This document shows, piece after piece, positions 1-64,000 of a stretch of DNA of 64,000 nt; the stretch's first letter is position 1; each line of letters opens with the position of its first letter. The notes beneath the pieces were generated by a model. That model had not been told where the DNA came from, searched no databases, and was given only the letters and a program-made list of their open reading frames with translations. This stretch comes from Bacteroidia bacterium (lineage in GTDB: Bacteria > Bacteroidota > Bacteroidia > Flavobacteriales > Flavobacteriaceae), in NCBI GenBank assembly GCA_030427865.1, contig JAUICK010000006.1, positions 62,001 through 126,000 of the forward strand. The letters run 5' to 3'. The position numbers and the translations under genes were made by a program.

Positions 1-536
1 TCATAACACCAATTATCAATATCAATGGCATCTGTTGGATTTGCTCCTTTCATTTCAGCAAAAATTGCTAAAATTCCAGTTCCACATCCCATATCTAATA
101 CTTTCTTATTGGCTAAATCTAAATTCAGTAAATGTTGTACCATCATATGTGTTGTTTCGTGATGCCCTGTACCAAAACTCATTTTTGGTTCTATTACAAT
201 ATCATATTTTAAATTTGGGTTTTCGTGAAATGGTGCTCTAATACTTACCAAATCATCCACTTGAATAGGTGAGAAATTCTTTTCCCATTCTGCATTCCAA
301 TTAGTTTGAGCAACTTCGTTTTGATTGTATTCTATAGAAAACTCATCAGAATTTATTACATAAACATCTTCTAAAATGGTTTCGCTCCAATCTACTTTTT
401 GAATGTAAGCAGTAACTCCGTTTTCAGTTTCAACAAAACTTTCAAAACCAACATTACCTAATTCTGCGATTAGAATTTCTGTAGTTGGTTCTTTTGGCGA
501 TATTGTAAAATTGTATTCTATGTATATATTATCCAT
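1..536 (-). CDS. prmA: Ribosomal protein L11 methyltransferase, 3' end cut by window edge
   Basis: PrmA transfers methyl groups from S-adenosylmethionine to ribosomal protein L11 in the cytoplasm. The minus strand is open from the ATG at 534-536 to the left edge. The translation begins MDNIYIEYNFTISP and contains the family segment WNAEWEKNFSP, then KMSFGTGHHETT and the SAM-binding motif VLDMGCGTGILAIFAEMKGA, about 178 residues in all; the rest lies outside the window. It follows tpiA with a terminator-like hairpin between, an order that is common in Flavobacteriaceae. The identification rests on these motifs and is firm; only the C-terminus is unseen. Confidence 0.93.
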   Translation of the reverse strand, partial: MDNIYIEYNFTISPKEPTTEILIAELGNVGFESFVETENGVTAYIQKVDWSETILEDVYVINSDEFSIEYNQNEVAQTNWNAEWEKNFSPIQVDDLVSIRAPFHENPNLKYDIVIEPKMSFGTGHHETTHMMVQHLLNLDLANKKVLDMGCGTGILAIFAEMKGANPTDAIDIDNWCY

Positions 537-547
537 AATTGCGTATC

Positions 548-583
548 AAAAAAAATGCATCAAGATTTAAAAATCTCGATGCA
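548..583 (-). terminator. Rho-independent terminator after tpiA
   Basis: A 13-base stem (556-568 with 571-583, one mismatch, AA loop) is followed on the minus strand by a run of eight T. It ends only 11 bases before the prmA start, so prmA is either read through it or has its transcription attenuated here. Confidence 0.75.
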
Positions 584-614
584 AATTTATTGTAAATATC
601 TTTAAGTTCTAGGC

Positions 615-1373
615 TTAAATAGCTTTAATAATTGCAGTAAAATCTTCTACTTTTAAAGCTGCACCACCAATTAAACCACCATCTACATCTGGTTTAGAAA
701 AAATTTCTTCTGCGTTTGCAGGTTTTACACTTCCTCCGTATAAAATTGACACCTCATCTGCCACTGCTGCACTGTATTGTTTTTCGATAATACTTCTAAT
801 AAAAGCGTGCATTTCTTGAGCTTGTTCTGGGCTCGCAGTTTCTCCTGTACCTATAGCCCAAACTGGTTCGTATGCTAAAATGATGCTTTTCCATGCATCC
901 GCTTCTAAATGAAATAATGCATTTTTTAACTGACTTTCTACCACTGCAAAATGATTATCAGATTTTCTATCTTCTAACAATTCTCCAAAACAAAAAATGG
1001 TTTCTAATTTATTTTCGATAACTGCATCAACTTTTTTAGCTAAAGTTTCATCAGTTTCATTAAAATAAGTTCTTCTTTCTGAGTGTCCTAAAATAACTGT
1101 TTCTATTCCGATTGCTTTTAACATATCTGCAGAAATTTCTCCAGTATAAGCACCGTTTTTGGCTTGATGCATATTTTGTGCAACAACTTCTATTTTAGAT
1201 TTTTTAGCAGCTTTTACAGAAGATGATAAGTTTACAAATGTAGGCGCAACAATAACACGAGTGTTTTTTAACTTCTCTTTTTTTATCGATTTTTTTAAAT
1301 CTTTAATTAATTGTTTGCTTTCTTTCTTATTATTGTTCATTTTCCAGTTTCCTGCTACAATCTTAGTTCTCAT
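615..1373 (-). CDS. tpiA: Triosephosphate isomerase
   Basis: Interconverts dihydroxyacetone phosphate and glyceraldehyde 3-phosphate in glycolysis and gluconeogenesis (cytoplasmic TIM barrel, normally a homodimer). At 252 residues it has the normal length. The catalytic residues are visible: Lys11 in AGNWKMN, His97 in ILGHSERR and Glu169 in AYEPVWAIGTG. The phosphate-gripping loops YGGSVKP and GGLIGGAALK follow near the C-terminus. An AGGAGG sequence, rare in Bacteroidetes, lies 12 bases before the ATG (see the separate entry). The gene sits between the redoxin lipoprotein gene and prmA, all on the minus strand. Confidence 0.98.
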   Translation of the reverse strand: MRTKIVAGNWKMNNNKKESKQLIKDLKKSIKKEKLKNTRVIVAPTFVNLSSSVKAAKKSKIEVVAQNMHQAKNGAYTGEISADMLKAIGIETVILGHSERRTYFNETDETLAKKVDAVIENKLETIFCFGELLEDRKSDNHFAVVESQLKNALFHLEADAWKSIILAYEPVWAIGTGETASPEQAQEMHAFIRSIIEKQYSAAVADEVSILYGGSVKPANAEEIFSKPDVDGGLIGGAALKVEDFTAIIKAI

Positions 1374-1385
1374 AATTGTTATTTT

Positions 1386-1402
1386 ACCTCCTAAAAATTA
1401 GG
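1386..1402 (-). promoter_or_regulatory. Shine-Dalgarno sequence of tpiA inside a small hairpin
   Basis: On the minus strand AGGAGGT lies 12 bases before the tpiA ATG. Its first bases form the right arm of the palindrome CCTAATTTTTAGG (1390-1402). Most genes in this window have no such purine motif, so this one is unusual. A role in pairing away the ribosome site is only inferred. Confidence 0.4.
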
Positions 1403-1488
1403 CTTTGTTATCTATTTTAATTTTGATGTAAATTTAAGAAATGGAAAGACAAAAATCGTTGAGAAAAGTAAATAGTTACTAAAACGTT

Positions 1489-1986
1489 TTATATAGTTTT
1501 TTTCAAAGCTTGAATTATCTCTTTATCAAAAGCGTCGGTTGCTTTAAAGAGCGTTATTATTCCGGCTTCATCAATTACCATATATCTGGGAATCCAACGT
1601 AAACTTACAAAATCTACCAAATCTCCATTTTTCATTCCTTTAGGTAAATTATAATGTTTGCCTATAATATTATAACGTTGAATTCCTCTTTTCCAAGAAT
1701 TATTTCTTGTATCAACAGATAAAAATAGATAAACAGCATCTGGAAATTTTTTTTGTAATTCTTTTACTTTTGGCAATCCTTCTATACAATCTCTACACCA
1801 AGAAGCCCAAAAATCTATTAGAATTTTTTTTCCTTTGTATTGATTGATAACTTCTTGAAAAGTAAAACTATCACCTTTTATACTATAAATTTTTTCTTTT
1901 AAAGCTTCTGGTGTAAATGTAGTTGGAGTTTCTAAACTGCAACTCGTAAAAACCAAGACAACTAAAATTGATATTTTTTTGAACAT
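1489..1986 (-). CDS. TlpA-like thioredoxin-fold lipoprotein
   Basis: A membrane-anchored thiol-disulfide oxidoreductase of the TlpA/ResA type, likely working in the periplasm. The N-terminus is a lipoprotein signal with Cys16 in the lipobox VFTSC. The thioredoxin fold follows with the active-site motif WASWCRDC (Cys64 and Cys67), then FPDAVYLFLSVD and RWIPRYMVID, where Pro is the usual cis-proline position. At 165 residues it has the size of a single redoxin domain. It lies upstream of tpiA on the same strand, 115 bases away. The partner protein is unknown; cytochrome c maturation or general reduction of exported thiols are the usual family roles. Confidence 0.88.
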   Translation of the reverse strand: MFKKISILVVLVFTSCSLETPTTFTPEALKEKIYSIKGDSFTFQEVINQYKGKKILIDFWASWCRDCIEGLPKVKELQKKFPDAVYLFLSVDTRNNSWKRGIQRYNIIGKHYNLPKGMKNGDLVDFVSLRWIPRYMVIDEAGIITLFKATDAFDKEIIQALKKTI

Positions 1987-2090
1987 TAATTAATTTTTCA
2001 TTTTTGTCTTCAAAATTATATTTTACTTACAATTCTGAACTTTAAATCAAAACAAAAATACCTACTTTTGCTTAACTTTTTAGAAAACAA

Positions 2091-2915
2091 ATGACAACAC
2101 AAGCACTTATTAATCAAATCAAAAAGAAAAAATCATTTTTATGCATTGGTTTAGATGTAGATTTGAATAAAATTCCACCTCATCTTTTAAAAAGAGAAGA
2201 CCCTATTTTTGCGTTTAATAAAGCAATTATTGATGCGACTCATCATTTATGTGTGGCTTACAAACCGAATATTGCTTTTTATGAAGCTTATGGTTTAAAA
2301 GGATGGAAGTCTTTAGAAAAAACCATTCAATATCTAAATACAAATCATCCCGAAATTTTCACAATTGCAGATGCAAAACGTGGTGATATTGGCAACACTT
2401 CAACTATGTACGCCAAAGCATTTTTTGAAGATTTGGCTTTTGATTCTGTTACAGTTGCACCCTATATGGGAAAAGACTCTGTAGAGCCTTTTTTGGCTTT
2501 TGAAAATAAACACACCATTATGTTGGCTTTAACTTCTAACGAAGGTGCTTTTGATTTTCAGACAAAGAAAGTAGATGACAAAGAATTGTATAAAACGGTT
2601 TTAGAGACTTCTAAAAACTGGAAAAACTCAGAAAATTTAATGTATGTTGTTGGAGCTACAAAAGCGGAATATTTTGCTGAAATCAGAAAAATTGTACCTA
2701 ATTCATTTTTATTAGTTCCTGGTGTTGGCGCTCAAGGTGGAAATTTACAAGACGTTTGTAAATATGGTTTATCAAAAAATGTAGGTTTATTAATTAATTC
2801 TTCAAGAGGAATTATTTATGCTTCTAATGATGAAAATTTTGCAGAAAAAGCTGCTTTAAAAGCAGAAGAATTGCAAAAAGAAATGTCAGTAATTTTAAGC
2901 AATCGTATTTCGTAA
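2091..2915 (+). CDS. pyrF: Orotidine 5'-phosphate decarboxylase (long type)
   Basis: Decarboxylates OMP to UMP, the last step of de novo pyrimidine synthesis, in the cytoplasm. The 274 residues match the longer form of the family (type 2), not the short E. coli type. The substrate loop [10 protein letters not shown] and the catalytic array DAKRGDIGN (Asp94, Lys96, Asp99) are present, and PGVGAQGG and NSSRGIIYA form the phosphate site. A -7-like box TACTTTTG lies at 2063-2070, 20 bases before the ATG. The gene overlaps the convergent small gene at its 3' end by 21 bases. Confidence 0.97.
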
Positions 2916-3092
2916 ATCTCGATCTAAGTATTTAACTTGATTAATCTTTTCTAATACTTTCATTGCCTTAAAAGCCGCTGCATCGCTTTTAGATTCGTCT
3001 TCGAAACGATAATCATTAGATTTTTCTATAAGCTTAAAATACCTATCTTTTAGGTGATTTTTATAGGTTTGAAGTTGTTTTATTCTTGACAT
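2895..3092 (-). CDS. Small conserved helical protein, function unknown
   Basis: A 65-residue charged protein with no signal peptide or membrane segment. It is predicted to be largely helical ([19 protein letters not shown], then [19 protein letters not shown]). I recognise no domain. Its end overlaps the 3' end of pyrF on the opposite strand. Codon use looks like that of its neighbours, and the overlapping stop placement suggests a real convergent gene and not a shadow, because the pyrF frame continues only 21 bases into it. Moderate confidence that it is expressed. Confidence 0.6.
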
Positions 3093-3152
3093 TTATTTAG
3101 ATTAGTTTTTAAATATAAGCAATTTATCGAAATAATTTAAAGCTCAAAGCAC

Positions 3153-3183
3153 AAAAAAACCTGTATTTTACTAAAATACAGGT
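3153..3183 (-). terminator. Terminator after the DUF4197 lipoprotein gene
   Basis: A perfect 12-base inverted repeat (3159-3170 with 3172-3183, one-base loop) is followed on the minus strand by seven T. Confidence 0.8.
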
Positions 3184-3209
3184 GCTATAAATTTTGCAGT
3201 TGTTTACGC

Positions 3210-3920
3210 CTATCTATTGTCTTGTAATGCAAAAACTTGTTTTAATAAAGCTGTATTTCTCAAACCAACTTTTTCACGAATCCCTTTTTCTTCAACTTCT
3301 ATCATAGTAAAAACTCCTTTTAAAGCTTGGTTTGTTATGTACTGAGTTAAATTTGGATTTACTTTCTTAACAAAAGGCAATGAGTTGTATTTAGAGATTA
3401 AATTATTCCAAACTTTATCTGCACCAACTTTAGAGAACGAGTTTTTAATCACAGGACTAAAACTACTATATAAAGCTGTATTTGTTTTTTCTTGTAAATA
3501 AGTAGTAGCTGCATTTTGCTCTCCTAAAAGAATATTTTTAGCATCATTAAATGTAATTTCTTTTACTGCATTTACAAAAATTGGAGTTGCTGTTTTTACA
3601 GCATCTTCTGCTGCTCTATTTAAAACTTTTATACCTTCATCTGCTAAATTACCTAACCCTATTTTGCGCAAACCTTTATCTACAGCTTGTAATTCTTGAG
3701 GCAACAAAATTTTTACTAACTCATTTCTGTAAAACCCATCTTTAGATGTTAATTTAGAAACTTGGTTTTTAATTCCATTATCTAACGCCTGACGTAAACC
3801 ATTACCTATTTGCTCTTGAGACAGCACACCTCCATTTGGTAAATTGTTAACTACTTTTTGCAATTCTGCACATCCGGCAAATTGAATTGCAACCACTAAA
3901 ACTAAAATTCTTTTTATCAT
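3210..3920 (-). CDS. DUF4197 family lipoprotein
   Basis: An envelope lipoprotein of unknown function. The signal ends in the lipobox QFAGC with Cys17. The body has the DUF4197 hallmarks: LSQEQIGNGLRQALDNGI, GFYRNELVKILLPQEL, and the later helical segment with NAKNILLG and LYSSFSPVIKNSFSKVGAD. At 236 residues it is full length for the family. It is a single gene with its own terminator downstream. The family is widespread in Bacteroidetes and Proteobacteria, but no activity is known to me. Confidence 0.88.
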   Translation of the reverse strand: MIKRILVLVVAIQFAGCAELQKVVNNLPNGGVLSQEQIGNGLRQALDNGIKNQVSKLTSKDGFYRNELVKILLPQELQAVDKGLRKIGLGNLADEGIKVLNRAAEDAVKTATPIFVNAVKEITFNDAKNILLGEQNAATTYLQEKTNTALYSSFSPVIKNSFSKVGADKVWNNLISKYNSLPFVKKVNPNLTQYITNQALKGVFTMIEVEEKGIREKVGLRNTALLKQVFALQDNR

Positions 3921-3972
3921 TTTTATATTTTTATCTATTTTATAAGAAACTATTATTTTCTAAAAGTCACTT

Positions 3973-4739
<767 letters not shown>

Positions 4740-4908
4740 AATAACTAGATTTAGAATTCACCAAATTTACATCAAATATTATGCCGATTTAACTTTAAAA
4801 AAATTCAAAACTCTTTTAACTATAAAGAAATTTTAAAAAACTCAGAGAATCCTTGTGTTTTTTAAGATTTTCGTAAATTGCACTCCTAAAATCAAACATT
4901 TATTACGA

Positions 4909-7900
4909 ATGGAACAAATTTCTCCTTATAAACCTAAACATAAAGTTAGAATTGTAACTGCTGCTTCTCTTTTTGACGGGCATGATGCCGCCATTAATAT
5001 TATGCGTAGAATTATACAATCTACTGGGGTTGAAGTAATTCATTTAGGACATGATAGGTCTGTAGAAGAAGTGGTAAACTGCGCCATTCAAGAAGATGTA
5101 AATGCTATTGCTATGACTTCTTATCAAGGAGGACATAATGAGTATTTTAAATATATGTATGATTTATTGCAAGAAAAAGGTGCTAACCATATCAAAATTT
5201 TTGGTGGTGGAGGTGGTGTAATTCTTCCTGAAGAAATTAAAGATTTGATGGATTATGGAATTACACGTATTTATTCTCCTGATGATGGAAGAGAAATGGG
5301 TTTACAAGGTATGATTAATGATTTGGTAGAAAAATCGGACTTTGCAATTGGAGATAATTTACAAGTAAATGTAGATGATTTAGCTAAAAAAGAAGCTGGT
5401 AAAATTGCACGAGTTATTTCTGCTGCAGAAAACTTCCCAGAAATTGCAAAAGCTACTTTAGAAGAAATTCATACTAAAAATGCAACTTCTAAAACTCCTG
5501 TTTTAGGAATTACAGGAACAGGAGGTGCAGGAAAATCGAGTTTAGTTGACGAATTGGTTCGTCGATTTTTAATTGATTTTCCAAATAAAACGGTTGGTTT
5601 AATTTCTGTAGATCCATCCAAAAGAAAAACTGGTGGCGCACTTTTAGGTGACAGAATTCGTATGAATGCCATTAATAACTCAAGAGTTTATATGCGTTCT
5701 TTGGCAACTCGTCAATCAAATTTGGCATTATCTAAATATGTAAATGAAGCTGTACAAGTTTTAAAAGCAGCTGCCTTTGATTTAATCATTTTAGAAACTT
5801 CTGGAATTGGACAATCTGACACCGAAATTATTGAACATTCTGATACTTCTTTATATGTAATGACGCCAGAATTTGGAGCGGCTACTCAGTTAGAAAAGAT
5901 TGATATGTTAGATTTTGCTGATTTGGTTGCCATTAATAAATTTGATAAAAGAGGAGCATTAGATGCCATTCGTGATGTAAAAAAGCAATACATGCGTAAC
6001 AATAATTTATGGGATGTTCATATGGATGACATGCCTGTTTTTGGAACGATTGCTTCTCAATTTAATGATCCAGGAATGAACTCGCTTTACAAAGCGATTA
6101 TGGATAAATTGGTTGAAAAAACGAATGCTGATTTACAATCTAATATGGAAATTTCTGCAGCAATGTCTGAAAAGATATTTGTAATTCCACCCAATAGAGT
6201 GCGTTATTTATCAGAAATTGCAGAGAGCAATAGAAGCTATGATGATAAAGTTGAAGAGCAAGTTGTGGTTGCTCAAAAATTATATGGAATTCATCAAACT
6301 ATTTTATCTATTCTAAATGTCACGTCGAACGAAGTCGAGACGTCTTTCCTTTCTAAAAACGGAATTGACCAAGATGAGATTCTTCGCTCCGCTCTGAATG
6401 ACAAAACGAATGTCATTCCGACAGAAGGAGGAACGACTGACGAGGAATCTCAAATATTTTTTCTAAAATTATTAATCGCTCAATTTGATAAGGTAAAACT
6501 AAATCTTGACAACCATAATTGGGAAGTTATTTTAAATTGGCAAGAAAAGGTTCAGAAATATAAAAACCCTATTTATACATTTAAAGTTCGTGATAAAGAA
6601 ATAAAGATAGAAACGCATAGTGAATCGCTTTCACATTCAAAAATACCAAAAGTTGCTTTACCCAAATATCAAGCTTGGGGAGATTTATTGAAATGGAATT
6701 TACAAGAAAATGTTCCTGGAGAATTCCCTTATACATCAGGCTTGTATCCTTTTAAAAGAACTGGTGAAGACCCAACAAGAATGTTTGCAGGTGAAGGTGG
6801 CCCAGAAAGAACCAACAGAAGATTCCATTATGTGAGTTTAGGAATGCCCGCAAAACGACTTTCTACCGCTTTTGACTCTGTAACTTTGTATGGAAATGAT
6901 CCTGGGCACAGACCTGATATTTACGGAAAAATAGGTAATGCTGGTGTTTCTATTTGTTGTTTAGATGATGCTAAAAAACTCTATTCTGGTTTTGATTTGA
7001 GTCATACAATGACCTCTGTGTCTATGACCATAAATGGACCTGCACCAATGTTGTTAGGTTTTTTTATGAATGCTGCTATTGATCAAAATTGTGAGAAGTA
7101 CATCAAACAACATCATCTTGAACATCTTGTAGAAAAAAAGCTATCAGAAATCTATGATAAAAAAGGTTTAGAAAGACCTAAGTATTATGGTGATTTACCT
7201 GAAGGAAATGATGGTTTAGGTTTACTTTTATTAGGAATTACTGGTGATTTGGTGTTACCTTCTGAAGTTTATCAACAGATAAAAAAAGACACATTAACAC
7301 AAGTTAGAGGAACTGTACAAGCAGATATTTTAAAGGAAGATCAAGCACAAAATACGTGTATTTTTTCTACTGAATTTGCTTTACGTTTAATGGGTGATGT
7401 GCAAGAATATTTTATAGAAAAACAGGTAAGAAACTTTTATTCGGTTTCTATTTCTGGATATCATATTGCTGAAGCTGGTGCTAACCCAATTACACAATTG
7501 GCGTTAACTTTGGCAAACGGTTTTACCTATGTAGAGTATTATTTATCTCGTGGAATGGACATCAATAAATTTGGTCCAAACTTGTCTTTTTTCTTTTCAA
7601 ACGGAATTGACCCAGAATATGCTGTAATTGGTAGAGTTGCTCGTAAAATTTGGGCAAAAGCGATGAAATTAAAATACGGGGCAAATCCAAGAGCGCAAAT
7701 GTTAAAGTATCATATTCAGACTTCAGGTCGTTCTTTACACGCTCAAGAAATCGATTTTAATGATATTAGAACAACATTACAAGCTTTGTATGCTATCTAC
7801 GATAATTGTAATTCTTTGCACACCAATGCCTATGATGAAGCTATTACTACTCCTACTGAAGAATCTGTAAGAAGAGCAATGGCGATTCAGTTAATTATTA

Positions 7901-8406
7901 ATAAGGAATTAGGTTTGGCTAAAAACGAAAACCCTATTCAAGGTTCTTTTATTATTGAAGAATTAACAGATTTGGTTGAAGAAGCTGTTTTAGAAGAATT
8001 TGACAGAATTACCGAAAGAGGTGGTGTTTTAGGAGCCATGGAAACCATGTATCAACGCTCTAAAATTCAGGAAGAAAGTTTGTATTATGAAACCTTAAAA
8101 CACACAGGAGAATTCCCAATTATTGGTGTAAATACTTTTTTAAGCTCTAAAGGTTCACCTACTGTTTTACCTGCGGAAGTAATTCGTGCTACAGAAGAAG
8201 AAAAATTAAATCAAATTAAAACAAAAGAAAGTCTTAATAAGGCGCATGAAGAAAATGTTACATTACAATTAGCAATACTTCAAGAAGCTGCCATTCAAAA
8301 TGAAAACTTGTTTGATAAATTGATGGAAGCCACAAAAGTTTGTTCTTTAGGACAAATTACAGAAGCGTTATTTAAAGTTGGTGGACAGTATCGTAGAAAT
8401 ATGTAA
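4909..8406 (+). CDS. icmF: Fused isobutyryl-CoA mutase (IcmF type) with in-frame repeat insertion
   Basis: An adenosylcobalamin-dependent acyl-CoA mutase fused to its own G-protein chaperone; the family interconverts isobutyryl-CoA and butyryl-CoA. I start it at the ATG at 4909, because the upstream 18 codons do not resemble the family. The domains of the 1165 residues are: B12-binding (DGHD, His25), MeaI-like GTPase with P-loop GTGGAGKSS near residue 203, linker, and mutase barrel from about residue 610. The barrel has [19 protein letters not shown], the IcmF form and not the methylmalonyl-CoA mutase form. Residues about 470-515 in the linker are encoded by a dispersed intergenic-type repeat (6318-6453), yet the frame stays open to the end. 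A strong terminator follows. Confidence 0.93.
6318..6453. repeat. Dispersed palindromic repeat inside icmF (one full and one half unit)
   Basis: The first unit runs from TGTCA at 6318 to TGACA at 6403, with internal arms ACGTC and GACGT and a right part reading GAGATTCTTCGCTCCGCTC. A second half unit starts with TGTCATTCCGA at 6411 and ends with GAGGAATCTCA. Both resemble the TGTCATTTCGA...GAAATCT family that also occurs intergenically at 11970 and 39724. The whole stretch is read in frame as part of the icmF linker. Confidence 0.7.
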
Positions 8407-8481
8407 ACTGTGAGTAATTTTTACAAAAAAATTGTAAATCACTTATCTTAGAATTGATTTTAAATTACTTTACAAATAATA

Positions 8482-8508
8482 AAATCCGCACAATTTATGC
8501 GGATTTTT
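8482..8508 (+). terminator. Terminator after icmF, probably bidirectional
   Basis: A 9-base perfect stem (8482-8490 with 8498-8506) and a T run follow icmF. The A run on the left side could also serve the convergent lipoprotein gene. Confidence 0.8.
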
Positions 8509-8529
8509 AAGTTTTGATTTCTTTAAAAT

Positions 8530-9171
8530 TTAATATTTATCATAAGTTACTTTTCCAGATTTTAAGTAATTAATAATATGTGTTATAGACCTTTGTTTTG
8601 CTTCTCGAAAAGTTTTGGTGAAATTAAATAAGAAAACAGATTCTTCTCCAATTGCAACAAAATCTAAAATTTCTCTATTTGTCTTAGCATCGTAAACCTC
8701 TACTTTTACATTTATCACACAATATTCAACAGATGTTGTGGTATTCATTCCTCCAACTCCGTTCATATTCATTCCAGGGGAATTGTGCCATTCTACTCTA
8801 TTGGTAACTTCAAAATTCGAAAAATAAATTACATAATCTGCATTTTCTTTGTTAGACGACTCGTATGTTGTGTTAGAAGTATCTATAAAAACAGAAGAAA
8901 AAACATCATTATTATTTAATTTTTTAGAAAAATCATTTAAATAACTTATAGCGAAATCGCTTTTCTCTGGGAAATTTTTTACAAAAGTTTTTTGAAACTC
9001 ATTCACACGAATATCATCTGAAGCTACAATTAAAACCTTTTTTGTTTTTGGTGTAACAAAATCTTCTTTTTTAGTAATATGTTCTACATAGCTTTTTGAA
9101 ACTTTACAAGACATAAAACTAAAAACAAACAATGTTGCCGCTAAAAAATAGTAAGTTTTTCTTTTCATCAA
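8530..9171 (-). CDS. Lipoprotein of unknown function
   Basis: A 213-residue protein with a lipoprotein signal (Cys22 after SFMS). I recognise no family with certainty. The central part (KVLIVASDDIRVNEFQKTF, later ENADYVIYFSNFEVTNRVEW) alternates strands and helices. A glycine-, methionine- and asparagine-rich loop (PGMNMNGVGGMN) comes before VINVKVEVYDAKTNREILDF. The loop and final strands recall DUF4136-like lipoproteins such as the one at 4.2 kb, but similarity is weak. It starts 7 bases after the oxidoreductase gene ends and is probably the last gene of that operon. Confidence 0.7.
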   Translation of the reverse strand: MMKRKTYYFLAATLFVFSFMSCKVSKSYVEHITKKEDFVTPKTKKVLIVASDDIRVNEFQKTFVKNFPEKSDFAISYLNDFSKKLNNNDVFSSVFIDTSNTTYESSNKENADYVIYFSNFEVTNRVEWHNSPGMNMNGVGGMNTTTSVEYCVINVKVEVYDAKTNREILDFVAIGEESVFLFNFTKTFREAKQRSITHIINYLKSGKVTYDKY

Positions 9172-9178
9172 ATTTTAT

Positions 9179-10081
9179 TTATAATACAAAATTACTAAAT
9201 TCATCAAAACTAAGAGTTGAAAAGTTAAATCCTTTTGCTAATAATTTTTCTGGATAAACTTTTCTACTTTTTAAAATTAATTCGGGTTCTGTTCTTAAAA
9301 CAAATGCTCCGAATTTTAGCATTATTTTAGGAGTAGGGATACCTATAAAAGTCTTAAGTTTTTTTCTTAATATCTTTTGAAAGTCTTTATTTTTTATAGG
9401 ATTAGGAACACATAAATTGTAAATTCCAGATTCTTTATGTATTAAAAACTCGATTGCTTTTACATAGTCTACTTCTGTAATAAAACTTATAAATTGATTT
9501 CCAGAACCTTGTTTACCACCAAAGCCAAATTTGGTTAGTCTTTTAATAATTGGAAAAGCCCCACCATTGTTTCCTAATACAATAGAAGTTCTGGTAATAA
9601 TTTTTCTTGTTTTGGGTAATTGATAAGAATTAAAAACAGTTTCCCATTTCTTACAAACATCCATAGAGAAATCGTTTCCAATTTCTCCATTCTTTTCTGT
9701 CATTAATTTATCTTCAGAATGTGTATAAATAGTCGCTGACGAAGACTGAATAAATACTTTGGGAGGCAGCTTTAATTTCTGAACAACTTTACATAGAAGG
9801 TTTGTACTATCAATTCTACTACTATAAATCTTATCTTTGTTAATTTCTGTATATCTACAATTTACAGATTTTCCTGTTAGGTTTATTAAGACATCAGATT
9901 CTTCTAAAAAAGTAGACCAATAATTTTTAGTTTTTCCATTCCATTTTAAGTAAAAAACATTGTCTTTATTAACATGTTGTTTTCTGCTCAAGATATAAAT
10001 TACATTCTTTTTATCTTTTGTAAAGTAATTTATTAAAAGTTTCCCTAAATATCCTGTTCCACCAGCGATTACTATTTTCAT
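9179..10081 (-). CDS. TIGR01777 family NAD(P)-dependent oxidoreductase
   Basis: An extended short-chain dehydrogenase of the SDR39U1/TIGR01777 group. The N-terminal Rossmann motif is GGTGYLG (residues 7-13). The segments VLINLTGKSVNCRYTE and SSSATIYTHSEDKLMTE carry the family pattern, and RTSIVLGNNGGAFPII precedes the C-terminal DUF1731-like part. At 300 residues it is full length. Its start overlaps the stop of the upstream membrane-protein gene in the order TAATG, which suggests translational coupling. The substrate is unknown. Family members in marine flavobacteria often sit beside GbsR/MarR regulators, as here. Confidence 0.88.
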   Translation of the reverse strand: MKIVIAGGTGYLGKLLINYFTKDKKNVIYILSRKQHVNKDNVFYLKWNGKTKNYWSTFLEESDVLINLTGKSVNCRYTEINKDKIYSSRIDSTNLLCKVVQKLKLPPKVFIQSSSATIYTHSEDKLMTEKNGEIGNDFSMDVCKKWETVFNSYQLPKTRKIITRTSIVLGNNGGAFPIIKRLTKFGFGGKQGSGNQFISFITEVDYVKAIEFLIHKESGIYNLCVPNPIKNKDFQKILRKKLKTFIGIPTPKIMLKFGAFVLRTEPELILKSRKVYPEKLLAKGFNFSTLSFDEFSNFVL

Positions 10082-10461
10082 TATTCTTTTTCTTTTCTTA
10101 TTCTTAAATTATTCTCTTTACTTGCTTTTCTTCCTTTTAAAAAGAAGACAATAAATAGTATCATGACGATTCCTAAATAGATTGAAAAACCACCAATTTT
10201 TGCACTCAAAGTTTCTACCAAATCTTTGTATCCAGACAAACTATAAATTGATATTATTCTTAACGCAAAACCAATGTTTAATAAATAAAACCCTATTTTA
10301 AATAATTTGTTGGTAGCCATAGCAATTTCTACTTTTTGGTTAAAAATATCTAACATAAAAATCTTACTATTTTTAAATAAATGTTGAGAAACAAAGGTGG
10401 TTAAACCAATGGCAATAGGTAAATAAATGATGTACGCAATTAATTCTAATGAAGTGTTCAT
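10081..10461 (-). CDS. Small integral membrane protein (paralogue A)
   Basis: A 126-residue protein with about four hydrophobic helices (LIAYIIYLPIAIGLTTFVSQ, GFYLLNIGFALRIISIYSL, IYLGIVMILFIVFFLKG) and a basic C-terminal tail. It is a paralogue of the next upstream gene: F-KNSKIFMLDIFNQ, then NKLFKIGFYLLNIGFAL, matches CYKNGKVYILNYFPN, then NNLLRTAYYLLNIGLAI. No known family is recognised. It is coupled to the TIGR01777 gene by a one-base overlap. Confidence 0.75.
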   Translation of the reverse strand: MNTSLELIAYIIYLPIAIGLTTFVSQHLFKNSKIFMLDIFNQKVEIAMATNKLFKIGFYLLNIGFALRIISIYSLSGYKDLVETLSAKIGGFSIYLGIVMILFIVFFLKGRKASKENNLRIRKEKE

Positions 10462-10463
10462 AA

Positions 10464-10808
10464 TTATTGATTTTTAAAATGTTTGTGAATGATGTAAACT
10501 GTGTAAATATTTATAAAATGAAGCGAGCCAATGATTAATAAAATATAACTCGATCTTCCTGTAACTTCTAAAATTATTTCTTCTAATGTATTTATTTTCC
10601 TCATTGTGTGTAAACTCCAAATAGCCAAACCAATATTTAGTAAATAGTAAGCTGTTCTTAATAAATTATTAATTCCGTTTCCAAATTTAATATCGTTTGG
10701 AAAATAGTTTAAGATATACACTTTTCCATTTTTGTAACAGAAGTTTCCCACATAAATTACAATTGTGCTTGATATTAAAATATACAATAGGTAAGTAATT
10801 TGATTCAT
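10464..10808 (-). CDS. Small integral membrane protein (paralogue B)
   Basis: A 114-residue membrane protein starting at the ATG at 10806-10808; this ATG overlaps the stop of the upstream gene as ATGA, which decides the start over a longer open frame. It has about four hydrophobic helices (YLLYILISSTIVIYVGNF, TAYYLLNIGLAIWSL, YILLIIGSLHFINIYTVYII). It resembles the 126-residue protein encoded directly downstream, so a tandem duplication is likely. The function is unknown. Confidence 0.72.
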   Translation of the reverse strand: MNQITYLLYILISSTIVIYVGNFCYKNGKVYILNYFPNDIKFGNGINNLLRTAYYLLNIGLAIWSLHTMRKINTLEEIILEVTGRSSYILLIIGSLHFINIYTVYIIHKHFKNQ

Positions 10809-10984
10809 ATTTCTTTTTTTATAGATTCTAAAATGCAAGTAAAATATCCTGCAATACTTAATGGAATACATATGATGATAACCAAACCAAAACTATCTAT
10901 TTCTCTAAACAAATCTGCCAGCCATAACAGACCATAAAAAAGAGTTATTCTCCAGTAAACAACTAACCTATTTTGGTTTTTCAT
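10805..10984 (-). CDS. Small two-helix membrane protein
   Basis: A protein of about 59 residues if it starts at the ATG at 10982-10984 (MKNQNRLVVYWRITLFYG); a GTG 15 bases upstream is an alternative. It has two hydrophobic stretches, ITLFYGLLWLADLF and FGLVIIICIPLSIAGYFTC, and a charged end. No family is recognised. The stop overlaps the next start as ATGA, so it is the first gene of a four- or five-gene operon that ends with the oxidoreductase and lipoprotein genes. Confidence 0.6.
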   Translation of the reverse strand: MKNQNRLVVYWRITLFYGLLWLADLFREIDSFGLVIIICIPLSIAGYFTCILESIKKEI

Positions 10985-11140
10985 TGATAATTTCTTCACA
11001 AAAACAATAAAATTATTGCCGATAACACTTGTGTAAAATCCAATACTAATTTGTGCATATAAGCCTAAAATAAAGGTTATATAAAGAGTTATTGTTATGA
11101 TTAATGTAATTCTATTTATCTAAATTATTATGTTTAAAAT

Positions 11141-11166
11141 TTTCATAGTTTCAGAAATTTATGAAA
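11141..11166. promoter_or_regulatory. Inverted repeat TTTCATA-N12-TATGAAA, possible GbsR operator
   Basis: A 7-base perfect inverted repeat between the end of gbsR and the membrane-protein operon. Its half sites resemble those of the 18-base palindrome before gbsR. It has no T run, so a terminator is less likely. Confidence 0.35.
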
Positions 11167-11184
11167 GTTTAAATGTAAATTTTT

Positions 11185-11688
11185 TTACTTTTTTATCATT
11201 TTTGTAAAGTTAGATAACAACCAATGTTCATCTGCTTTAATCGCTCTTTCTAAAATTCCATTTACCTTAGTGGTTACAGAAGATAAATCACTTAACACTT
11301 TTTTAAATTGTTTACCTTCTTCTGTTGTATCATCAACTTGTTGTAAATCTTCTAAGACTCTTAAAACAGGTTCTATCTCTCTTTTCTTTCGTTCTTTAGT
11401 AATTTGTTTAAATAATTCCCAAATATCTTTATCTGCCACAAAAAACTCTTTGCGCTCTCCTACTACAAATTCTTTTTGCACAATTCCCCAATCAATTAAA
11501 GCTCGTACATTCATGTTAACATTTCCACGAGAAATTTGTAAAGTTTCCATAATATCTTCTGCAGAAAGTGGCTTGGTAGAGACTAATAGTAAAGCATGCA
11601 CTTGTGCCATGGTTTTGTTAATGCCCCAAGAAGTTGCTAAACTTCCCCAAGTTTGTATGTATTTGTTTTTTGCTTCATTTAATTCCAT
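11185..11688 (-). CDS. GbsR/MarR-type transcriptional regulator
   Basis: A DNA-binding regulator of 167 residues, starting at the ATG at 11686-11688 (MELNEAKNKYIQTWGSL). The winged helix is clear: INKTMAQVHALLLVS, then LSAEDIMETLQISRGNVNMN as the recognition unit, then WGIVQKEFVVGERKEFF as the wing. This is the GbsR pattern. The C-terminus is helical and charged. A longer start would place the -7 box inside the gene. It lies upstream of, and in line with, the small membrane protein and oxidoreductase operon, and diverges from the metallothionein-like gene, so both are candidate targets. A palindrome overlapping its promoter suggests autoregulation. Confidence 0.87.
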   Translation of the reverse strand: MELNEAKNKYIQTWGSLATSWGINKTMAQVHALLLVSTKPLSAEDIMETLQISRGNVNMNVRALIDWGIVQKEFVVGERKEFFVADKDIWELFKQITKERKKREIEPVLRVLEDLQQVDDTTEEGKQFKKVLSDLSSVTTKVNGILERAIKADEHWLLSNFTKMIKK

Positions 11689-11691
11689 ACA

Positions 11692-11734
11692 GCAAATATA
11701 CAATAATTTTCTAAACTTTCAATAATTATTGAAA
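11692..11734 (-). promoter_or_regulatory. gbsR promoter with overlapping 18-base palindrome
   Basis: On the minus strand TTG, 19 bases, then TATATTTG matches the Bacteroidetes promoter. The -7 box (11692-11699) ends 3 bases before the ATG, so the transcript would be nearly leaderless. The perfect palindrome TTTCAATAATTATTGAAA (11717-11734) covers the -33 element and is a likely operator. Confidence 0.6.
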
Positions 11735-11852
11735 AATAAATAAATTTTACACTTATTTTTAATAGGTAAATAATTTCATTTAAAAAAAACATTTTAAATG
11801 CATCTTTTTTAATAACTTTAAGTCTATTCTATGAAAGTTAAAATCAATAAAA

Positions 11853-11960
11853 ATGAAAAATTATAAAAATCAATGCTCTTGTAGTTGTGTAGAATGTATT
11901 AATGGCGATTGCAAAAATTGCACTTGCGAAAGTTGTACATGTTCAAATTGTAATTGTTAA
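11853..11960 (+). CDS. Metallothionein-like cysteine-rich peptide
   Basis: A 35-residue peptide with 11 cysteines, at positions 8, 10, 12, 15, 20, 23, 25, 28, 30, 33 and 35, mostly as CxC and CxxC pairs (for example CKNCTCESCTC). No aromatic residue follows Tyr4. This is the composition of a metallothionein, a cytosolic chelator of soft metals such as zinc, copper or cadmium, but I cannot assign it to a named family. It has no signal peptide. The gene lies in the divergent region opposite gbsR and upstream of an isoprenylcysteine-methyltransferase-like gene and sigZ, which itself encodes a cysteine-rich tail. It is too short for standard gene finding and is probably missed in annotations. Confidence 0.72.
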   Translation: MKNYKNQCSCSCVECINGDCKNCTCESCTCSNCNC

Positions 11961-11969
11961 CTAAATTAT

Positions 11970-12035
11970 GTCATTTCGAAATAGAAGAACCATTAAGAAA
12001 TTTTATTATTTAAACTCCTCTACATTCGAAATGAC
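11970..12035. repeat. Dispersed palindromic repeat, complete unit
   Basis: Perfect 11-base terminal inverted repeats GTCATTTCGAA (11970-11980) and TTCGAAATGAC (12025-12035) flank 44 bases. It is the same family as the copies in icmF and at 39724. It lies between the metallothionein-like gene and the methyltransferase-like gene. Confidence 0.7.
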
Positions 12036-12055
12036 TTTTAAAAATAAAAGAATAA

Positions 12056-12661
12056 ATGGAAAATATAATTAAAATTGGACTACCATTTTTTTTTATTACA
12101 TATTTCAGTATTGTATTTCTATTAAAAACCATAATAATTGGTAAAAAGATAGGTAAAAGTCCACTTGTTTTATCTACAAAAGATAAAACAGCTTATACCA
12201 TTATTGGTAATTATTTTAAATACACAATCATAAGTGTTTTTCTATATGTTTTAACTTTTTCGATATTTCCTAACGTTAATGATTGTTTTTTACCCATAGA
12301 AATTTTAGAAATTAAAAGTTTAAAATTAATTGGGTTAAGCTTATTAATTCTTTCATTTATTTGGACAATTATTGCTCAAAATAATATGAAAAACTCTTGG
12401 CGAATAGGCATAGATTCTGAAATGAAAACAAAATTAGTAAAAAAGGGATTATTTAAAATTTCAAGAAACCCTATTTTTTTAGGATTAATTACAAGTCTAA
12501 TCGGTTTGTTTTTAATAACACCAAATGCTGTAACTCTATTCTTTTTAATTTTGAGTTTTATGTTGATACAAATTCAAATTAGATTAGAAGAAGAATTTTT
12601 AATAGAACAACACGGAATTTGTTATCAAGAGTACAAACAAAAAACTAATCGATTTATTTAA
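12056..12661 (+). CDS. Isoprenylcysteine carboxyl methyltransferase family membrane protein
   Basis: A 201-residue integral membrane protein with about five hydrophobic segments. The C-terminal half carries the family signature: LVKKGLFKISRNPIFLGLIT, then RLEEEFLIEQHGICYQEYKQ, which bind SAM and the substrate in ICMT and PEMT-like enzymes. Bacterial members methylate small lipophilic or thiol substrates that are mostly unknown. The stop is followed after one base by the ATG of sigZ, so the two genes are co-transcribed and probably share a role in thiol or membrane stress (inference). Confidence 0.82.
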   Translation: MENIIKIGLPFFFITYFSIVFLLKTIIIGKKIGKSPLVLSTKDKTAYTIIGNYFKYTIISVFLYVLTFSIFPNVNDCFLPIEILEIKSLKLIGLSLLILSFIWTIIAQNNMKNSWRIGIDSEMKTKLVKKGLFKISRNPIFLGLITSLIGLFLITPNAVTLFFLILSFMLIQIQIRLEEEFLIEQHGICYQEYKQKTNRFI

Positions 12662-12662
12662 A

Positions 12663-13202
12663 ATGACAACAAAACAAGTTTGGACAAAATATTCTGAAGA
12701 CTTAAAGCGATTTATCATTAGCAAAGTAAAAAACACAGCTATTGCTGATGATATTTTACAGAATACATTTATTAAAATCCATACAAACCTTCACACATTA
12801 AAAGACATTAAAAAACTAAAATCTTGGTGTTTTACGGTGGCAAGAAATTCGATTTTAGATTACTGGAAATCAACAAATAAAACCTTTGAAATTGCCAATT
12901 TTGAAAGCGAATCAACTATCGTAGAAAATATACATACAGAAAAAGATTGCTTAAGAGGCATCTTAAAGAACTTGCCAAAAAAGTACAGAGATCCTTTGTT
13001 TTTATCAGATATAAAAGGATTAAAACAGCAAGAAGTTGCCAATCAGCTCAAACAAAGTTTACCTACTACAAAATCTCAAATTCAACGCGCAAGAAAACTT
13101 ATTGCGCAAGGTTTTATAGATTGCTGTGGTTTTGTTATGAATGATAACGGAAATTTAGTTGGTGAAATTCAAGAAAAAAAAGATTGCAAAGTTTGCAATT
13201 AA
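12663..13202 (+). CDS. sigZ: SigZ-type RNA polymerase sigma factor
   Basis: An ECF-like sigma-70 factor of 179 residues. Region 2 is KVKNTAIADDILQNTFIKIH with KSWCFTVARNSILDYW. Region 4 is LPKKYRDPLFLSDIKGLKQQ followed by EVANQLKQSLPTTKSQIQRA. The C-terminal tail is typical of SigZ: IDCCGFVMNDNGNLVGEIQE, then KKDCKVCN, with four cysteines that could sense metals or thiol oxidation. No anti-sigma gene is adjacent, so the tail may do the sensing itself (inference). The cysteine-rich peptide gene and the methyltransferase-like gene precede it on the same strand. Confidence 0.87.
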   Translation: MTTKQVWTKYSEDLKRFIISKVKNTAIADDILQNTFIKIHTNLHTLKDIKKLKSWCFTVARNSILDYWKSTNKTFEIANFESESTIVENIHTEKDCLRGILKNLPKKYRDPLFLSDIKGLKQQEVANQLKQSLPTTKSQIQRARKLIAQGFIDCCGFVMNDNGNLVGEIQEKKDCKVCN

Positions 13203-13262
13203 TTTAACAGCATATATCTTTATATTTTATTTATCTTGGTAAAAACTTAAATTACCTAAGAG

Positions 13263-14153
13263 ATGAAAGAATTAAAAAAAGAAGATATTCATCAAGAAGT
13301 ATTCGATTTATATGATGATTACGCCCACAATAAAATGGATAGAAAAGAATTTTTACAAAAACTTTCTTTATATGCCGTAGGCGCTATTACTTTACCTGCT
13401 TTATTAAGTTTTATATCACCTAACTATACAGATTCTATTTTGGTTCAACCAGACGACCCAAGATTAAACTCTAAAATGATAGATTATCCTTCTCCAAAAG
13501 GAGGCAAAAAAATGAATGGGCTATTGTCTATTCCAAAAAACATAGAAAAAAAGTTACCAGGAATACTGGTCGTTCATGAAAATCGTGGTTTAAACCCCTA
13601 TATTAAAGATGTAGGAAGAAGAGCAGCCTTAGAAGGTTTTGTTTCTTTGGCACCAGATGCATTAGCTCCTTTAGGTGGTTATCCTGGAAACGATGATGAA
13701 GGAAGAGCAATGCAAAGAAAACGTGACAGAATGGAAATGTTAGAAGATTTTATTGCAGGTTATAATTATTTAAAAAATCATAAAAATTGTACCGGAAAAG
13801 TAGGAGTAGTAGGTTTTTGTTTTGGGGGATGGATTTCGAATATGATGGCAGTAAAAGTTATAGATTTAAGTGCAGCTGTTCCTTTTTACGGTAGGCAACC
13901 TTCCAATGAATTGGCTGCAAAAATTAAAGCTCCATTATTATTACAATATGCTGGTTTAGACAAAAGAGTTAATGCTGGTTGGCCAGCTTTTGAAAAAGTG
14001 TTAAAAGCGAATAATATTGAACATATAGCTCATTTTTACCCAGAGGTAAACCATGGTTTTCATAACAATACAACACCAAGATATGATAAGCAAGCGGCAG
14101 ATTTATCTTGGAAAAGAACCATAGAGTTCTTTAAAAAACATTTAAGAAGTTAG
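13263..14153 (+). CDS. Dienelactone hydrolase family protein with N-terminal signal
   Basis: An alpha/beta hydrolase of 296 residues. The catalytic Cys lies in VGVVGFCFGGW, the Asp in LLLQYAGLDKRV and the His in PEVNHGFHNN, the triad of dienelactone hydrolases. The N-terminal region MDRKEFLQKLSLYAVGAITL, followed by PALLSFISPN, looks like a Tat-type signal with a single arginine, so export is likely. It starts 60 bases after sigZ on the same strand. The true substrate is unknown; many such proteins act on esters other than dienelactone. Confidence 0.88.
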   Translation: MKELKKEDIHQEVFDLYDDYAHNKMDRKEFLQKLSLYAVGAITLPALLSFISPNYTDSILVQPDDPRLNSKMIDYPSPKGGKKMNGLLSIPKNIEKKLPGILVVHENRGLNPYIKDVGRRAALEGFVSLAPDALAPLGGYPGNDDEGRAMQRKRDRMEMLEDFIAGYNYLKNHKNCTGKVGVVGFCFGGWISNMMAVKVIDLSAAVPFYGRQPSNELAAKIKAPLLLQYAGLDKRVNAGWPAFEKVLKANNIEHIAHFYPEVNHGFHNNTTPRYDKQAADLSWKRTIEFFKKHLRS

Positions 14154-14155
14154 CA

Positions 14156-14335
14156 ATGAGTGTACTAAAACACTTAAAACTCAAAATAAATTTTAAAAAA
14201 GTAAACTGTCCAAAATGTAAAGAAGAACAGCCTAAAATAAGAACGCCTAAAGGTTGGAGTGAGATTTTTTGGGGTGGAAATACTTGCAAAAACTGCGGTT
14301 GTAAAATGGATAGATTTGGTAATGAAAAAGGATAA
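14156..14335 (+). CDS. Small zinc-ribbon protein
   Basis: A 59-residue protein from the ATG at 14156 to the TAA at 14333-14335. It has two cysteine knuckles, CPKC (18-21) and CKNCGC (44-49), framing a basic and aromatic core (TPKGWSEIFWGG), which fits a zinc ribbon. It begins 2 bases after the stop of the dienelactone hydrolase gene and overlaps the start of the methyltransferase gene by 14 bases, so these three genes are probably co-transcribed. I know no function for it. Confidence 0.7.
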   Translation: MSVLKHLKLKINFKKVNCPKCKEEQPKIRTPKGWSEIFWGGNTCKNCGCKMDRFGNEKG

Positions 14336-15149
14336 TAAAAAACTTATTAGCAAAGAATTAGAAGACTTTTACAACAAAGCTTCTGAAGAAACCAGACTTG
14401 AAAAAGGCATGGGATTTTTTGAGTTTGAACGCATTAAAGAACTCATAGAAATACACATTTCTAAACCAAACTCAACAATTATAGATGTTGGTGGTGGCAC
14501 AGGAAAATACAGTGAATGGTTGGCAAAAAAAAATCATATTGTTCATTTATTAGAACCAGTTACAAAACATCTAAAATTAGCAGAAAAAAGAGCTAAAAAA
14601 TTAAACAATCCTTTTTTTGTTACGAAAGGTATTGCTCAAAAATTACCTTATCAAAATAATACTGCAGATTTGGTAATTCTTCATGGACCTTTATATCATT
14701 TACAAAAAAGAGAAGATAGAATTCACGCTATTTTAGAAGCCAAAAGAATACTAAAAAAAGGAGGAATTATTTTAGGGTTCGCCATAAACGCAACTGCATC
14801 TACAGTTGTAGGTTTAATGAACGGAATGATTCATACCAACTCTTTTTTTGAGATGTGTAAAGAAGAACTCACTACAGGAATTCATAACGCACCCAAAGAT
14901 TTTTCTTTTTTGTTGGCAGATGCCTACTATCACAAACCAAAAGAGTTAAAAGAGGAATTTTTAGAACAAGATTTAAAATTCATTAATCTTTTTGCGGTAG
15001 AAGGAATGATTTGGTTAGACAACGAATATTTTGCAAATATGTTAGATAAAAAGAAATCGAAAACGTTAAAAGAACTGCAAAAAATCACTCAGAATAATGA
15101 GTACTTGTTGCCTTTTAGTCCACATATAATGATTGCTGTTAAAAAATAA
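14322..15149 (+). CDS. Class I SAM-dependent methyltransferase
   Basis: A 275-residue cytoplasmic methyltransferase starting at the ATG at 14322; the frame is open further upstream but there it runs inside the zinc-ribbon gene. Motif I is IIDVGGGTGKYSEWLA, followed by the acidic end of strand 2 in HLLEPVTKHL and motif IV in ADLVILHGPLYHL; KKGGIILGFAINA is the post-motif strand. The substrate cannot be told from the sequence. The overlap with the zinc-ribbon gene suggests coupled translation. Confidence 0.88.
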   Translation: MKKDNKKLISKELEDFYNKASEETRLEKGMGFFEFERIKELIEIHISKPNSTIIDVGGGTGKYSEWLAKKNHIVHLLEPVTKHLKLAEKRAKKLNNPFFVTKGIAQKLPYQNNTADLVILHGPLYHLQKREDRIHAILEAKRILKKGGIILGFAINATASTVVGLMNGMIHTNSFFEMCKEELTTGIHNAPKDFSFLLADAYYHKPKELKEEFLEQDLKFINLFAVEGMIWLDNEYFANMLDKKKSKTLKELQKITQNNEYLLPFSPHIMIAVKK

Positions 15150-15173
15150 TTTAGTTTTTTTTAACTTTAAAAA

Positions 15174-17135
15174 CTACCTGTTTCTTTTTTTAGGAGCTCT
15201 ACTCACCTTCTTTTTTCTTCGATTAAAAGGAATCGCATCATCAAAAGTATGTTTTGCTGCTTTTGCTTTTTTATTCTTTTGCCAAGAATTATTTTCTGGT
15301 AATAATTTTTGAAGCAAATCTTGTCTCCCAACCTTGTTTAATGTGTTACGAATCCAATCTTTATTTTCTTTCTTATACCAGAAGAAAAATTTATGCTGGT
15401 CTTCTTTCTCTTTTTTAGTCTTTGGAGTTCGTGTAGGTTTTAAAGTGTATGGGTGATATCCTGAATAATAAATAACAGTGGCAACTGTCATTGGTGTGGG
15501 TGTAAATCCTTGCACTTGCTCTAACTGAAAACCCATATCTTTAGTTTCGGCAGCTAAATTTGCCATGTCTTCTACTTCACTTGCTGGGTGACTGGATATA
15601 AAATACGGAATTAATTGCAAGTTCAATCTTTTCTTCATATTTATCTTATCAAAACGCTTCTTAAATAAATGAAAATATTTAAAAGAAGGTTTACGCATTA
15701 ACTTTAAAACTGGGTCAGAAGTGTGTTCTGGAGCCACTTTTAATCGTCCAGAAACGTGTTTGGTCATTACCTCCTCTGTATAAGCATCTAACTCTTTGGC
15801 ATCTGCATTTTTATTAAACTCTGGCACCAGCATGTCATGCCGAATTCCGCTTCCAATAAACGATTTTTTTACTTTTGGGTGTTTATCTACTGCCTGATAC
15901 AAGTCTGTTAAAGGTTTATGAGACGTATCTAAATTAGAACAAATTACTGGCGAAATACAACTTGGTGCCACACATTTATCACAAATAGATTGCACTTTCC
16001 CTTTCATTTGATACATGTTTGCAGAAGGTCCACCAATATCAGATAAATAGCCTTTAAAATCGGGCATATTAGCTACTTTATCTACTTCTTTCAAAACCGA
16101 TTCTTGACTTCTACTTGCAATAAATTTTCCTTGATGCGCAGAAATGGTACAGAAACTACACCCTCCAAAACATCCTCTGTGAATATTTATTGAGAATTTA
16201 ATCATTTCAAACGCCGGTATTGGGCCACGTTTTTTGTATTTAGGATGCGGCAATCTTGTATAAGGCAAATCAAAAGAACCATCTATTTCTGCTTCTGTCA
16301 TGGTAGGGAAAGGTGGATTTATCATCAACAACTGCTCACCTATTTTTTGAAAAATTCGTCTTGCCTTTAGCTTATTAGATTCTTGTTCAATAGTTTTAAA
16401 ATTAGACGCAAATATTTTCTTGTCTGCCAAACAAGCTTCATGAGAATTGATTTCTACATCTTCCCAATCATTTACCACAGGGATTTTCTCTTCTTTTTGA
16501 TTGATTAAAACCGCTGTTTGTTTGATATTTTTTAAGCTCGAAAACGGAACACCTTTTTGCAATAACTCTACAATTTCACGTAAAGGCTGCTCTCCCATTC
16601 CGTAAACCAACATATCTGCTTTAGAGGTGTCTAAAATGGTTGGCAATAATTTATCCGACCAATAATCGTAATGTGTTACGCGTCTTAAAGAAGCTTCGAT
16701 TCCGCCAATTAAAACAGGTACTTCTGGAAACTTTTCTTTTAATATTTTTGAATATACAGATGTTGCATAATCTGGTCTAAACCCTTTATCTCCATTAGGT
16801 GTATATGCATCTTTATCGCGTCTTTTTTTACTAGCTGTATAGTTTGAAACCATAGGATCCATACAACCTCCAGTAACTGCAAAAAATAACCTTGGTTTAC
16901 CTAATTTTTCGAAATCTTGTAAATTATCATTCACACTGGGTTGTGGAACAATAGCAACTTTTAAACCGTAACTTTCTAAAATTCTTCCAATTACTGCCGG
17001 TCCAAAAGAAGGATGATCTACATAGGCATCTCCACTAAATAAAATTACATCCAATTCTTCCCAACCCCGAATTTTTACTTCTTTCTTTGTTGTAGGCAAC
17101 CAATCTGTTAATAGATGTTTTTTAGTTTCTTGCAT
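15174..17135 (-). CDS. YgiQ family radical SAM protein
   Basis: A 653-residue radical SAM enzyme of the YgiQ group. The N-terminal domain starts with WLPTTKKEVKIRGWEELDV and contains the B12-binding-like segment SFGPAVIGRILESYGL. The Fe-S cluster motif is GCFGGCSFC (about residues 322-330), and the DUF3362-type C-terminal segment is QVQGFTPTPMTVATVIYYSG. The last 30 residues are lysine- and arginine-rich, which suggests nucleic-acid contact. The family function is unknown. It is a single gene convergent with the methyltransferase gene. Confidence 0.95.
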   Translation of the reverse strand: MQETKKHLLTDWLPTTKKEVKIRGWEELDVILFSGDAYVDHPSFGPAVIGRILESYGLKVAIVPQPSVNDNLQDFEKLGKPRLFFAVTGGCMDPMVSNYTASKKRRDKDAYTPNGDKGFRPDYATSVYSKILKEKFPEVPVLIGGIEASLRRVTHYDYWSDKLLPTILDTSKADMLVYGMGEQPLREIVELLQKGVPFSSLKNIKQTAVLINQKEEKIPVVNDWEDVEINSHEACLADKKIFASNFKTIEQESNKLKARRIFQKIGEQLLMINPPFPTMTEAEIDGSFDLPYTRLPHPKYKKRGPIPAFEMIKFSINIHRGCFGGCSFCTISAHQGKFIASRSQESVLKEVDKVANMPDFKGYLSDIGGPSANMYQMKGKVQSICDKCVAPSCISPVICSNLDTSHKPLTDLYQAVDKHPKVKKSFIGSGIRHDMLVPEFNKNADAKELDAYTEEVMTKHVSGRLKVAPEHTSDPVLKLMRKPSFKYFHLFKKRFDKINMKKRLNLQLIPYFISSHPASEVEDMANLAAETKDMGFQLEQVQGFTPTPMTVATVIYYSGYHPYTLKPTRTPKTKKEKEDQHKFFFWYKKENKDWIRNTLNKVGRQDLLQKLLPENNSWQKNKKAKAAKHTFDDAIPFNRRKKKVSRAPKKRNR

Positions 17136-17222
17136 AGTTTACAAAAATAAGTCATTTATAATTGACTATTATATGCTTTTTTTTAATAAAAACTAAATGC
17201 TGCCAAAGTTTTGTTAAATAAA

Positions 17223-17252
17223 TTGAATCCTAGATAAAATCTAATATTTTTG
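17223..17252 (+). promoter_or_regulatory. Promoter of the M61 peptidase gene
   Basis: TTG (17223-17225), 19 bases, then TATTTTTG (17245-17252) matches the Bacteroidetes -33/-7 consensus, 23 bases before the ATG. Confidence 0.65.
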
Positions 17253-17275
17253 CTCGAATTTTTAATTTATCAATC

Positions 17276-19135
17276 ATGAAAAAAATACTATTTGCTATAA
17301 TTACCATTGTTTTTTTGGGTAGTTGTGTTAGTTCTAAAATTTCTAAAAAAGGCAATACAATCAACGTTACCATAGATTTAAACAATGTTGTAGATGACAA
17401 AGTAAAAGTAGAAGTAAATCCAAGTAAATTAAATCAAAGAACCATTGTATACCAGATTCCTGCAATAGTGCCTGGCACCTATGCTATTAGTGACTATGGG
17501 CAATTTATTTCTAACATTAAAGCCTTTGACTATGAAGGCAAAGAACTTAAAGTAAGCAAATTAGACCCTAATTCTTGGCAAATTGACAATGCCAAAGAAT
17601 TAGATAAAATTTCTTATTGGGTAGATGACACTTTTGATTCTGAAAAAAAACATGGTATTTATGTAATGTCTGGAACCAATATAGAAGCTGGTAAAAATTT
17701 CTTTCTAAATTTACCCGGTTTTGTTGGTTATTTTAAAAACATGAAAGAATCTCCATATAATTTAACTATTAATCATCCTGCTAATTTATATGAAACTACT
17801 TCTTTAACTAACAAAAACTCTACAAAAGAAGACAATACTAAAGATATTTTTACTGCGTCTAGATATGATGAGATCTCAGACAATCCTATTATGTATGCAC
17901 CTCTTAATACTGTAAATTTTCAAATTAATGGTGTTAATGTTTCTTTAGCTGTTTATTCTCCAAACAACAAACATGCTGCTAAAGATATGGAAGAAGATTT
18001 AAAGAAAATGGTAGAAGCGCAAACTAATTTCTTAAAAGGATTTTCGACCACAGACGAGTACAATATTTTGGTCTATTTATTTGACCCAAAAGTGTATAAA
18101 TGGAGAAGTTTTGGGGCATTAGAACACTTATCTTCAACTACAGTAGTGTATCCAGAAACTTACAGCAAAAAGCAACTGGCTAATGGTATGATAAATGGAA
18201 CGGTTTCTCACGAGTTTTTTCATATTGTAACACCTTTATCTGTGCATTCAGAAGAAATTCATTCTTTCGATTTTAATACACCAAATATGTCTAAGCATTT
18301 ATGGATGTATGAAGGAATTACAGAATATTTTGCAAACTTGTTTCAAGTTAATCAAGGATTAATCTCTGAGCAAGATTTTATTGACAGAATGAAAGGCAAA
18401 ATTGCAAGGTCTTTGCGTTATAATGATACCATGTCTTTTACTAAAATGAGTAAAAATATTTTAGAAGATAAATACGCCAAAAACTACGGGAATGTATATC
18501 AAAAAGGAGCTTTAATTGGAATGTCTTTAGACATTTTGTTAAGAGAAGAAAGCAAAGGAGCATATGGGGTTAGAAATTTAATGAAAGATTTATCTAACAA
18601 ATACGGGCAACACAAACCCTTTAAAGATGATGAAATTTTAGCAGAAATAGTAAGCATGACTTACCCTTCTGTGGGCACTTTTTTCGAAAATCACTTAACA
18701 GGTAACAAAGCCATTAATTATGATGAATACTTTGCTAAAGTTGGTGTTGTTAAGAAAAAAGAAAGTATTGATGCTGGTTATTTCTTTGATAACAATAGAC
18801 AAATGTTTATTTCTGCAAATAGCAAAAGGCAAATTTATTTTACGAACAGAAAAAATACCGCTTTAGAAACTTTAGGCGTAAAAGCTAACGATATTTTAAC
18901 AGCTGTTAATGGAGAAGCTATTACATTACAAAATATCAGAACTTTTATAGGACAATCTATACAATGGAAAGAAGGTGATAAAATTACTTTTGAAGTTTTA
19001 AGAAATGGAGAAAAACTAAAATTAGAAGGTAATTTTACAAAAGGTACTACAGAAATAGAGAAACTTGTTATAGAAGATTTGCCAGATACAAACCCTAAGA
19101 AAAAACTAAGAAATGCTTGGTTAAAAGGCTTATAA
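17276..19135 (+). CDS. M61 family metallopeptidase, lipoprotein
   Basis: A 619-residue exported zinc peptidase of the glycyl-aminopeptidase (M61) family. The lipobox has Cys17 (FLGSC). The N-terminal beta domain precedes the catalytic site HEFFH (about 312-316), with the third ligand Glu in MYEGITEYFANLF about 30 residues later. A PDZ-like domain follows near residues 525-590 (LGVKANDILTAVNGEAITLQ). The anchor implies activity at the periplasmic face of a membrane. It has its own promoter and ends at a strong bidirectional terminator. Confidence 0.92.
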   Translation: MKKILFAIITIVFLGSCVSSKISKKGNTINVTIDLNNVVDDKVKVEVNPSKLNQRTIVYQIPAIVPGTYAISDYGQFISNIKAFDYEGKELKVSKLDPNSWQIDNAKELDKISYWVDDTFDSEKKHGIYVMSGTNIEAGKNFFLNLPGFVGYFKNMKESPYNLTINHPANLYETTSLTNKNSTKEDNTKDIFTASRYDEISDNPIMYAPLNTVNFQINGVNVSLAVYSPNNKHAAKDMEEDLKKMVEAQTNFLKGFSTTDEYNILVYLFDPKVYKWRSFGALEHLSSTTVVYPETYSKKQLANGMINGTVSHEFFHIVTPLSVHSEEIHSFDFNTPNMSKHLWMYEGITEYFANLFQVNQGLISEQDFIDRMKGKIARSLRYNDTMSFTKMSKNILEDKYAKNYGNVYQKGALIGMSLDILLREESKGAYGVRNLMKDLSNKYGQHKPFKDDEILAEIVSMTYPSVGTFFENHLTGNKAINYDEYFAKVGVVKKKESIDAGYFFDNNRQMFISANSKRQIYFTNRKNTALETLGVKANDILTAVNGEAITLQNIRTFIGQSIQWKEGDKITFEVLRNGEKLKLEGNFTKGTTEIEKLVIEDLPDTNPKKKLRNAWLKGL

Positions 19136-19138
19136 AAT

Positions 19139-19170
19139 AAAAGAAGGTTCTCATAAGAGAACCTTCTTTT
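19139..19170. terminator. Bidirectional terminator between convergent genes
   Basis: A perfect 14-base stem (19139-19152 with 19157-19170, loop ATAA), A-rich on the left and T-rich on the right, between the M61 and DJ-1-like genes. It touches the stop codon of the minus-strand gene. Confidence 0.85.
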
Positions 19171-19900
19171 ATTTTATAACCAAATGTGGAACCTTATCTA
19201 AATTCCAATCAATTACCAAACCTTTAGCTAAAGATTGTGCTATTTCTTTACCATATAAAAACTCACACAAATATAAAGCTGCTTCAAAAGATTTTGCTCC
19301 ACCAGCAGAAGTAATGTATTTTCCATCGTGAACAAATAAAACCTCTTTTCTAATATCTAAATCTGGAAACATTGTTCTCATTTTATCAACATCGGAAGGA
19401 AAAGTTGTAGAAACTTTGTTATTTAACAAACCCGCTTTTGCCAACACAAATGCACCATCACAATGTGAAGTTATAAACGTCGCTTCTTTATCCATTTTAT
19501 TAACAAAATCAATCATTACTTTATCTTCTAAGTCAGAATCTAAATGATGCTCAGCAGAAGGCACTACCAAGATATCAATCTTTGGCAAACTATCTTTTAC
19601 ATAATTAAAATCGGGTAAGATTTTTATGCCTTCAAAAGTGGTAATTGCCTTATCTGTTTTTGCTACTATAAAGACGTTCATCGCTTTAATATTTTTCCTA
19701 AAAACGGTATGCTGAAAAATATCAAAAGGAGCTGTTAATTCTGTGTTATAAGTTCCTTCCATTATTAAAAAAGCAACATTATATCTGTCTTTTTCTAATT
19801 TCGGAAAAATCTTTTCCAATTTATTTTCTACAACCTTATTTTCTGTTTTAGATTGGCAACTTAAGACTACTACCAATAAAACCCAAACTATTTTTTTCAT
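19169..19900 (-). CDS. DJ-1/PfpI family lipoprotein
   Basis: A class I glutamine-amidotransferase-like fold carried on a lipoprotein (Cys15 in VVLSC). The fold starts with YNVAFLIMEGTYNTELTAPF. The nucleophile elbow is ITSHCDGAFVLAKAGLL, with Cys147. TSAGGAKSFEAALYL is the closing helix of the AraC-associated amidohydrolase-like DJ-1 group. Family members include glyoxalases, chaperones and isonitrile hydratases, and the substrate here is not known. Surface or periplasmic location is unusual for the family. It is a single gene. Confidence 0.86.
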   Translation of the reverse strand: MKKIVWVLLVVVLSCQSKTENKVVENKLEKIFPKLEKDRYNVAFLIMEGTYNTELTAPFDIFQHTVFRKNIKAMNVFIVAKTDKAITTFEGIKILPDFNYVKDSLPKIDILVVPSAEHHLDSDLEDKVMIDFVNKMDKEATFITSHCDGAFVLAKAGLLNNKVSTTFPSDVDKMRTMFPDLDIRKEVLFVHDGKYITSAGGAKSFEAALYLCEFLYGKEIAQSLAKGLVIDWNLDKVPHLVIK

Positions 19901-20009
19901 AAAAAAACTATTAAATAATGATAAAAGTATTTAAAATCATTTTAACAATTCATTTTTTAATAACTCTTTTTTGTTTTGTAGTTTTAGCACATACTAAACC
20001 AAACTAATT

Positions 20010-21947
20010 ATGAAACATTATCTGTCTTTATTACTAATTGGCTTTCTTATATTTTCATCTTGTCGTAAAAACACGCAAGAAGAAACTACAGAAAAAAAAG
20101 AAAATTATGTAGAAGAAAACTACACTAAGCAAGAAGTTGATATTGTAATGCGTGATGGAATAAAATTGCACACCACTATCTATTCTCCAAAAGATACAAG
20201 TAAAAAATATCCTATTTTAATGCAAAGAACACCTTATAGTTCAAGGCCTTATGGAGAAGGAAAAATGAAAACTAAAATAGGCCCTAATGTACATTTAATG
20301 AAAGACAAATACATTGTGGTCTATCAAGATGTTCGTGGACGTTGGATGAGTGAGGGAGTTTACGATAACATGCGTGCTTACAACCCTAATAAAAAAGAAA
20401 ATGAAGCCGATGAAGTTTCAGACACGTACGACACCATAGATTGGTTGGTAAAAAATGTAGACAATAACAACGGTAAAGTAGGAACTTGGGGAATTTCTTA
20501 TCCTGGGCATTATGCTACAGTATCAACTATAGATGCGCATCCTGCCTTAAAAGCAGCTTCTCCACAAGCCTGTATTGGTGATTTTTTCTTTGATGATTTT
20601 CATCATAATGGTGCATTTTTATTAAGTTATTTTAGAGCAATTTCTTTGTTTGGCACTTATAAAGACACGCCAACAGATTCTGCTTGGTACTCTTTTCCTA
20701 AAATGAATACGCAAGATCAATATCAATTTTTCTTAGACAAAGGTCCTTTATCGAACTTAAATGAATATTTTCAGTACGATAAATTAGATGTAAAAACCAA
20801 TGAAAACAAAGATAGAATAGATGATTTTTTCTGGAAAGAAATAGTAGAACATCCTAATTATGATGAAGTTTGGAAAAGCAAAGGAATTATACAACATTTA
20901 GATAAAGTGCCAAGTTCTGTAGCTACTATGATTGTTGGGGGTTGGTTTGATGCTGAAGATTTATACGGTCCATTAGAAACTTACAAAGGCATAGAAAAAC
21001 ACGGCAAAGACAATTACAACACCTTAGTTTTTGGCCCTTGGGATCATGGGCGTTGGGCAAGTTCTGGGGTTAGAAATTCGGTTGGGAATTATTATTTTGG
21101 CGATTCTATTTCATTAAAATTTCAAAAAGAAGTGGAAACAAAATTTTTTCATCACTTCTTAAAAGGAAATGGCCATAAAAATTCTGGTTTACCTGAAGCT
21201 TATGTTTATGATTCTGGAAGAAAAGAATGGAAATCTTATGATTCTTGGCCACCAAAAAATATCGAAAAAAAAATAGGTTTTTTAAGAGAAAATCAAAAAT
21301 TACAAATTGTAAATAAAAATACAGAATTCAAACATAAAATAGAGCCAATAAAATTTATAAGCGATATAAAACGTCCTGTACCCTATTCTGAAGATATTAA
21401 AACTGTTTTTACGCCACGTAAATATATGACAGACGACCAGCGTTTTGCAGCAAGAAGACCAGATGTTTTGGTATTTGAAACAGATATTTTAACCGAAGAC
21501 TTTACTTTGGCTGGAGATATTATGGCAAAACTAAAAGTGGCTACTACAGGAACAGCAGCAGACTGGATTGTAAAAGTAATAGATGTACATCCTGCAGATG
21601 CTGAAGAAAATAACGATAAATTACAAGGTCATTTAAAAATGAGCAATTATCATTTAATGGTAAGAAGCGAAGTAATGCGTGGGCGTTTTAGAAATAGTTT
21701 TGAGAAACCAGAACCTTTTACACCTAACAAGAAAACGGATGTTAGTATAAAGTTACAAGATGTCTTTCATACGTTCAAGAAAGGTCATAAGCTACAAATT
21801 CAAGTACAAAGTACTTGGTTTCCTTTAATAGATTTGAACCCTCAAACTTATGTAGACAATATTTATAAAGCTAAAAAAGAGGATTTCAAAACGCAAACAC
21901 ATACTGTTTTTACCGATTCAAGTATTGCATTTTCTGTTTTAAAATAA
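20010..21947 (+). CDS. CocE/NonD family hydrolase, lipoprotein
   Basis: A 645-residue serine hydrolase of the X-Pro dipeptidyl-peptidase (S15)/CocE family, exported by a lipoprotein signal (Cys18 in IFSSC). The catalytic Ser163 is in GTWGISYPGHYA. The Asp is in VGGWFDAEDLYGP and the His in FGPWDHGRWASSG. A C-terminal jelly-roll (PepX_C type, from about residue 480) follows. Family members cleave peptides, cocaine or ester bonds of antibiotics; the specificity here is unknown. Its stop overlaps the ruined start of the DUF4174 pseudogene, so the two were once an operon. Confidence 0.92.
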   Translation: MKHYLSLLLIGFLIFSSCRKNTQEETTEKKENYVEENYTKQEVDIVMRDGIKLHTTIYSPKDTSKKYPILMQRTPYSSRPYGEGKMKTKIGPNVHLMKDKYIVVYQDVRGRWMSEGVYDNMRAYNPNKKENEADEVSDTYDTIDWLVKNVDNNNGKVGTWGISYPGHYATVSTIDAHPALKAASPQACIGDFFFDDFHHNGAFLLSYFRAISLFGTYKDTPTDSAWYSFPKMNTQDQYQFFLDKGPLSNLNEYFQYDKLDVKTNENKDRIDDFFWKEIVEHPNYDEVWKSKGIIQHLDKVPSSVATMIVGGWFDAEDLYGPLETYKGIEKHGKDNYNTLVFGPWDHGRWASSGVRNSVGNYYFGDSISLKFQKEVETKFFHHFLKGNGHKNSGLPEAYVYDSGRKEWKSYDSWPPKNIEKKIGFLRENQKLQIVNKNTEFKHKIEPIKFISDIKRPVPYSEDIKTVFTPRKYMTDDQRFAARRPDVLVFETDILTEDFTLAGDIMAKLKVATTGTAADWIVKVIDVHPADAEENNDKLQGHLKMSNYHLMVRSEVMRGRFRNSFEKPEPFTPNKKTDVSIKLQDVFHTFKKGHKLQIQVQSTWFPLIDLNPQTYVDNIYKAKKEDFKTQTHTVFTDSSIAFSVLK

Positions 21948-22363
21948 AAACTATAAAAGGGGTTTTCTTAGTCTTTTTTCTATCTGTTTACTGTTTAAGT
22001 GGTCAAAATCTAAAACAACATCAATAGAAAAATAGACTTTGGGTAATTTATGTTAATGATTTCCATTCTCATCAATTACAGAAACAACTTCACATTTTAG
22101 CAAAAGACAAAAAAGAATTACAAGAGAAAAAATTAGTTATTTATCAGTTTGTAAATGATAAATTTACTACTGATTATAATACAGTTTGGTTTTCTTCAAA
22201 AAAACAATTCGAAACATTTCACAAAAAATCTAATAATTTTGAGGTTTTATTCATTGGATTAGAAGGTGAGGCAAAATATAGACAAACAAAATTAGTATCT
22301 TTAGAAAAAATATTTACCTAGATTGATGGCATGCCAATGCAAAAAAGAGAACTCAAAAATTAA
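21944..22363 (+). pseudogene. Broken DUF4174 gene: start lost and two in-frame stops
   Basis: One reading frame of 139 codons reads as a DUF4174 protein: a signal-like start (KTIKGVFLVFFLSVYCLSGQ), a middle with VIYVNDFHSHQLQKQL and ELQEKKLVIYQFVND, and the end FEVLFIGLEGEAKY, then IDGMPMQKRELKN. The expected ATG is ATA (21944-21946), a codon at 22025-22027 that should be Trp is TAG, and 22319-22321 is TAG before IDGMPM. There are no frameshifts. The frame overlaps the stop of the CocE gene as an intact operon partner would. The lesions are point changes, so decay looks recent. Confidence 0.8.
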
Positions 22364-22367
22364 CTGA

Positions 22368-23222
22368 ATGAACTGTAAAAACTGCCAAGATACTTTAGAA
22401 GAAAATGCTCATTTTTGCGACAATTGCGGAGCTAAAGTAGTTTTATATAGAATTACTTTTAAGCAGCTTCTTTTAGATTTTTTTATTAACACATTTGGGG
22501 TAGATAGTCGCTTTTTTCTTACGCTTAAAAAAATGATAACTCACCCTGATGATGTGATTAATGAATATCTAACTGGTGTAAGAAGACGTTATGTAAATCC
22601 GTTTGCTTTTTTAGCGGTTGGTGCAGGTTTATCTCTTTTAATTTTCAATTATTTTGCAGATGATTTTATAAGAATACAATCTACCACCAACACAAATCAA
22701 ATAAAAGAAATTAAAAAAACTGCCGAAAAAGAGATTGTTATTACACCAGAAATGTCTGAAAAAGAAATTCAAAAGCTTTATTCTAAAAAGAAAGTTGCTC
22801 AAATGCAATTGAAATTTATGGATAAATGGATGCAATTTATGCTGCGTTACTTTAACCTACTAACTTTTGTTTTTCTTTTTATTTATGCTATTCTTAGTAA
22901 ATGGACGTATTGGAAACCTCATAATTTTGGCGAACATATTGTTATCAATGCTTATGTTTATGGTTTTGCAACCTACTTTACAATTATATCTTTTATAGTT
23001 GCAATGCTAGTTCATCCAGATATTTATACCTTTAGTTTATTAATATATATTATCTATTACTTATATGTTTTTGGTAAACTATACAACTATGGTATTTTAA
23101 AATCTATTTTTAAATTACTACGATTTTTAATCGGTTTTGCTATACTTTTTATTATTTTAACAATTAGTGCAGGAGTTATTGGCTATTTACTTGGCAGATT
23201 AGGTATTGTTAGTATGAAATAA
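22368..23222 (+). CDS. DUF3667 family membrane protein with zinc ribbon
   Basis: A 284-residue membrane protein. A zinc ribbon at the N-terminus has C3, C6, C17 and C20 (CKNC, then CDNC). The DUF3667 signature DDVINEYLTGVRRRYVNPFA follows (about residues 61-80). About five hydrophobic helices make up the rest, with a lysine-rich loop around residues 100-130. The function of the family is unknown. The last 24 bases overlap the 3' end of the convergent MFS gene. Confidence 0.9.
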   Translation: MNCKNCQDTLEENAHFCDNCGAKVVLYRITFKQLLLDFFINTFGVDSRFFLTLKKMITHPDDVINEYLTGVRRRYVNPFAFLAVGAGLSLLIFNYFADDFIRIQSTTNTNQIKEIKKTAEKEIVITPEMSEKEIQKLYSKKKVAQMQLKFMDKWMQFMLRYFNLLTFVFLFIYAILSKWTYWKPHNFGEHIVINAYVYGFATYFTIISFIVAMLVHPDIYTFSLLIYIIYYLYVFGKLYNYGILKSIFKLLRFLIGFAILFIILTISAGVIGYLLGRLGIVSMK

Positions 23223-24425
23223 TTGACTTTCTTTTTTTAAAACCCTTAATAGATATAGTAAAATTAAAACCCCTAAAAGAGCAAAAAGAGTAATTGCATT
23301 CCAAGTAAATTCATAACCAAATTCATTTACCATTTGCATACCCACATTATGACTAAAGATGTGCGATAAAGAAAATGAAATGCTGTACAATGCCATATAT
23401 TCTCCTTGATTTCCTTTTTTAGCTCTTTCTACTGCAAAAGCATTCGAAAACGGAAAAGCAATCATTTCTCCTACCGTCATCAATAACATTCCTATAATTA
23501 GAACACCTATCCAACCTGTAAGGTTTAAAACGATAAAGCTTAGTGCTGTTAAAAACAACCCCAAGGTAATCAGTTTTACTTTCGATTTTTTAGTGTCTTC
23601 TAACCATTTTATTAAGGGCATTTCAAATAGGAAAATAAAGAATCCGTTGAATCCCATTAGCAATCCAATTTCAAATTCCGATAAAAATCGATTGTCTTTA
23701 TAATACAATGGCATGGTAGAAAAATACTGCAAGAACACAAACCCGAAGATAAACATGGCTATAAAAAATATCCAAAAAGCTTTGTCTTCGTAAGCAGAAA
23801 CAGGGTTTTTGGCTTTTACTTCGTCTAAAACTGTTACTTTCTTCGGATTTAAAACAATTAACAATAAGAAAGCAGCTAAAACACAGGTAATTCCATCTGT
23901 CCAAAACAAACCTTGATAGCCAATTCCTGTAATTATTAATCCTCCAATTGCAGGACCAGCAGAGAACCCTAAATTAATTGCCCAACGGATTAAGGTTACA
24001 GAACGAGTTTTATTTTCTAATTTACTGTAAGCGCTTAAAGCCACAAACATAGCAGGTCTAAAAGCATCTGCTACCAACATAACTAAGAAAATTCCGGCAC
24101 AAAATCCATGAAAAGTAGTAACATATTGTAACATTACAAACAAAATACCTGTAAGCAATAAACTAACAAACATTACTTTATAATAACCTATTTTGTCTGT
24201 TAGCTTACCTCCTATCCAAGTTCCTACAACAGAACCCAATCCAAAGAAAGACATAATCCAACCAACATCTGGAATAGAAAAATTAAGGTTCTTATTTAAA
24301 TATAATGATAAAAAAGGAATCACCATGGTTCCAGATCTATTGATAAAAGTGATTAAAGATAACCACCAAACTTCTTTAGAGAGTCCTTTAAAAGTATTAA
24401 AGTAGTTTTTAAAAAGTGTTTTCAT
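23199..24425 (-). CDS. Major facilitator superfamily transporter
   Basis: A 408-residue inner-membrane carrier with 12 hydrophobic segments. The loop 2-3 motif of the superfamily is GTWIGGKLTDKIGYYKVMF, and its weaker second-half counterpart is EMPLIKWLEDTKKSKVKLIT. The drug/proton antiporter group (MFS_1, DHA1-like) is the closest match; the substrate is unknown. The first codon is 27 bases downstream of a strong hairpin with a T run, so an attenuated leader is possible (see findings). Confidence 0.88.
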   Translation of the reverse strand: MKTLFKNYFNTFKGLSKEVWWLSLITFINRSGTMVIPFLSLYLNKNLNFSIPDVGWIMSFFGLGSVVGTWIGGKLTDKIGYYKVMFVSLLLTGILFVMLQYVTTFHGFCAGIFLVMLVADAFRPAMFVALSAYSKLENKTRSVTLIRWAINLGFSAGPAIGGLIITGIGYQGLFWTDGITCVLAAFLLLIVLNPKKVTVLDEVKAKNPVSAYEDKAFWIFFIAMFIFGFVFLQYFSTMPLYYKDNRFLSEFEIGLLMGFNGFFIFLFEMPLIKWLEDTKKSKVKLITLGLFLTALSFIVLNLTGWIGVLIIGMLLMTVGEMIAFPFSNAFAVERAKKGNQGEYMALYSISFSLSHIFSHNVGMQMVNEFGYEFTWNAITLFALLGVLILLYLLRVLKKESQLFHTNNT

Positions 24426-24452
24426 TTTAGGTTGAGTTGATATTTGTATAAT

Positions 24453-24484
24453 AAAAAAGTCCGACTAAATAGTCGGACTTTTTT
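24453..24484. terminator. Strong terminator-type hairpin between divergent genes
   Basis: A perfect 14-base stem (24453-24466 with 24471-24484, loop AAAT) with A on one side and T on the other. It lies between the divergently transcribed MFS and lipoprotein genes, where no gene ends. Confidence 0.8.
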
Positions 24485-24662
24485 AATTGTTTGATTTTAT
24501 ATTGATATCATCAAAACATATAAATATACCGACTTTGGTGGTTTTTAATCCACGATAACTGGGTAATACATGTAGTGATTTTCCTCATTGTTGTTTTAAT
24601 TACTGCTCAAAACTACATAAAATTATTTGAATATTGTATTTTTGATTACCTAAAATATACAG

Positions 24663-24968
24663 ATGGCACTTTTTAAAAAAAATTACTCCCTTTATGTTTT
24701 ATTATTGTTTTTTGCGCTTAGCTTAACAAATTGTGCTGCCAAAAAAAAGATAGTAATTCAACAAAAAACAACTGAAAAAACAGATAAAATATCTGACAAA
24801 AACATTTTATATCTTATAGATGGCAAAGAAATTTCATCTAAAGATATTCATAAAATAAACACAAATAACATACATTCTATTACAGTAATTAAGGGCAAAA
24901 AAGACATTAAAAAATATACTGATAAATATTATGATGGAGTTGTAATTATAACAATGAAAAAATTATGA
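24663..24968 (+). CDS. Small lipoprotein with TonB-plug-like C-terminus
   Basis: A 101-residue protein with a lipoprotein-type signal (Cys24 in SLTNC). The C-terminal 50 residues (LYLIDGKEIS, then NNIHSITVIKGKKDIKKYTD, then GVVIITMKK) resemble the plug-like segment of TonB-dependent receptors and the M56/BlaR1-associated repeats in Bacteroidetes. No barrel is present, so it is not a receptor. The stop overlaps the next start (24965), so it is coupled to the DUF4252 gene. Confidence 0.75.
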   Translation: MALFKKNYSLYVLLLFFALSLTNCAAKKKIVIQQKTTEKTDKISDKNILYLIDGKEISSKDIHKINTNNIHSITVIKGKKDIKKYTDKYYDGVVIITMKKL

Positions 24969-25489
24969 AAAAACTAATTTTATTCTGCTCTTTTATTGTA
25001 CTTTTTTCTTGTGGTAATACAAAAACATTTCAAAGTTTTTTTAACAATCATAAAAAAGATTTGGGAGTAACTGCTTTTCAAGTACCTAATTTTATGAGAA
25101 CCATATTAACTAACATTTCGCCAGAAATTAATAGCTTATTTGGTAATGTAAAAGATTTTAAATTTATAACATTTAAAGACATTTCTAAAGAAAAACAACT
25201 CACCCTTATTCAAGAAATAGATTTGGTTACGGCTCATAATTTTACCGATATTTTAAGAACAAATAGTGTAGAGAAAACTAAAATTATTTCTGTAAAAGAA
25301 GATGGAAATACAGTTACACAAGCCATTATTTTTAATACCACTTTAGCTAAAAGTTCTGTTTTTTATTTAAAAGGCAGGTTTAATCCAAATCAATTAAAAA
25401 AACTATCAGAAACCAATCAATTTGAAAATTTATCAGATAAATTAATTCAGAACTATCAAATATCGCCAAAAACGCCTAATTTTAATTAA
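24965..25489 (+). CDS. DUF4252 family lipoprotein
   Basis: A 174-residue envelope lipoprotein (Cys16 in VLFSC). The body, from FQVPNFMRTILTNISPEINS through VKDFKFITFKDISKEKQLTL and VKEDGNTVTQAIIFNTT to the strand SSVFYLKGRFNPNQL, follows the DUF4252 pattern. The function is unknown. It overlaps the preceding lipoprotein gene by 4 bases and is followed 12 bases later by the DUF1684 gene, forming a three-gene operon of exported proteins. Confidence 0.85.
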   Translation: MKKLILFCSFIVLFSCGNTKTFQSFFNNHKKDLGVTAFQVPNFMRTILTNISPEINSLFGNVKDFKFITFKDISKEKQLTLIQEIDLVTAHNFTDILRTNSVEKTKIISVKEDGNTVTQAIIFNTTLAKSSVFYLKGRFNPNQLKKLSETNQFENLSDKLIQNYQISPKTPNFN

Positions 25490-25501
25490 AAAAATTACAC
25501 A

Positions 25502-26116
25502 ATGAAAAAAATACTTTTAACCTTAACTTTATTGATGATATTTGCTTGCAACTCGCAAGACAAAAGACCTTTACCTGGCAAAACTAAATATCAACAAAAA
25601 TTAAACGCTAGTTATAAAGACGCTTCGAAATCGCCTTTAAAAAAGAAAGATTTAAAGAACTTTAAAGGTTTAGATTTTTTTCCTGTAGATTCTTCTTATG
25701 TCGTAAAAGCTAAATTTACAAAGACAGAAAACGCACCTACTTTTAAAATGGCAACAACTACAAATAGAAAACCTCTGTACAAAGAATACGGAAAGTTAAA
25801 TTTTATAATACAAGGTAAAGAATGTGAATTAACAATCTACCAAAGTCAAGACGATTTACGTGATGAAAAATATAAAAATTATTTATTTTTACCTTTTACT
25901 GATACTACTTCTGGTGAAGAATCTTATGGTGGTGGACGCTATATGGATGTAATGATAACTGATATTACTGAAGACAATACAGTAACTTTAAACTTTAACA
26001 ACACTTACAACCCTTATTGTGCTTATAACGATAAATATTCTTGCCCATTAACCCCAAGAAAAAACCATTTAGAAGTAGCTATAAAAGCAGGTGTAAAAAC
26101 GTTTAAAAAACACTAA
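25502..26116 (+). CDS. DUF1684 family lipoprotein
   Basis: A 204-residue exported protein with a lipoprotein signal (Cys16 in MIFAC). The DUF1684 hallmarks are FPVDSSYVVKAKF, PLYKEYGKLNFIIQGKECEL, LFLPFTDTTSGEESYGGGRY and the cysteine segment LNFNNTYNPYCAYNDKYSCP. The family's function is unknown. It is the last gene of the lipoprotein operon; its stop directly abuts the stop of the convergent membrane-protein gene with no spacer. Confidence 0.9.
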   Translation: MKKILLTLTLLMIFACNSQDKRPLPGKTKYQQKLNASYKDASKSPLKKKDLKNFKGLDFFPVDSSYVVKAKFTKTENAPTFKMATTTNRKPLYKEYGKLNFIIQGKECELTIYQSQDDLRDEKYKNYLFLPFTDTTSGEESYGGGRYMDVMITDITEDNTVTLNFNNTYNPYCAYNDKYSCPLTPRKNHLEVAIKAGVKTFKKH

Positions 26117-26365
26117 CTATTTCATATTTTTATTGGTCATATACAAACCGTAAATTGCACTAAATACAATTTTAAACCCAAAAAAGTTTTTCCATTTTCC
26201 ATCTGAGAAATTGTTTTTATTTAGAGTTTCAAAATCTCCAGAAAAAATTTCTGAAGAGCTATTTATTAATAACGAAATAACGGTTACAATTACAAAAAAT
26301 GGAAAGGCAACTTTTGCAAAGTTGGTCCAAAATATAGGCTGTTTTATTTTTTCTAAAAAAGACAT
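26117..26365 (-). CDS. Small membrane protein, function unknown
   Basis: An 82-residue protein with one clear transmembrane helix (FPFFVIVTVISLLIN) and a second weaker one (FGFKIVFSAIYGLYM). No named domain is recognised. It starts directly after the stop of the MazG-like gene, with no spacer, so the two genes form an operon; this pairing is what supports it as a gene. Confidence 0.7.
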   Translation of the reverse strand: MSFLEKIKQPIFWTNFAKVAFPFFVIVTVISLLINSSSEIFSGDFETLNKNNFSDGKWKNFFGFKIVFSAIYGLYMTNKNMK

Positions 26366-26692
26366 TTATTTTAGTTTTTTGTTGTTATGATGACGAACGT
26401 GATCGCGTTTGGTTTTAATATCTAATTTCTTTTCGAAAGCTTCTTCTAAATTTACACCTGTTTGATTTGCCAAACATAACACTACAAAAAGCACATCAGC
26501 TAACTCTTCTCCTAAATCTTTATTTTTATCCGATTCTTTTTCACTTTGCTCGCCATAACGTCTTGCAATAATACGTGCAACTTCACCCACTTCTTCTGTT
26601 AATTGTGCCATATTTGTAAGCTCATTAAAATAACGAACTCCATGATTTTTAATCCATTCGTCTACTTGTTGTTGCGCGTTTTGTATGTTCAT
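26366..26692 (-). CDS. MazG-like nucleotide pyrophosphohydrolase
   Basis: A 108-residue enzyme of the all-alpha NTP pyrophosphohydrolase (MazG/dUTPase) superfamily. The metal-binding residues are in LTEEVGEVARIIARRY (ExxE) and DLGEELADVLFVVLCLA (ExxD). It probably hydrolyses a non-canonical or excess (d)NTP to the monophosphate and pyrophosphate as a house-cleaning enzyme; the precise substrate is unknown. It is co-transcribed with the small membrane protein gene downstream. Confidence 0.9.
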   Translation of the reverse strand: MNIQNAQQQVDEWIKNHGVRYFNELTNMAQLTEEVGEVARIIARRYGEQSEKESDKNKDLGEELADVLFVVLCLANQTGVNLEEAFEKKLDIKTKRDHVRHHNNKKLK

Positions 26693-26873
26693 TTTAAATT
26701 TTAAAAAATTGAAGAATTAAAAAAATCAAAGATAACTATTATGAAATAATTTAGTTTGTTTCTAAGTTTATTTTCTTACATTTAGATAACATCAAATATA
26801 AAGCCTTTGAAACAGTTTTATATCTTTACGTAAGGTACAAGCAAATCGAAACTGGACAAAAAATTGAAAAAAA

Positions 26874-27653
26874 ATGAAAAAAATATTATTACTTATTGTT
26901 TTAAGCATATTAATTCCAGATAAATTATTAGCTTGTAATTGGGTTTCAAGTTCTTTTTGCTCTACAAGTCAATCCTCACTTTTTCAAAATGACTTAATTG
27001 TTTATGGAAAAATTATTGCAATCGACAATGACGGAATAGATTTTGAAATCATAGATGTTTTAAGAGGCCAAGAAAATAAAACAATTATAAGAATTTGGGA
27101 TGGTGTTGACTTTGAATGTAATGGAACTTTCTCAATGGCTGCAGCTGAGTTAGGAACTATTAACAATCATTTAATTATAATATTACCTAAGATAGCTGAA
27201 AAGAAAAGCTCTTGGGAAGTAATTGGAGATTACAGAAGACCTGATTTTTTTGAATACACCCCCAATTTAAGAGTTGAAAATGAAATTGTTTATGGACTAA
27301 TTTCTGGAATTGAAACCTATCCATATGTTGAAGAGCAAGCAACTTACGAAAACTTCAAAAATTCTTGGAATAGTAATAATGATTGTTCTTCAGTTGTTCT
27401 CAAAAACGAAAATTATAAATTTGAACAATTCAAAGTTTTATCGCTATCAAACAACAAATTTAAAATCGTTTTAAGTAATTCATCGAAAAAACAATTGAAT
27501 ATTTATAATGTATTTGGTTTAAAAGTGAAATCTGAATTTCAAGTGAATAATGAAATTGAAATAGACTTATCTAACTATTCTACAGGCGTATATTTCATCA
27601 ATTTAGTTTATGAAAACAATGAAATAAAAACCATAAAATTGATTAAAAAGTAA
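26874..27653 (+). CDS. Secreted protein with type IX secretion sorting domain
   Basis: A 259-residue protein with a Sec signal (MKKILLLIVLSILIP), a central domain of about 140 residues that I cannot name (LIVYGKIIAIDNDGIDFEII, then VLRGQENKTIIRIWDG, with several cysteines), and a C-terminal type A sorting domain from about residue 185. That domain has QLNIYNVFGLKVKSEF, LSNYSTGVYFINLV and ends in KTIKLIKK. Such domains send proteins out through the type IX system of Bacteroidetes. It is a single gene. Confidence 0.82.
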   Translation: MKKILLLIVLSILIPDKLLACNWVSSSFCSTSQSSLFQNDLIVYGKIIAIDNDGIDFEIIDVLRGQENKTIIRIWDGVDFECNGTFSMAAAELGTINNHLIIILPKIAEKKSSWEVIGDYRRPDFFEYTPNLRVENEIVYGLISGIETYPYVEEQATYENFKNSWNSNNDCSSVVLKNENYKFEQFKVLSLSNNKFKIVLSNSSKKQLNIYNVFGLKVKSEFQVNNEIEIDLSNYSTGVYFINLVYENNEIKTIKLIKK

Positions 27654-27849
27654 ATACCATAGCCTAAACTCCTTGTGTACAACTAATTAGGTGCGACTAA
27701 CTTACTCCATAAGGGGCATCTCACTAAACAATATAAAACATTAAAACAATACGTTGTAAGGCAGTTAAAAAAATGAGCATTAATAGAATTTTAGAAAAAT
27801 ATAAACTGATTAAAAAAATGCCTTATAGTAATGTGTAACCGCCATCAAA

Positions 27850-28623
27850 TTATTTCAAAAACTCACAAACCTCTTTATAAAATTGAGTAGGTTTTTCTGC
27901 ATGCAACCAATGCCCAGCGTTTTTTATTTCTACAATTGTTGCCTTTGGGAAATGTGCATCTATGATAGACACTTCATTTTGAGTGATATAATTAGACTTA
28001 TCGCCTTTTAAGAATAAAGTTTCATTTTCAAAAACAGTAAATGGAGGGAGCGCTTCACCTACTTCAGAATTATTTTCTGTAAGAGATTGTAAATTAAACC
28101 TGTAAGCAAGTTGTCCTTTTTCTTTCCAATACACATTTTTTAGTAAAAATTGACGTACACCAAATTCTGGAATTAATTTCGACAGTTTTTTATCAACTAA
28201 AGTCCTTGTGTTATCAATAGAGAAATCTATAGAGTTTAAACCTGCTAAAATAGCATTATGATGTGGTTGATATTGACGTGGTGAAATATCTACAACAATT
28301 AACTTATCAACCAATTCTGGATACGTAACTGCAAATAACATTGCTGTTTTACCGCCCATAGAATGCCCCATTAAATAAACACTTTCTAATTGATAATGAT
28401 TGATATAGCTGTACAAATCTTGTACTAAAACCTCGTAATTAAATTCGTCTGCATGGAAACTTCTTCCATGATTTCTTTGATCTATTAAGTGAACTTCAAA
28501 ATCATTAGAAAACTGATTTCCTAGAGTTTTCCAATTATCAGACATTCCAAAATAACCGTGTAAAATGAGTAATGGAGTTCCTGTTCCTTTTATGGTTGAG
28601 TGTAAAATTGGGTAATTAGGCAT
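27850..28623 (-). CDS. Alpha/beta hydrolase, YbfF-like esterase
   Basis: A 257-residue cytoplasmic esterase-type hydrolase. The oxyanion segment is LLILHGYFGMSDNWKTLG, the nucleophile elbow is LMGHSMGGKTAMLFA, and the catalytic His lies in IKNAGHWLHAEKPT. The length and the N-terminal HGYFGMSDNW pattern match the YbfF group. The substrate is unknown; acyl-CoA or short-chain ester hydrolysis is typical. It is separated by 94 bases from pdxJ on the same strand. Confidence 0.88.
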   Translation of the reverse strand: MPNYPILHSTIKGTGTPLLILHGYFGMSDNWKTLGNQFSNDFEVHLIDQRNHGRSFHADEFNYEVLVQDLYSYINHYQLESVYLMGHSMGGKTAMLFAVTYPELVDKLIVVDISPRQYQPHHNAILAGLNSIDFSIDNTRTLVDKKLSKLIPEFGVRQFLLKNVYWKEKGQLAYRFNLQSLTENNSEVGEALPPFTVFENETLFLKGDKSNYITQNEVSIIDAHFPKATIVEIKNAGHWLHAEKPTQFYKEVCEFLK

Positions 28624-28717
28624 TTGTATTGTTGGATTTTTAGATTTCTCAATCGCTTAAAAAAGCTAATTTCGAAATAACAACTGAGACTGAATACATT
28701 TAACTGTAAACTTTAAA

Positions 28718-29431
28718 CTATTGAAGTCGATGTAAATACATATTCACAACATTCTCTAAACCCAGATACAAACTCTCGGCAATTAAAGCATGTCCAATAG
28801 AAACTTCTGCTAAATTTGGTATATTATCTTTAAAAAATTTAATATTATCTAAACTCAAATCATGACCTGCATTAATTCCTAAACCCAAATCGTGAGCTAA
28901 AATTGCAGCTTCTGCATACGATTTTACGGCTTCTGTATTTCCTTTTTCAAACTCACTCGCAAACTGTTCTGTATACAGCTCAATTCGGTCTGTGCCTGTT
29001 TTTGCAGCAGCTTCTATAAACCTTTTATCAGTATCAATAAAAATAGAGGTTCTAATTTTATTTTGTTGAAACTCTTGAATTACTTCTTGTAAAAAAGATT
29101 GGTTTGTAATTGTGTCCCACCCTGCATTAGATGTTATAGCATCTATGGCATCTGGCACCAAAGTAACCTGAGTTGGTTTTACTTCTAAAACCAAATCCAT
29201 AAACGATTTTATAGGATTTCCTTCAATATTATATTCTGTAACAACACTATTTTTTAAATCTCTTGCATCTTGATAGCGAATATGTCTTTCATCTGGTCTT
29301 GGATGAATCGTAATTCCTTCTGCACCAAATTCTTGAATATCTGTTGCCACTGTTAATAAATTCGGCACATTTCCTCCACGAGAATTTCGTAAAGTTGCTA
29401 TTTTGTTGATATTTACACTTAACTTTGTCAT
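28718..29431 (-). CDS. pdxJ: Pyridoxine 5'-phosphate synthase
   Basis: Condenses 1-deoxyxylulose 5-phosphate with 3-amino-2-oxopropyl phosphate to pyridoxine 5'-phosphate, the last ring-forming step of the DXP-dependent vitamin B6 route. At 237 residues it is a full TIM barrel. Family motifs are [20 protein letters not shown], the catalytic [25 protein letters not shown], and the phosphate loop [12 protein letters not shown]. It is divergent from the CBS-nadK operon, with 60 bases between. Confidence 0.97.
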
Positions 29432-29491
29432 TGTCTAAAATTAGACTGCAAAGGTAAATTATTAAATCATTTTATCCTATATTCGTAAACG

Positions 29492-30151
29492 ATGAATATG
29501 AACGATTACATCTTAGAAGAAATAAAACCATTACGTTTAAAAGATACTGTTAAACTTGCCCAAAAAGTATTTAAAAACTATCCTATTACACATTTTCCAG
29601 TAATTGAGAACAATAAATTATTAGGATCTTTTGCTGAAGAAGATATACAAACCGTAGAAAATAAAGAAGTTGAGTTAGTCGCTTACGCACATTTATTACA
29701 TTCTTTTTTTGCGGATGAAAAAGCAACTGTCTTAGAATTATTAAAAATTTTTGCAGACAATGACACTAATATTATTCCTGTTTTAAACGATGAAAAAGAC
29801 TATTTAGGGTATTTTGATTTGCGTGATGTATTAGACGTTTTTTCTACAAGCCCTTTTATGATTGAAGAAAGTGAAACCTTAATTATAGAAAAATTGAGAA
29901 ATGATTATTCTATGAGCGAAATTACTCAAATTGTAGAATCTAATGGAGGGAAATTATTAGGGTTGTATATTTCTGAAAAATCATCAGAATATGTGCAAAT
30001 TACTTTAAAAATAATTTCTGATGAAGTGAATGAGATTATGCAAACTTTTAGAAGGTATGATTATAAAATTATCTCTATGCACGAAAATGATATTTATTTA
30101 GAAGACTTAAAAAACAGATCAGAATATTTGCAAAAATATTTAGAAATGTAA
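29492..30151 (+). CDS. CBS domain protein
   Basis: A 219-residue cytoplasmic protein with two CBS motifs (about residues 15-55 and 65-115: FPVIENNKLLGSFAEEDIQT and IIPVLNDEKDYLGYFDLRDV), which usually bind adenine nucleotides. An ACT-like C-terminal part follows (YVQITLKIISDEVNEIMQTF). No catalytic domain is present. It is the first gene of a run leading to nadK 28 bases later; the pairing with nadK is conserved in Flavobacteriaceae and suggests nucleotide sensing (inference). Confidence 0.88.
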   Translation: MNMNDYILEEIKPLRLKDTVKLAQKVFKNYPITHFPVIENNKLLGSFAEEDIQTVENKEVELVAYAHLLHSFFADEKATVLELLKIFADNDTNIIPVLNDEKDYLGYFDLRDVLDVFSTSPFMIEESETLIIEKLRNDYSMSEITQIVESNGGKLLGLYISEKSSEYVQITLKIISDEVNEIMQTFRRYDYKIISMHENDIYLEDLKNRSEYLQKYLEM

Positions 30152-30179
30152 GTATAGTAAGACTTAAAGAAAAAACATA

Positions 30180-31079
30180 GTGAAAAAAGCAGCAATTTAC
30201 GGTCAATCTTACGCAATTTCTTCAAAAAAAGAAATTCATACTTTACTAAAAGTTTTAGAAAAAAATAACATCGATTTTTACATAGAACAGCAATTTTATC
30301 AACTTCTAACAAAAAACAAAGTTTTAAAAGACACCTACAATTACTTTAAAAGCTTTAACGATTTAGATAGTTCTTTCGACATTATGTTTACAGTGGGTGG
30401 AGATGGTACTTTTTTACGTTCTGTAACTCACATTAGAGACTTAAACATCCCTATTTTAGGAATTAACACAGGCAGGTTGGGTTTCTTAGCAATTGTACCA
30501 AAAGATGTTATAGAAGAAAGTATTGAATTGGTTTTAAAAGGAGAATACACCTTACAAGAACGTTCTTTATTATCTGTAAAAACCACACCAAAAGTTGCAG
30601 ATTTTTCCGAATTAAATTTTGCCTTAAACGAGGTTACAATCGCAAAAAAAAACACAACTTCTATGATAGGTGTAAAAACGTATTTAAACAAAGAATACTT
30701 AACCAATTATTGGGCAGATGGCTTAATAATTGCCACACCAACAGGTTCTACAGGTTATTCTTTAAGTTGTAATGGCCCAGTAGTATTGCCAGATTCTAAA
30801 AACTTAGTAATAACACCTATTGCACCTCATAACCTTAATGCAAGACCCATGATTATTTCTGATGAAACTAAGATAAATCTCGAGGTAGATTCAAGAGAAA
30901 AAAGCTACTTAATTTCATTAGACTCAAGAGTAACATCTGTACCAAAAAACACAAAGATTTTTATAGAAAAAACATCTTTTACTATTAAAAGTATTTTACC
31001 TAAAAATCAATCGTTTTTAAAGACTTTACGAAGCAAACTTTTATGGGGAGAAGACATTAGAAATAAAACAAACCTTTAA
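30180..31079 (+). CDS. nadK: NAD kinase
   Basis: Phosphorylates NAD to NADP in the cytoplasm. The start codon is GTG (30180-30182), giving MKKAAIYGQSYA. The diacylglycerol-kinase-type motif GGDGTFLRS with NTGRLGFLA and the second motif ATPTGSTGYSLSCNGP are intact, and the C-terminal strand SYLISLDSR is present. At 299 residues it has the normal length. It lies between the CBS gene and the DUF6089 gene in the conserved flavobacterial order. Confidence 0.96.
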   Translation: MKKAAIYGQSYAISSKKEIHTLLKVLEKNNIDFYIEQQFYQLLTKNKVLKDTYNYFKSFNDLDSSFDIMFTVGGDGTFLRSVTHIRDLNIPILGINTGRLGFLAIVPKDVIEESIELVLKGEYTLQERSLLSVKTTPKVADFSELNFALNEVTIAKKNTTSMIGVKTYLNKEYLTNYWADGLIIATPTGSTGYSLSCNGPVVLPDSKNLVITPIAPHNLNARPMIISDETKINLEVDSREKSYLISLDSRVTSVPKNTKIFIEKTSFTIKSILPKNQSFLKTLRSKLLWGEDIRNKTNL

Positions 31080-31185
31080 CGTATTTCTTGCAATATTTTT
31101 TTAAAATAGTTGTTATTCAAAAAAGACTGAATATTAACTTTATAAAGCAAATTGAAATTCCTATATTTGCTCGCTATTTTTTAAA

Positions 31186-31863
31186 ATGAAAACCAAAATA
31201 TTATTTTTTTTACTCGTTAGTTTTTCCTCTATTTTTATTGGACAAGTACATGAAGTTGGCTTAACATTAGGAGGTTCTAATTATGTAGGAGACGTAGGTA
31301 GAAATAACTATATTTATCCTAACAAACCAGCAGCTGCCGTTTTTTACAAATACAATTGGAATCCAAGAATAGCTCTAAGAGCAACCTATAGCTATATTCC
31401 TATTCAAGGTAATGACCTAAATGCCGATACAAAATTTAGAAAAGATAGAGGCTTTAATTTTACGAATACTATTAACGAATTTGGTGTAGGATTAGAATAT
31501 AATTTTTATGAATACGATTTATCTTCAGATGATAAAACTTGGACACCATATTTACTTTTAGAATTAGTAGGCTTTAACTATACAAATGTAGAATCTCATC
31601 CATCAATAGGAACAATTAACTACGGAAACAAAACTTCTTATGCAATTCCTTTCGGATTTGGTTATAAGTCCAAATTATATGGTACTTTAGCGTTTGCAAT
31701 AGAAGCAAAATTTAGATATACTTTTGTAGATGATTTAGACCTTGTTTCTAATATAACACCTAATGTAAATTTAGAAGGCACAGGTAATGATTGGTATATG
31801 TTTACAGGCGTTTCTTTAATATATACGTTTGGTAGACCTGCATGTTATACAAAAGGATTATAG
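31186..31863 (+). CDS. DUF6089 outer-membrane beta-barrel protein
   Basis: A 225-residue protein with a Sec signal (FFLLVSFSSIFIGQ) and alternating amphipathic strands ending in aromatic residues, the pattern of a small barrel. The segments VGLTLGGSNYVGDVGRNNYI and AIPFGFGYKSKLYGTLAFAI fit DUF6089. It is placed 3 bases before uppS, in the conserved run to bamA, so a role in outer-membrane assembly is likely but unproven. A -7-like TATATTTG lies at 31162-31169. Confidence 0.88.
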   Translation: MKTKILFFLLVSFSSIFIGQVHEVGLTLGGSNYVGDVGRNNYIYPNKPAAAVFYKYNWNPRIALRATYSYIPIQGNDLNADTKFRKDRGFNFTNTINEFGVGLEYNFYEYDLSSDDKTWTPYLLLELVGFNYTNVESHPSIGTINYGNKTSYAIPFGFGYKSKLYGTLAFAIEAKFRYTFVDDLDLVSNITPNVNLEGTGNDWYMFTGVSLIYTFGRPACYTKGL

Positions 31864-31866
31864 TAT

Positions 31867-32610
31867 ATGGATAAAAAACTACTTATTGATTTAGACCGAG
31901 TTCCAAAACACGTTGCCATTATAATGGATGGTAATGGACGCTGGGCAAAAAGTCAGGGAATGAATAGGGTTTTTGGGCACAGAAATGCTTTAAAATCGAT
32001 ACGAGAATCTTTAGAATCTGGAGATGAAATTGGTGTAAAAGCAATTACCTTATATGCTTTTTCTACCGAAAACTGGAAACGACCTAAATATGAAGTAAAT
32101 GCACTAATGAATCTTATGATAAGTGCTTTAAACGACGAACTTCCTGGTTTTCAAAAAAAGAATGTACAAGTAAAATCTATTGGAAATCCAGATAATTTAC
32201 CCAAAAGAGCACAAAAAACACTCAAAAAAGTTATCGAAGAAACAAAAAACAATACGGGTATAATTCTTTCTTTGGCTTTAAATTACGGTTCAAGAGAAGA
32301 AATTGTTAATGCTTTTAAAAACATATCTAAAAAAGTTGTTAATAAAGAACTTAATATAGAAGAAATTGACGAAAATACTATAAAAAACCATTTATATACA
32401 TTTAATTTGCCCGATGTTGATTTAATGATAAGAACAAGCGGAGAACAACGCATTAGTAATTTCTTATTGTGGCAGATGGCATATGCCGAATTATATTTTA
32501 CAGATATACTTTGGCCAGATTTTAGACAAGAGCATTTTTATGATGCGATTATAGATTACCAGAATAGAGAACGAAGATTTGGAAAAACAAGCGAACAAAT
32601 TACAGAATAA
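31867..32610 (+). CDS. uppS: Isoprenyl transferase (undecaprenyl diphosphate synthase)
   Basis: Makes the C55 lipid carrier for peptidoglycan and other wall polymers by adding isopentenyl units to farnesyl diphosphate. At 247 residues it has the normal length. The active-site motif is VAIIMDGNGRWAK, followed by FGHRNALKS and, near the end, RTSGEQRISNFLLWQ and YAELYFTD, which close the substrate site. It is the middle gene of the DUF6089-uppS-bamA run. Confidence 0.97.
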   Translation: MDKKLLIDLDRVPKHVAIIMDGNGRWAKSQGMNRVFGHRNALKSIRESLESGDEIGVKAITLYAFSTENWKRPKYEVNALMNLMISALNDELPGFQKKNVQVKSIGNPDNLPKRAQKTLKKVIEETKNNTGIILSLALNYGSREEIVNAFKNISKKVVNKELNIEEIDENTIKNHLYTFNLPDVDLMIRTSGEQRISNFLLWQMAYAELYFTDILWPDFRQEHFYDAIIDYQNRERRFGKTSEQITE

Positions 32611-32617
32611 ATTTTTT

Positions 32618-35173
32618 ATGAAATTATTTTCTGCTGCAATAGTAATATTTACAATATTTTTTACATTTAGTGCAAATGCACAAAATAAAAAAGACAGTTT
32701 ATCAACTATAAAAAAAGACACTTTACAAATAAAAAATATTACTTACGAAAAAGGTAAAGAATATATTTTAGGAGGTATAAGTGTAACCGGTTTAAAAAAA
32801 TTTAGCGAAGAAACTGTAAGAGTTTTTACAGGTTTAAGAACTGGTCTTCCAATAAAATTACCCGGAGACAAACTAACAAGTGCCATAAAAAAATTATACG
32901 AAAGCAAGCAGTTTAGCAATGTCGATGTTTATTTATCTAAAGTAGATGGTAATACAGTATATCTTCAATTCGATGTTCAAGAACTACCCCAATTAAACAA
33001 GGTTCAAATTACAGGAGTTAAAAAAGCAAAAGCTAAAGAATTAAAAAAAGAAGCTGAGTTAAAGTTAGGCGCAATGGTTACAGACAACCTTATTGTAACT
33101 ACAAAAAACTATTTTACAAAAAAATATACCGATAAAGGTTTTTTAAAAGCCAAAGTTAGTTTAGATGTACAAAGAGACACTGCAGATATCAATACTGTTA
33201 ATATGTCTATTTTTATAGATAAAGGCAAAAAAATTAAAATTAAAGACATTATCTTTAAAGGTAACAAAGCGCTATCAGACAAAAAGCTCAAAAAAGCGAT
33301 GAGCAATACTAAAGAAAAGTTTATTGGTCGTTTTTGGAAAACTTCAAAATATATCGAAGAAGATTATCAAGAAGATTTAGAAAGCATCTTAGACAAATAT
33401 AGTAGATTAGGTTATAGAGATGCTCGAATTCTTAGCGATAAAATTACTTGGAATGATGACAATACCATTAACATTCATTTAGAATTAGAAGAAGGAAGAC
33501 AGTATAGATTTGCAGAAATTTTATTTGTTGGTAATAAAGAATATACAGACGAACAACTACAAAGCTATTTAAGAATAGAAAAAGGCGATATTTACAATGG
33601 CGCTGTATTAAAAGAACGTATTAAAGGAGATGGTACACCAACTTCTCAAGATATCTCTACACTTTATCAAGATAATGGGTTTTTATTTTCTTCTGTAAAT
33701 GCAGTAGAAACAAAAGTAAAAAACGATTCTATTACAGTAGAAATTAGAATACGAGAAGACGAAAAAGCTCGAATAAGAAAAGTTACTGTATCTGGAAACG
33801 ACAAAACTAACGACCATGTTTTATTTAGAGAAATACGTGTTAAGCCAGGAGACTTATTTAGTAGAAGTGCAATTATTAGGTCTATTAGAGAAATTGGACA
33901 ATTAGGTTTCTTCGATGCAAATGTTTCTCCAGATGTAGTGCCCGATTATCAAAACAAAACTGCAGATATAGATTTTACTGTTGTAGAAAAAGGAGGAAGT
34001 CAAATAGAATTACAAGGTGGTTATGGTGGCGGTTCTTTTATTGGTACATTAGGTTTATCTTTTAATAACTTTTCGATAAGAAATATATTTAATAAAGAAG
34101 CTTACAAACCATTACCAATGGGAGATGGACAAACATTATCGTTAAGATTACAAACAAGTAGAACATTTAGCACCTATAGTTTTTCATTTACAGAACCATG
34201 GTTAGGAGGTAAAAAACCACAATCTTTGTCTTTTTCTATATATTCTTCTAATCAATACCAATTAAACCCACAAACTTTTGATGTAGATAGAAGTAGAAGT
34301 TTAGGAATTATTGGTGCCTCAGTAGGTCTTGGAAAACGTTTAAAATGGCCAGATGATTATTTTCAACTATCACAAACAATTGCATACCAAAGTTTTAGAT
34401 TAAAAGATTATGGTTTTAGAGTTGGTAACGACGTTCTTAATAATGGTACATTAAATAACTTATCTTACAATGCAGTTATAGCAAGAAACTCTGCAGGTCC
34501 AAGTTTAATTTTTCCAACCTATGGTTCAGAATTTTCTTTTGGAGTAAAAGCTACTTTTCCTTACTCATTAGTAAACGGAAAAGATTACAAACAGCCAAAT
34601 GGATTAACCAATACAGAAAAAAGTGCTTTTTTAGCAGATAAATACAAATGGTTAGAATATTACAAGTTTAATGCAAAAGGAAAATGGTACACTTCTTTAG
34701 CTAATAAGTTAGTTTTAATGACTAATGCAGAAATGGGTATTTTAGGATATTATAATTCTGAAGTAGGCTTATCTCCTTTCGAAAGATATTTTGTTGGTGG
34801 AGATGGTATTGCTGTTTTTCAATTAGATGGAAGAGAAGTTGTTGGTTTAAGAGGTTATGAAAACAATAGGTTATCTTCTATAGATGGTGGTTCTATATAC
34901 AATAAATTTCAATTAGAACTTCGTTATTCTATTACAGATTCACCTTCTGCATCTATATATACTTTAGGTTTTTTAGAAGCAGGTAATTCTTATGACAATT
35001 TTAGTAGCTTTAATCCGTTTGAATTAAAACGTTCAGCAGGATTAGGAGTAAGAATATTTATGCCAGCATTTGGTTTATTAGGGATAGACTTTGCTCATGG
35101 TTTCGACCCTTTACCAGGTCAAAACGTAAAATCTGGATGGCAAACACATTTTATTATTGGAAGACAATTCTAA
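32618..35173 (+). CDS. bamA: Outer membrane protein assembly factor BamA
   Basis: The core of the outer-membrane protein insertion machine. I start it at the ATG at 32618 (MKLFSAAIVIFTIFF), which gives a proper Sec signal cleaved near ANAQ; an upstream in-frame ATG lies inside uppS. POTRA repeats occupy about residues 50-440 (for example GISVTGLKKFSEETVRVFTG and VTVSGNDKTNDHVLFREIRV). A 16-strand barrel follows, with the lid-lock motif VGLRGYENNRLS and a C-terminus ending in FIIGRQF. The 851 residues are normal. It is followed by two OmpH genes. Confidence 0.96.
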   Translation: MKLFSAAIVIFTIFFTFSANAQNKKDSLSTIKKDTLQIKNITYEKGKEYILGGISVTGLKKFSEETVRVFTGLRTGLPIKLPGDKLTSAIKKLYESKQFSNVDVYLSKVDGNTVYLQFDVQELPQLNKVQITGVKKAKAKELKKEAELKLGAMVTDNLIVTTKNYFTKKYTDKGFLKAKVSLDVQRDTADINTVNMSIFIDKGKKIKIKDIIFKGNKALSDKKLKKAMSNTKEKFIGRFWKTSKYIEEDYQEDLESILDKYSRLGYRDARILSDKITWNDDNTINIHLELEEGRQYRFAEILFVGNKEYTDEQLQSYLRIEKGDIYNGAVLKERIKGDGTPTSQDISTLYQDNGFLFSSVNAVETKVKNDSITVEIRIREDEKARIRKVTVSGNDKTNDHVLFREIRVKPGDLFSRSAIIRSIREIGQLGFFDANVSPDVVPDYQNKTADIDFTVVEKGGSQIELQGGYGGGSFIGTLGLSFNNFSIRNIFNKEAYKPLPMGDGQTLSLRLQTSRTFSTYSFSFTEPWLGGKKPQSLSFSIYSSNQYQLNPQTFDVDRSRSLGIIGASVGLGKRLKWPDDYFQLSQTIAYQSFRLKDYGFRVGNDVLNNGTLNNLSYNAVIARNSAGPSLIFPTYGSEFSFGVKATFPYSLVNGKDYKQPNGLTNTEKSAFLADKYKWLEYYKFNAKGKWYTSLANKLVLMTNAEMGILGYYNSEVGLSPFERYFVGGDGIAVFQLDGREVVGLRGYENNRLSSIDGGSIYNKFQLELRYSITDSPSASIYTLGFLEAGNSYDNFSSFNPFELKRSAGLGVRIFMPAFGLLGIDFAHGFDPLPGQNVKSGWQTHFIIGRQF

Positions 35174-35237
35174 GAAAACTGTAAATTTGCAATACTAAAG
35201 TTTTTTTGGCATGGTTTTTTCTAAATACATTATACAA

Positions 35238-36035
35238 ATGAAAAAAATATTTTTATTAGTCGTTCTTTTATTTACTATTAGTACTTCTTTGGGGCAAAGA
35301 AATCAAGTAATTGCTTACATAGACATGGAATATATTTTAGAAAATATTCCAGAATATCTTGAAGCACAGAATACTTTAAATGCTAAAATTGCAAAGTGGA
35401 GAAAAAAATTAGATGACCAAGCAAGGCACATCGAAATTCTAAAAACAGATTTAGCTAATGAAAAAGCTATTCTAACTAAAGATTTAATTGAAGAAAAAGA
35501 AGAAGAAATAAATTTAAAACAAGTAGAGCTCAGAAGATTAGAATCTTTATATTTTGGCCCTAAAGGCGATATGTTCTCTGTAAGAAAACAATTAGTTAAG
35601 CCAATACAAGATCAAGTATATAATGCAATACAAAGCATTTCTAAGCGAAAAAAATATGATTTTGTATTTGATAAAACAAGTGATTTAGTAATGCTATATT
35701 CAAATAAAAAATACGATATTAGCGACCTTGTTTTAGCAACCATAGACAGAACAAGATTAGTCAATCAAAAAAACGAAAAAAGAAAAGCAAAGAAAAACGA
35801 AAAGAAAATCACTCCAAAAAAGGAATTAACTGAAAAGCAAAAGACAGTTATAAAAAAGAAAGAAGATGCTATAGCTAAAAAAATTGCAGACAAAGAAGCA
35901 AAAAAGAAACTAATTGCAGAAAAAAGAAAAAAACTCTTAGAACAAAGAGAAGAAAAAAGAAGACTTTTAAGAGAAAAAAAAGCAGCTGCTAAAAAGAAAA
36001 AAGAACAAGAAAAAAAAGATAAGAATAATAATTAA
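35238..36035 (+). CDS. OmpH/Skp family periplasmic chaperone with long charged tail
   Basis: A 265-residue exported protein starting at the ATG at 35238 (MKKIFLLVVLLFT). The OmpH core (about residues 20-175: VIAYIDMEYILENIPEYLEA, then a long coiled coil, then KKYDFVFDKTSDLVMLYSNK) is followed by about 90 residues of mostly Lys, Glu, Arg and Ala, a helical tail that normal Skp lacks. Skp chaperones deliver unfolded outer-membrane proteins to BamA, in agreement with the neighbouring bamA gene. The tail is the odd feature. Confidence 0.9.
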   Translation: MKKIFLLVVLLFTISTSLGQRNQVIAYIDMEYILENIPEYLEAQNTLNAKIAKWRKKLDDQARHIEILKTDLANEKAILTKDLIEEKEEEINLKQVELRRLESLYFGPKGDMFSVRKQLVKPIQDQVYNAIQSISKRKKYDFVFDKTSDLVMLYSNKKYDISDLVLATIDRTRLVNQKNEKRKAKKNEKKITPKKELTEKQKTVIKKKEDAIAKKIADKEAKKKLIAEKRKKLLEQREEKRRLLREKKAAAKKKKEQEKKDKNNN

Positions 36036-36047
36036 ATTAAAACAAGA

Positions 36048-36554
36048 ATGAAAAATTTAAAAACGTTACTATTAATTGCTGTATTTACTTTAGGTGTTGG
36101 TGGTGTTGCAAATGCACAAAAATTTGGTCATATCGACTTTGAAAAATTAGTAGCTGAAATGCCTGCAACAAAAGCACTTAAAACTGATATGGAAAAGTTA
36201 GGAAAAACTTACCAAGATGAAATAGTTGGGATGGAGAAAAAATTAGAAGCTACACGAAAAAAGTACATTGCAGAATCTAAAACTCAAACTAAAGCAACTA
36301 ACGATAAAAGAGCTCAAGAATTGCAACAAGAAGGTCTAAAATTAGAGCAAGCTAGAAGAATTGCATACCAAGACATGCAAAAAAAGCAAGCAGATGAATT
36401 ACAACCTATAATTGAAAAAGCTCAAAAAGCAATCGAAGATGTTGCCGCTGCAAAAGGTATTACTTATGTTTTTGACGCTTCTGTAGGAAAAGGTTTATTA
36501 GTAAAAAAAGGAGAAGATTTATATAATGCAGTTAAAGCTAAATTAGGCTTCTAA
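36048..36554 (+). CDS. OmpH/Skp family periplasmic chaperone
   Basis: A 168-residue protein with a Sec signal ending near NAQ (VFTLGVGGVANAQKFGHIDF). The OmpH coiled-coil core has MPATKALKTDMEKLGKTYQ and the C-terminal strand GITYVFDASVGKGLLVKKGE. It is the short form, without the charged tail of the preceding paralogue 12 bases upstream. It ends at a clear terminator, closing the bamA operon. Confidence 0.93.
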   Translation: MKNLKTLLLIAVFTLGVGGVANAQKFGHIDFEKLVAEMPATKALKTDMEKLGKTYQDEIVGMEKKLEATRKKYIAESKTQTKATNDKRAQELQQEGLKLEQARRIAYQDMQKKQADELQPIIEKAQKAIEDVAAAKGITYVFDASVGKGLLVKKGEDLYNAVKAKLGF

Positions 36555-36576
36555 ACAAACCTAACAAATAACATTA

Positions 36577-36607
36577 AAAACCTACTGAACTCAGTAGGTT
36601 TTTTTTA
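36577..36607 (+). terminator. Terminator of the bamA-OmpH operon
   Basis: A 12-base perfect stem (36577-36588 with 36591-36602, loop AC) followed by a long T run, 11 bases before the murI start. Confidence 0.85.
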
Positions 36608-36617
36608 TTTTTACACG

Positions 36618-37412
36618 ATGTCTAAATCTAATAATTATCCTATTGGTCTTTTTGATTCTGGTGTAGGTGGCACTTCTATTTGGAAAGAAATAAAACTACT
36701 TTTACCTAACGAATCTACCATTTATCTTTCAGATAGTAAAAATGCTCCTTATGGTAATAAGAATAAAGAAGATATAATTAAATTATCTATTAAAAATACA
36801 GAATATCTTATAGCGAAAAACTGTAAGTTAATTGTAGTTGCCTGCAATACAGCAACAACAAATGCTATTAAACTTTTAAGAGAAAAGTATGATATTCCTT
36901 TTATAGGAATTGAACCAGCCATTAAACCAGCTGCTTTAAAAACCAAAACTAATACTATTGGTATTCTTGCTACAAAAGGTACTTTAAACAGTAAATTATT
37001 CGAAAAAACTTCTAATAAAATCAATCAAAAAATAATTAGAAAGGAAATTATAGGTAAGGGATTAGTTGAATTAATAGAAAACGGAAAACTATATTCTGAT
37101 GAAATGACACAGCTTCTATCTTCTTACATTACTCCTTTAATGAAACAAAATGTAGATTGTTTGGTCTTAGGATGCACACATTATCCTTATTTGATTCCTC
37201 AAATAAGAGAAATTGTTGGACACAATATTCAGATTATAGATTCTGGTGAAGCAGTTGCAAGACAAACAAAAGCTATTTTAGAAAAACATCAATTAGTAAA
37301 CACTTCTAATATAGAAGCAACACATCAATTATTTATTAACAAGAATAAAAAGTTTTTAGAATTTTTAATTCAAACAAATAATCAAATAAAAGTTATAGAA
37401 AAAGATTTTTAA
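36618..37412 (+). CDS. murI: Glutamate racemase
   Basis: Makes D-glutamate for peptidoglycan. At 264 residues it is of normal length. The two catalytic cysteines are visible in VVACNTATTNAIKLL and LGCTHYPYLIPQI, and the substrate motif GLFDSGVGGTSIW opens the protein. The start lies 10 bases after the terminator of the OmpH operon, so some transcription may be read through. It overlaps the convergent porP-like gene by 4 bases. Confidence 0.96.
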   Translation: MSKSNNYPIGLFDSGVGGTSIWKEIKLLLPNESTIYLSDSKNAPYGNKNKEDIIKLSIKNTEYLIAKNCKLIVVACNTATTNAIKLLREKYDIPFIGIEPAIKPAALKTKTNTIGILATKGTLNSKLFEKTSNKINQKIIRKEIIGKGLVELIENGKLYSDEMTQLLSSYITPLMKQNVDCLVLGCTHYPYLIPQIREIVGHNIQIIDSGEAVARQTKAILEKHQLVNTSNIEATHQLFINKNKKFLEFLIQTNNQIKVIEKDF

Positions 37413-38389
37413 AATCTTCCAAAAGCTGCATTAATATTAGGACAAGCTGCTCCTCTTGGTTCTTTTGTCCATAAATTAATACCAACTGAGACCTGATGAA
37501 ATCCAGAGTTTGTTAAAACAGTATCATTCATTTGATTTGTATAGGTGTAAGAAAACATAAAATTTTCGTAATTAACACCTATAATTGGTGATATAAATTG
37601 AGAATTATCTATAGTATTTGCATCAAAACTTCTTCTGTAAGATACAGCTGCCCAAAGTTGGGTTTTAGATAAAGTCTTATAAGCTTTAATGTTAAAATCT
37701 GCTATTCTCTCTCCTGTTCCTTGTTTTACTTGAAGCATTAAAGAAGGTTCTAGCTGAATATAATTATCTTCTCCATAATAATAACCAACAGATAGAATAA
37801 AATTTCTTAGGTCTAAAGGCTCTTGCACATTTAGGTTGTTCTTGGCAGTTAGTAATAAATTCTTTACCGTAAAGTAAGAAAACAAACCTCCTCTATGATA
37901 AGCAACACTAAAATCGGCATTATAATAGCTTGTACTTTGTATAATTGCAGCAACATCTCCTGTTCCAAAAGATCTTTGGTCAGATTGATTTTGTACAAAT
38001 GTAAAAGCTAAACCAAAAGACAGTTGTTCAAAAAAACGACCATCACTTAAAGGTAAGTGATAAGCATAGGTTCCTTGTATACCTTTCTGAGAATGAAATC
38101 CGTTTTTATCATTAAATAAAACAAAACCATAACCAGCATTAGATTCTTCTCCAAATTTTGTATGAAAACTTAATGTTTGTAAAGCTGGTGCATTGGGTAT
38201 ACCAGCCCATTGCTGTCTGGCAGTCATTCTTAATTTACTTGAATTTCCTATACCTGCTGCAGAAGGATGAACCAGATATACATTATCAGACAAATAATCT
38301 TGATATATTGGCAATGTTTCTTGGGCGGAATTTTTTACAGAAAAAAATAAGACACATAAGAAACAGAATCGTACGTAATTTAACTTCAT
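37409..38389 (-). CDS. PorP/SprF family type IX secretion membrane protein
   Basis: A 326-residue outer-membrane protein of the PorP/SprF family, which works with the type IX secretion system and with gliding adhesins in Bacteroidetes. A Sec signal (FCFLCVLFFSVKNSAQ) is followed by the family start LPIYQDYLSDNVYLVHPSAA and the strand RMTARQQWAGIPNAPALQTL. Later strands include FMFSYTYTNQMNDTVLTNSG. It is not next to a large adhesin gene here, so its partner is elsewhere. Together with the sorting-domain protein at 26.9 kb it supports an active type IX system. Confidence 0.92.
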   Translation of the reverse strand: MKLNYVRFCFLCVLFFSVKNSAQETLPIYQDYLSDNVYLVHPSAAGIGNSSKLRMTARQQWAGIPNAPALQTLSFHTKFGEESNAGYGFVLFNDKNGFHSQKGIQGTYAYHLPLSDGRFFEQLSFGLAFTFVQNQSDQRSFGTGDVAAIIQSTSYYNADFSVAYHRGGLFSYFTVKNLLLTAKNNLNVQEPLDLRNFILSVGYYYGEDNYIQLEPSLMLQVKQGTGERIADFNIKAYKTLSKTQLWAAVSYRRSFDANTIDNSQFISPIIGVNYENFMFSYTYTNQMNDTVLTNSGFHQVSVGINLWTKEPRGAACPNINAAFGRF

Positions 38390-38550
38390 TAAAGCGAGAT
38401 TATTTTAAGTTTCCAAATATATCGTTTTTCTGATAATAAATTCTTTTCAACTTAAACTTTTAACACTGTATTTAAACTGTTTTTTTTTCTTTTTATTGTT
38501 TTCTTAACTCAATAGATTGTTAAAGGTTTTGTAATGAGTAAAAAAACAAT

Positions 38551-39249
38551 TTAATGACACGCTTTTGTAGAAGAAACCAAATCTAAAACTGGCTCTGGAG
38601 AAATGTACGGAATACCTAATCCTAAACCTCTTAACACAAACAATACACCAATAAAAACAACTACAATTGGTATTGCTCTTTGAATTTTTTTCTTGAAAGT
38701 TCCTTTGGTAAAATTTCCTAAAAAAACAACTGCTGTCATTAACGGTATTGTACCTAAACCAAATAAAAACATATATAAACTTCCAGATAATGCATTTGTA
38801 GTTGCTAATGCGCCAAAAACTGCCATGTATACCAATCCACAAGGCAAAAAGCCATTTAAAAAACCAATGGTAAAAAAAGTGTCGTTTCTTTTCTTTTTTA
38901 GTTCTTTTCCTAAGGTGCTCTTTACCTTAAAAATAGTTTTATTAATTCCTTTAGAAAAATTAATTTTAGAAAAAAATGTTGGAAATAGAATAATTAAAAT
39001 CATACTTAGACCAACAATTATAGAGAGTTGCTGTTGAAATCCGAAGAAATAAAAACCTTTTCCTAAAAAACCAAAAAGAAGTCCTATTATACTGTAAGTA
39101 AACAATCTTCCTAAATGATAACTTAATACTTGAAAAAAACCTTTAGATTTGTTATTTCTATCAATAGGTAACATAAATGCAATAGGACCGCACATTCCAA
39201 CACAATGGAAACTACCTAATAACCCGAATATAATTGCAGAAATTAACAT
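38551..39249 (-). CDS. Sulfite exporter TauE/SafE family protein of the cbb3 locus
   Basis: A 232-residue membrane protein with about six helices. The hallmark is the N-terminal motif GSFHCVGMCGPIAFML, with the HCxGMC pair thought to bind copper or a thiol partner in cbb3-linked members. FLPCGLVYMAVFG is the second, inverted repeat. The gene overlaps the ccoH gene by one base and is the last of the oxidase operon, so a role in copper delivery or cytochrome maturation is more likely than sulfite export (inference). Confidence 0.88.
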   Translation of the reverse strand: MLISAIIFGLLGSFHCVGMCGPIAFMLPIDRNNKSKGFFQVLSYHLGRLFTYSIIGLLFGFLGKGFYFFGFQQQLSIIVGLSMILIILFPTFFSKINFSKGINKTIFKVKSTLGKELKKKRNDTFFTIGFLNGFLPCGLVYMAVFGALATTNALSGSLYMFLFGLGTIPLMTAVVFLGNFTKGTFKKKIQRAIPIVVVFIGVLFVLRGLGLGIPYISPEPVLDLVSSTKACH

Positions 39250-39695
39250 TAAAAAATAAGTTCTTGTTTAAATAAATAATCTTTATTTTTATAATTCCAA
39301 GAAACAGTTATGTTCCAACGACCATCTAACAAACGTTTCTCAGGCACGAGCAAATATGTATTAGTTAACGAAATAGGTATTTCGAAATCTAATTGTTTAT
39401 TAGATGGTCTATATAGGAACACTTTACCTTTAATCCCTTTAGGGGCGAAATTAGAGGGAAAATTTATTTGTATACCTTTTAGTGTTCTATTTAAAGTAAT
39501 ATTTTCTTCTAATGCTTTTGCGTTTTTAGTAGCATCAATTTCTTGTTGATAAAGTAATTCTTGTTGATAATATTTATCTGTAACCAAATCGTGACTATAG
39601 GTGTTATCTGTACTCATTGTAATTACGAAATACATAATAAATGATATAAAACCTACAATAGCAATAACAATTCCTGTTCCCCAATTAAATTTCAT
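39249..39695 (-). CDS. ccoH: FixH/CcoH-type protein
   Basis: A 148-residue protein with one N-terminal membrane anchor (GTGIVIAIVGFISFIMYFVI) and a beta-rich periplasmic domain. It carries the FixH pattern DLVTDKYYQQELLYQQEIDA and VFLYRPSNKQLDFEIPI and ends with GRWNITVSWNYKNKDYLFKQ. CcoH takes part in assembling the cbb3 oxidase. Its position between ccoG and the SafE-like gene agrees. Confidence 0.9.
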   Translation of the reverse strand: MKFNWGTGIVIAIVGFISFIMYFVITMSTDNTYSHDLVTDKYYQQELLYQQEIDATKNAKALEENITLNRTLKGIQINFPSNFAPKGIKGKVFLYRPSNKQLDFEIPISLTNTYLLVPEKRLLDGRWNITVSWNYKNKDYLFKQELIF

Positions 39696-39723
39696 AATCT
39701 AAATTTTTACTTTAACAGTCTTC

Positions 39724-39750
39724 GAGATTTCTCCTAACGTCGAAATGACA
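39724..39750. repeat. Dispersed palindromic repeat, partial unit
   Basis: The stretch contains GAGATTTCTCC followed by CGTCGAAATGACA, one half of the repeat family seen in icmF and at 11970. It lies in the ccoH-ccoG spacer. Confidence 0.55.
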
Positions 39751-39798
39751 ACAACATTTTAATTTATTAATAGCTCGCTCCTTCTAACTTCTAACTAA

Positions 39799-41223
39799 TT
39801 ACCTATAATTTCTTGGTCCTAAAAAGTTGGTTACTGTAGTTTCTATTAGTTTATCTCCGCTAAAAACTCCTATTTCTAACTTTTCTTTATCGCCTTTTAT
39901 GGCTGATGCATTTAATTCTATAAATAAAGTTCCTTCTGCTAAACCTTGCTTTGGTACTATAAAATTATGATTAGACACTAATTTAATGGTTCCTTTATGA
40001 GATAAAATTTTATAGTTTACATCTGTGATGTCTTTTGTGGTTTTATTAATGACTTTATAAGTATAGACGTTACTAATAATGTTATTTTCTTTATGTTGAT
40101 ATAATTGCCCTGGTAATCTTAAAATAGTTGCTTCTACATCGTTTCTTAAGAACAACATGCCTATTAAAATTCCAACTAAAATGAAAAGAACTGCAGAATA
40201 ACCTTTCATTCTTGCTGATAATTTGAAAGGTTTTTTTTGATCGATATTATCTTCGCTAGCATAACGAATCAAACCTTTTGGCAAGCCAACGCTTTCCATC
40301 ATATGATCGCATTCATCTATACATGCTGTACAATTTACACACTCTAATTGTGTACCGTTTCTAATATCAATTCCTGTAGGGCAAACAACCACACATTGTT
40401 TACAATCGATACAATCTCCTTTTCCTACTGAAGCTCTATCTTCATTTTTTCTAAATTTAGCTCTTCCTTTCTCTCCTTCTCCACGCTTATAATCGTAAGC
40501 AACATTGATGGTTTTATTATCTAACAAAACACCTTGTAATCTACCATAAGGGCAAGCAATAATACACACTTGTTCTCTAAACCAAGCAAACACAAAATAG
40601 AAAACAGATGTAAAAATTAATAGAGCGATTAACGTACTAATATTATCTAATGGATTTCCGGTAACGTAACTAATAACAGTATCTCCACCAATTAAATATG
40701 CTAAAAATACATTAGCAATAATGAAAGAAATTACAAAGAAAATAAACCATTTTAAAAGCCTTTTTCTAATTTTTTCTGCATTCCAAGGTTGTTTACTTAA
40801 ACGAATTTGTTTTCCTCTATCTCCATCAATCCAATATTCTATTTTTCTAAAAACCATTTCCATAAAAATGGTTTGTGGGCAAATCCACCCACAAAAAATA
40901 CGACCAAAAACTACGGTAAATAGAATTATAAAAACAACACCAACAATCATTGAAACCACCAATAGATGAAAATCTTGCGGCCAGAAAGGAAAACTAAAAA
41001 TATTAAATTTACGTTCTAAAACATTAAACAATAAAAACTGATTTCCATTAATTTTAAGGAATGGAGCAGTAAGCAAAAAAATAAGTAAAAAGTAACTTAC
41101 ATAACTTCTGTATTTGTAAAATTTTCCGCTTGGTTTTTTAGGAAAAACCCAAGAACGTTTTCCTTCTTTGTTTACAGTAGCAATACTATCTCTAAATTGT
41201 TCGTCCTTGGGAGTTTCCATCAT
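39799..41223 (-). CDS. ccoG: Cytochrome c oxidase accessory protein CcoG
   Basis: A 474-residue membrane protein with five helices. It has the ferredoxin-like cluster motifs CIDCKQCVVVCPTGID and CVNCTACIDECDHMM for two 4Fe-4S centres, and the earlier pair WICPQTIFMEMVF and CIIACPYGRLQGV. A C-terminal immunoglobulin-like domain follows in the periplasm. CcoG is a cupric reductase needed for copper loading of the cbb3 oxidase. The gene follows ccoP by 41 bases. Confidence 0.95.
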   Translation of the reverse strand: MMETPKDEQFRDSIATVNKEGKRSWVFPKKPSGKFYKYRSYVSYFLLIFLLTAPFLKINGNQFLLFNVLERKFNIFSFPFWPQDFHLLVVSMIVGVVFIILFTVVFGRIFCGWICPQTIFMEMVFRKIEYWIDGDRGKQIRLSKQPWNAEKIRKRLLKWFIFFVISFIIANVFLAYLIGGDTVISYVTGNPLDNISTLIALLIFTSVFYFVFAWFREQVCIIACPYGRLQGVLLDNKTINVAYDYKRGEGEKGRAKFRKNEDRASVGKGDCIDCKQCVVVCPTGIDIRNGTQLECVNCTACIDECDHMMESVGLPKGLIRYASEDNIDQKKPFKLSARMKGYSAVLFILVGILIGMLFLRNDVEATILRLPGQLYQHKENNIISNVYTYKVINKTTKDITDVNYKILSHKGTIKLVSNHNFIVPKQGLAEGTLFIELNASAIKGDKEKLEIGVFSGDKLIETTVTNFLGPRNYR

Positions 41224-41264
41224 TAATTGTATATCAAAAAGTACTTTCTAAATTTTAATAAAAT

Positions 41265-42125
41265 CTATTCTTGAACCCATTTATCTCCTTCTGCAGCTTT
41301 AGGATTTGCTGGTGTGGTACCTTGCAACGAAATTACATAGCTTGCTACTTTGGCAATATCACCTGCTTTTAGAGTTTTATTCCAAGCAATCATACCTTTA
41401 CCATCTCTACCTCCATCATGAATTGTTTTAAAAACATTTTTAATTCCTCCTCCTAAAATCCAATATTCGTCTGTTAAATTTGGTCCAATGGAACCTCCAC
41501 CATCTGCTAAATGACAAGAAGCACAGTTTAGTTTAAATATTGCTTTACCTCTATTTAAATCTTTTGCATCTGTTAATAGTGTAACATTTTCTGCAGTAAT
41601 TAATTCTACTGGAGCATTTTCTCTGTATTTTTTAAGCTCTGCTTTTGCTTCTGCAACTGCCAACTTATATTCAGTTGCTTGGTCATTTCCATCTAAAACA
41701 TGGAATCTTACCAAATACACAACAGCAAAAATAATTGTTGCATAGAACATATATACCCACCATGGTGGAAGCGAATTGTCTAATTCTCTAATTCCGTCGT
41801 AATTGTGGTCTAAGACAATTTCTTCTTCTTCTTCAATATCTTTTGCTTTAGTCCAAGATTTTAATACTCTTTTTACCCAAGCATTACTCTCTTCTGGTAC
41901 AATTCCATCTTTTTCATTTTGTAATTCTCTTGCTTTATTATAAGCAATAACATTGACCATTTCTTTTAAAACAATCACCAAAATAAATCCGATAAGCGCT
42001 AACCAAACTAAAGGATTTTCGTACACATCAAATGGGTTTTCGTACACCATAAACGACTTTGCAAGCGCAATAAACGTAACAATTACAAAGATTATATATA
42101 TTATAGATTGAAAAGATTTTTTCAT
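41265..42125 (-). CDS. ccoP: Cbb3-type cytochrome c oxidase subunit CcoP, single-haem form
   Basis: A c-type cytochrome subunit that feeds electrons to the oxidase. Two N-terminal helices are followed by the CcoP_N motif ELDNSLPPWWVYMFYATIIF (about residues 111-130). One haem site, LNCASCHLADGGGSIGPNL, has its methionine ligand in GMIAWNKTL. The proteobacterial protein has two haem sites; here only one CxxCH is present in 286 residues, as in other Bacteroidetes. It is encoded between ccoQ and ccoG. Confidence 0.94.
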   Translation of the reverse strand: MKKSFQSIIYIIFVIVTFIALAKSFMVYENPFDVYENPLVWLALIGFILVIVLKEMVNVIAYNKARELQNEKDGIVPEESNAWVKRVLKSWTKAKDIEEEEEIVLDHNYDGIRELDNSLPPWWVYMFYATIIFAVVYLVRFHVLDGNDQATEYKLAVAEAKAELKKYRENAPVELITAENVTLLTDAKDLNRGKAIFKLNCASCHLADGGGSIGPNLTDEYWILGGGIKNVFKTIHDGGRDGKGMIAWNKTLKAGDIAKVASYVISLQGTTPANPKAAEGDKWVQE

Positions 42126-42137
42126 TGTGTTTTATTT

Positions 42138-42305
42138 TTAATGATCTAATGGTAAATTACTTACCGTATTTATATATTCTTTTTTTGCTGTAAAAACCCA
42201 CCAAAACAAGGCCACAAAAAAAGTAAAGAAAATAACTAATGATATCATCGGATAAATTTCTATTCCGGTAATACTCTCCATATGGTTTTTTACAAATTTT
42301 AACAT
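42138..42305 (-). CDS. ccoQ: CcoQ-like small membrane subunit
   Basis: A 55-residue protein read from the ATG at 42303-42305 to the TAA at 42138-42140. One transmembrane helix (YPMISLVIFFTFFVALFWWV) is followed by the CcoQ end FTAKKEYINTVSNLPLDH. It lies exactly between ccoNO and ccoP, as in other Bacteroidetes oxidase operons. It is too short for many gene callers. Confidence 0.88.
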   Translation of the reverse strand: MLKFVKNHMESITGIEIYPMISLVIFFTFFVALFWWVFTAKKEYINTVSNLPLDH

Positions 42306-42309
42306 GGTC

Positions 42310-44505
42310 TTATTTTTTAGAAATTTTTTGTTCGTCTTTAACTTTAATATCAGTTCCTAAACGTTGGATATAAGCAATAATAGCTACAATCTCTCTGTTT
42401 TTCATTTCTACAAAAGGCTCTCCGTTTTCTTGAGCATATTTTTTATCTGCTTCGTAATTTTTAGCAAAATCTGGGTCTGCATATAAGTTTTTCTCAATTT
42501 GTGTACCTTGTTCTAACATACTTTGTTGAGCATTAGCAATATCATCTTCTGTATAAGGAACCCCTAAGGTTACCATTGCTTTCATTTTACTCTCTGTATC
42601 AGACTTATCAAGTTCGTTTCTAATTAACCATTTATAGGATGGCATAATAGAACCTGGTGATGTACTTTGCGGGTCGTACATATGGTTTAAGTGCCAGCTA
42701 TCGTTATATTTCTGACCAACTCTATGTAAATCTGGACCTGTACGTTTACTACCCCATAAGAATGGGTGGTCGTACACAAACTCACCTGCTTTAGAGTATT
42801 CTCCATAACGTTCTACTTCACTTCTAAAAGGTCTTACCATTTGCGAGTGACATCCCACACAACCTTCTCTAATATATAAATCACGTCCTTCTAATTCTAA
42901 AGGTGTATAGGGTTTTACACTGCTAATTGTTGGTATATTAGATTCTACTAATAAAGTTGGAATAATCTGAACAACACCTCCAATTAAAATAGCAATTGTA
43001 GCATAGATTGTTAATTTGATAGGTTTTCTTTCTAACCAAGTATGCCATCCTTCGCCTTTAGTTCTATATTTTGGCACTTTTGTTAAAGCAGCAGCTTCTG
43101 CTAATTCATCTTCTACTCCACTTCCAGATTTTACTGTTTTAACCACATTGTACAACATTACAATAGCACCTATGATAAACATAGTTCCTCCAATGGCACG
43201 CATCCAATACATTGGAATAATTTCGTTTACAGTTTCTAAAAAGTTTCCATACGTTAAAGAACCATCAGGATTAAACTGTTTCCACATAGAAGCTTGCACA
43301 AAACCTGCTACATACATTGGCAATGCATACATAATAATACCTAAAGTACCAATCCAAAAGTGGAAATTTGCTAAGGCTGTAGAATATAATTTTGTTTTAA
43401 ACATTCTTGGGATTAACCAATACAACATACCAAAGGTTAAGAATCCGTTCCAAGCTAAAGCACCAACGTGTACGTGTGCTATAATCCAATCGCTAAAGTG
43501 TGCAATTGCGTTTACGTTTTTTAATGATAACATTGGTCCTTCAAAAGTTGCCATACCATAACCAGTAATGGCAACAACCATAAATTTTAAGGTTGGATCG
43601 GTTCTTACTTTATCCCAAGCACCTCTTAAGGTTAATAATCCATTAATCATACCTCCCCAAGATGGAGCAATTAACATTACAGAAAATGCAACTCCTAAAT
43701 TTTGAGCCCAATCTGGTAAAGAAGTATATAATAAATGGTGAGGTCCAGCCCAGATATAAATAAAGATTAAAGACCAAAAGTGAACAATTGACAATCGATA
43801 AGAATATACAGGTCTATTTGCCGCTTTGGGTACAAAATAATACATTAACCCTAAAAATGGTGTAGTTAAGAAAAATGCCACAGCATTATGGCCATACCAC
43901 CATTGCACAAGTGCATCTTGTACACCTGCATAAACAGAGTAACTTTTTAAGGCACTTACAGGTAATTCTAAACTATTAAAAATATGTAAAACTGCAACTG
44001 TTACAAATGTTGCTAAGTAAAACCAAACTGCTACATATAAATGGCGTTGTCTTCTTTTTAAGATTGTCCAAATCATATTTACACCAAAAGCAACCCAAAC
44101 TAAAGCAATAGCAATGTCTATTGGCCATTCTAATTCAGCATATTCTTTAGATGTTGTGTACCCTAAAGGTAAAGTTATGGCTGCAGCAACTATAATTAAT
44201 TGCCATCCCCAAAAATTGAACTTACTTAAAAAATCGCTTGCCATTCTTGTTTTTAACAATCGTTGTAATGAGTAATAAACACCCGCATACATGGCGTTTC
44301 CAACAAAAGCGAAAATTACAGCATTTGTATGTAAAGGTCTTAAACGCCCAAAACTTAACCACGAAATACCGTCTGTTAAGTTGGGGAATAAAAACATTAA
44401 AGCTAAAATTAGCCCAACTGTAAACCCAACAATACCCCAAAGTAATGTTGCGTAGATGAAATTTTTTACGATCTTATTATCGTAATAAAATTGTTGCATT
44501 TCCAT
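42310..44505 (-). CDS. ccoNO: Fused cbb3 oxidase subunits I and II (CcoNO)
   Basis: A 731-residue fusion of the catalytic subunit CcoN with the membrane-bound cytochrome c CcoO, typical of Bacteroidetes. The CcoN part (about 1-480) shows the haem and copper ligands in WWYGHNAVAFFLT, WAGPHHLLYTSLP and IIAHVHVGALAWNG. The CcoO part starts after a linker, with REGCVGCHSQMVRPFRSE as the haem c site and GSIMPSYKWL carrying the methionine ligand. It reduces oxygen at high affinity in the inner membrane. The order ccoS, ccoNO, ccoQ, ccoP, ccoG, ccoH forms one operon. Confidence 0.97.
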   Translation of the reverse strand: MEMQQFYYDNKIVKNFIYATLLWGIVGFTVGLILALMFLFPNLTDGISWLSFGRLRPLHTNAVIFAFVGNAMYAGVYYSLQRLLKTRMASDFLSKFNFWGWQLIIVAAAITLPLGYTTSKEYAELEWPIDIAIALVWVAFGVNMIWTILKRRQRHLYVAVWFYLATFVTVAVLHIFNSLELPVSALKSYSVYAGVQDALVQWWYGHNAVAFFLTTPFLGLMYYFVPKAANRPVYSYRLSIVHFWSLIFIYIWAGPHHLLYTSLPDWAQNLGVAFSVMLIAPSWGGMINGLLTLRGAWDKVRTDPTLKFMVVAITGYGMATFEGPMLSLKNVNAIAHFSDWIIAHVHVGALAWNGFLTFGMLYWLIPRMFKTKLYSTALANFHFWIGTLGIIMYALPMYVAGFVQASMWKQFNPDGSLTYGNFLETVNEIIPMYWMRAIGGTMFIIGAIVMLYNVVKTVKSGSGVEDELAEAAALTKVPKYRTKGEGWHTWLERKPIKLTIYATIAILIGGVVQIIPTLLVESNIPTISSVKPYTPLELEGRDLYIREGCVGCHSQMVRPFRSEVERYGEYSKAGEFVYDHPFLWGSKRTGPDLHRVGQKYNDSWHLNHMYDPQSTSPGSIMPSYKWLIRNELDKSDTESKMKAMVTLGVPYTEDDIANAQQSMLEQGTQIEKNLYADPDFAKNYEADKKYAQENGEPFVEMKNREIVAIIAYIQRLGTDIKVKDEQKISKK

Positions 44506-44527
44506 ATTTACTTAAATTTAATTCTGT

Positions 44528-44695
44528 TTAGTTAGTTTCTTTTTTTTCCTTGACCAATTCATCATCAAACAACATACGCACAGAAGGTGTGTACATATCA
44601 TCATATTGCCCTCTCTTTGTAGAAAGAATGAATATTATAAAAAAAGCTATTGCTACAATAATACTTATAGAAAGTAGTAGGTATATTACGCTCAT
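44528..44695 (-). CDS. ccoS: Cbb3 oxidase assembly protein CcoS
   Basis: A 55-residue protein with one N-terminal helix (MSVIYLLLSISIIVAIAFF) and the CcoS end KRGQYDDMYTPSVRMLFDDE. CcoS is needed to insert cofactors into the oxidase. The ATG at 44693-44695 is chosen because the upstream frame has no conserved sequence and runs through the promoter. It is the first gene of the oxidase operon. Confidence 0.92.
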   Translation of the reverse strand: MSVIYLLLSISIIVAIAFFIIFILSTKRGQYDDMYTPSVRMLFDDELVKEKKETN

Positions 44696-44718
44696 ATCTT
44701 GCCTGATAATTGATTTTT

Positions 44719-44726
44719 CAAAAATA
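44719..44726 (-). promoter_or_regulatory. -7 box of the cbb3 oxidase operon
   Basis: TATTTTTG on the minus strand matches TAnnTTTG, 23 bases before the ccoS start. The FNR-type box is centred about 33 bases upstream, which puts it near -41 of the inferred transcript start. Confidence 0.5.
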
Positions 44727-44749
44727 ATAGTGATAGATTTCTTAAAACA

Positions 44750-44761
44750 TGACAAATATCA
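44750..44761 (-). promoter_or_regulatory. FNR-type box before ccoS
   Basis: On the minus strand TGATATTTGTCA matches TGAT-N4-ATCA with one change. Its place near -41 of the inferred ccoS promoter suits class II activation by the FNR-like protein encoded at 49.7 kb. Confidence 0.5.
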
Positions 44762-44787
44762 TAATTCGTAAATATCTTAATAATTTG

Positions 44788-46152
44788 TTAAATAGTCATC
44801 GAAAATAACTGTGTTTTTGGTTTATTTTTTAATAAATGCGCATCAAAAGCCATACAAATGTTTCTTACATAGGGTCTTGCCTTTTCAGGAATAGCAATCG
44901 AGTTTTCATTTACCTGTACCAAACCGTCTTCTTCCATTTCTTTTAACAATGACAAATGTTTTTCTACATTATTTATTTTCATAGCATCTTCTTCCCACGA
45001 AGTGGAAAAATGACACATCATATTTAAAATGTGTTTTCTAATAATCTGATCTTCTTTAGACAATAAATGACCTCTAAAAATTGGCAGTTCGCCTTCATTT
45101 ACAATTTTTTGATATTCTTTAACTGTCTTTACATTTTGGGCAAATGCATACCAAGAATCGGAAATTGCAGACATTCCTAAACCAATCATTAATTGTGTTT
45201 TATTAGCTGTGTAGCCCATAAAATTTCTATGCAAAGTTTTGTTGATAGTTGCCTTATATAAACTATCGGTTTTCAGTGCAAAATGATCCATACCAATTTC
45301 TTCGTAACCTAATTCTGCAAAAAGATTTTTACCAATTTCATATAGTTCTCTTTTTTCATCATTTTTAGGTAAATCATTTTCATTGAATCCTCTTTGCCCC
45401 ACACCTTTTATCCAAGGTACGTGGGCATAACTGTAAAATGAAATTCGGTCTGGTTGCAATTCTTTGGTCTTGTTAATGGTATGAATTACGTTTTCTTTGG
45501 TTTGAAATGGCAATCCAAAAATTAAATCGTGACTTACAGAAGTATATCCAATTTCTCTGGACCATTTGGTAACCTGTTCTACTGCTTCAAAAGGTTGAAT
45601 TCTATGAATTGCCTTTTGTACTTTTTCGTTGTAATCTTGTACTCCAAAACTGACTCTGGTAAAACCGCAATTAAACAAAGTCTGTAATTGTTCTTTTGTG
45701 GTATTGTTAGGGTGACCTTCAAAACTAAATTCTGCCTCAGGATGTTTATTAGAAAGTGCAAAAATGCCTTCCATTAAGTACGCTAAGTTTTCTTTTGAGA
45801 AAAAAGTGGGAGTTCCACCCCCTAAATGCAATTCTTTGATAATGGGCGTTTCATCAACTAAATCAACATATAATTTCCATTCTTTTAAAACGGTTTTAAT
45901 ATAGTCTTCTTCGACTTCGTGACGTTTGGTAATATGTTTATGACACGCACAAAACGTACACAAACTCTCGCAAAAAGGTAAATGAATATAGATACTTATC
46001 CCTTCTGATGAATTGCTTTCTATAAATGATTTTTGAAAAGATTGAATCCAATCTTGCTTTCTAATTCCTTCTTTATTCCAATAAGGCACTGTTGGATAAC
46101 TGGTATATCTTGGTCCTGGAATATTGTATTTTTGTATTAACGATGTTTTCAT
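44788..46152 (-). CDS. hemN: Oxygen-independent coproporphyrinogen III oxidase
   Basis: A radical SAM enzyme that converts coproporphyrinogen III to protoporphyrinogen IX without oxygen, in haem synthesis. I start it at the ATG at 46150-46152 (MKTSLIQKYNIPGPRYTSYP). The cluster motif is HLPFCESLCTFCACH, followed by ELHLGGGTPTFF and DLIFGLPFQTKENV. At 454 residues it has the usual length of HemN rather than of the shorter HemW. Its place beside the oxidase genes and an FNR-type regulator fits low-oxygen haem supply. Confidence 0.95.
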   Translation of the reverse strand: MKTSLIQKYNIPGPRYTSYPTVPYWNKEGIRKQDWIQSFQKSFIESNSSEGISIYIHLPFCESLCTFCACHKHITKRHEVEEDYIKTVLKEWKLYVDLVDETPIIKELHLGGGTPTFFSKENLAYLMEGIFALSNKHPEAEFSFEGHPNNTTKEQLQTLFNCGFTRVSFGVQDYNEKVQKAIHRIQPFEAVEQVTKWSREIGYTSVSHDLIFGLPFQTKENVIHTINKTKELQPDRISFYSYAHVPWIKGVGQRGFNENDLPKNDEKRELYEIGKNLFAELGYEEIGMDHFALKTDSLYKATINKTLHRNFMGYTANKTQLMIGLGMSAISDSWYAFAQNVKTVKEYQKIVNEGELPIFRGHLLSKEDQIIRKHILNMMCHFSTSWEEDAMKINNVEKHLSLLKEMEEDGLVQVNENSIAIPEKARPYVRNICMAFDAHLLKNKPKTQLFSMTI

Positions 46153-46205
46153 TTGTTCTCGATACAATTTTGTTTCATTTTCAACAAAATCACTCGAACT
46201 GACAA

Positions 46206-46904
46206 CTAATTCAGTTCTAAAGCAATTTCAATCATTTCTTTAAAAGTCTGCTCTCTTTCGTCTGCAGTAGTTCTTTCTTTAGTAACCAAACTATCAGAAA
46301 TTGTTAAGATTGATAAAGCATTTACATTGTGTTTTGCAGCGACAGTGTACAACCCTGAAGTTTCCATTTCTACACATAAAACTCCATAATCTGCCCATTT
46401 TTTATAGCTTTCAAATTCATCCGCATAAAATTCATCAGAACTTAAAATTCCGCCAGCTTTTACTGGAATCTTTTTTTCTTTGGCTACTTCTATTGCCTTT
46501 TGAAACAATTTAAAACTTGCTGTAGGTGCATAATCTGCGCCATTAAAACGAATAGTATTTAATCCTGAATTGGTAGATGCTGCCATTGCCAAAACAATAT
46601 CTCTAATTTTTACATCTTTTTGATACGAACCAGCAGAACCTACTCTAATTAGGTTTTTAACTCCATATTCTGTAATTAATTCTGTGCAATAAATTAGTGT
46701 GGATGGTATTCCCATTCCTGTGCCTTGTGCAGAAATTCTTTTCCCATTGTATGTCCCTGTAAAACCTAACATTCCTCTGACATCATTATATTGAATTACA
46801 TCTTTTAGAAAAGTATCTGCAATCCATTTTGCTCTCATAGGATCTCCAGGTAACAAAACTGTTTCTGCTATTTCTCCTTTTTTTGCTTCTATATGTACAC
46901 TCAT
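46206..46904 (-). CDS. deoD: Purine nucleoside phosphorylase DeoD-type
   Basis: Phosphorolyses purine nucleosides to base and (deoxy)ribose 1-phosphate for salvage. At 232 residues it is of normal length. Motifs are [20 protein letters not shown] and [10 protein letters not shown] at the start, [20 protein letters not shown], the phosphate loop [13 protein letters not shown], and [15 protein letters not shown], with [12 protein letters not shown] carrying the catalytic Asp. Its presence within the oxidase and haem cluster is unexpected. It overlaps the cupin gene by 4 bases. Confidence 0.96.
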
Positions 46905-47239
46905 TCTATTACTTTTTTTACACGTTTTACACTGTCAGTTTTCGATAAAGTTAGCCTTACAATACTATCTTCTATTGCCAAAAGATTATGAATTTCTTGA
47001 GGTTTTAATGAAAGAATATCACCTTCGTTTAATTTTAGCACCTCATTATTAACTCCAAAATCTATAATTCCTTTAATCACATGAACTATAATAGCAAATG
47101 GTGCTTGATGATCTTCCATAACCTGACCTTTTTTAAATACAATTCTAATTTCTTTTGAAAAATGGGTATCTAACAATAATGACAAAGCAGGTTTATCTGG
47201 ATTGAATTTTATATTTTCTAAAAATGAGGCTACTTTCAT
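46901..47239 (-). CDS. Cupin domain protein
   Basis: A 112-residue single cupin barrel. The metal-binding motif is degenerate: [20 protein letters not shown] has two histidines, and [20 protein letters not shown] gives the second motif. No catalytic partner domain is present, so it may be a small binding or sensing protein. It lies between ccoI and deoD, with its stop overlapping the deoD start as ATGA, which implies coupled translation. Confidence 0.82.
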
Positions 47240-47244
47240 AATTC

Positions 47245-49620
47245 TTATTTTATTTTATTCCCTAATAAATTGGTAGAAATAGTGGTAAACACTACAATAC
47301 TTATTGAACTTAATGGCATTAAAATTGCTGCTATTACTGGCATTAATTGACCTGTTACCGCAAAATACAACCCCACAACATTGTAACACAAAGACAGTAT
47401 AAAACAATATTTTATAATCTGAATTGCCTTCTTTGAAGCTTTGATATACGTTTCTATTTTGTTGAATTTTGAAGCATCTAAAATTCCATCGCAAGCTGGT
47501 GAAAACACATTGATGTTTTCTGACAAAGCAATTCCCACATCACTTTGCGCCAATGCTCCTGCATCATTTAAACCATCACCAATCATTAAAACTTTCTTTT
47601 TATCTTCTTGAAGATTGGCAACTACATTTAACTTATCTTCAGGTTTTTGGTTGAATAATAACTGCGTTTTTTTGGGCAAATATTTTTCTAAATAAACTTT
47701 TTCTCCTTCATTATCACCAGAAACAACCGCTAAATCATACTCATTACTCAGTGAATTAAAAAGAGATTTTACTCCTTTTCTATAGGAATTCTTAAAAGTA
47801 AATTTACCTTTATAAACTTCATTAAAACTTACATAGACAGAAGTATCTAATGTAGATTTTTCATCATTATTTTTCACAAAAGAAGAAGAACCCAATTTTA
47901 AACTCACATCTTTATACATTACTTGAATTCCTTTTCCTACAATTTCCTTATAATTGGATATTGTTAAGGTTTCAACTTCATCAAAAGAGTGATATAAAGT
48001 TCTACTTAATGGATGATTAGAAGCTCTTAACGAACTTTTTAAAATACTTTTCTCATTCTTACTTAAAGAAATTCCATCATAAGAAATTGTATTTTCTTTA
48101 TGTGTAGTTAAGGTGCCTGTTTTGTCAAAAATAATAGTATCTATTGCCGCTAACTGTTCTACAACTGTTGCGTTTTTTAAGTAGAATTTTTGCTTTCCAA
48201 AAATTCGCAACATGTTACCTAAAGTAAAAGGAGCAGCTAATGCAATTGCACAAGGACAAGCAATAATTAAGACAGCTGTAAAAACATTTAATGCTTTTGA
48301 TGCATCAAAATACATCCAAAAAGCAGTTGATACAAAAGCAATTAACAAAACGATTATTGTAAAGTTTTTACTGATAGTATCAGTAATCGTTTTAAAACCA
48401 GATTTTTTATCTTTTTGAAAAACATCATTACTCCATAATTGTGTTAAGTAACTCTGAGAGACAGAGTTTAACACTTCCATTTCGATGACTCCAGACAATT
48501 GTTTTCCGCCTGCAAATAATTTGTCTCCAGATTTTTTTGCCACAGGTTCTGCTTCTCCAGTGACAAAACTGTAATCTATTGCTGCATTTCCGTTAATTAA
48601 AATTCCGTCTACAGGGATTAATTCTTGATTTCTAATCAGTAACCTGTCCCCTTTTTCTATATCATAAATTTGAACATTCTCTTCTTTATCTTTTGATGTA
48701 ATTCGAGTTACGGCAATTGGAAAATAGGATTTATAATCGCGTTCAAATGATAAAAAATTATAGGTTTTTTGCTGAAAAAACTTCCCTAATAATAAGAAGA
48801 AAACCAATCCTGTTAAACTATCGAAGAAACCTGTCCCTAAATCGAAAATAATTTCGAAAGTACTTCTGATAAACAACACTGAAATCCCCAATGCTATAGG
48901 CACATCAATATTTAAAATTTTAGATCGTAAACCTTTAAATGCGGATATAAAATAATCTTTACCCGCATAAAAAACAACGGGTAAGGAGAAGAAAAACATC
49001 AACCATCTAAAGACGTTTTTGTATTTCTCTATCCAAAAACCATCAACTTCAAAATACTCTGGAAAAGAGAGGAACATTACATTCCCAAAGGCAAATCCAG
49101 CAATACCTAACTTATAAATAAGGCTTCTATCAACTGCTTTTTTTCCTCCTTCATAATCCTCTAAACTAATATAAGGTTCGTAACCAATTGAACTTAATAG
49201 CAAAACTATTTCTTTTAGAGAAGTTTTATCTGAATTATAGGTGATTCTAACTTTTTTCTTTGGAAAATCTACTTGAGAAGAGGCTACTTTAGGGTTTAAT
49301 TTATGCAAATTTTCGAGCACCCAGATACAAGAACTACAATGAATATGTGGAATATACAACGTTGCAATTTGGGTATTGCTATCATTAAAATCTAATAACT
49401 TTTCCGCAATTTCTTTTTTATCCAAGAAATCGTATTTCCCTTGTACTTCAGTAGGAATAGCCCCAGGATTGTCTTGAAAATCGTAATAACAAGTTAAATC
49501 GTTTTCTGAAAAAATCTCATAAACAGTTTTACAACCATTACAACAGAAAAATTTCTCATCAAATTTTATTAAATTATCATCACAAGAATCGCCACAGTGA
49601 TAACATTGTGTAGAATTCAT
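47245..49620 (-). CDS. ccoI: Copper-type P1B ATPase CcoI/FixI
   Basis: A 791-residue heavy-metal translocating ATPase that supplies copper for the cbb3 oxidase. A cysteine-rich N-terminal module (CYHCGDSC, then FFCCNGCKTVYEIF) and an HMA domain with IPHIHCSSCIWVLENL precede eight helices. Ion-pathway motif is IIACPCAIALAAPFTLG, phosphorylation motif IIFDKTGTLTTHKE, and hinge MIGDGLNDAGALAQSDVGIA. The gene is divergent from the FNR-like gene and has a candidate FNR box in the space between. Confidence 0.94.
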   Translation of the reverse strand: MNSTQCYHCGDSCDDNLIKFDEKFFCCNGCKTVYEIFSENDLTCYYDFQDNPGAIPTEVQGKYDFLDKKEIAEKLLDFNDSNTQIATLYIPHIHCSSCIWVLENLHKLNPKVASSQVDFPKKKVRITYNSDKTSLKEIVLLLSSIGYEPYISLEDYEGGKKAVDRSLIYKLGIAGFAFGNVMFLSFPEYFEVDGFWIEKYKNVFRWLMFFFSLPVVFYAGKDYFISAFKGLRSKILNIDVPIALGISVLFIRSTFEIIFDLGTGFFDSLTGLVFFLLLGKFFQQKTYNFLSFERDYKSYFPIAVTRITSKDKEENVQIYDIEKGDRLLIRNQELIPVDGILINGNAAIDYSFVTGEAEPVAKKSGDKLFAGGKQLSGVIEMEVLNSVSQSYLTQLWSNDVFQKDKKSGFKTITDTISKNFTIIVLLIAFVSTAFWMYFDASKALNVFTAVLIIACPCAIALAAPFTLGNMLRIFGKQKFYLKNATVVEQLAAIDTIIFDKTGTLTTHKENTISYDGISLSKNEKSILKSSLRASNHPLSRTLYHSFDEVETLTISNYKEIVGKGIQVMYKDVSLKLGSSSFVKNNDEKSTLDTSVYVSFNEVYKGKFTFKNSYRKGVKSLFNSLSNEYDLAVVSGDNEGEKVYLEKYLPKKTQLLFNQKPEDKLNVVANLQEDKKKVLMIGDGLNDAGALAQSDVGIALSENINVFSPACDGILDASKFNKIETYIKASKKAIQIIKYCFILSLCYNVVGLYFAVTGQLMPVIAAILMPLSSISIVVFTTISTNLLGNKIK

Positions 49621-49671
49621 ATTTACTCTTTTGCCTTTTGCAAATTTCTAATAAGATTCTATTTTAGAATA

Positions 49672-49683
49672 TGATATTTATCA
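49672..49683. promoter_or_regulatory. FNR-type box in the ccoI-fnr intergenic region
   Basis: TGATATTTATCA is a perfect TGAT-N4-ATCA palindrome. It lies 52 bases from the ccoI start and 39 bases from the fnr ATG, so it could serve ccoI activation (near -41 of a weak -7 box at about 49641-49650) and fnr autoregulation. Confidence 0.6.
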
Positions 49684-49692
49684 CATTTTTAA

Positions 49693-49700
49693 TATATTTG
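49693..49700 (+). promoter_or_regulatory. -7 box of the fnr-like gene
   Basis: TATATTTG matches TAnnTTTG, 22 bases before the chosen ATG at 49722. Confidence 0.5.
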
Positions 49701-49721
49701 GTCTACATAATATCGGGCAAC

Positions 49722-50408
49722 ATGAGCAAATGTGAACAATGTATAATTCGTCAGTTTAACTCTCTAAAACACTTAAGCAGAGAAGAGTTGGTTAAAATGT
49801 CTAATTGCAAAACATCTAAAATTATAAAAAAAGGAGAAGCTATTTTTGATGAAGGAGAACGTTTAAAGGGTATTTTCTGTATTAAAGATGGCGTTTGTAA
49901 GGTCTCTAAAATGAGTGAAAATGGCAGAAATCAAATAATTAGTCTTGTTACAAAAGGAGATTTATTAGGAGAAAGGAGTTTAATTTCTGATGAAGCTTCT
50001 AACTTAAAAGCAATTGCTTTAAACGATATGGAAGTTTGTTTTATTCCAAAAGAAGAAATCATGAAAGATTTGGAGAAAAACCCTAGTTTTTCAATGAGCG
50101 TTTTAAAAGATATGGCTCAAACATTAAAACAAGCTGATAATGTAATTGTTGATATGGCACAAAAAACGGTAAAACAACGTTTGGCTGAAACATTACTAAA
50201 TCTTCAAGCTAAATTTGGAACAAATGAAGATAATGCTATTGATGTACATCTTTCTCGTGAAGACATTGCAAACATTATTGGTACTGCTACAGAGTCTGCA
50301 ATTCGTTTACTTTCAGATTTAAAAAAGAAAAAAATTATTGCCTTTAAAGGCAAGGACATCTCTATTCTTGATAGAAATGAATTGGAAACAATAGCGCAAG
50401 GTTTTTAA
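49722..50408 (+). CDS. fnr: FNR/CRP-type transcriptional regulator
   Basis: A 228-residue regulator starting at the ATG at 49722 (MSKCEQCIIRQFNSLKHLS); the longer upstream frame is not conserved and contains the promoter. The N-terminal CxxC (Cys4, Cys7), a later Cys29, and further cysteines in GIFCIKDGVCKV could hold an Fe-S cluster, though the spacing differs from E. coli FNR. The cyclic-nucleotide-type barrel and the HTH motif HLSREDIANIIGTATESAIR are clear. It faces the ccoI gene across a perfect FNR-type box and ends at a strong terminator. Confidence 0.9.
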   Translation: MSKCEQCIIRQFNSLKHLSREELVKMSNCKTSKIIKKGEAIFDEGERLKGIFCIKDGVCKVSKMSENGRNQIISLVTKGDLLGERSLISDEASNLKAIALNDMEVCFIPKEEIMKDLEKNPSFSMSVLKDMAQTLKQADNVIVDMAQKTVKQRLAETLLNLQAKFGTNEDNAIDVHLSREDIANIIGTATESAIRLLSDLKKKKIIAFKGKDISILDRNELETIAQGF

Positions 50409-50434
50409 TTTTTTTTATTATTTGTTTATAAACT

Positions 50435-50466
50435 AAAAAAGGTTCATCTTTCGATGAACCTTTTTT
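50435..50466 (+). terminator. Terminator of the fnr-like gene
   Basis: A perfect 14-base stem (50435-50448 with 50453-50466, loop TTTC) with a T run. Confidence 0.85.
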
Positions 50467-50500
50467 CGGTCTGGACGGGACTATCCGTCTAACCAAAAAC
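50467..50500 (-). other. tRNA 3'-end-like remnant, possible attachment site
   Basis: On the minus strand GTCCCGTCCAGACCG (50467-50481) matches the T-stem and acceptor end of a tRNA such as tRNA-Asp, and the nearby TTGGTTAGA (upstream on that strand) resembles a tRNA D loop, with the anticodon arm missing between. The rest of this 308-base spacer (50409-50716) holds two terminators and AT-rich sequence with no gene. Its place at the border between core genes and the all-minus-strand island fits a duplicated tRNA end left by integration, but the intact tRNA would lie outside the window. Confidence 0.35.
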
Positions 50501-50657
50501 CCTTTATTTATAGTGCATTCAGGCTGTTTAAAAAAAACTCCACCTAATAACACACCTGTTAAATAGTATTTACGTAAAATTATAAATGAACGAATTGCAT
50601 TTGTTTGCTTCACTAAAATACAAAATATTACGCAATAAATCTAATAAAACAAGCATT

Positions 50658-50689
50658 AAAAAAACCGCTTCTGAGCAACTAGAAGCGGT
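50658..50689 (-). terminator. Terminator of the DUF6266 gene
   Basis: A 9-base perfect stem (50664-50672 with 50681-50689) with seven A on the left, giving a T run on the minus strand. Confidence 0.8.
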
Positions 50690-50716
50690 CTATAAATGTA
50701 TTTAAACTTAAAGATT

Positions 50717-51358
50717 TTAAGAAGCCGTACCAGAGCCTAAATACACACTATTTGATACTACATTACCATCAGCAGAAACGAATGCCATAAAAAGCTCTAC
50801 TGCATCTCCTGCATAGGTGCTTGGTATATTTACAACTTGAGAACCTGCTGTTCTTACTGCGCCATCTAAAATAGAAATAGATTCCTTTTTGCTTGGATTG
50901 TAAACTAATACCATTGCTTTATCTGTAGCATTTGCATTTCCTTCTGCTGAATTATCGTCCCAACTAAAAGAAACTTGTCCAGCTGTTGCTAGATCTGTTG
51001 AGCCATTTAAAACTCCAGATAAATTACCTCTACTTAATAAAGCTAATGAATAATCGATTGTGAAATTAGGCGCAATACCATCTACTGCATTATTTAACAC
51101 ATAAGACATTGCTGCGTTAAACTCAGTTTTCTTAGTGGCAAACGACTTGTAACCAATCTTAACAAAGTCTTTATTCGCTTGTAAATACTCTAGTGTAATC
51201 GTAAATTTATTACGTTGATTAACTTGTCCCTCTGTACGAGGATTCGCTACGCTAGATGGTTTAATTCTGATGTAGTCGATACCTTTCCAGCTTCCGCCTA
51301 CAATGTTTCCTACCTTTCCAGATAAGCCCCCTAAAATTCCTTGAGATATTTTTCCCAT
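50717..51358 (-). CDS. DUF6266 family protein
   Basis: A 213-residue protein of DUF6266, typical of Bacteroidetes islands. The N-terminal signature MGKISQGILGGLSGKVGNIV is followed by SWKGIDYIRIKPSSVANPRT. The C-terminal half looks like an immunoglobulin-type beta domain (GQVSFSWDDNSAEGNANATD, then AVELFMAFVSADGNVVSNS). There is no signal peptide. The function is unknown; family members often occur in many copies per genome. It has its own terminator. Confidence 0.88.
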   Translation of the reverse strand: MGKISQGILGGLSGKVGNIVGGSWKGIDYIRIKPSSVANPRTEGQVNQRNKFTITLEYLQANKDFVKIGYKSFATKKTEFNAAMSYVLNNAVDGIAPNFTIDYSLALLSRGNLSGVLNGSTDLATAGQVSFSWDDNSAEGNANATDKAMVLVYNPSKKESISILDGAVRTAGSQVVNIPSTYAGDAVELFMAFVSADGNVVSNSVYLGSGTAS

Positions 51359-51494
51359 TTTTATTTAAAATTTAAATTGTTACTTGTTCGAATTTGGTAC
51401 GGACTTAACTTTACTTTAAACCTTATTTTCACTACTAATATAACTAATATTAAAGCATTTTGTTACGGTTTTAGGGTATTCTGATGCCTTTGCT

Positions 51495-51932
51495 TTAAGC
51501 TTCTTTACTTTGCATTACTTTGAAACAATTACGAATATATGCAACCTTTAAAACCGCCATTTTATCAATGATTTTTTGTAACTCTATTTCTTTTTTATTG
51601 ATAAGCTCTACCGCTTTAATATGCTTTTGCATCTGATTGGTGATATTATTTGATTTTAAACCATTTTTAAGCGTATTTCTGCAATCATTTATAGAAATGA
51701 AAGGAATTACACTCCCTTTTAAATAATACGCATAAAAACCACCTATTTGCAACATTAAAGACAGGTAAAAAAGTGTGTTTTTATCACAATCATTTTGAGT
51801 GATAACCACAAAACAGTTTGCACAAGGATTTGATAAAGGCTTACCGCTGTTAAGCCCTTTGTTTAAAATAAAAAAATGAGGTTGCGCATAGGATTTACCT
51901 ACTTGGTGTGTTTTTAGTTCAAAAGTTGACAT
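51495..51932 (-). CDS. DUF6943 family protein
   Basis: A 145-residue protein of a family found in Bacteroidetes mobile islands. The matching features are FELKTHQVGKSYAQPHFFIL, NKGLNSGKPLSNPCANCFVV (with a CxxC) and GSVIPFISINDCRNTLKNGL. A helical C-terminus follows. The function is unknown. It lies 136 bases upstream of the DUF6266 gene, on the same strand. Confidence 0.75.
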   Translation of the reverse strand: MSTFELKTHQVGKSYAQPHFFILNKGLNSGKPLSNPCANCFVVITQNDCDKNTLFYLSLMLQIGGFYAYYLKGSVIPFISINDCRNTLKNGLKSNNITNQMQKHIKAVELINKKEIELQKIIDKMAVLKVAYIRNCFKVMQSKEA

Positions 51933-52034
51933 AGCTATCCAATTTAAAATTGCTTCGCTACGCTTCGCACCATTATTTTTTTTGAAAAGAAAAAAAGATA
52001 GCTACTATTGTTGTGGCGTGGATAAGGCTGTCAA

Positions 52035-52116
52035 GGTTTTTGGATAAAAGTTTTTTTAGCAAAAATGTACTAATTAAGCCCAAAGGCTATTGAAAAAAAA
52101 GTTTTATTCAAAACCC
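52035..52116. repeat. Large imperfect inverted repeat in an island spacer
   Basis: Arms of about 23 bases (52035-52057 with 52093-52116), built around GGATAAAAG and its partner, flank a loop of about 35 bases. Partner sequences AAGCCCAAAGG (52076-52086) and CCTTTAGGGCTT (52115-52126), and AAAGGCTAT (52082-52090) and ATAGCCTTT (52134-52142), interleave with the arms, so several folds compete. No gene is seen here. Similar palindromes in mobile elements act as transfer origins or terminators; I cannot tell which. Confidence 0.5.
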
Positions 52117-52185
52117 TTTAGGGCTTGACCTTTATAGCCTTTAGCGTGGGCTGTAGAAGCCACATATATTTGCTGCCTTTTTTTA

Positions 52186-52464
52186 TTATTTTTTATCTAG
52201 AATATCTAAAATATCTTGTTTTTTGTAAAACACTCTATTGCCAATACGACGAGATTTTAAAATATTGGTTTTAGACCAAATATTTAATGTTACTAAACTA
52301 ACTTTTAAATATTCTGAAGCTTGAAGTCTAGTTAGTAATTCATCATTTTTTTTAGTAGATATTTTTTTTAGATAATCTTCTATTTTTAAGACTAATTTAT
52401 CTGTAATTATATCTGACAATTCATCGATTGAGATTTCTGTAATTTGGATGGTTTTAGTTTTCAT
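52186..52464 (-). CDS. Helix-turn-helix protein (excisionase-type)
   Basis: A 92-residue DNA-binding protein. The C-terminal HTH_17 domain reads LLTRLQASEYLKVSLVTLNI, then the wing RRIGNRVFYKKQDILDIL, the MerR-like fold of excisionases and small regulators carried on Bacteroidetes integrative elements. The first 40 residues are helical. A second protein of this type is encoded at 63.0 kb, so the island has at least two. Confidence 0.82.
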   Translation of the reverse strand: MKTKTIQITEISIDELSDIITDKLVLKIEDYLKKISTKKNDELLTRLQASEYLKVSLVTLNIWSKTNILKSRRIGNRVFYKKQDILDILDKK

Positions 52465-52509
52465 AATTAAAATATAAATGTTTTTATAAATTTATTATCT
52501 TTATGCTTT

Positions 52510-52578
52510 GTGAGGTAACTCACATTCTTTTTCATAGCAATTTTTACCCATGTCTTTTCTGATGTGGGTTTTTCTTTT
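52510..52578 (+). ncRNA. Possible short leader or small RNA with terminator
   Basis: A hairpin GTGAG-GTAA-CTCAC with a GNRA-type loop (52510-52523) is followed by a 9-pair stem with two wobble pairs (52546-52554 with 52561-52569) and a T run, the form of a short terminated transcript. A -7-like TATCTTTA lies about 10 bases upstream. It ends just before a 28-codon reading frame. Expression is not proven. Confidence 0.35.
52546..52578 (+). terminator. Terminator-type hairpin in the island spacer
   Basis: ACCCATGTC pairs with GATGTGGGT (two G-T pairs), followed by TTTTTCTTT. The wobble pairs hold only for transcription of the plus strand. Confidence 0.55.
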
Positions 52579-52580
52579 AA

Positions 52581-52667
52581 ATGAAATTTAAAACTATTAA
52601 CGTACCTAGTGCGTGGGCAGAAGTGGCAGGTAAAAGCGTGGGGAAAGCGGCTATTTTACATAATTAG
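52581..52667 (+). CDS. Possible 28-residue peptide or gene remnant
   Basis: ATG at 52581 opens a 28-codon frame (MKFKTINVPSAWAEVAGKSV, then GKAAILHN) that ends in TAG, 3 bases after the terminator tract. After the stop the same frame still reads VIDPVVYERGL before the next stop. It could be a short peptide, the start of a decayed gene, or chance coding of a structured element; the region is G+C-rich compared with its surroundings (25 of 40 bases in 52611-52650). I do not recognise a family. Confidence 0.25.
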   Translation: MKFKTINVPSAWAEVAGKSVGKAAILHN

Positions 52668-52910
52668 GTTATAGACCCTGTAGTTTACGAAAGAGGGCTA
52701 TAACATCTGGTTATGTAAATATAGCTTTGGAAAAGTTTAGGGTTTTATGAAAACAATTAAAACGACTAGCTTTTTGTAGTTGTGTTTGAGTTTACGAAAA
52801 TACAAGCTACAATATGCTAGAACCTATGAGATAAAAAAACGCTAAACTTAGGTGTTGGAAAGCGGAACAACACAAAAAATAGAGGGTTTTGAGGTACGAG
52901 AATACTAGGT
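52601..52910. other. Highly structured non-coding block with closing stem and three hairpins
   Basis: CGTACCT (52601-52607) can pair with AGGTACG (52892-52898), or ACCTAGT (52604-52610) with ACTAGGT (52904-52910), closing about 300 bases. Inside are hairpin 1 (52650-52725, nested stems of 14, 7 and 4 pairs), a stem AAGTTTAG/CTAAACTT (52733-52740 with 52842-52849) that encloses hairpin 2 (52766-52820), and hairpin 3 (GTGTTG/CAACAC, 52852-52873). Hairpins 1 and 2 both expose AGTTTACGA in the apical loop. GGAAAGCGG occurs twice (52642, 52857). This fills the 461-base spacer 52465-52925, where no long gene exists. Confidence 0.5.
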
Positions 52911-52925
52911 TTTGGGTTGTGGGGA

Positions 52926-53546
52926 CTATAAAGGGTAAGAATCATCCATAACTCTCGGAATAAAATAACCCTTTATACAATTGGGGTTACGTAGAGCAAT
53001 CTGTATATGGTTTTTCTCTTTGAAACCTGCATTAGGATATAATTCTTCACCTTCAAAAAATACGCCTCTCACAGAATCAAAAGGTCTTTTATTTTTATCT
53101 TTATTAAATTGATGTATAGATTCAATTACAGCACAATCTAAATATCTTTTTAATAAATCACCATTTTCTTTTAATGGAATATTTTTAGGGATTTTAATGT
53201 TAAAAACTTCATTAGACTTTTTTAAAGTTTCATAACCTACACTTAGCAAAGCTAAATTTTCAGAATCTAATAAATCAAGACAAAAACCTAAATCGATTAC
53301 TGCGCCTAACACAGCTGGCTCTTTTATCTTTTGTTTTTTATTATGTGGAGGATTTTTACTTAAAAAAGTTGCAAATTCTAATGCTCTTTGATAATTATTT
53401 TCCCAAAAATATATCCCACTACCAAGCCAATCATAAGAGTTATCGCTTTGCTCAAGAATTTCACCTTCAACCGAAACAATCTTATCCCTTAATTCTTTAT
53501 CACAACCGTGAAAACCTAAAACTAGACCGCTTCTCTTGGAGTACAT
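52926..53546 (-). CDS. ADP-ribosyltransferase-like protein, probable toxin
   Basis: A 206-residue cytoplasmic protein. The N-terminal half has an ART-like arrangement: GFHGCDKELRDKI (His13), then DWLGSGIYFWENNYQRALEF (residues 39-58), resembling the H-Y-E class of DUF3990-type ADP-ribosyltransferases. The last third (GVFFEGEELYPNAGFKEKNH, then IQIALRNPNCIKGYF) could supply the acidic catalytic position. I have seen this architecture only in uncharacterised proteins. A gene for a 56-residue protein ends 14 bases upstream, the layout of a toxin-antitoxin pair. Toxicity is an inference. Confidence 0.6.
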   Translation of the reverse strand: MYSKRSGLVLGFHGCDKELRDKIVSVEGEILEQSDNSYDWLGSGIYFWENNYQRALEFATFLSKNPPHNKKQKIKEPAVLGAVIDLGFCLDLLDSENLALLSVGYETLKKSNEVFNIKIPKNIPLKENGDLLKRYLDCAVIESIHQFNKDKNKRPFDSVRGVFFEGEELYPNAGFKEKNHIQIALRNPNCIKGYFIPRVMDDSYPL

Positions 53547-53560
53547 AAAGACTTTAAAAA

Positions 53561-53731
53561 TTACTTTTTATAGCCTAGTTTAATTGGAGTGTGGTAATAA
53601 ACTTTGCGTAAATTACCGTTAGGAGTATTTATACCAGCTTTAATATAAAATTCTGTAGCAGTTTCTTTTGAAGAATTAATCTCTGTTGTATATTCTTTGA
53701 ATTCCTCTAGGTATTTAGCAGTATTACTCAT
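53561..53731 (-). CDS. Small partner of the ADP-ribosyltransferase-like gene, possible antitoxin
   Basis: A 56-residue protein read from the ATG at 53729-53731 to the TAA at 53561-53563. The N-terminal half is a charged helix (MSNTAKYLEEFKEYTTEINS); the C-terminal half is strand-like and basic (GINTPNGNLRKVYYHTPIKL, then GYKK). No DNA-binding motif is visible. It starts downstream of a spacer that is almost entirely A and T and ends 14 bases before the ART-like gene. Size and position suggest an antitoxin or a small regulatory partner. Confidence 0.55.
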   Translation of the reverse strand: MSNTAKYLEEFKEYTTEINSSKETATEFYIKAGINTPNGNLRKVYYHTPIKLGYKK

Positions 53732-53960
53732 TTAGTTTTATTTATTATAATGAAATTATTTAATAAAATTAAATATCTATTCTATTACATAAAGATATAA
53801 AACGTTTATAAAGTAAACAAATATATGTTATATAATATTATATATGCTTATAATATACAAACTTTATACCATTTATTATATTGTAAACGTTATACTTAAC
53901 TGTATTATTACTTTAATTAATAAGACGTTTATTAGTTTGAGTAGTTACAAAATAATGAGT
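53732..53960. promoter_or_regulatory. Very AT-rich spacer with ACGTTTA repeats
   Basis: This 229-base spacer is nearly all A and T. It holds three related words: AAACGTTTA (53800-53808), TAAACGTTA (53884-53892, the inverted form) and GACGTTTAT (53924-53932). They could be binding sites of a regulator of the small-protein/ART pair, or iterons. No gene is seen. Confidence 0.3.
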
Positions 53961-54452
53961 TTATCTATTATTTTCTTTAAAATATTCAACACCTTTAAAA
54001 GCAGCTATTTTGGCTTCATCAATTGTATTAAATAGTTTATTACCCCAAACATTGTTTACACAACATTTATATTTTTTTGAATTAGTATCTGTAATTATAG
54101 TTATAAAATTGTCTTTAAATTTTAAGTATATATTGCCTTTAGCACTAATTTTCCAATTCTTTTTTAACCAATTATTAAGTCTTTGAGCTTTATTGCGAAG
54201 TAGTTTTTCTTGTTTTTTGGGATTTACATAATCATTTGTCATTTTCTCTGCACAAATGCAACCTACATTTAAGGTTTCTGGATAATTTGGATGTTCTACA
54301 ATGTGTACATATCTTATCTTTTCATTATTACACATCATGCATTTTTGATAATCTGTTTCTGAAATGGATTCACCATTTTCTCGAATATCAATAACATTAA
54401 CTAAAAACCAACCTTTGTGTGGTATATCCTTTTTATCCCATTGAAATGACAT
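53961..54452 (-). CDS. Zinc-binding protein of unknown function
   Basis: A 163-residue cytoplasmic protein. A probable zinc site uses CMMC (about 38-41), with HIVEHPNYPETLNVGCICAE providing further His and Cys. A basic helical middle (KKQEKLLRNKAQRLNNWLKK) and a strand-rich end (SAKGNIYLKFKDNFITIITD) follow. The N-terminal pattern WDKKDIPHKGWFLVNVIDIR is a recurring feature of uncharacterised proteins on mobile elements. It is encoded 18 bases after the GIY-YIG-like gene on the same strand, so it may belong to the restriction operon. Confidence 0.7.
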   Translation of the reverse strand: MSFQWDKKDIPHKGWFLVNVIDIRENGESISETDYQKCMMCNNEKIRYVHIVEHPNYPETLNVGCICAEKMTNDYVNPKKQEKLLRNKAQRLNNWLKKNWKISAKGNIYLKFKDNFITIITDTNSKKYKCCVNNVWGNKLFNTIDEAKIAAFKGVEYFKENNR

Positions 54453-54470
54453 ATTGCTTTAATATTTAGA

Positions 54471-55073
54471 TTAATGCCTACCACAAAGAGGCTTTAATCT
54501 ATCTGCTACCATTTTTTCTAGTAAGTTTAAATACATTGGGTTTTGTATATCTTTAAACTCAATTACGTTTAAAGTAATTTCAAAATCTAAACCTTGTGCA
54601 TAATGAACTAACTGCAAACCTTGAGTTCTATTAACTTTATAATAGCCCATATGTTGATTTATTCTACCAACTATATTTGTTAGGTTCGCAGGTTTTTTCT
54701 TACCTCTTCTAATGCCTACATATAACACTTTACTACCTTTATTTGTGTTTTTATTTTTTGCAGGAACTGTTCTATGACCTGTTGTTCCTTTTGGAGTTCT
54801 AAAAGCATTTATTAAATCATTTAACTCATTGGCTTTACTTTCTGTTTCTAACTCAAACCAATATAAACAATGGTTGTGTTTGTGGTCTAATTCTTCAAAT
54901 AAATATCTAAAATCCTCATCAACATTAGGGGAATATCTATCTTCTTGATAGTCTTTTAAGTTTTTGGTATTGAATTTTTTAGAATAAAAACCTTCGACTT
55001 CTTTAGCTATTATTTTATCTACTATAGCTTCTAATTTGCTATTTATTAAATTAATTTCAGATGCAAGTTTCAT
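54471..55073 (-). CDS. GIY-YIG-like protein of the restriction operon
   Basis: A 200-residue protein whose second half resembles a GIY-YIG nuclease: HCLYWFELETES, then KVLYVGIRRGKKKPANLTNI with Tyr, Gly and Arg in the expected order, VGRINQHMGYY with a possible catalytic Arg and His, and LLEKMVADRLKPLCGRH with the acidic position. The first half is helical. The start overlaps the stop of hsdM by 4 bases (ATGA), so the two are translationally coupled. Whether it cuts DNA, modulates the restriction complex or is catalytically dead cannot be told from sequence. Confidence 0.6.
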   Translation of the reverse strand: MKLASEINLINSKLEAIVDKIIAKEVEGFYSKKFNTKNLKDYQEDRYSPNVDEDFRYLFEELDHKHNHCLYWFELETESKANELNDLINAFRTPKGTTGHRTVPAKNKNTNKGSKVLYVGIRRGKKKPANLTNIVGRINQHMGYYKVNRTQGLQLVHYAQGLDFEITLNVIEFKDIQNPMYLNLLEKMVADRLKPLCGRH

Positions 55074-56692
55074 ATGGTATCTAACCCCAATTCTTTTAAA
55101 TAACTATTATGCTCTTCTCTACTTGATTTTATGTTCTCTTCAATAGCTACAAGTTTTGTATTCACTTCTTTTAAGTTGATGATGGGTTCTGGTTTTGCTG
55201 TACTAACATATCTAGAAATATTTAGGTTGTAATCGTTTTTTTCTATTTCTACCATTGATACGCTACGTGCATACCTTTCTATTTTATCTGGTCTGTTTTG
55301 ATAAGTATCAACTATTCTCTTTATATCTTTTTTTCGTAAAACGTTCTGACGTTTTTCTTTTGCAAAATTCTCTTCATCACTTGCATTAATAAATAACACA
55401 TCATCTTCTTTTTTACACTTCTTTAACACCAATATACAAACTGGAATACCAGTTGAAAAGAATAAATTTGATGGCAAACCAATTACAGTATCTATATTGC
55501 CATCCTTTAGTAATTTTTCTCTGATACGTTGTTCTGCACCACCTCTAAATAAAACTCCATGAGGTAAAATAATAGCCATTGTACCCTCATCACTTAAAAA
55601 GTGAAAACCGTGTAATAAAAAGGCAAAATCTGCTGCCGATTTCGGTGCTAAACCATAATTTTTAAAACGAAAATCTTCACCCATTGCTTCTGAAGCATCC
55701 CAACGTAAACTAAAAGGTGGATTTGCAACAATAGCATCAAAAGTTACTTTTTTTGCAGGATTCATTTCGTTTAAAATATCCCATTCGTTTTTTAAGGTAT
55801 CTCCGTGAAATATTTCGAATTCAGAATCTTTAACACCGTGCAACAACATATTCATACGTGCTAAGTTGTATGTTGTGATGTTTTTTTCTTGTCCGTAAAT
55901 TCTACTGATATAGCCACCGCCTTTTTCTATCTTATCTTTTACATTTAAGAGTAAAGAACCTGAGCCACAGGTAAAATCTAACACTCTATTGATTTTTTTC
56001 TTTTTCCCTGCTTTTGGATTTTGACTGTCTAGTGTTACAATTTCTGATAAGATGGTAGAAATTTGCTGTGGTGTATAAAACTCACCTGCTTTTTTACCTG
56101 AACCTGCTGCAAACTCACCAATTAAATACTCGTAAGCATCACCTAATGTGTCTGTGTCTGTTGAAAACTCTGCAATACCATCTGATATTTTTTTGATGAT
56201 AGTACATAGCTTTTTATTTCTATCTGAATAGGTTTTACCAAGTTTTTCTGAATCTAAATTGATTTCTGAAAATAGACCTTTAAAAGAACTCTCAAAAGAT
56301 TCGTTTTCTATATACTTAAAACCCTTTTGAAGATTTACCAATAACTCGTTATCTTGAATACGTGCTAATTCTGAAATGCTACCCCATAAATACTCTGGTT
56401 TAATCACATAGTGTACCTTTCTACGCATTTGCTTTTCAAAAGGTTCTATATCATTTGGGTTTGCTTCATACCAAACTGACAGTGGAGTACGTTTATCATT
56501 TGTTTCTAAATTAGGATAATCTGAACCTAATTCTTTTTTTACAGAAGCCTCATAGTTATCTGATAAATAACGTAAAAAGAGAAATGATAGCATATAATCA
56601 CGAAAATCATCTGCGTTCATTGCACCTCTTAGATCATTGGCTATATCCCAAAGGGCTTTCCCTAATTGTTCTTGTCTTTGTTTTGCAGTCAT
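55070..56692 (-). CDS. hsdM: Type I restriction-modification methyltransferase subunit
   Basis: The N6-adenine methyltransferase of a type I system, acting with HsdS to protect host DNA. The 540 residues begin with the HsdM N-terminal helical domain (QLGKALWDIANDLRGAMNAD). SAM-binding motif I is VLDFTCGSGSLLLNVKDKI (about 240-258) and the catalytic NPPF is in FDAIVANPPFSLRWD (about residue 326). ILPHGVLFRGGAEQRIREKL follows. The gene starts 5 bases after the ATPase gene ends and overlaps the GIY-YIG-like gene by 4 bases. Confidence 0.95.
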   Translation of the reverse strand: MTAKQRQEQLGKALWDIANDLRGAMNADDFRDYMLSFLFLRYLSDNYEASVKKELGSDYPNLETNDKRTPLSVWYEANPNDIEPFEKQMRRKVHYVIKPEYLWGSISELARIQDNELLVNLQKGFKYIENESFESSFKGLFSEINLDSEKLGKTYSDRNKKLCTIIKKISDGIAEFSTDTDTLGDAYEYLIGEFAAGSGKKAGEFYTPQQISTILSEIVTLDSQNPKAGKKKKINRVLDFTCGSGSLLLNVKDKIEKGGGYISRIYGQEKNITTYNLARMNMLLHGVKDSEFEIFHGDTLKNEWDILNEMNPAKKVTFDAIVANPPFSLRWDASEAMGEDFRFKNYGLAPKSAADFAFLLHGFHFLSDEGTMAIILPHGVLFRGGAEQRIREKLLKDGNIDTVIGLPSNLFFSTGIPVCILVLKKCKKEDDVLFINASDEENFAKEKRQNVLRKKDIKRIVDTYQNRPDKIERYARSVSMVEIEKNDYNLNISRYVSTAKPEPIINLKEVNTKLVAIEENIKSSREEHNSYLKELGLDTI

Positions 56693-56697
56693 TCCTT

Positions 56698-57759
56698 TTA
56701 ATACTTAAATTTATATTTAACTTGAATTTTTTGAAAAATATCCTTTAAAAGATCTTCGTCAGCTTCAGCCATTTTATTGAATTGCATTTTGTATGCATTT
56801 TTATGTGATAAATGATTTATAATAACCATTGTATCTGCAATTTTTTCTTTTTCAATTCCTATTTGTTCTAGTGTAAAACTTATTCTACCTTGACCAAGAA
56901 AAGAAGATATATTTTCTAATAATTGTCTTAGAAGAACAAAATGATAGGCAAATAATTCTGATTTAATTGCCTCGTCAATTATTTGCATTAAATGAAGATG
57001 AAATAAAAACACATCTTTTTTTGCATTTTTTAACTCAAGTGTTTCATTAGTATTTTTTAGAATTCCAACCTTTGTAATTTCTTTGAATTTACCACTTTTC
57101 TCACCTCTTGTTAATCTATCTGCAAGAATTGAGAATAAACCTATGTGATGTGTGGTTAATATTATGTTTTTTTCTAGATAATTATCTTCAATTAAATTAA
57201 ATATAGATTCAGAAGTAACATAAATGTTATGTTCATCTAAACTAGAAACAGGGTCATCTATAAAAATATGAGCATTTTGAATATCTGCAAAACCATCAAC
57301 TTCAAATAAAGCCAAAAAGAAACACCATACAAAAATACGCTCTTCGCCTCTTGATATTTTAATTGGACTTTCTGTTTCTTCATCTACAAAGAAAGTAATG
57401 GATTCAAAACCCCGTTCTAAATCCTCATAATTAAACTTGAACTTATATTTCGGTTTATATAAAGCTAGTTTTTCTTCAATAATAGGCACATCTAAAAAAG
57501 AATGAAATTTATTTAGATTACTACTGTTTATGGTGAGCTTAATGTCATTATTATCATTTGATTCATCATTATCCCAAACAAACAAATCTTCACTAAAAGC
57601 ATTATAATAAACACCAGAATGATTATCATCATTTTTTTCTTTAGATATATCTTTATACGCTACAGAAAGTCTTGTTTTCCCTGCACCATTAAATGCATAT
57701 ATTAAAATAATATTCTCATTTAAGCTATATATTTCTTCAGCAATTTCTTTATGATTCAT
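56698..57759 (-). CDS. PrrC-like ATPase, possible anticodon nuclease
   Basis: A 353-residue ABC-type ATPase placed between hsdS and hsdM. The P-loop is AFNGAGKT (residues 22-29, with Ala at the usual first Gly), the ABC signature is ISRGEERIF (135-143), Walker B is AHIFIDDPVSSLDE (163-176) and the H-loop is LTTHHIG. The C-terminal domain carries R278-x3-E282 (LLRQLLENI) and His316/His319 (INHLSHKN). This arrangement resembles the Arg-x3-Glu...His triad of the PrrC anticodon nuclease. The known PrrC also sits in a type I restriction locus. Nuclease activity is inferred, not shown. Confidence 0.68.
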   Translation of the reverse strand: MNHKEIAEEIYSLNENIILIYAFNGAGKTRLSVAYKDISKEKNDDNHSGVYYNAFSEDLFVWDNDESNDNNDIKLTINSSNLNKFHSFLDVPIIEEKLALYKPKYKFKFNYEDLERGFESITFFVDEETESPIKISRGEERIFVWCFFLALFEVDGFADIQNAHIFIDDPVSSLDEHNIYVTSESIFNLIEDNYLEKNIILTTHHIGLFSILADRLTRGEKSGKFKEITKVGILKNTNETLELKNAKKDVFLFHLHLMQIIDEAIKSELFAYHFVLLRQLLENISSFLGQGRISFTLEQIGIEKEKIADTMVIINHLSHKNAYKMQFNKMAEADEDLLKDIFQKIQVKYKFKY

Positions 57760-57761
57760 TT

Positions 57762-58970
57762 TTAAATAATGTTAGGAAACAATTGTTGTAATAAACCTTT
57801 TTTATGGTGTTGTAATTGTTCTATTCTTAGTGTTTGTTTTTCTATTAAAGTATCTACAGATGATAAACACTTGGCTATTCTTTGTTGTTCTTTTGGGTCT
57901 TTAGGTTTTAAAATCTTCAGTTTCGAATAAACAGAAATCCAATGTCTCTTATGTGTACTTACTTCAAACTTCAAATTTTGAATAGCTTCAAACATAAATT
58001 TTATATCATTATCATCTTTAGCTAATAAAATTTTCATTGCTGAGGATTTAACCTTGAAAGAAAAATCTACAAATTTTGATGCTGTTGTAAAGTCATCAAA
58101 AATAATAACTGGAAGGTTTTCATTAAATATTCCTTCTTTTTCATCTGTATAACCTAAAACAAATGTTTTACCTGCTGTTAATACAGGTGTTTCAAACTTA
58201 TCATCATAATCAGTACTTTCAACTAAATAAGGTGTTGGCTGTAAGTAATCAAGACATTTTTCTAAAGTAGTTGGTATCCAGTCTCCATCATTTTGAAATT
58301 CTTTAAAACGAAATTGTGGTTTTGTCTCTCCTTGTTTTGGAAACAACTGTTGTAACAAACCTTTTTTATGGTCTTTTAAAAGGTCTAATTTTTCGGTTTC
58401 TGCTGTGATTAAATTGTCTAAGGATGATAAACAATTGGCTATTTTTTGTTGTTCTTTTTTGTTTGTTGGAATTGCTAATCTAAATTCTTTTAACCAAGTA
58501 GAGTTTAAATTCATTTTAGCACCACCAGCAACTTTCTGCTCCACTTGTTTCCAGAATAAATCTGAATCCATCCAATATCTGACATACTTATTATCAGCTC
58601 TTCTGTTGACTCTAAAAAAACCAAGACTAACAAAAATACCAAACTCAACATCTTCTTTAACAATAATTGGATTACCTAAATTAGAACCAACCCTAGTGAA
58701 AAGTATGTCACCGACTTTTGGTTTTGTACTATCAGGCATACTTAAAAACTTCTCTTCACTTATGTAATTTATATCTTTAAAATCAATATACCCATTTGAG
58801 ATATTCTTTGAAGATAAAAAAGGGATACCTGAATCAATATAATCTGGCTTATGAGTTAAACCTATTTTAATTTTTCCAAGCTCCGAAAACCCAACATCTT
58901 GATATTCTGAATCAAACTCAGGAAAACGTAATTTTGGAATTAACTTTTGTTCTTCTTTATTCATAAGCAT
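57762..58970 (-). CDS. hsdS: Type I restriction-modification specificity subunit
   Basis: The DNA-recognition subunit, 402 residues, with two target-recognition domains and conserved repeats. The first half ends with NCLSSLDNLITAETEKLDLL and KKGLLQQLFPKQG; the second ends with KCLSSVDTLIEKQTLRIEQL and KKGLLQQLFPNII. These repeat helices set the spacing of the two half sites. The variable parts (residues about 20-150 and 225-355) define the target, which cannot be read from sequence. It starts within the end of hsdR, overlapping by 14 bases. Confidence 0.94.
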   Translation of the reverse strand: MLMNKEEQKLIPKLRFPEFDSEYQDVGFSELGKIKIGLTHKPDYIDSGIPFLSSKNISNGYIDFKDINYISEEKFLSMPDSTKPKVGDILFTRVGSNLGNPIIVKEDVEFGIFVSLGFFRVNRRADNKYVRYWMDSDLFWKQVEQKVAGGAKMNLNSTWLKEFRLAIPTNKKEQQKIANCLSSLDNLITAETEKLDLLKDHKKGLLQQLFPKQGETKPQFRFKEFQNDGDWIPTTLEKCLDYLQPTPYLVESTDYDDKFETPVLTAGKTFVLGYTDEKEGIFNENLPVIIFDDFTTASKFVDFSFKVKSSAMKILLAKDDNDIKFMFEAIQNLKFEVSTHKRHWISVYSKLKILKPKDPKEQQRIAKCLSSVDTLIEKQTLRIEQLQHHKKGLLQQLFPNII

Positions 58971-61941
58971 TTAATCCTGCTATTTCACGCCCTTGGGCTA
59001 GTTTGTTTAATAAGGGTACTAAATCTTCCATTAAGTTTAATTCTTTTACTCTACGGTCTTTCCAACCTAAGTCTAAAGGAGCTAATAAATCCGTTAACTT
59101 TTCGCCATCAAATAGCATTCGGTTTAATATTTCATTTATAAACGCATTTAGGCTTTCTGTTGTAATACTATGCTTTTCTGCAAGAATTTGTATTTCTTTT
59201 GCAGCTTTATGGTCTTTAAATTGTTGGTAGCCTTTGCGTATTTCCTCTTCATTTAAAGCATTCCCTACTTCTAAGGTATTTATGTAGGCAATAATATCTA
59301 CACGTTCGTCCATTAAATTGGCACTAGAGCTTAATAGGTTTATTAGCTCCTCACGTGTCATTTTATGCTTCGATGGTTTGTCTTGTGTGTATTTTGCAAT
59401 TAAACCAATGATATAATCGTAATCGATTACTGCAGAAGAAAAGAGTACAAATTCGAAATCTAATTGTTGTATATCTTTAGGTGCTTGGTCGCCTTTTTTA
59501 TTTTGAGCAGCCTGTAAACGTTTAGCCGTATCTAAATACGCCGATTTAAAAGAACGTAAATCGTCTTCAGGTAATAAGGCTTCAATGGTTTCTGTTTGGG
59601 TTTCTTCTAAATCTGTATATTGATCTAGTTGTGTTTTGTAACGTTGTACTTCTTTAAAGGCATTTATAAAACCTGCACGTGCTTCATCGCCTTTTAAATT
59701 ACTCACTTCAGAAGCATTACATTCCAACCCTTTGGCTTCCATAAACTGCACCAAATTGTTTACTGCTTTTTGGTATTTCTCAATAACTTTAGGTGCAGCA
59801 TCTACCAACCAAATTTCTTTTGCTTTATCTATTTTAGCCCCAGAAAAACGAATCATTGCTTTGTTTACCTCTTCTTCTTGGTCTCTAAAGACTAAAATAT
59901 TACCATAAGGTTTGGTATCGTTTATTACTCTATTGGTACGTGAATAAGCTTGTATTAATCCATGGTATCTTAAATTTTTATCTACATACAACGTATTTAG
60001 ATATTTAGAATCGAAACCTGTGAGTAGCATATCTACCACAATAACAACATCAATCTTGTTTTTATGAGGATAGTCTGCATTGGTATATTTTTGGTCTTTG
60101 ATACGTTTCTGAATATCTTGATAATACAAATCGAACTCACTTATACTATGGTTTGAACCATATTGTTTGTTATAATCTGCTAGTATAGTAGTTAAAGCTT
60201 CTTTCTTTTTGTTAGGTTCTATTTGATTGTCTGCCTTTTCTTGAGGTAAATCTTCTTGTATTTGTTTTATGTCCTTATTACCTTCTGCTGGAGGAGAAAA
60301 CACACAAGCAATTTGCAATGGTTTGTAATCTGGATTTACTTGGGTAAACTCTCTTTGATTTTGTTTGAATAAATGATAGTATTCAATAGCATCTGAAATA
60401 GAAGATGTAGCCAATACACTATTAAACCTTCTGTAATGTGTTGCTTTATCGTGCTTTTTTAAAATGGTATCAATTACCGCCATTTTATGGCTTAAACTAT
60501 CGGTATCAATTTTTACATCAGGTTTAAAATAATCGATATGAAAACGCAATACGTTTTTATCTTCAATGGCATTTGTAATGGTATACGCGTGTAATTCTTT
60601 TTGAAAAACATCTTCTGTAGTTTTATAAGATGCCTGTGTACCTTCAATAGTTCTATAAGTGGCATTTTCTTCAAAAATGGGTGTTCCTGTAAAACCGAAT
60701 AATTGTGCTTTCGGGAAAAACTCAACAATTGCTTTATGGTTTTCTCCAAATTGTGAACGGTGACATTCATCAAAAATAAATACTACACGTTTGTCTTTTA
60801 AAGGAGCTAAGTGTTCAATGTAATTTTTATCATTTTTGGTATCTAATGCCAAGCCAAGTTTTTGAATTGTGGTTACAATTACTTTATCTGCATAATCTGT
60901 AGAAAGCATTCTTTTTACCAATGTTTTGGTATTGGTATTTTCTTCTACACTACCTTCTTGAAATTTATTAAACTCCTCTCTGGTTTGTCTATCTAAGTCT
61001 TTTCTATCTACAACAAACAAACATTTTTCAATAGCATCATTATCTTTTAAAAGTGTAGAAGCTTTAAAAGAGGTTAGCGTTTTACCACTTCCTGTAGTAT
61101 GCCAAATGTATCCATTTCCTCTATCTTGTTCAATACAATCAACTATAGCTTTTACTGCATAAATTTGATAAGGTCGCATTACCAATATCTTTTGCTCAGT
61201 TTCCACTAACACCATATAGCGACTAATCATTTCACCTAAGGTACATTTTGCTAGAAACTTTTCAGTAAAATCGTCTAAGTGATTAATTTTAGAATTGTCT
61301 TCTTTGGCTAAAGTATAAACTGGTAAAAACTGCTCGTCTGCATTAAAAGCAAAGTGTTTGTTATTATTGTTAGAAAAATAAAAGGTTCTTGTTTTATTAC
61401 TAACGATAAATAATTGCATAAAGCACATTAAGGAATTGGTATATCCGTTTCCTGCATCATTTTTATAATCAACTATTTGTTGCATTGCACGATTAGGACT
61501 AATCTGCAAGGTTTTTAATTCTATTTGAACGAGAGGTAGTCCATTAATCAACAAAATAACATCATATCTATGATTGCTATTTTGGGTATTCATTCGAAGC
61601 TGATTGATAACTTCAAAATCATTTTTACACCAATCTTTTATATTTACTAAAGTATAATGAAGAGGTGTATCGTCTTCTCTGATAAAGGTGTTTCTTTTTC
61701 TTAATAAGTTAGATGTTTTAAATACATCTGGGTTTATAATCTCTGTAAGTAGCTTATCAAATTCGGTATCCGTTAATTTAACTCTATTTAATGCTTCAAA
61801 CTTTTGTCTAAAGTTTTGCTCTAATGAAGCTCTATCTCTTATATCAGTTCTATAGGTGTATTTTAGGTCTTGCAATTTACCTACAAGTCCATATTCTATA
61901 TCTGCCTCATTAACACTATTTATTTGTGTATTACTACTCAT
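58957..61941 (-). CDS. hsdR: Type I restriction endonuclease subunit
   Basis: The 994-residue motor and nuclease subunit that translocates and cleaves unmethylated DNA. The N-terminal PD-(D/E)XK domain has YDVILLINGLPLVQIELKTL (about 125-145). The helicase motor has Walker A in HTTGSGKTLTSFKA (about 283), Walker B in FIFDECHRSQFG (about 392), VVDMLLTGFDSKYLNTLYVD and LIQAYSRTNRV. The C-terminal helical domain binds the methylase complex. It is the first restriction gene of the minus-strand operon. Confidence 0.96.
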   Translation of the reverse strand: MSSNTQINSVNEADIEYGLVGKLQDLKYTYRTDIRDRASLEQNFRQKFEALNRVKLTDTEFDKLLTEIINPDVFKTSNLLRKRNTFIREDDTPLHYTLVNIKDWCKNDFEVINQLRMNTQNSNHRYDVILLINGLPLVQIELKTLQISPNRAMQQIVDYKNDAGNGYTNSLMCFMQLFIVSNKTRTFYFSNNNNKHFAFNADEQFLPVYTLAKEDNSKINHLDDFTEKFLAKCTLGEMISRYMVLVETEQKILVMRPYQIYAVKAIVDCIEQDRGNGYIWHTTGSGKTLTSFKASTLLKDNDAIEKCLFVVDRKDLDRQTREEFNKFQEGSVEENTNTKTLVKRMLSTDYADKVIVTTIQKLGLALDTKNDKNYIEHLAPLKDKRVVFIFDECHRSQFGENHKAIVEFFPKAQLFGFTGTPIFEENATYRTIEGTQASYKTTEDVFQKELHAYTITNAIEDKNVLRFHIDYFKPDVKIDTDSLSHKMAVIDTILKKHDKATHYRRFNSVLATSSISDAIEYYHLFKQNQREFTQVNPDYKPLQIACVFSPPAEGNKDIKQIQEDLPQEKADNQIEPNKKKEALTTILADYNKQYGSNHSISEFDLYYQDIQKRIKDQKYTNADYPHKNKIDVVIVVDMLLTGFDSKYLNTLYVDKNLRYHGLIQAYSRTNRVINDTKPYGNILVFRDQEEEVNKAMIRFSGAKIDKAKEIWLVDAAPKVIEKYQKAVNNLVQFMEAKGLECNASEVSNLKGDEARAGFINAFKEVQRYKTQLDQYTDLEETQTETIEALLPEDDLRSFKSAYLDTAKRLQAAQNKKGDQAPKDIQQLDFEFVLFSSAVIDYDYIIGLIAKYTQDKPSKHKMTREELINLLSSSANLMDERVDIIAYINTLEVGNALNEEEIRKGYQQFKDHKAAKEIQILAEKHSITTESLNAFINEILNRMLFDGEKLTDLLAPLDLGWKDRRVKELNLMEDLVPLLNKLAQGREIAGLNAYE

Positions 61942-62057
61942 TCGACGTTATAGCTTTTTTTATTTGTTAAAAATATAAATATATATTGATTAAATAATAG
62001 GTTTTTGAGCATTTCCTTTTTACCCCTGTTTTAAGGTATATTACAAGTTATAAAACA

Positions 62058-62957
62058 TTAGTTGTTTTTGCAATAGTTTATCTGTTCTATAATTTTACTT
62101 CTGATGCTTTTTTCTAATTCTGAATCTGTAAACGTTTCTAACAGTTTAGCGTACTTTTTTCTGTATAGGGTATATGAATCTTTATGATATTTTTTTAAAC
62201 CCATACAACTGTCTTTATCTTTCATAGCCCCCATTAGCATTATTTCTTTTGGTTGTAATTCTTGATAGTTGATTATGGGTTGTTTTTTAATTGTATCATA
62301 CACATTTAATAACTCATCTGCCAACGCATCAAACTTTTGTTTGTTTACCAAATCTGCTACTGTATATATGCCTATGGCATTTTTACCCGTATTTATGTAT
62401 CTGTAGTTTGCTTCTAGTTCAAACCGAATTAAGCTTTTATCTACTGTAACACCTGATTTTAATTTGGCTTGATAGGTCTTGTCATAGCCCTTTATATTGT
62501 AATTTGTCGCCTTAAAATGAGCACCATAAACACGAGTTGTATTGCGCATTAAAAAGGGTTTTTTGCCTTTATATTCTAGCCAATTTCTAAAGGTATTGTC
62601 TTCAATTTCGTTAATGACTACTGCTACTGATGTTTTTCTTACTTGAGCCGTATATAAATTGAAATCGAAATAATCATTAAGTTCCTCAATCGCCTTTACC
62701 ACTTCTGAATAGATAAAGGGTTTGTAATTGTTATTCATATAGAATTTTTGTAAACTATTACTTATTATCAATTCTGATGAAGTTAATTTAAAATCTAAAT
62801 TTCTAAATTTTGCACTATAAGAAGTTACCTCGCAAATTTTGGGATTGTATTTTGGCGACCATTGAATATTGTTCCAATAAAAAGGCTCTCTTGTTCTTCT
62901 AATTACTTCTTTTGGCATTTTGTCTATTTGCTGAACTAAAACGTTAGTATCGTACAA
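62058..62957 (-). CDS. Replication-initiator-like protein (phage gene II/X type)
   Basis: A 299-residue protein whose pattern resembles the rolling-circle initiators of filamentous phages and small plasmids: SLQKFYMNNNYKPFIYSEVV near residue 90, AQVRKTSVAVVI as the central strand, NIKGYDKTYQAK and LIRFELEANYRY in the second half. The helical C-terminus ends KSIRSKIIEQINYCKNN. A catalytic tyrosine cannot be assigned with confidence. It follows the excisionase-type gene by 11 bases. The alternative is a mobilisation or RteC-type protein of an integrative element. Confidence 0.5.
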   Translation of the reverse strand: MYDTNVLVQQIDKMPKEVIRRTREPFYWNNIQWSPKYNPKICEVTSYSAKFRNLDFKLTSSELIISNSLQKFYMNNNYKPFIYSEVVKAIEELNDYFDFNLYTAQVRKTSVAVVINEIEDNTFRNWLEYKGKKPFLMRNTTRVYGAHFKATNYNIKGYDKTYQAKLKSGVTVDKSLIRFELEANYRYINTGKNAIGIYTVADLVNKQKFDALADELLNVYDTIKKQPIINYQELQPKEIMLMGAMKDKDSCMGLKKYHKDSYTLYRKKYAKLLETFTDSELEKSIRSKIIEQINYCKNN

Positions 62958-62968
62958 AACAGTAGCCT

Positions 62969-63247
62969 TTAATTTTTAACTGCTTCTTTGTAATTTTTAT
63001 CTAAAAGCTGTTGTACGTCGCTCATTCTATAATAGATTTTTGAGCCTATTTGAGAATAGGAAATGACACCTGTATCTCGCCAAGTTTGAGCAGTTCTTTT
63101 GCTAATGTGCATTAGCTGTAAAAACTCTTGATTGTCTAAAAAAATGTCTTCTGGTTTCTTTTGCTTTTCTTTTAGTTGATTGTTTAATTCGTCTAAACGA
63201 TTTACTAAATCTGTGTACTGTTGTGCGCTTAAAATGATTGCTTCCAT
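62969..63247 (-). CDS. Helix-turn-helix protein (excisionase-type)
   Basis: A 92-residue DNA-binding protein. The first part is a coiled helix (YTDLVNRLDELNNQLKEKQK); the HTH_17 domain follows (FLQLMHISKRTAQTWRDTGV, then ISYSQIGSKIYYRMSDVQQL). Such proteins control excision or early genes of integrative elements in Bacteroidetes. It is encoded just upstream of the replication-like gene and is probably co-transcribed with it. Its partner at 52.2 kb has the same fold. Confidence 0.85.
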   Translation of the reverse strand: MEAIILSAQQYTDLVNRLDELNNQLKEKQKKPEDIFLDNQEFLQLMHISKRTAQTWRDTGVISYSQIGSKIYYRMSDVQQLLDKNYKEAVKN

Positions 63248-63316
63248 TTACTTCAATTTTTTGTGTTTAACATTAATTTCGGAGTAAATTTGAGCTAATA
63301 AGTGAAGTAAAAACAG

Positions 63317-63344
63317 TTAAAGGGGGTTGTATAACCCCCTTTAA
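63317..63344 (-). terminator. Terminator of the right-edge gene
   Basis: A 12-base perfect stem (63317-63328 with 63333-63344, loop GTAT), rich in G and C and flanked on the minus strand by TTTAACTGTTTTT. Confidence 0.65.
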
Positions 63345-63379
63345 AAGCCTTATAAACATTGAGTTTGTTTATTAAAAAA

Positions 63380-64000
63380 TTATTTTAATTTTCTTAAATT
63401 AGAAAGCATTGTATGTAAATGAGTTTCCCAAAATTCAATGGCATTTAAACTTGGAGTATTGAATTCATTTCTCAACTTATTTGTACTTATACCATTTTCA
63501 GAAGATTTTTTTGTTTGGAAATTAGATGATATAAAACGAAACAATTCAGCATCAGATTTTGTATTAAAAATTTTGGGTTTAAGGTCGTTTATCATTTTAA
63601 ATAATAACGACAATTGAGGTACTGATAGCTCTGTTTTAAGTGTTGCTTCTTTTACAGTTTTAGGTTTGTCTTGTTGTTCTTTTTCTTTTAGTTTATGTAA
63701 TTGTGAATTGATTAAACCTTGTAATTGATAGATGGAGAAAAACTCAAAAGGAAAAAATAACTTTTCTTTATTTATGTAAACAAAGTCCAAATCCATGTCT
63801 CTTGTTTCCATATTAAAAGCTTTACTCTTTTGAATATAACCTAATCGTATTAAGTCATCTTCTGTGTATCCATCCGCTTTTAATTTTTCGATTGCTTGTT
63901 CGGTTTCGTCTTCAGAGAAATCTCCTTCCATATCATCCTTTTCCCCAAACAAATAAATCTCAATATCTTTATATAGATATTTTAATGCGTCTTCTTCTAA
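63380..64000 (-). CDS. Protein of unknown function, 5' end beyond the window edge
   Basis: The frame is open from the right edge (LEEDALKYLYKDIEIYLFGE) to the stop at 63380, about 206 residues; an internal TTG is not the likely start. The protein is acidic at its visible N-terminus (EGDFSEDETEQAIEKLKADG). It continues with a strand pair (LDFVYINKEKLFFPFEFFSI) and a helical end (SVPQLSLLFKMINDLKPKIF, then LRNEFNTPSLNAIEFWETHL). This end recalls proteins encoded near excisionases on Bacteroidetes mobile elements. No function is assigned. A terminator follows. Confidence 0.75.
   Translation of the reverse strand, partial: LEEDALKYLYKDIEIYLFGEKDDMEGDFSEDETEQAIEKLKADGYTEDDLIRLGYIQKSKAFNMETRDMDLDFVYINKEKLFFPFEFFSIYQLQGLINSQLHKLKEKEQQDKPKTVKEATLKTELSVPQLSLLFKMINDLKPKIFNTKSDAELFRFISSNFQTKKSSENGISTNKLRNEFNTPSLNAIEFWETHLHTMLSNLRKLK

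Follow-up and report, generated by a model that had tools for sequence, protein, structure and literature searches.

What is a 35-amino acid peptide with 11 cysteines doing upstream of a sigma factor gene whose product ends in a cysteine-rich tail of its own? The question is raised by a 64,000-nucleotide stretch of DNA from a marine member of the Flavobacteriaceae, which we refer to in full as "the window". Three ORFs follow one another on its plus strand: a metallothionein-like peptide ORF (11853–11960), a gene for a membrane protein of the PEMT/ICMT superfamily (12056–12661; 201 aa), and a gene for a SigZ-like ECF sigma factor (12663–13202; 179 aa). A sequence-only reading had pointed out these ORFs, including the cysteine tail of the sigma factor, and had taken them together as a putative regulon for thiol or metal stress. 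All three ORFs are indeed present on one strand; the promoter, hairpin, DUF3703 gene, and exporter regulon described here go beyond that reading.

We consider it very likely that the peptide, the SigZ-like factor, and their promoter constitute one conserved module, and we put at roughly 0.75 the probability that SigZ, the peptide, and metal pumps form an autoregulated soft-metal stress circuit. The argument draws on what sequence comparison demonstrates: the coding status of the peptide ORF, synteny, the promoter, its genus-wide target set, the hairpin, and the conserved cysteines.

A conserved cysteine-rich peptide next to sigZ

The peptide translation, MKNYKNQCSCSCVECINGDCKNCTCESCTCSNCNC, has the cysteine pattern CxCxCxxCx4CxxCxCxxCxCxxCxC. 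A first search found the peptide in 31 of 201 family-level genomes and SigZ in 49; two genomes overlooked in that search (G175 and G058) also contain the peptide. Where a family-level genome has a close SigZ, the peptide ORF in most cases lies directly upstream of the sigma gene on the same strand, and it adjoins sigZ in each of the 30 loci inspected in the genus. The CxC-rich ORF that the earlier reading expected beside sigZ elsewhere was, in other words, sought in relatives and found. Peptides of relatives are 33–35 aa long with 11 cysteines. Ten of the 11 cysteine columns do not vary at all and the last hardly varies; the other columns are mostly N, T, S, E, K, or G, with few conserved non-cysteine residues (e.g., Gly). 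Pooled over 63 distinct 11-cysteine sequences, pN/pS is 0.28, and TGT and TGC codons both occur in every cysteine column. Conservation and pN/pS rule out a chance ORF, and these comparisons identify the peptide as a real, conserved coding gene.

The peptide has the sequence attributes of the metallothionein functional class, being small, with ~30% cysteine, CxC and CxxC motifs, and no aromatic core, and it presumably binds metal. None of 28 peptide members matched any metallothionein Pfam family, including PF02069 (SmtA/BmtA type), at E ≤ 1. The peptide falls outside all Pfam and NCBIfam families, and homology to solved metallothioneins was rejected, with no PDB sequence match. Nor is the peptide described in the literature searched (most subscription journals lay outside its coverage), in keeping with the suggestion of the earlier reading that it is probably undescribed. 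Because there is no Pfam match, we do not file the peptide as an SmtA-type metallothionein. Eight more distant SigZ genes are accompanied by a peptide of 37–41 aa belonging to a branch with 14 invariant cysteines; an alignment of the 11- and 14-cysteine branches spans 14 columns, and the two may be homologous.

Two further small ORFs were observed in passing. One relative of the peptide (L030, genome G053, 1498–1596) has no SigZ promoter and lies upstream of what appear by eye to be a carbonic anhydrase gene and a SulP-type transporter gene. Within the window, an unannotated 59-aa ORF at 14156–14332 has two CxxC pairs (CPKC and CKNC) and is zinc-ribbon-like, with no family match.

A SigZ-like sigma factor with invariant cysteines

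The sigma factor qualifies as an ECF factor by its matches to PF04542 (43.8 bits), PF08281 (41.3 bits), and TIGR02937 (68.3 bits against a cut-off of 42.9). The best scores, spanning nearly the full length, are to the SigZ families (TIGR02959/PRK09637). The nearest named SigZ, from Polaribacter marinus, is 86% identical, which makes a Polaribacter-type host probable. We use the name "SigZ-like" because SigZ is by far the best family, yet the scores are below both curated cut-offs (157.7 versus 168.65 bits for TIGR02959; 170 versus 212 bits for NF007215); for the same reason, we do not file the protein as SigZ sensu stricto. For brevity, we refer to it as SigZ. An AlphaFold model shows an ECF fold (pLDDT 83, pTM 0.45), and a Foldseek search with this model matched the solved ECF sigma factors SigH, SigE, SigW, and CnrH.

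The last 26 residues of SigZ hold four cysteines in the arrangement C154-C155-X19-C175-X2-C178 (13122–13196), a candidate metal sensor; Cys tails occur in other SigZ homologues too. A fifth cysteine, Cys96 (codon at 12948–12950), lies in the linker between sigma2 and sigma4. In an alignment of 28 sequences, C96, C154, C155, and C175 are invariant and C178 is conserved in at least 90%; the AlphaFold model, with its pTM of 0.45, does not fix the relative placement of tail and linker cysteines. No anti-sigma-like gene recurs among the neighboring ORFs of sigZ. By analogy with known metal-sensing sigma factors, SigZ probably senses metal directly through its own cysteines. The earlier suggestion that the sigma factor is itself a sensor of metals or oxidized thiols thus divides: the conserved tail, comparable to those of known metal-sensing sigma factors, favors metals, and oxidized thiols have no specific support.

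In one genome, a broken second copy of the C-terminal half of SigZ (G204:C22:9298–9579) lies ~1 kb past the intact gene, a remnant of a tandem duplication.

A promoter that accompanies SigZ

Aligned upstream regions share a conserved ECF-type promoter, TGCATCTTTTT-N12-GTCTA. At this locus, the site lies at 11799–11826 on the plus strand (−35 element TGCATCTTTTTT, −10 element GTCTA), ~54 bp upstream of the peptide ATG, and reads exactly TGCATCTTTT-N13-GTCTA. The distance from motif start to peptide ATG is 53–55 bp in 61 of the 72 loci in which a site was found. The −10 element is similar to GTCTAA, the sigma-E element of E. coli, as would be anticipated of an ECF factor.

A scan of 99 genus genomes found 85 exact occurrences of the motif in 63 genomes, against a single occurrence for a reversed-pattern control. 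Of the 70 genomes that have a close SigZ, 63 contain the exact motif; none of the remaining 29 does. Since the pattern was derived from loci spread across the family, with this genome and G132 the only genus members among them, the scan is largely independent. Where the peptide occurs without a close SigZ, the motif is absent or decayed (L006, L008, L027, and L030; decayed at L016). Within the window alone, the count of motifs with three mismatches is not above chance. A chance motif was rejected, given the reversed-pattern control and the absence from genomes without a close SigZ. Because of this strict co-occurrence, we infer that SigZ uses the TGCATCTTTTT-N12-GTCTA promoter.

In two genomes, peptide and sigma gene have decayed together. 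Stop codons interrupt the sigma gene of G190, whose peptide ORF is also broken; in G089, which gave no close sigZ match, the promoter is weakened and cysteine codons of the peptide have turned into Tyr or Phe codons. A separate tie to zinc comes from G137, which has no SigZ match and whose peptide lies just beyond a CDF exporter gene, on the same contig and strand.

A hairpin between the peptide and the sigma gene

Downstream of the peptide stop codon is a hairpin (11970–12035, plus strand; MFE −15.5 kcal/mol, z −3.6), formed here by inverted GTCATTTCGA arms. When 65-nt windows were folded and compared with shuffles, a stable hairpin followed the peptide stop in 69% of 62 loci, as opposed to 5% in the stretch immediately preceding the promoter and 3% in the next gene. 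Its position is conserved, and the stem sequences differ among relatives. A simple stem-plus-T-run terminator scan was positive in 55 of 71 cases versus a mean of 41.7 in shuffles; since this is not clearly above shuffles, an intrinsic terminator was rejected as the sole reading, and we claim only the hairpin itself. The hairpin probably acts as an attenuator or 3′ stabilizer, which would yield more peptide than sigma factor. The GTCATTTCGA repeat occurs three times in the window (including 11970–12035 and 39740–39749), with a chance probability of 0.11, and related GTCATTTCG sequences occur in the same peptide–sigZ gap of some relatives (e.g., L144).

This layout bears on whether the peptide might be a regulator rather than a metal sponge. 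In such a scheme, the apo-peptide would bind SigZ or remove its metal and in this way serve as a small anti-sigma factor. The peptide is an obligate neighbor of sigZ, the two decay together, and the neighborhood has no anti-sigma gene, all of which would fit. However, the promoter and hairpin favor high peptide and low sigma output, G137 keeps the peptide beside a CDF gene without a SigZ match, and the few conserved non-cysteine residues are unlike a protein-binding surface. We regard a regulatory peptide as improbable, although regulation and metal buffering are not mutually exclusive.

The membrane protein gene is an insertion

The middle ORF of the locus (12056–12661) encodes a protein that exceeds the Pfam cut-offs for both PEMT (PF04191; 43.1 bits against 25) and ICMT (PF04140; 33.9 bits against 24). 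These matches are at superfamily level only, and the protein falls well short of the isoprenylcysteine methyltransferase equivalog NF040696 (46.6 against 160 bits). It is also weakly similar to the methanethiol S-methyltransferase MddA. Its presence in the operon here and its weak MddA similarity would suit a functional trio of peptide, ICMT-like enzyme, and SigZ, in which the enzyme methylates thiols or metals. The relatives speak against this: by tblastn, none of 30 genus loci examined has an ICMT-like homologue between peptide and sigZ, and the promoter-to-sigZ gap of 129–298 bp in 62 genus genomes, compared with 836 bp here, leaves no room for one. The ICMT-like gene is best described as an insertion between hairpin and sigZ, found in this genome only among those compared. 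The enzyme therefore drops out of the module that the sequence-only reading had drawn, and we rejected the three-gene trio as scarcely credible.

Metal exporters among the promoter sites

The 85 promoter sites comprise 63 at the peptide–sigZ operon, 10 second copies located 516–620 bp before sigZ, and 12 elsewhere. Where examined, this second copy lies in front of a DUF3703 gene (PF12487, 127 bits), a family not mentioned in the literature searched. In part of the genus, this gene, with its own SigZ-type promoter, is directly upstream of the peptide (e.g., L224, 925–1278).

Nine of the 12 off-operon sites lie 42–82 bp before exporter genes, encoding CDF proteins (seven), a P-type ATPase (one), and a CzcA/CusA RND pump (one). 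The CDF sites precede a ZitB-like exporter gene in seven genomes, including this one (G000 C39:222140); the seven CDF genes are mutually related and therefore do not represent seven independent events. The ATPase exceeds the cut-offs for heavy-metal TIGR01525 and the cadmium subfamily TIGR01512, and the CusA/CzcA pump exceeds that for TIGR00914. The remaining three sites lie before a TonB-receptor-like gene beside a His-rich protein gene, before a flavin monooxygenase-like gene (both named from the sequences by eye, not by family matches), and within a gene. In another genus, a site precedes a different CDF gene (G084). The CDF site in this genome overlaps an inverted repeat that supplies the GTCTA. 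G258, which has SigZ, has this CDF but no site; G285 and G227 have a site with one or two mismatches; and SigZ-less G253 has no site. A comparison of CDF sites between genomes with and without SigZ was underpowered, as only four of 31 genomes had the CDF. Only a minority of SigZ genomes have exporter targets; in the majority, the sole exact match is the operon site.

Because the promoter is shared and its targets are metal exporters, we regard the module as a metal regulon. This retains much of the regulon in the earlier reading, in that the peptide is coupled to the sigma factor, and leaves the ICMT-like enzyme outside. The module is likely to serve soft-metal stress, with Zn and Cd, as suggested by the exporter families, the most likely metals.

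Two other stresses were weighed against these targets. First, SigZ and the peptide might answer mainly to arsenite or organoarsenicals, with tail and peptide binding As(III) and the efflux genes being side targets. A CC pair and a CxxC are good As(III) ligands, and other SigZ branches lie beside arsM, arsI/cadI, arsP, and DUF2703 genes with a related promoter. Within the genus, by contrast, the promoter precedes CDF, P-type ATPase, and CzcA/CusA exporter genes, no arsenic gene occurs at the sites examined, and the peptide is beside a CDF gene in G137, making a mainly arsenic-related role unlikely. Second, SigZ might be a sensor of oxidized thiols (disulfides or electrophiles), with tail cysteines forming disulfides and the peptide acting as a thiol buffer. 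Redox chemistry would suit four tail cysteines and a peptide rich in cysteine, but the off-operon targets are metal exporters, and the genus promoter sites examined include no thioredoxin, reductase, or peroxidase gene; we consider this very improbable.

Proposed mechanism and known systems

In the soft-metal circuit that we favor, SigZ, having no anti-sigma partner in its conserved neighborhood, would read Zn(II) or Cd(II) (most likely) through C96 and the CC...CxxC tail. Active SigZ would then transcribe from TGCATCTTTTT-N12-GTCTA promoters. The first target would be its own operon, giving abundant peptide and, past the hairpin, less SigZ, along with the inserted ICMT-like enzyme in this genome. 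The second would be the DUF3703 gene just upstream of the operon in many relatives. The third would be exporter genes at separate loci: the ZitB-like CDF here, and a CDF, heavy-metal P-type ATPase, or CzcA/CusA RND gene in others. The peptide would sequester metal and the pumps would remove it; as free metal falls, SigZ would be switched off.

The closest parallels are CorE and CorE2 of Myxococcus xanthus (ECF44, now ECF238), ECF factors without an anti-sigma factor that sense metal through a C-terminal Cys-rich tail and have metal efflux targets (PMC8999054, PMC9023288, PMC3107203); sensing by the SigZ-like factor is, for its part, a candidate property. In CorE2, which responds to Cd and Zn, the tail begins with CC and the second cysteine sets specificity (PMC9023288, PMC8999054). 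SigZ likewise has a Cys-rich C-terminal domain and no adjacent anti-sigma gene. Its linker, however, has the single invariant Cys96 in place of the CXC of CorE, and because the CXC is missing, we do not file SigZ as a CorE. The tails also differ (CC-X19-C-X2-C in SigZ; CC-X3-C-X2-C-X-C in CorE2), as do the promoter and the sequence family, and the SigZ operon includes a metallothionein-like peptide. By analogy, the module may work like CorE2 plus a metallothionein. OrbS of Burkholderia cenocepacia similarly combines an on-board Cys metal sensor with the lack of an anti-sigma factor (PMC9023288), where the SigZ sensor is a candidate, but OrbS is inhibited by Fe(II) and controls a siderophore system. 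In smtA-smtB, a metallothionein gene is co-located with that of a metal-responsive regulator (PMC7387436); there, the regulator is a divergent ArsR-type repressor, whereas here it is a sigma factor, i.e., an activator. Unlike SmtA, the peptide is 33–35 aa long, with CxC/CxxC motifs only and no Pfam match. The peptide would represent a family of metallothionein-like proteins that routine annotation misses because of their small size, conserved in the genus and controlled by a sigma factor instead of a repressor. Taken together, promoter, regulon, and conserved cysteines suggest a testable function for SigZ.

Distant SigZ homologues

In Bacteroidota, Ktedonobacter, Syntrophomonadaceae, and proteobacterial MAGs, distant SigZ homologues come with a related motif, TGCRTCYTTTT-N-CGTCT, which commonly lies in the gap separating sigZ from the following gene; most of these homologues have Cys tails. 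Their neighbors include genes for the arsenite methyltransferase ArsM (three tested, all over the NF008823 cut-off), ArsI/CadI (two tested, both over the NF041414 cut-off), an ArsP_1 permease, DUF2703 proteins, and assorted Cys-rich peptides. Given these arsenic-type neighbors, one metal cannot simply be assumed for the whole SigZ family. The ArsM-linked branch is likely arsenic-responsive.

We think there is a good chance that SigZ-like factors in several phyla form an anti-sigma-free class that senses soft metals or metalloids by its own cysteines, with the TGCRTCYTTTT-N-CGTCT promoter in common and detoxification cargo particular to each branch. Such cargo would be arsenic methylation and lyase genes in some branches, and Zn/Cd efflux together with an undescribed metallothionein family in Flavobacteriaceae. 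If so, SigZ would gain a function, and there would be metallothioneins directly under a sigma factor. One promoter grammar with varied metal(loid) cargo would allow regulon prediction from sequence in Bacteroidota and some other phyla. Neither a function of SigZ nor anything of this kind is described in the literature searched (again with most subscription journals outside coverage), and no SigZ regulon is known to us.

Several loci are worth recording individually. At eight loci from several phyla (L129, L137, L156, L157, L161, L166, L296, and L297), a distant SigZ gene is followed by an ArsM-like methyltransferase gene, mostly with TGCRTCYTTTT..CGTCT between them. One SigZ branch, which lacks the usual CC tail, precedes a PhzF-family gene (L132–L135, L319, and L323), off the metal theme. 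Finally, in Kordia/Flagellimonas-type loci (L170, L171, and L173), a variant motif, TGCATCATT...CGTCTTA, precedes genes for small CC-rich proteins and conserved genes, with three copies at L171.
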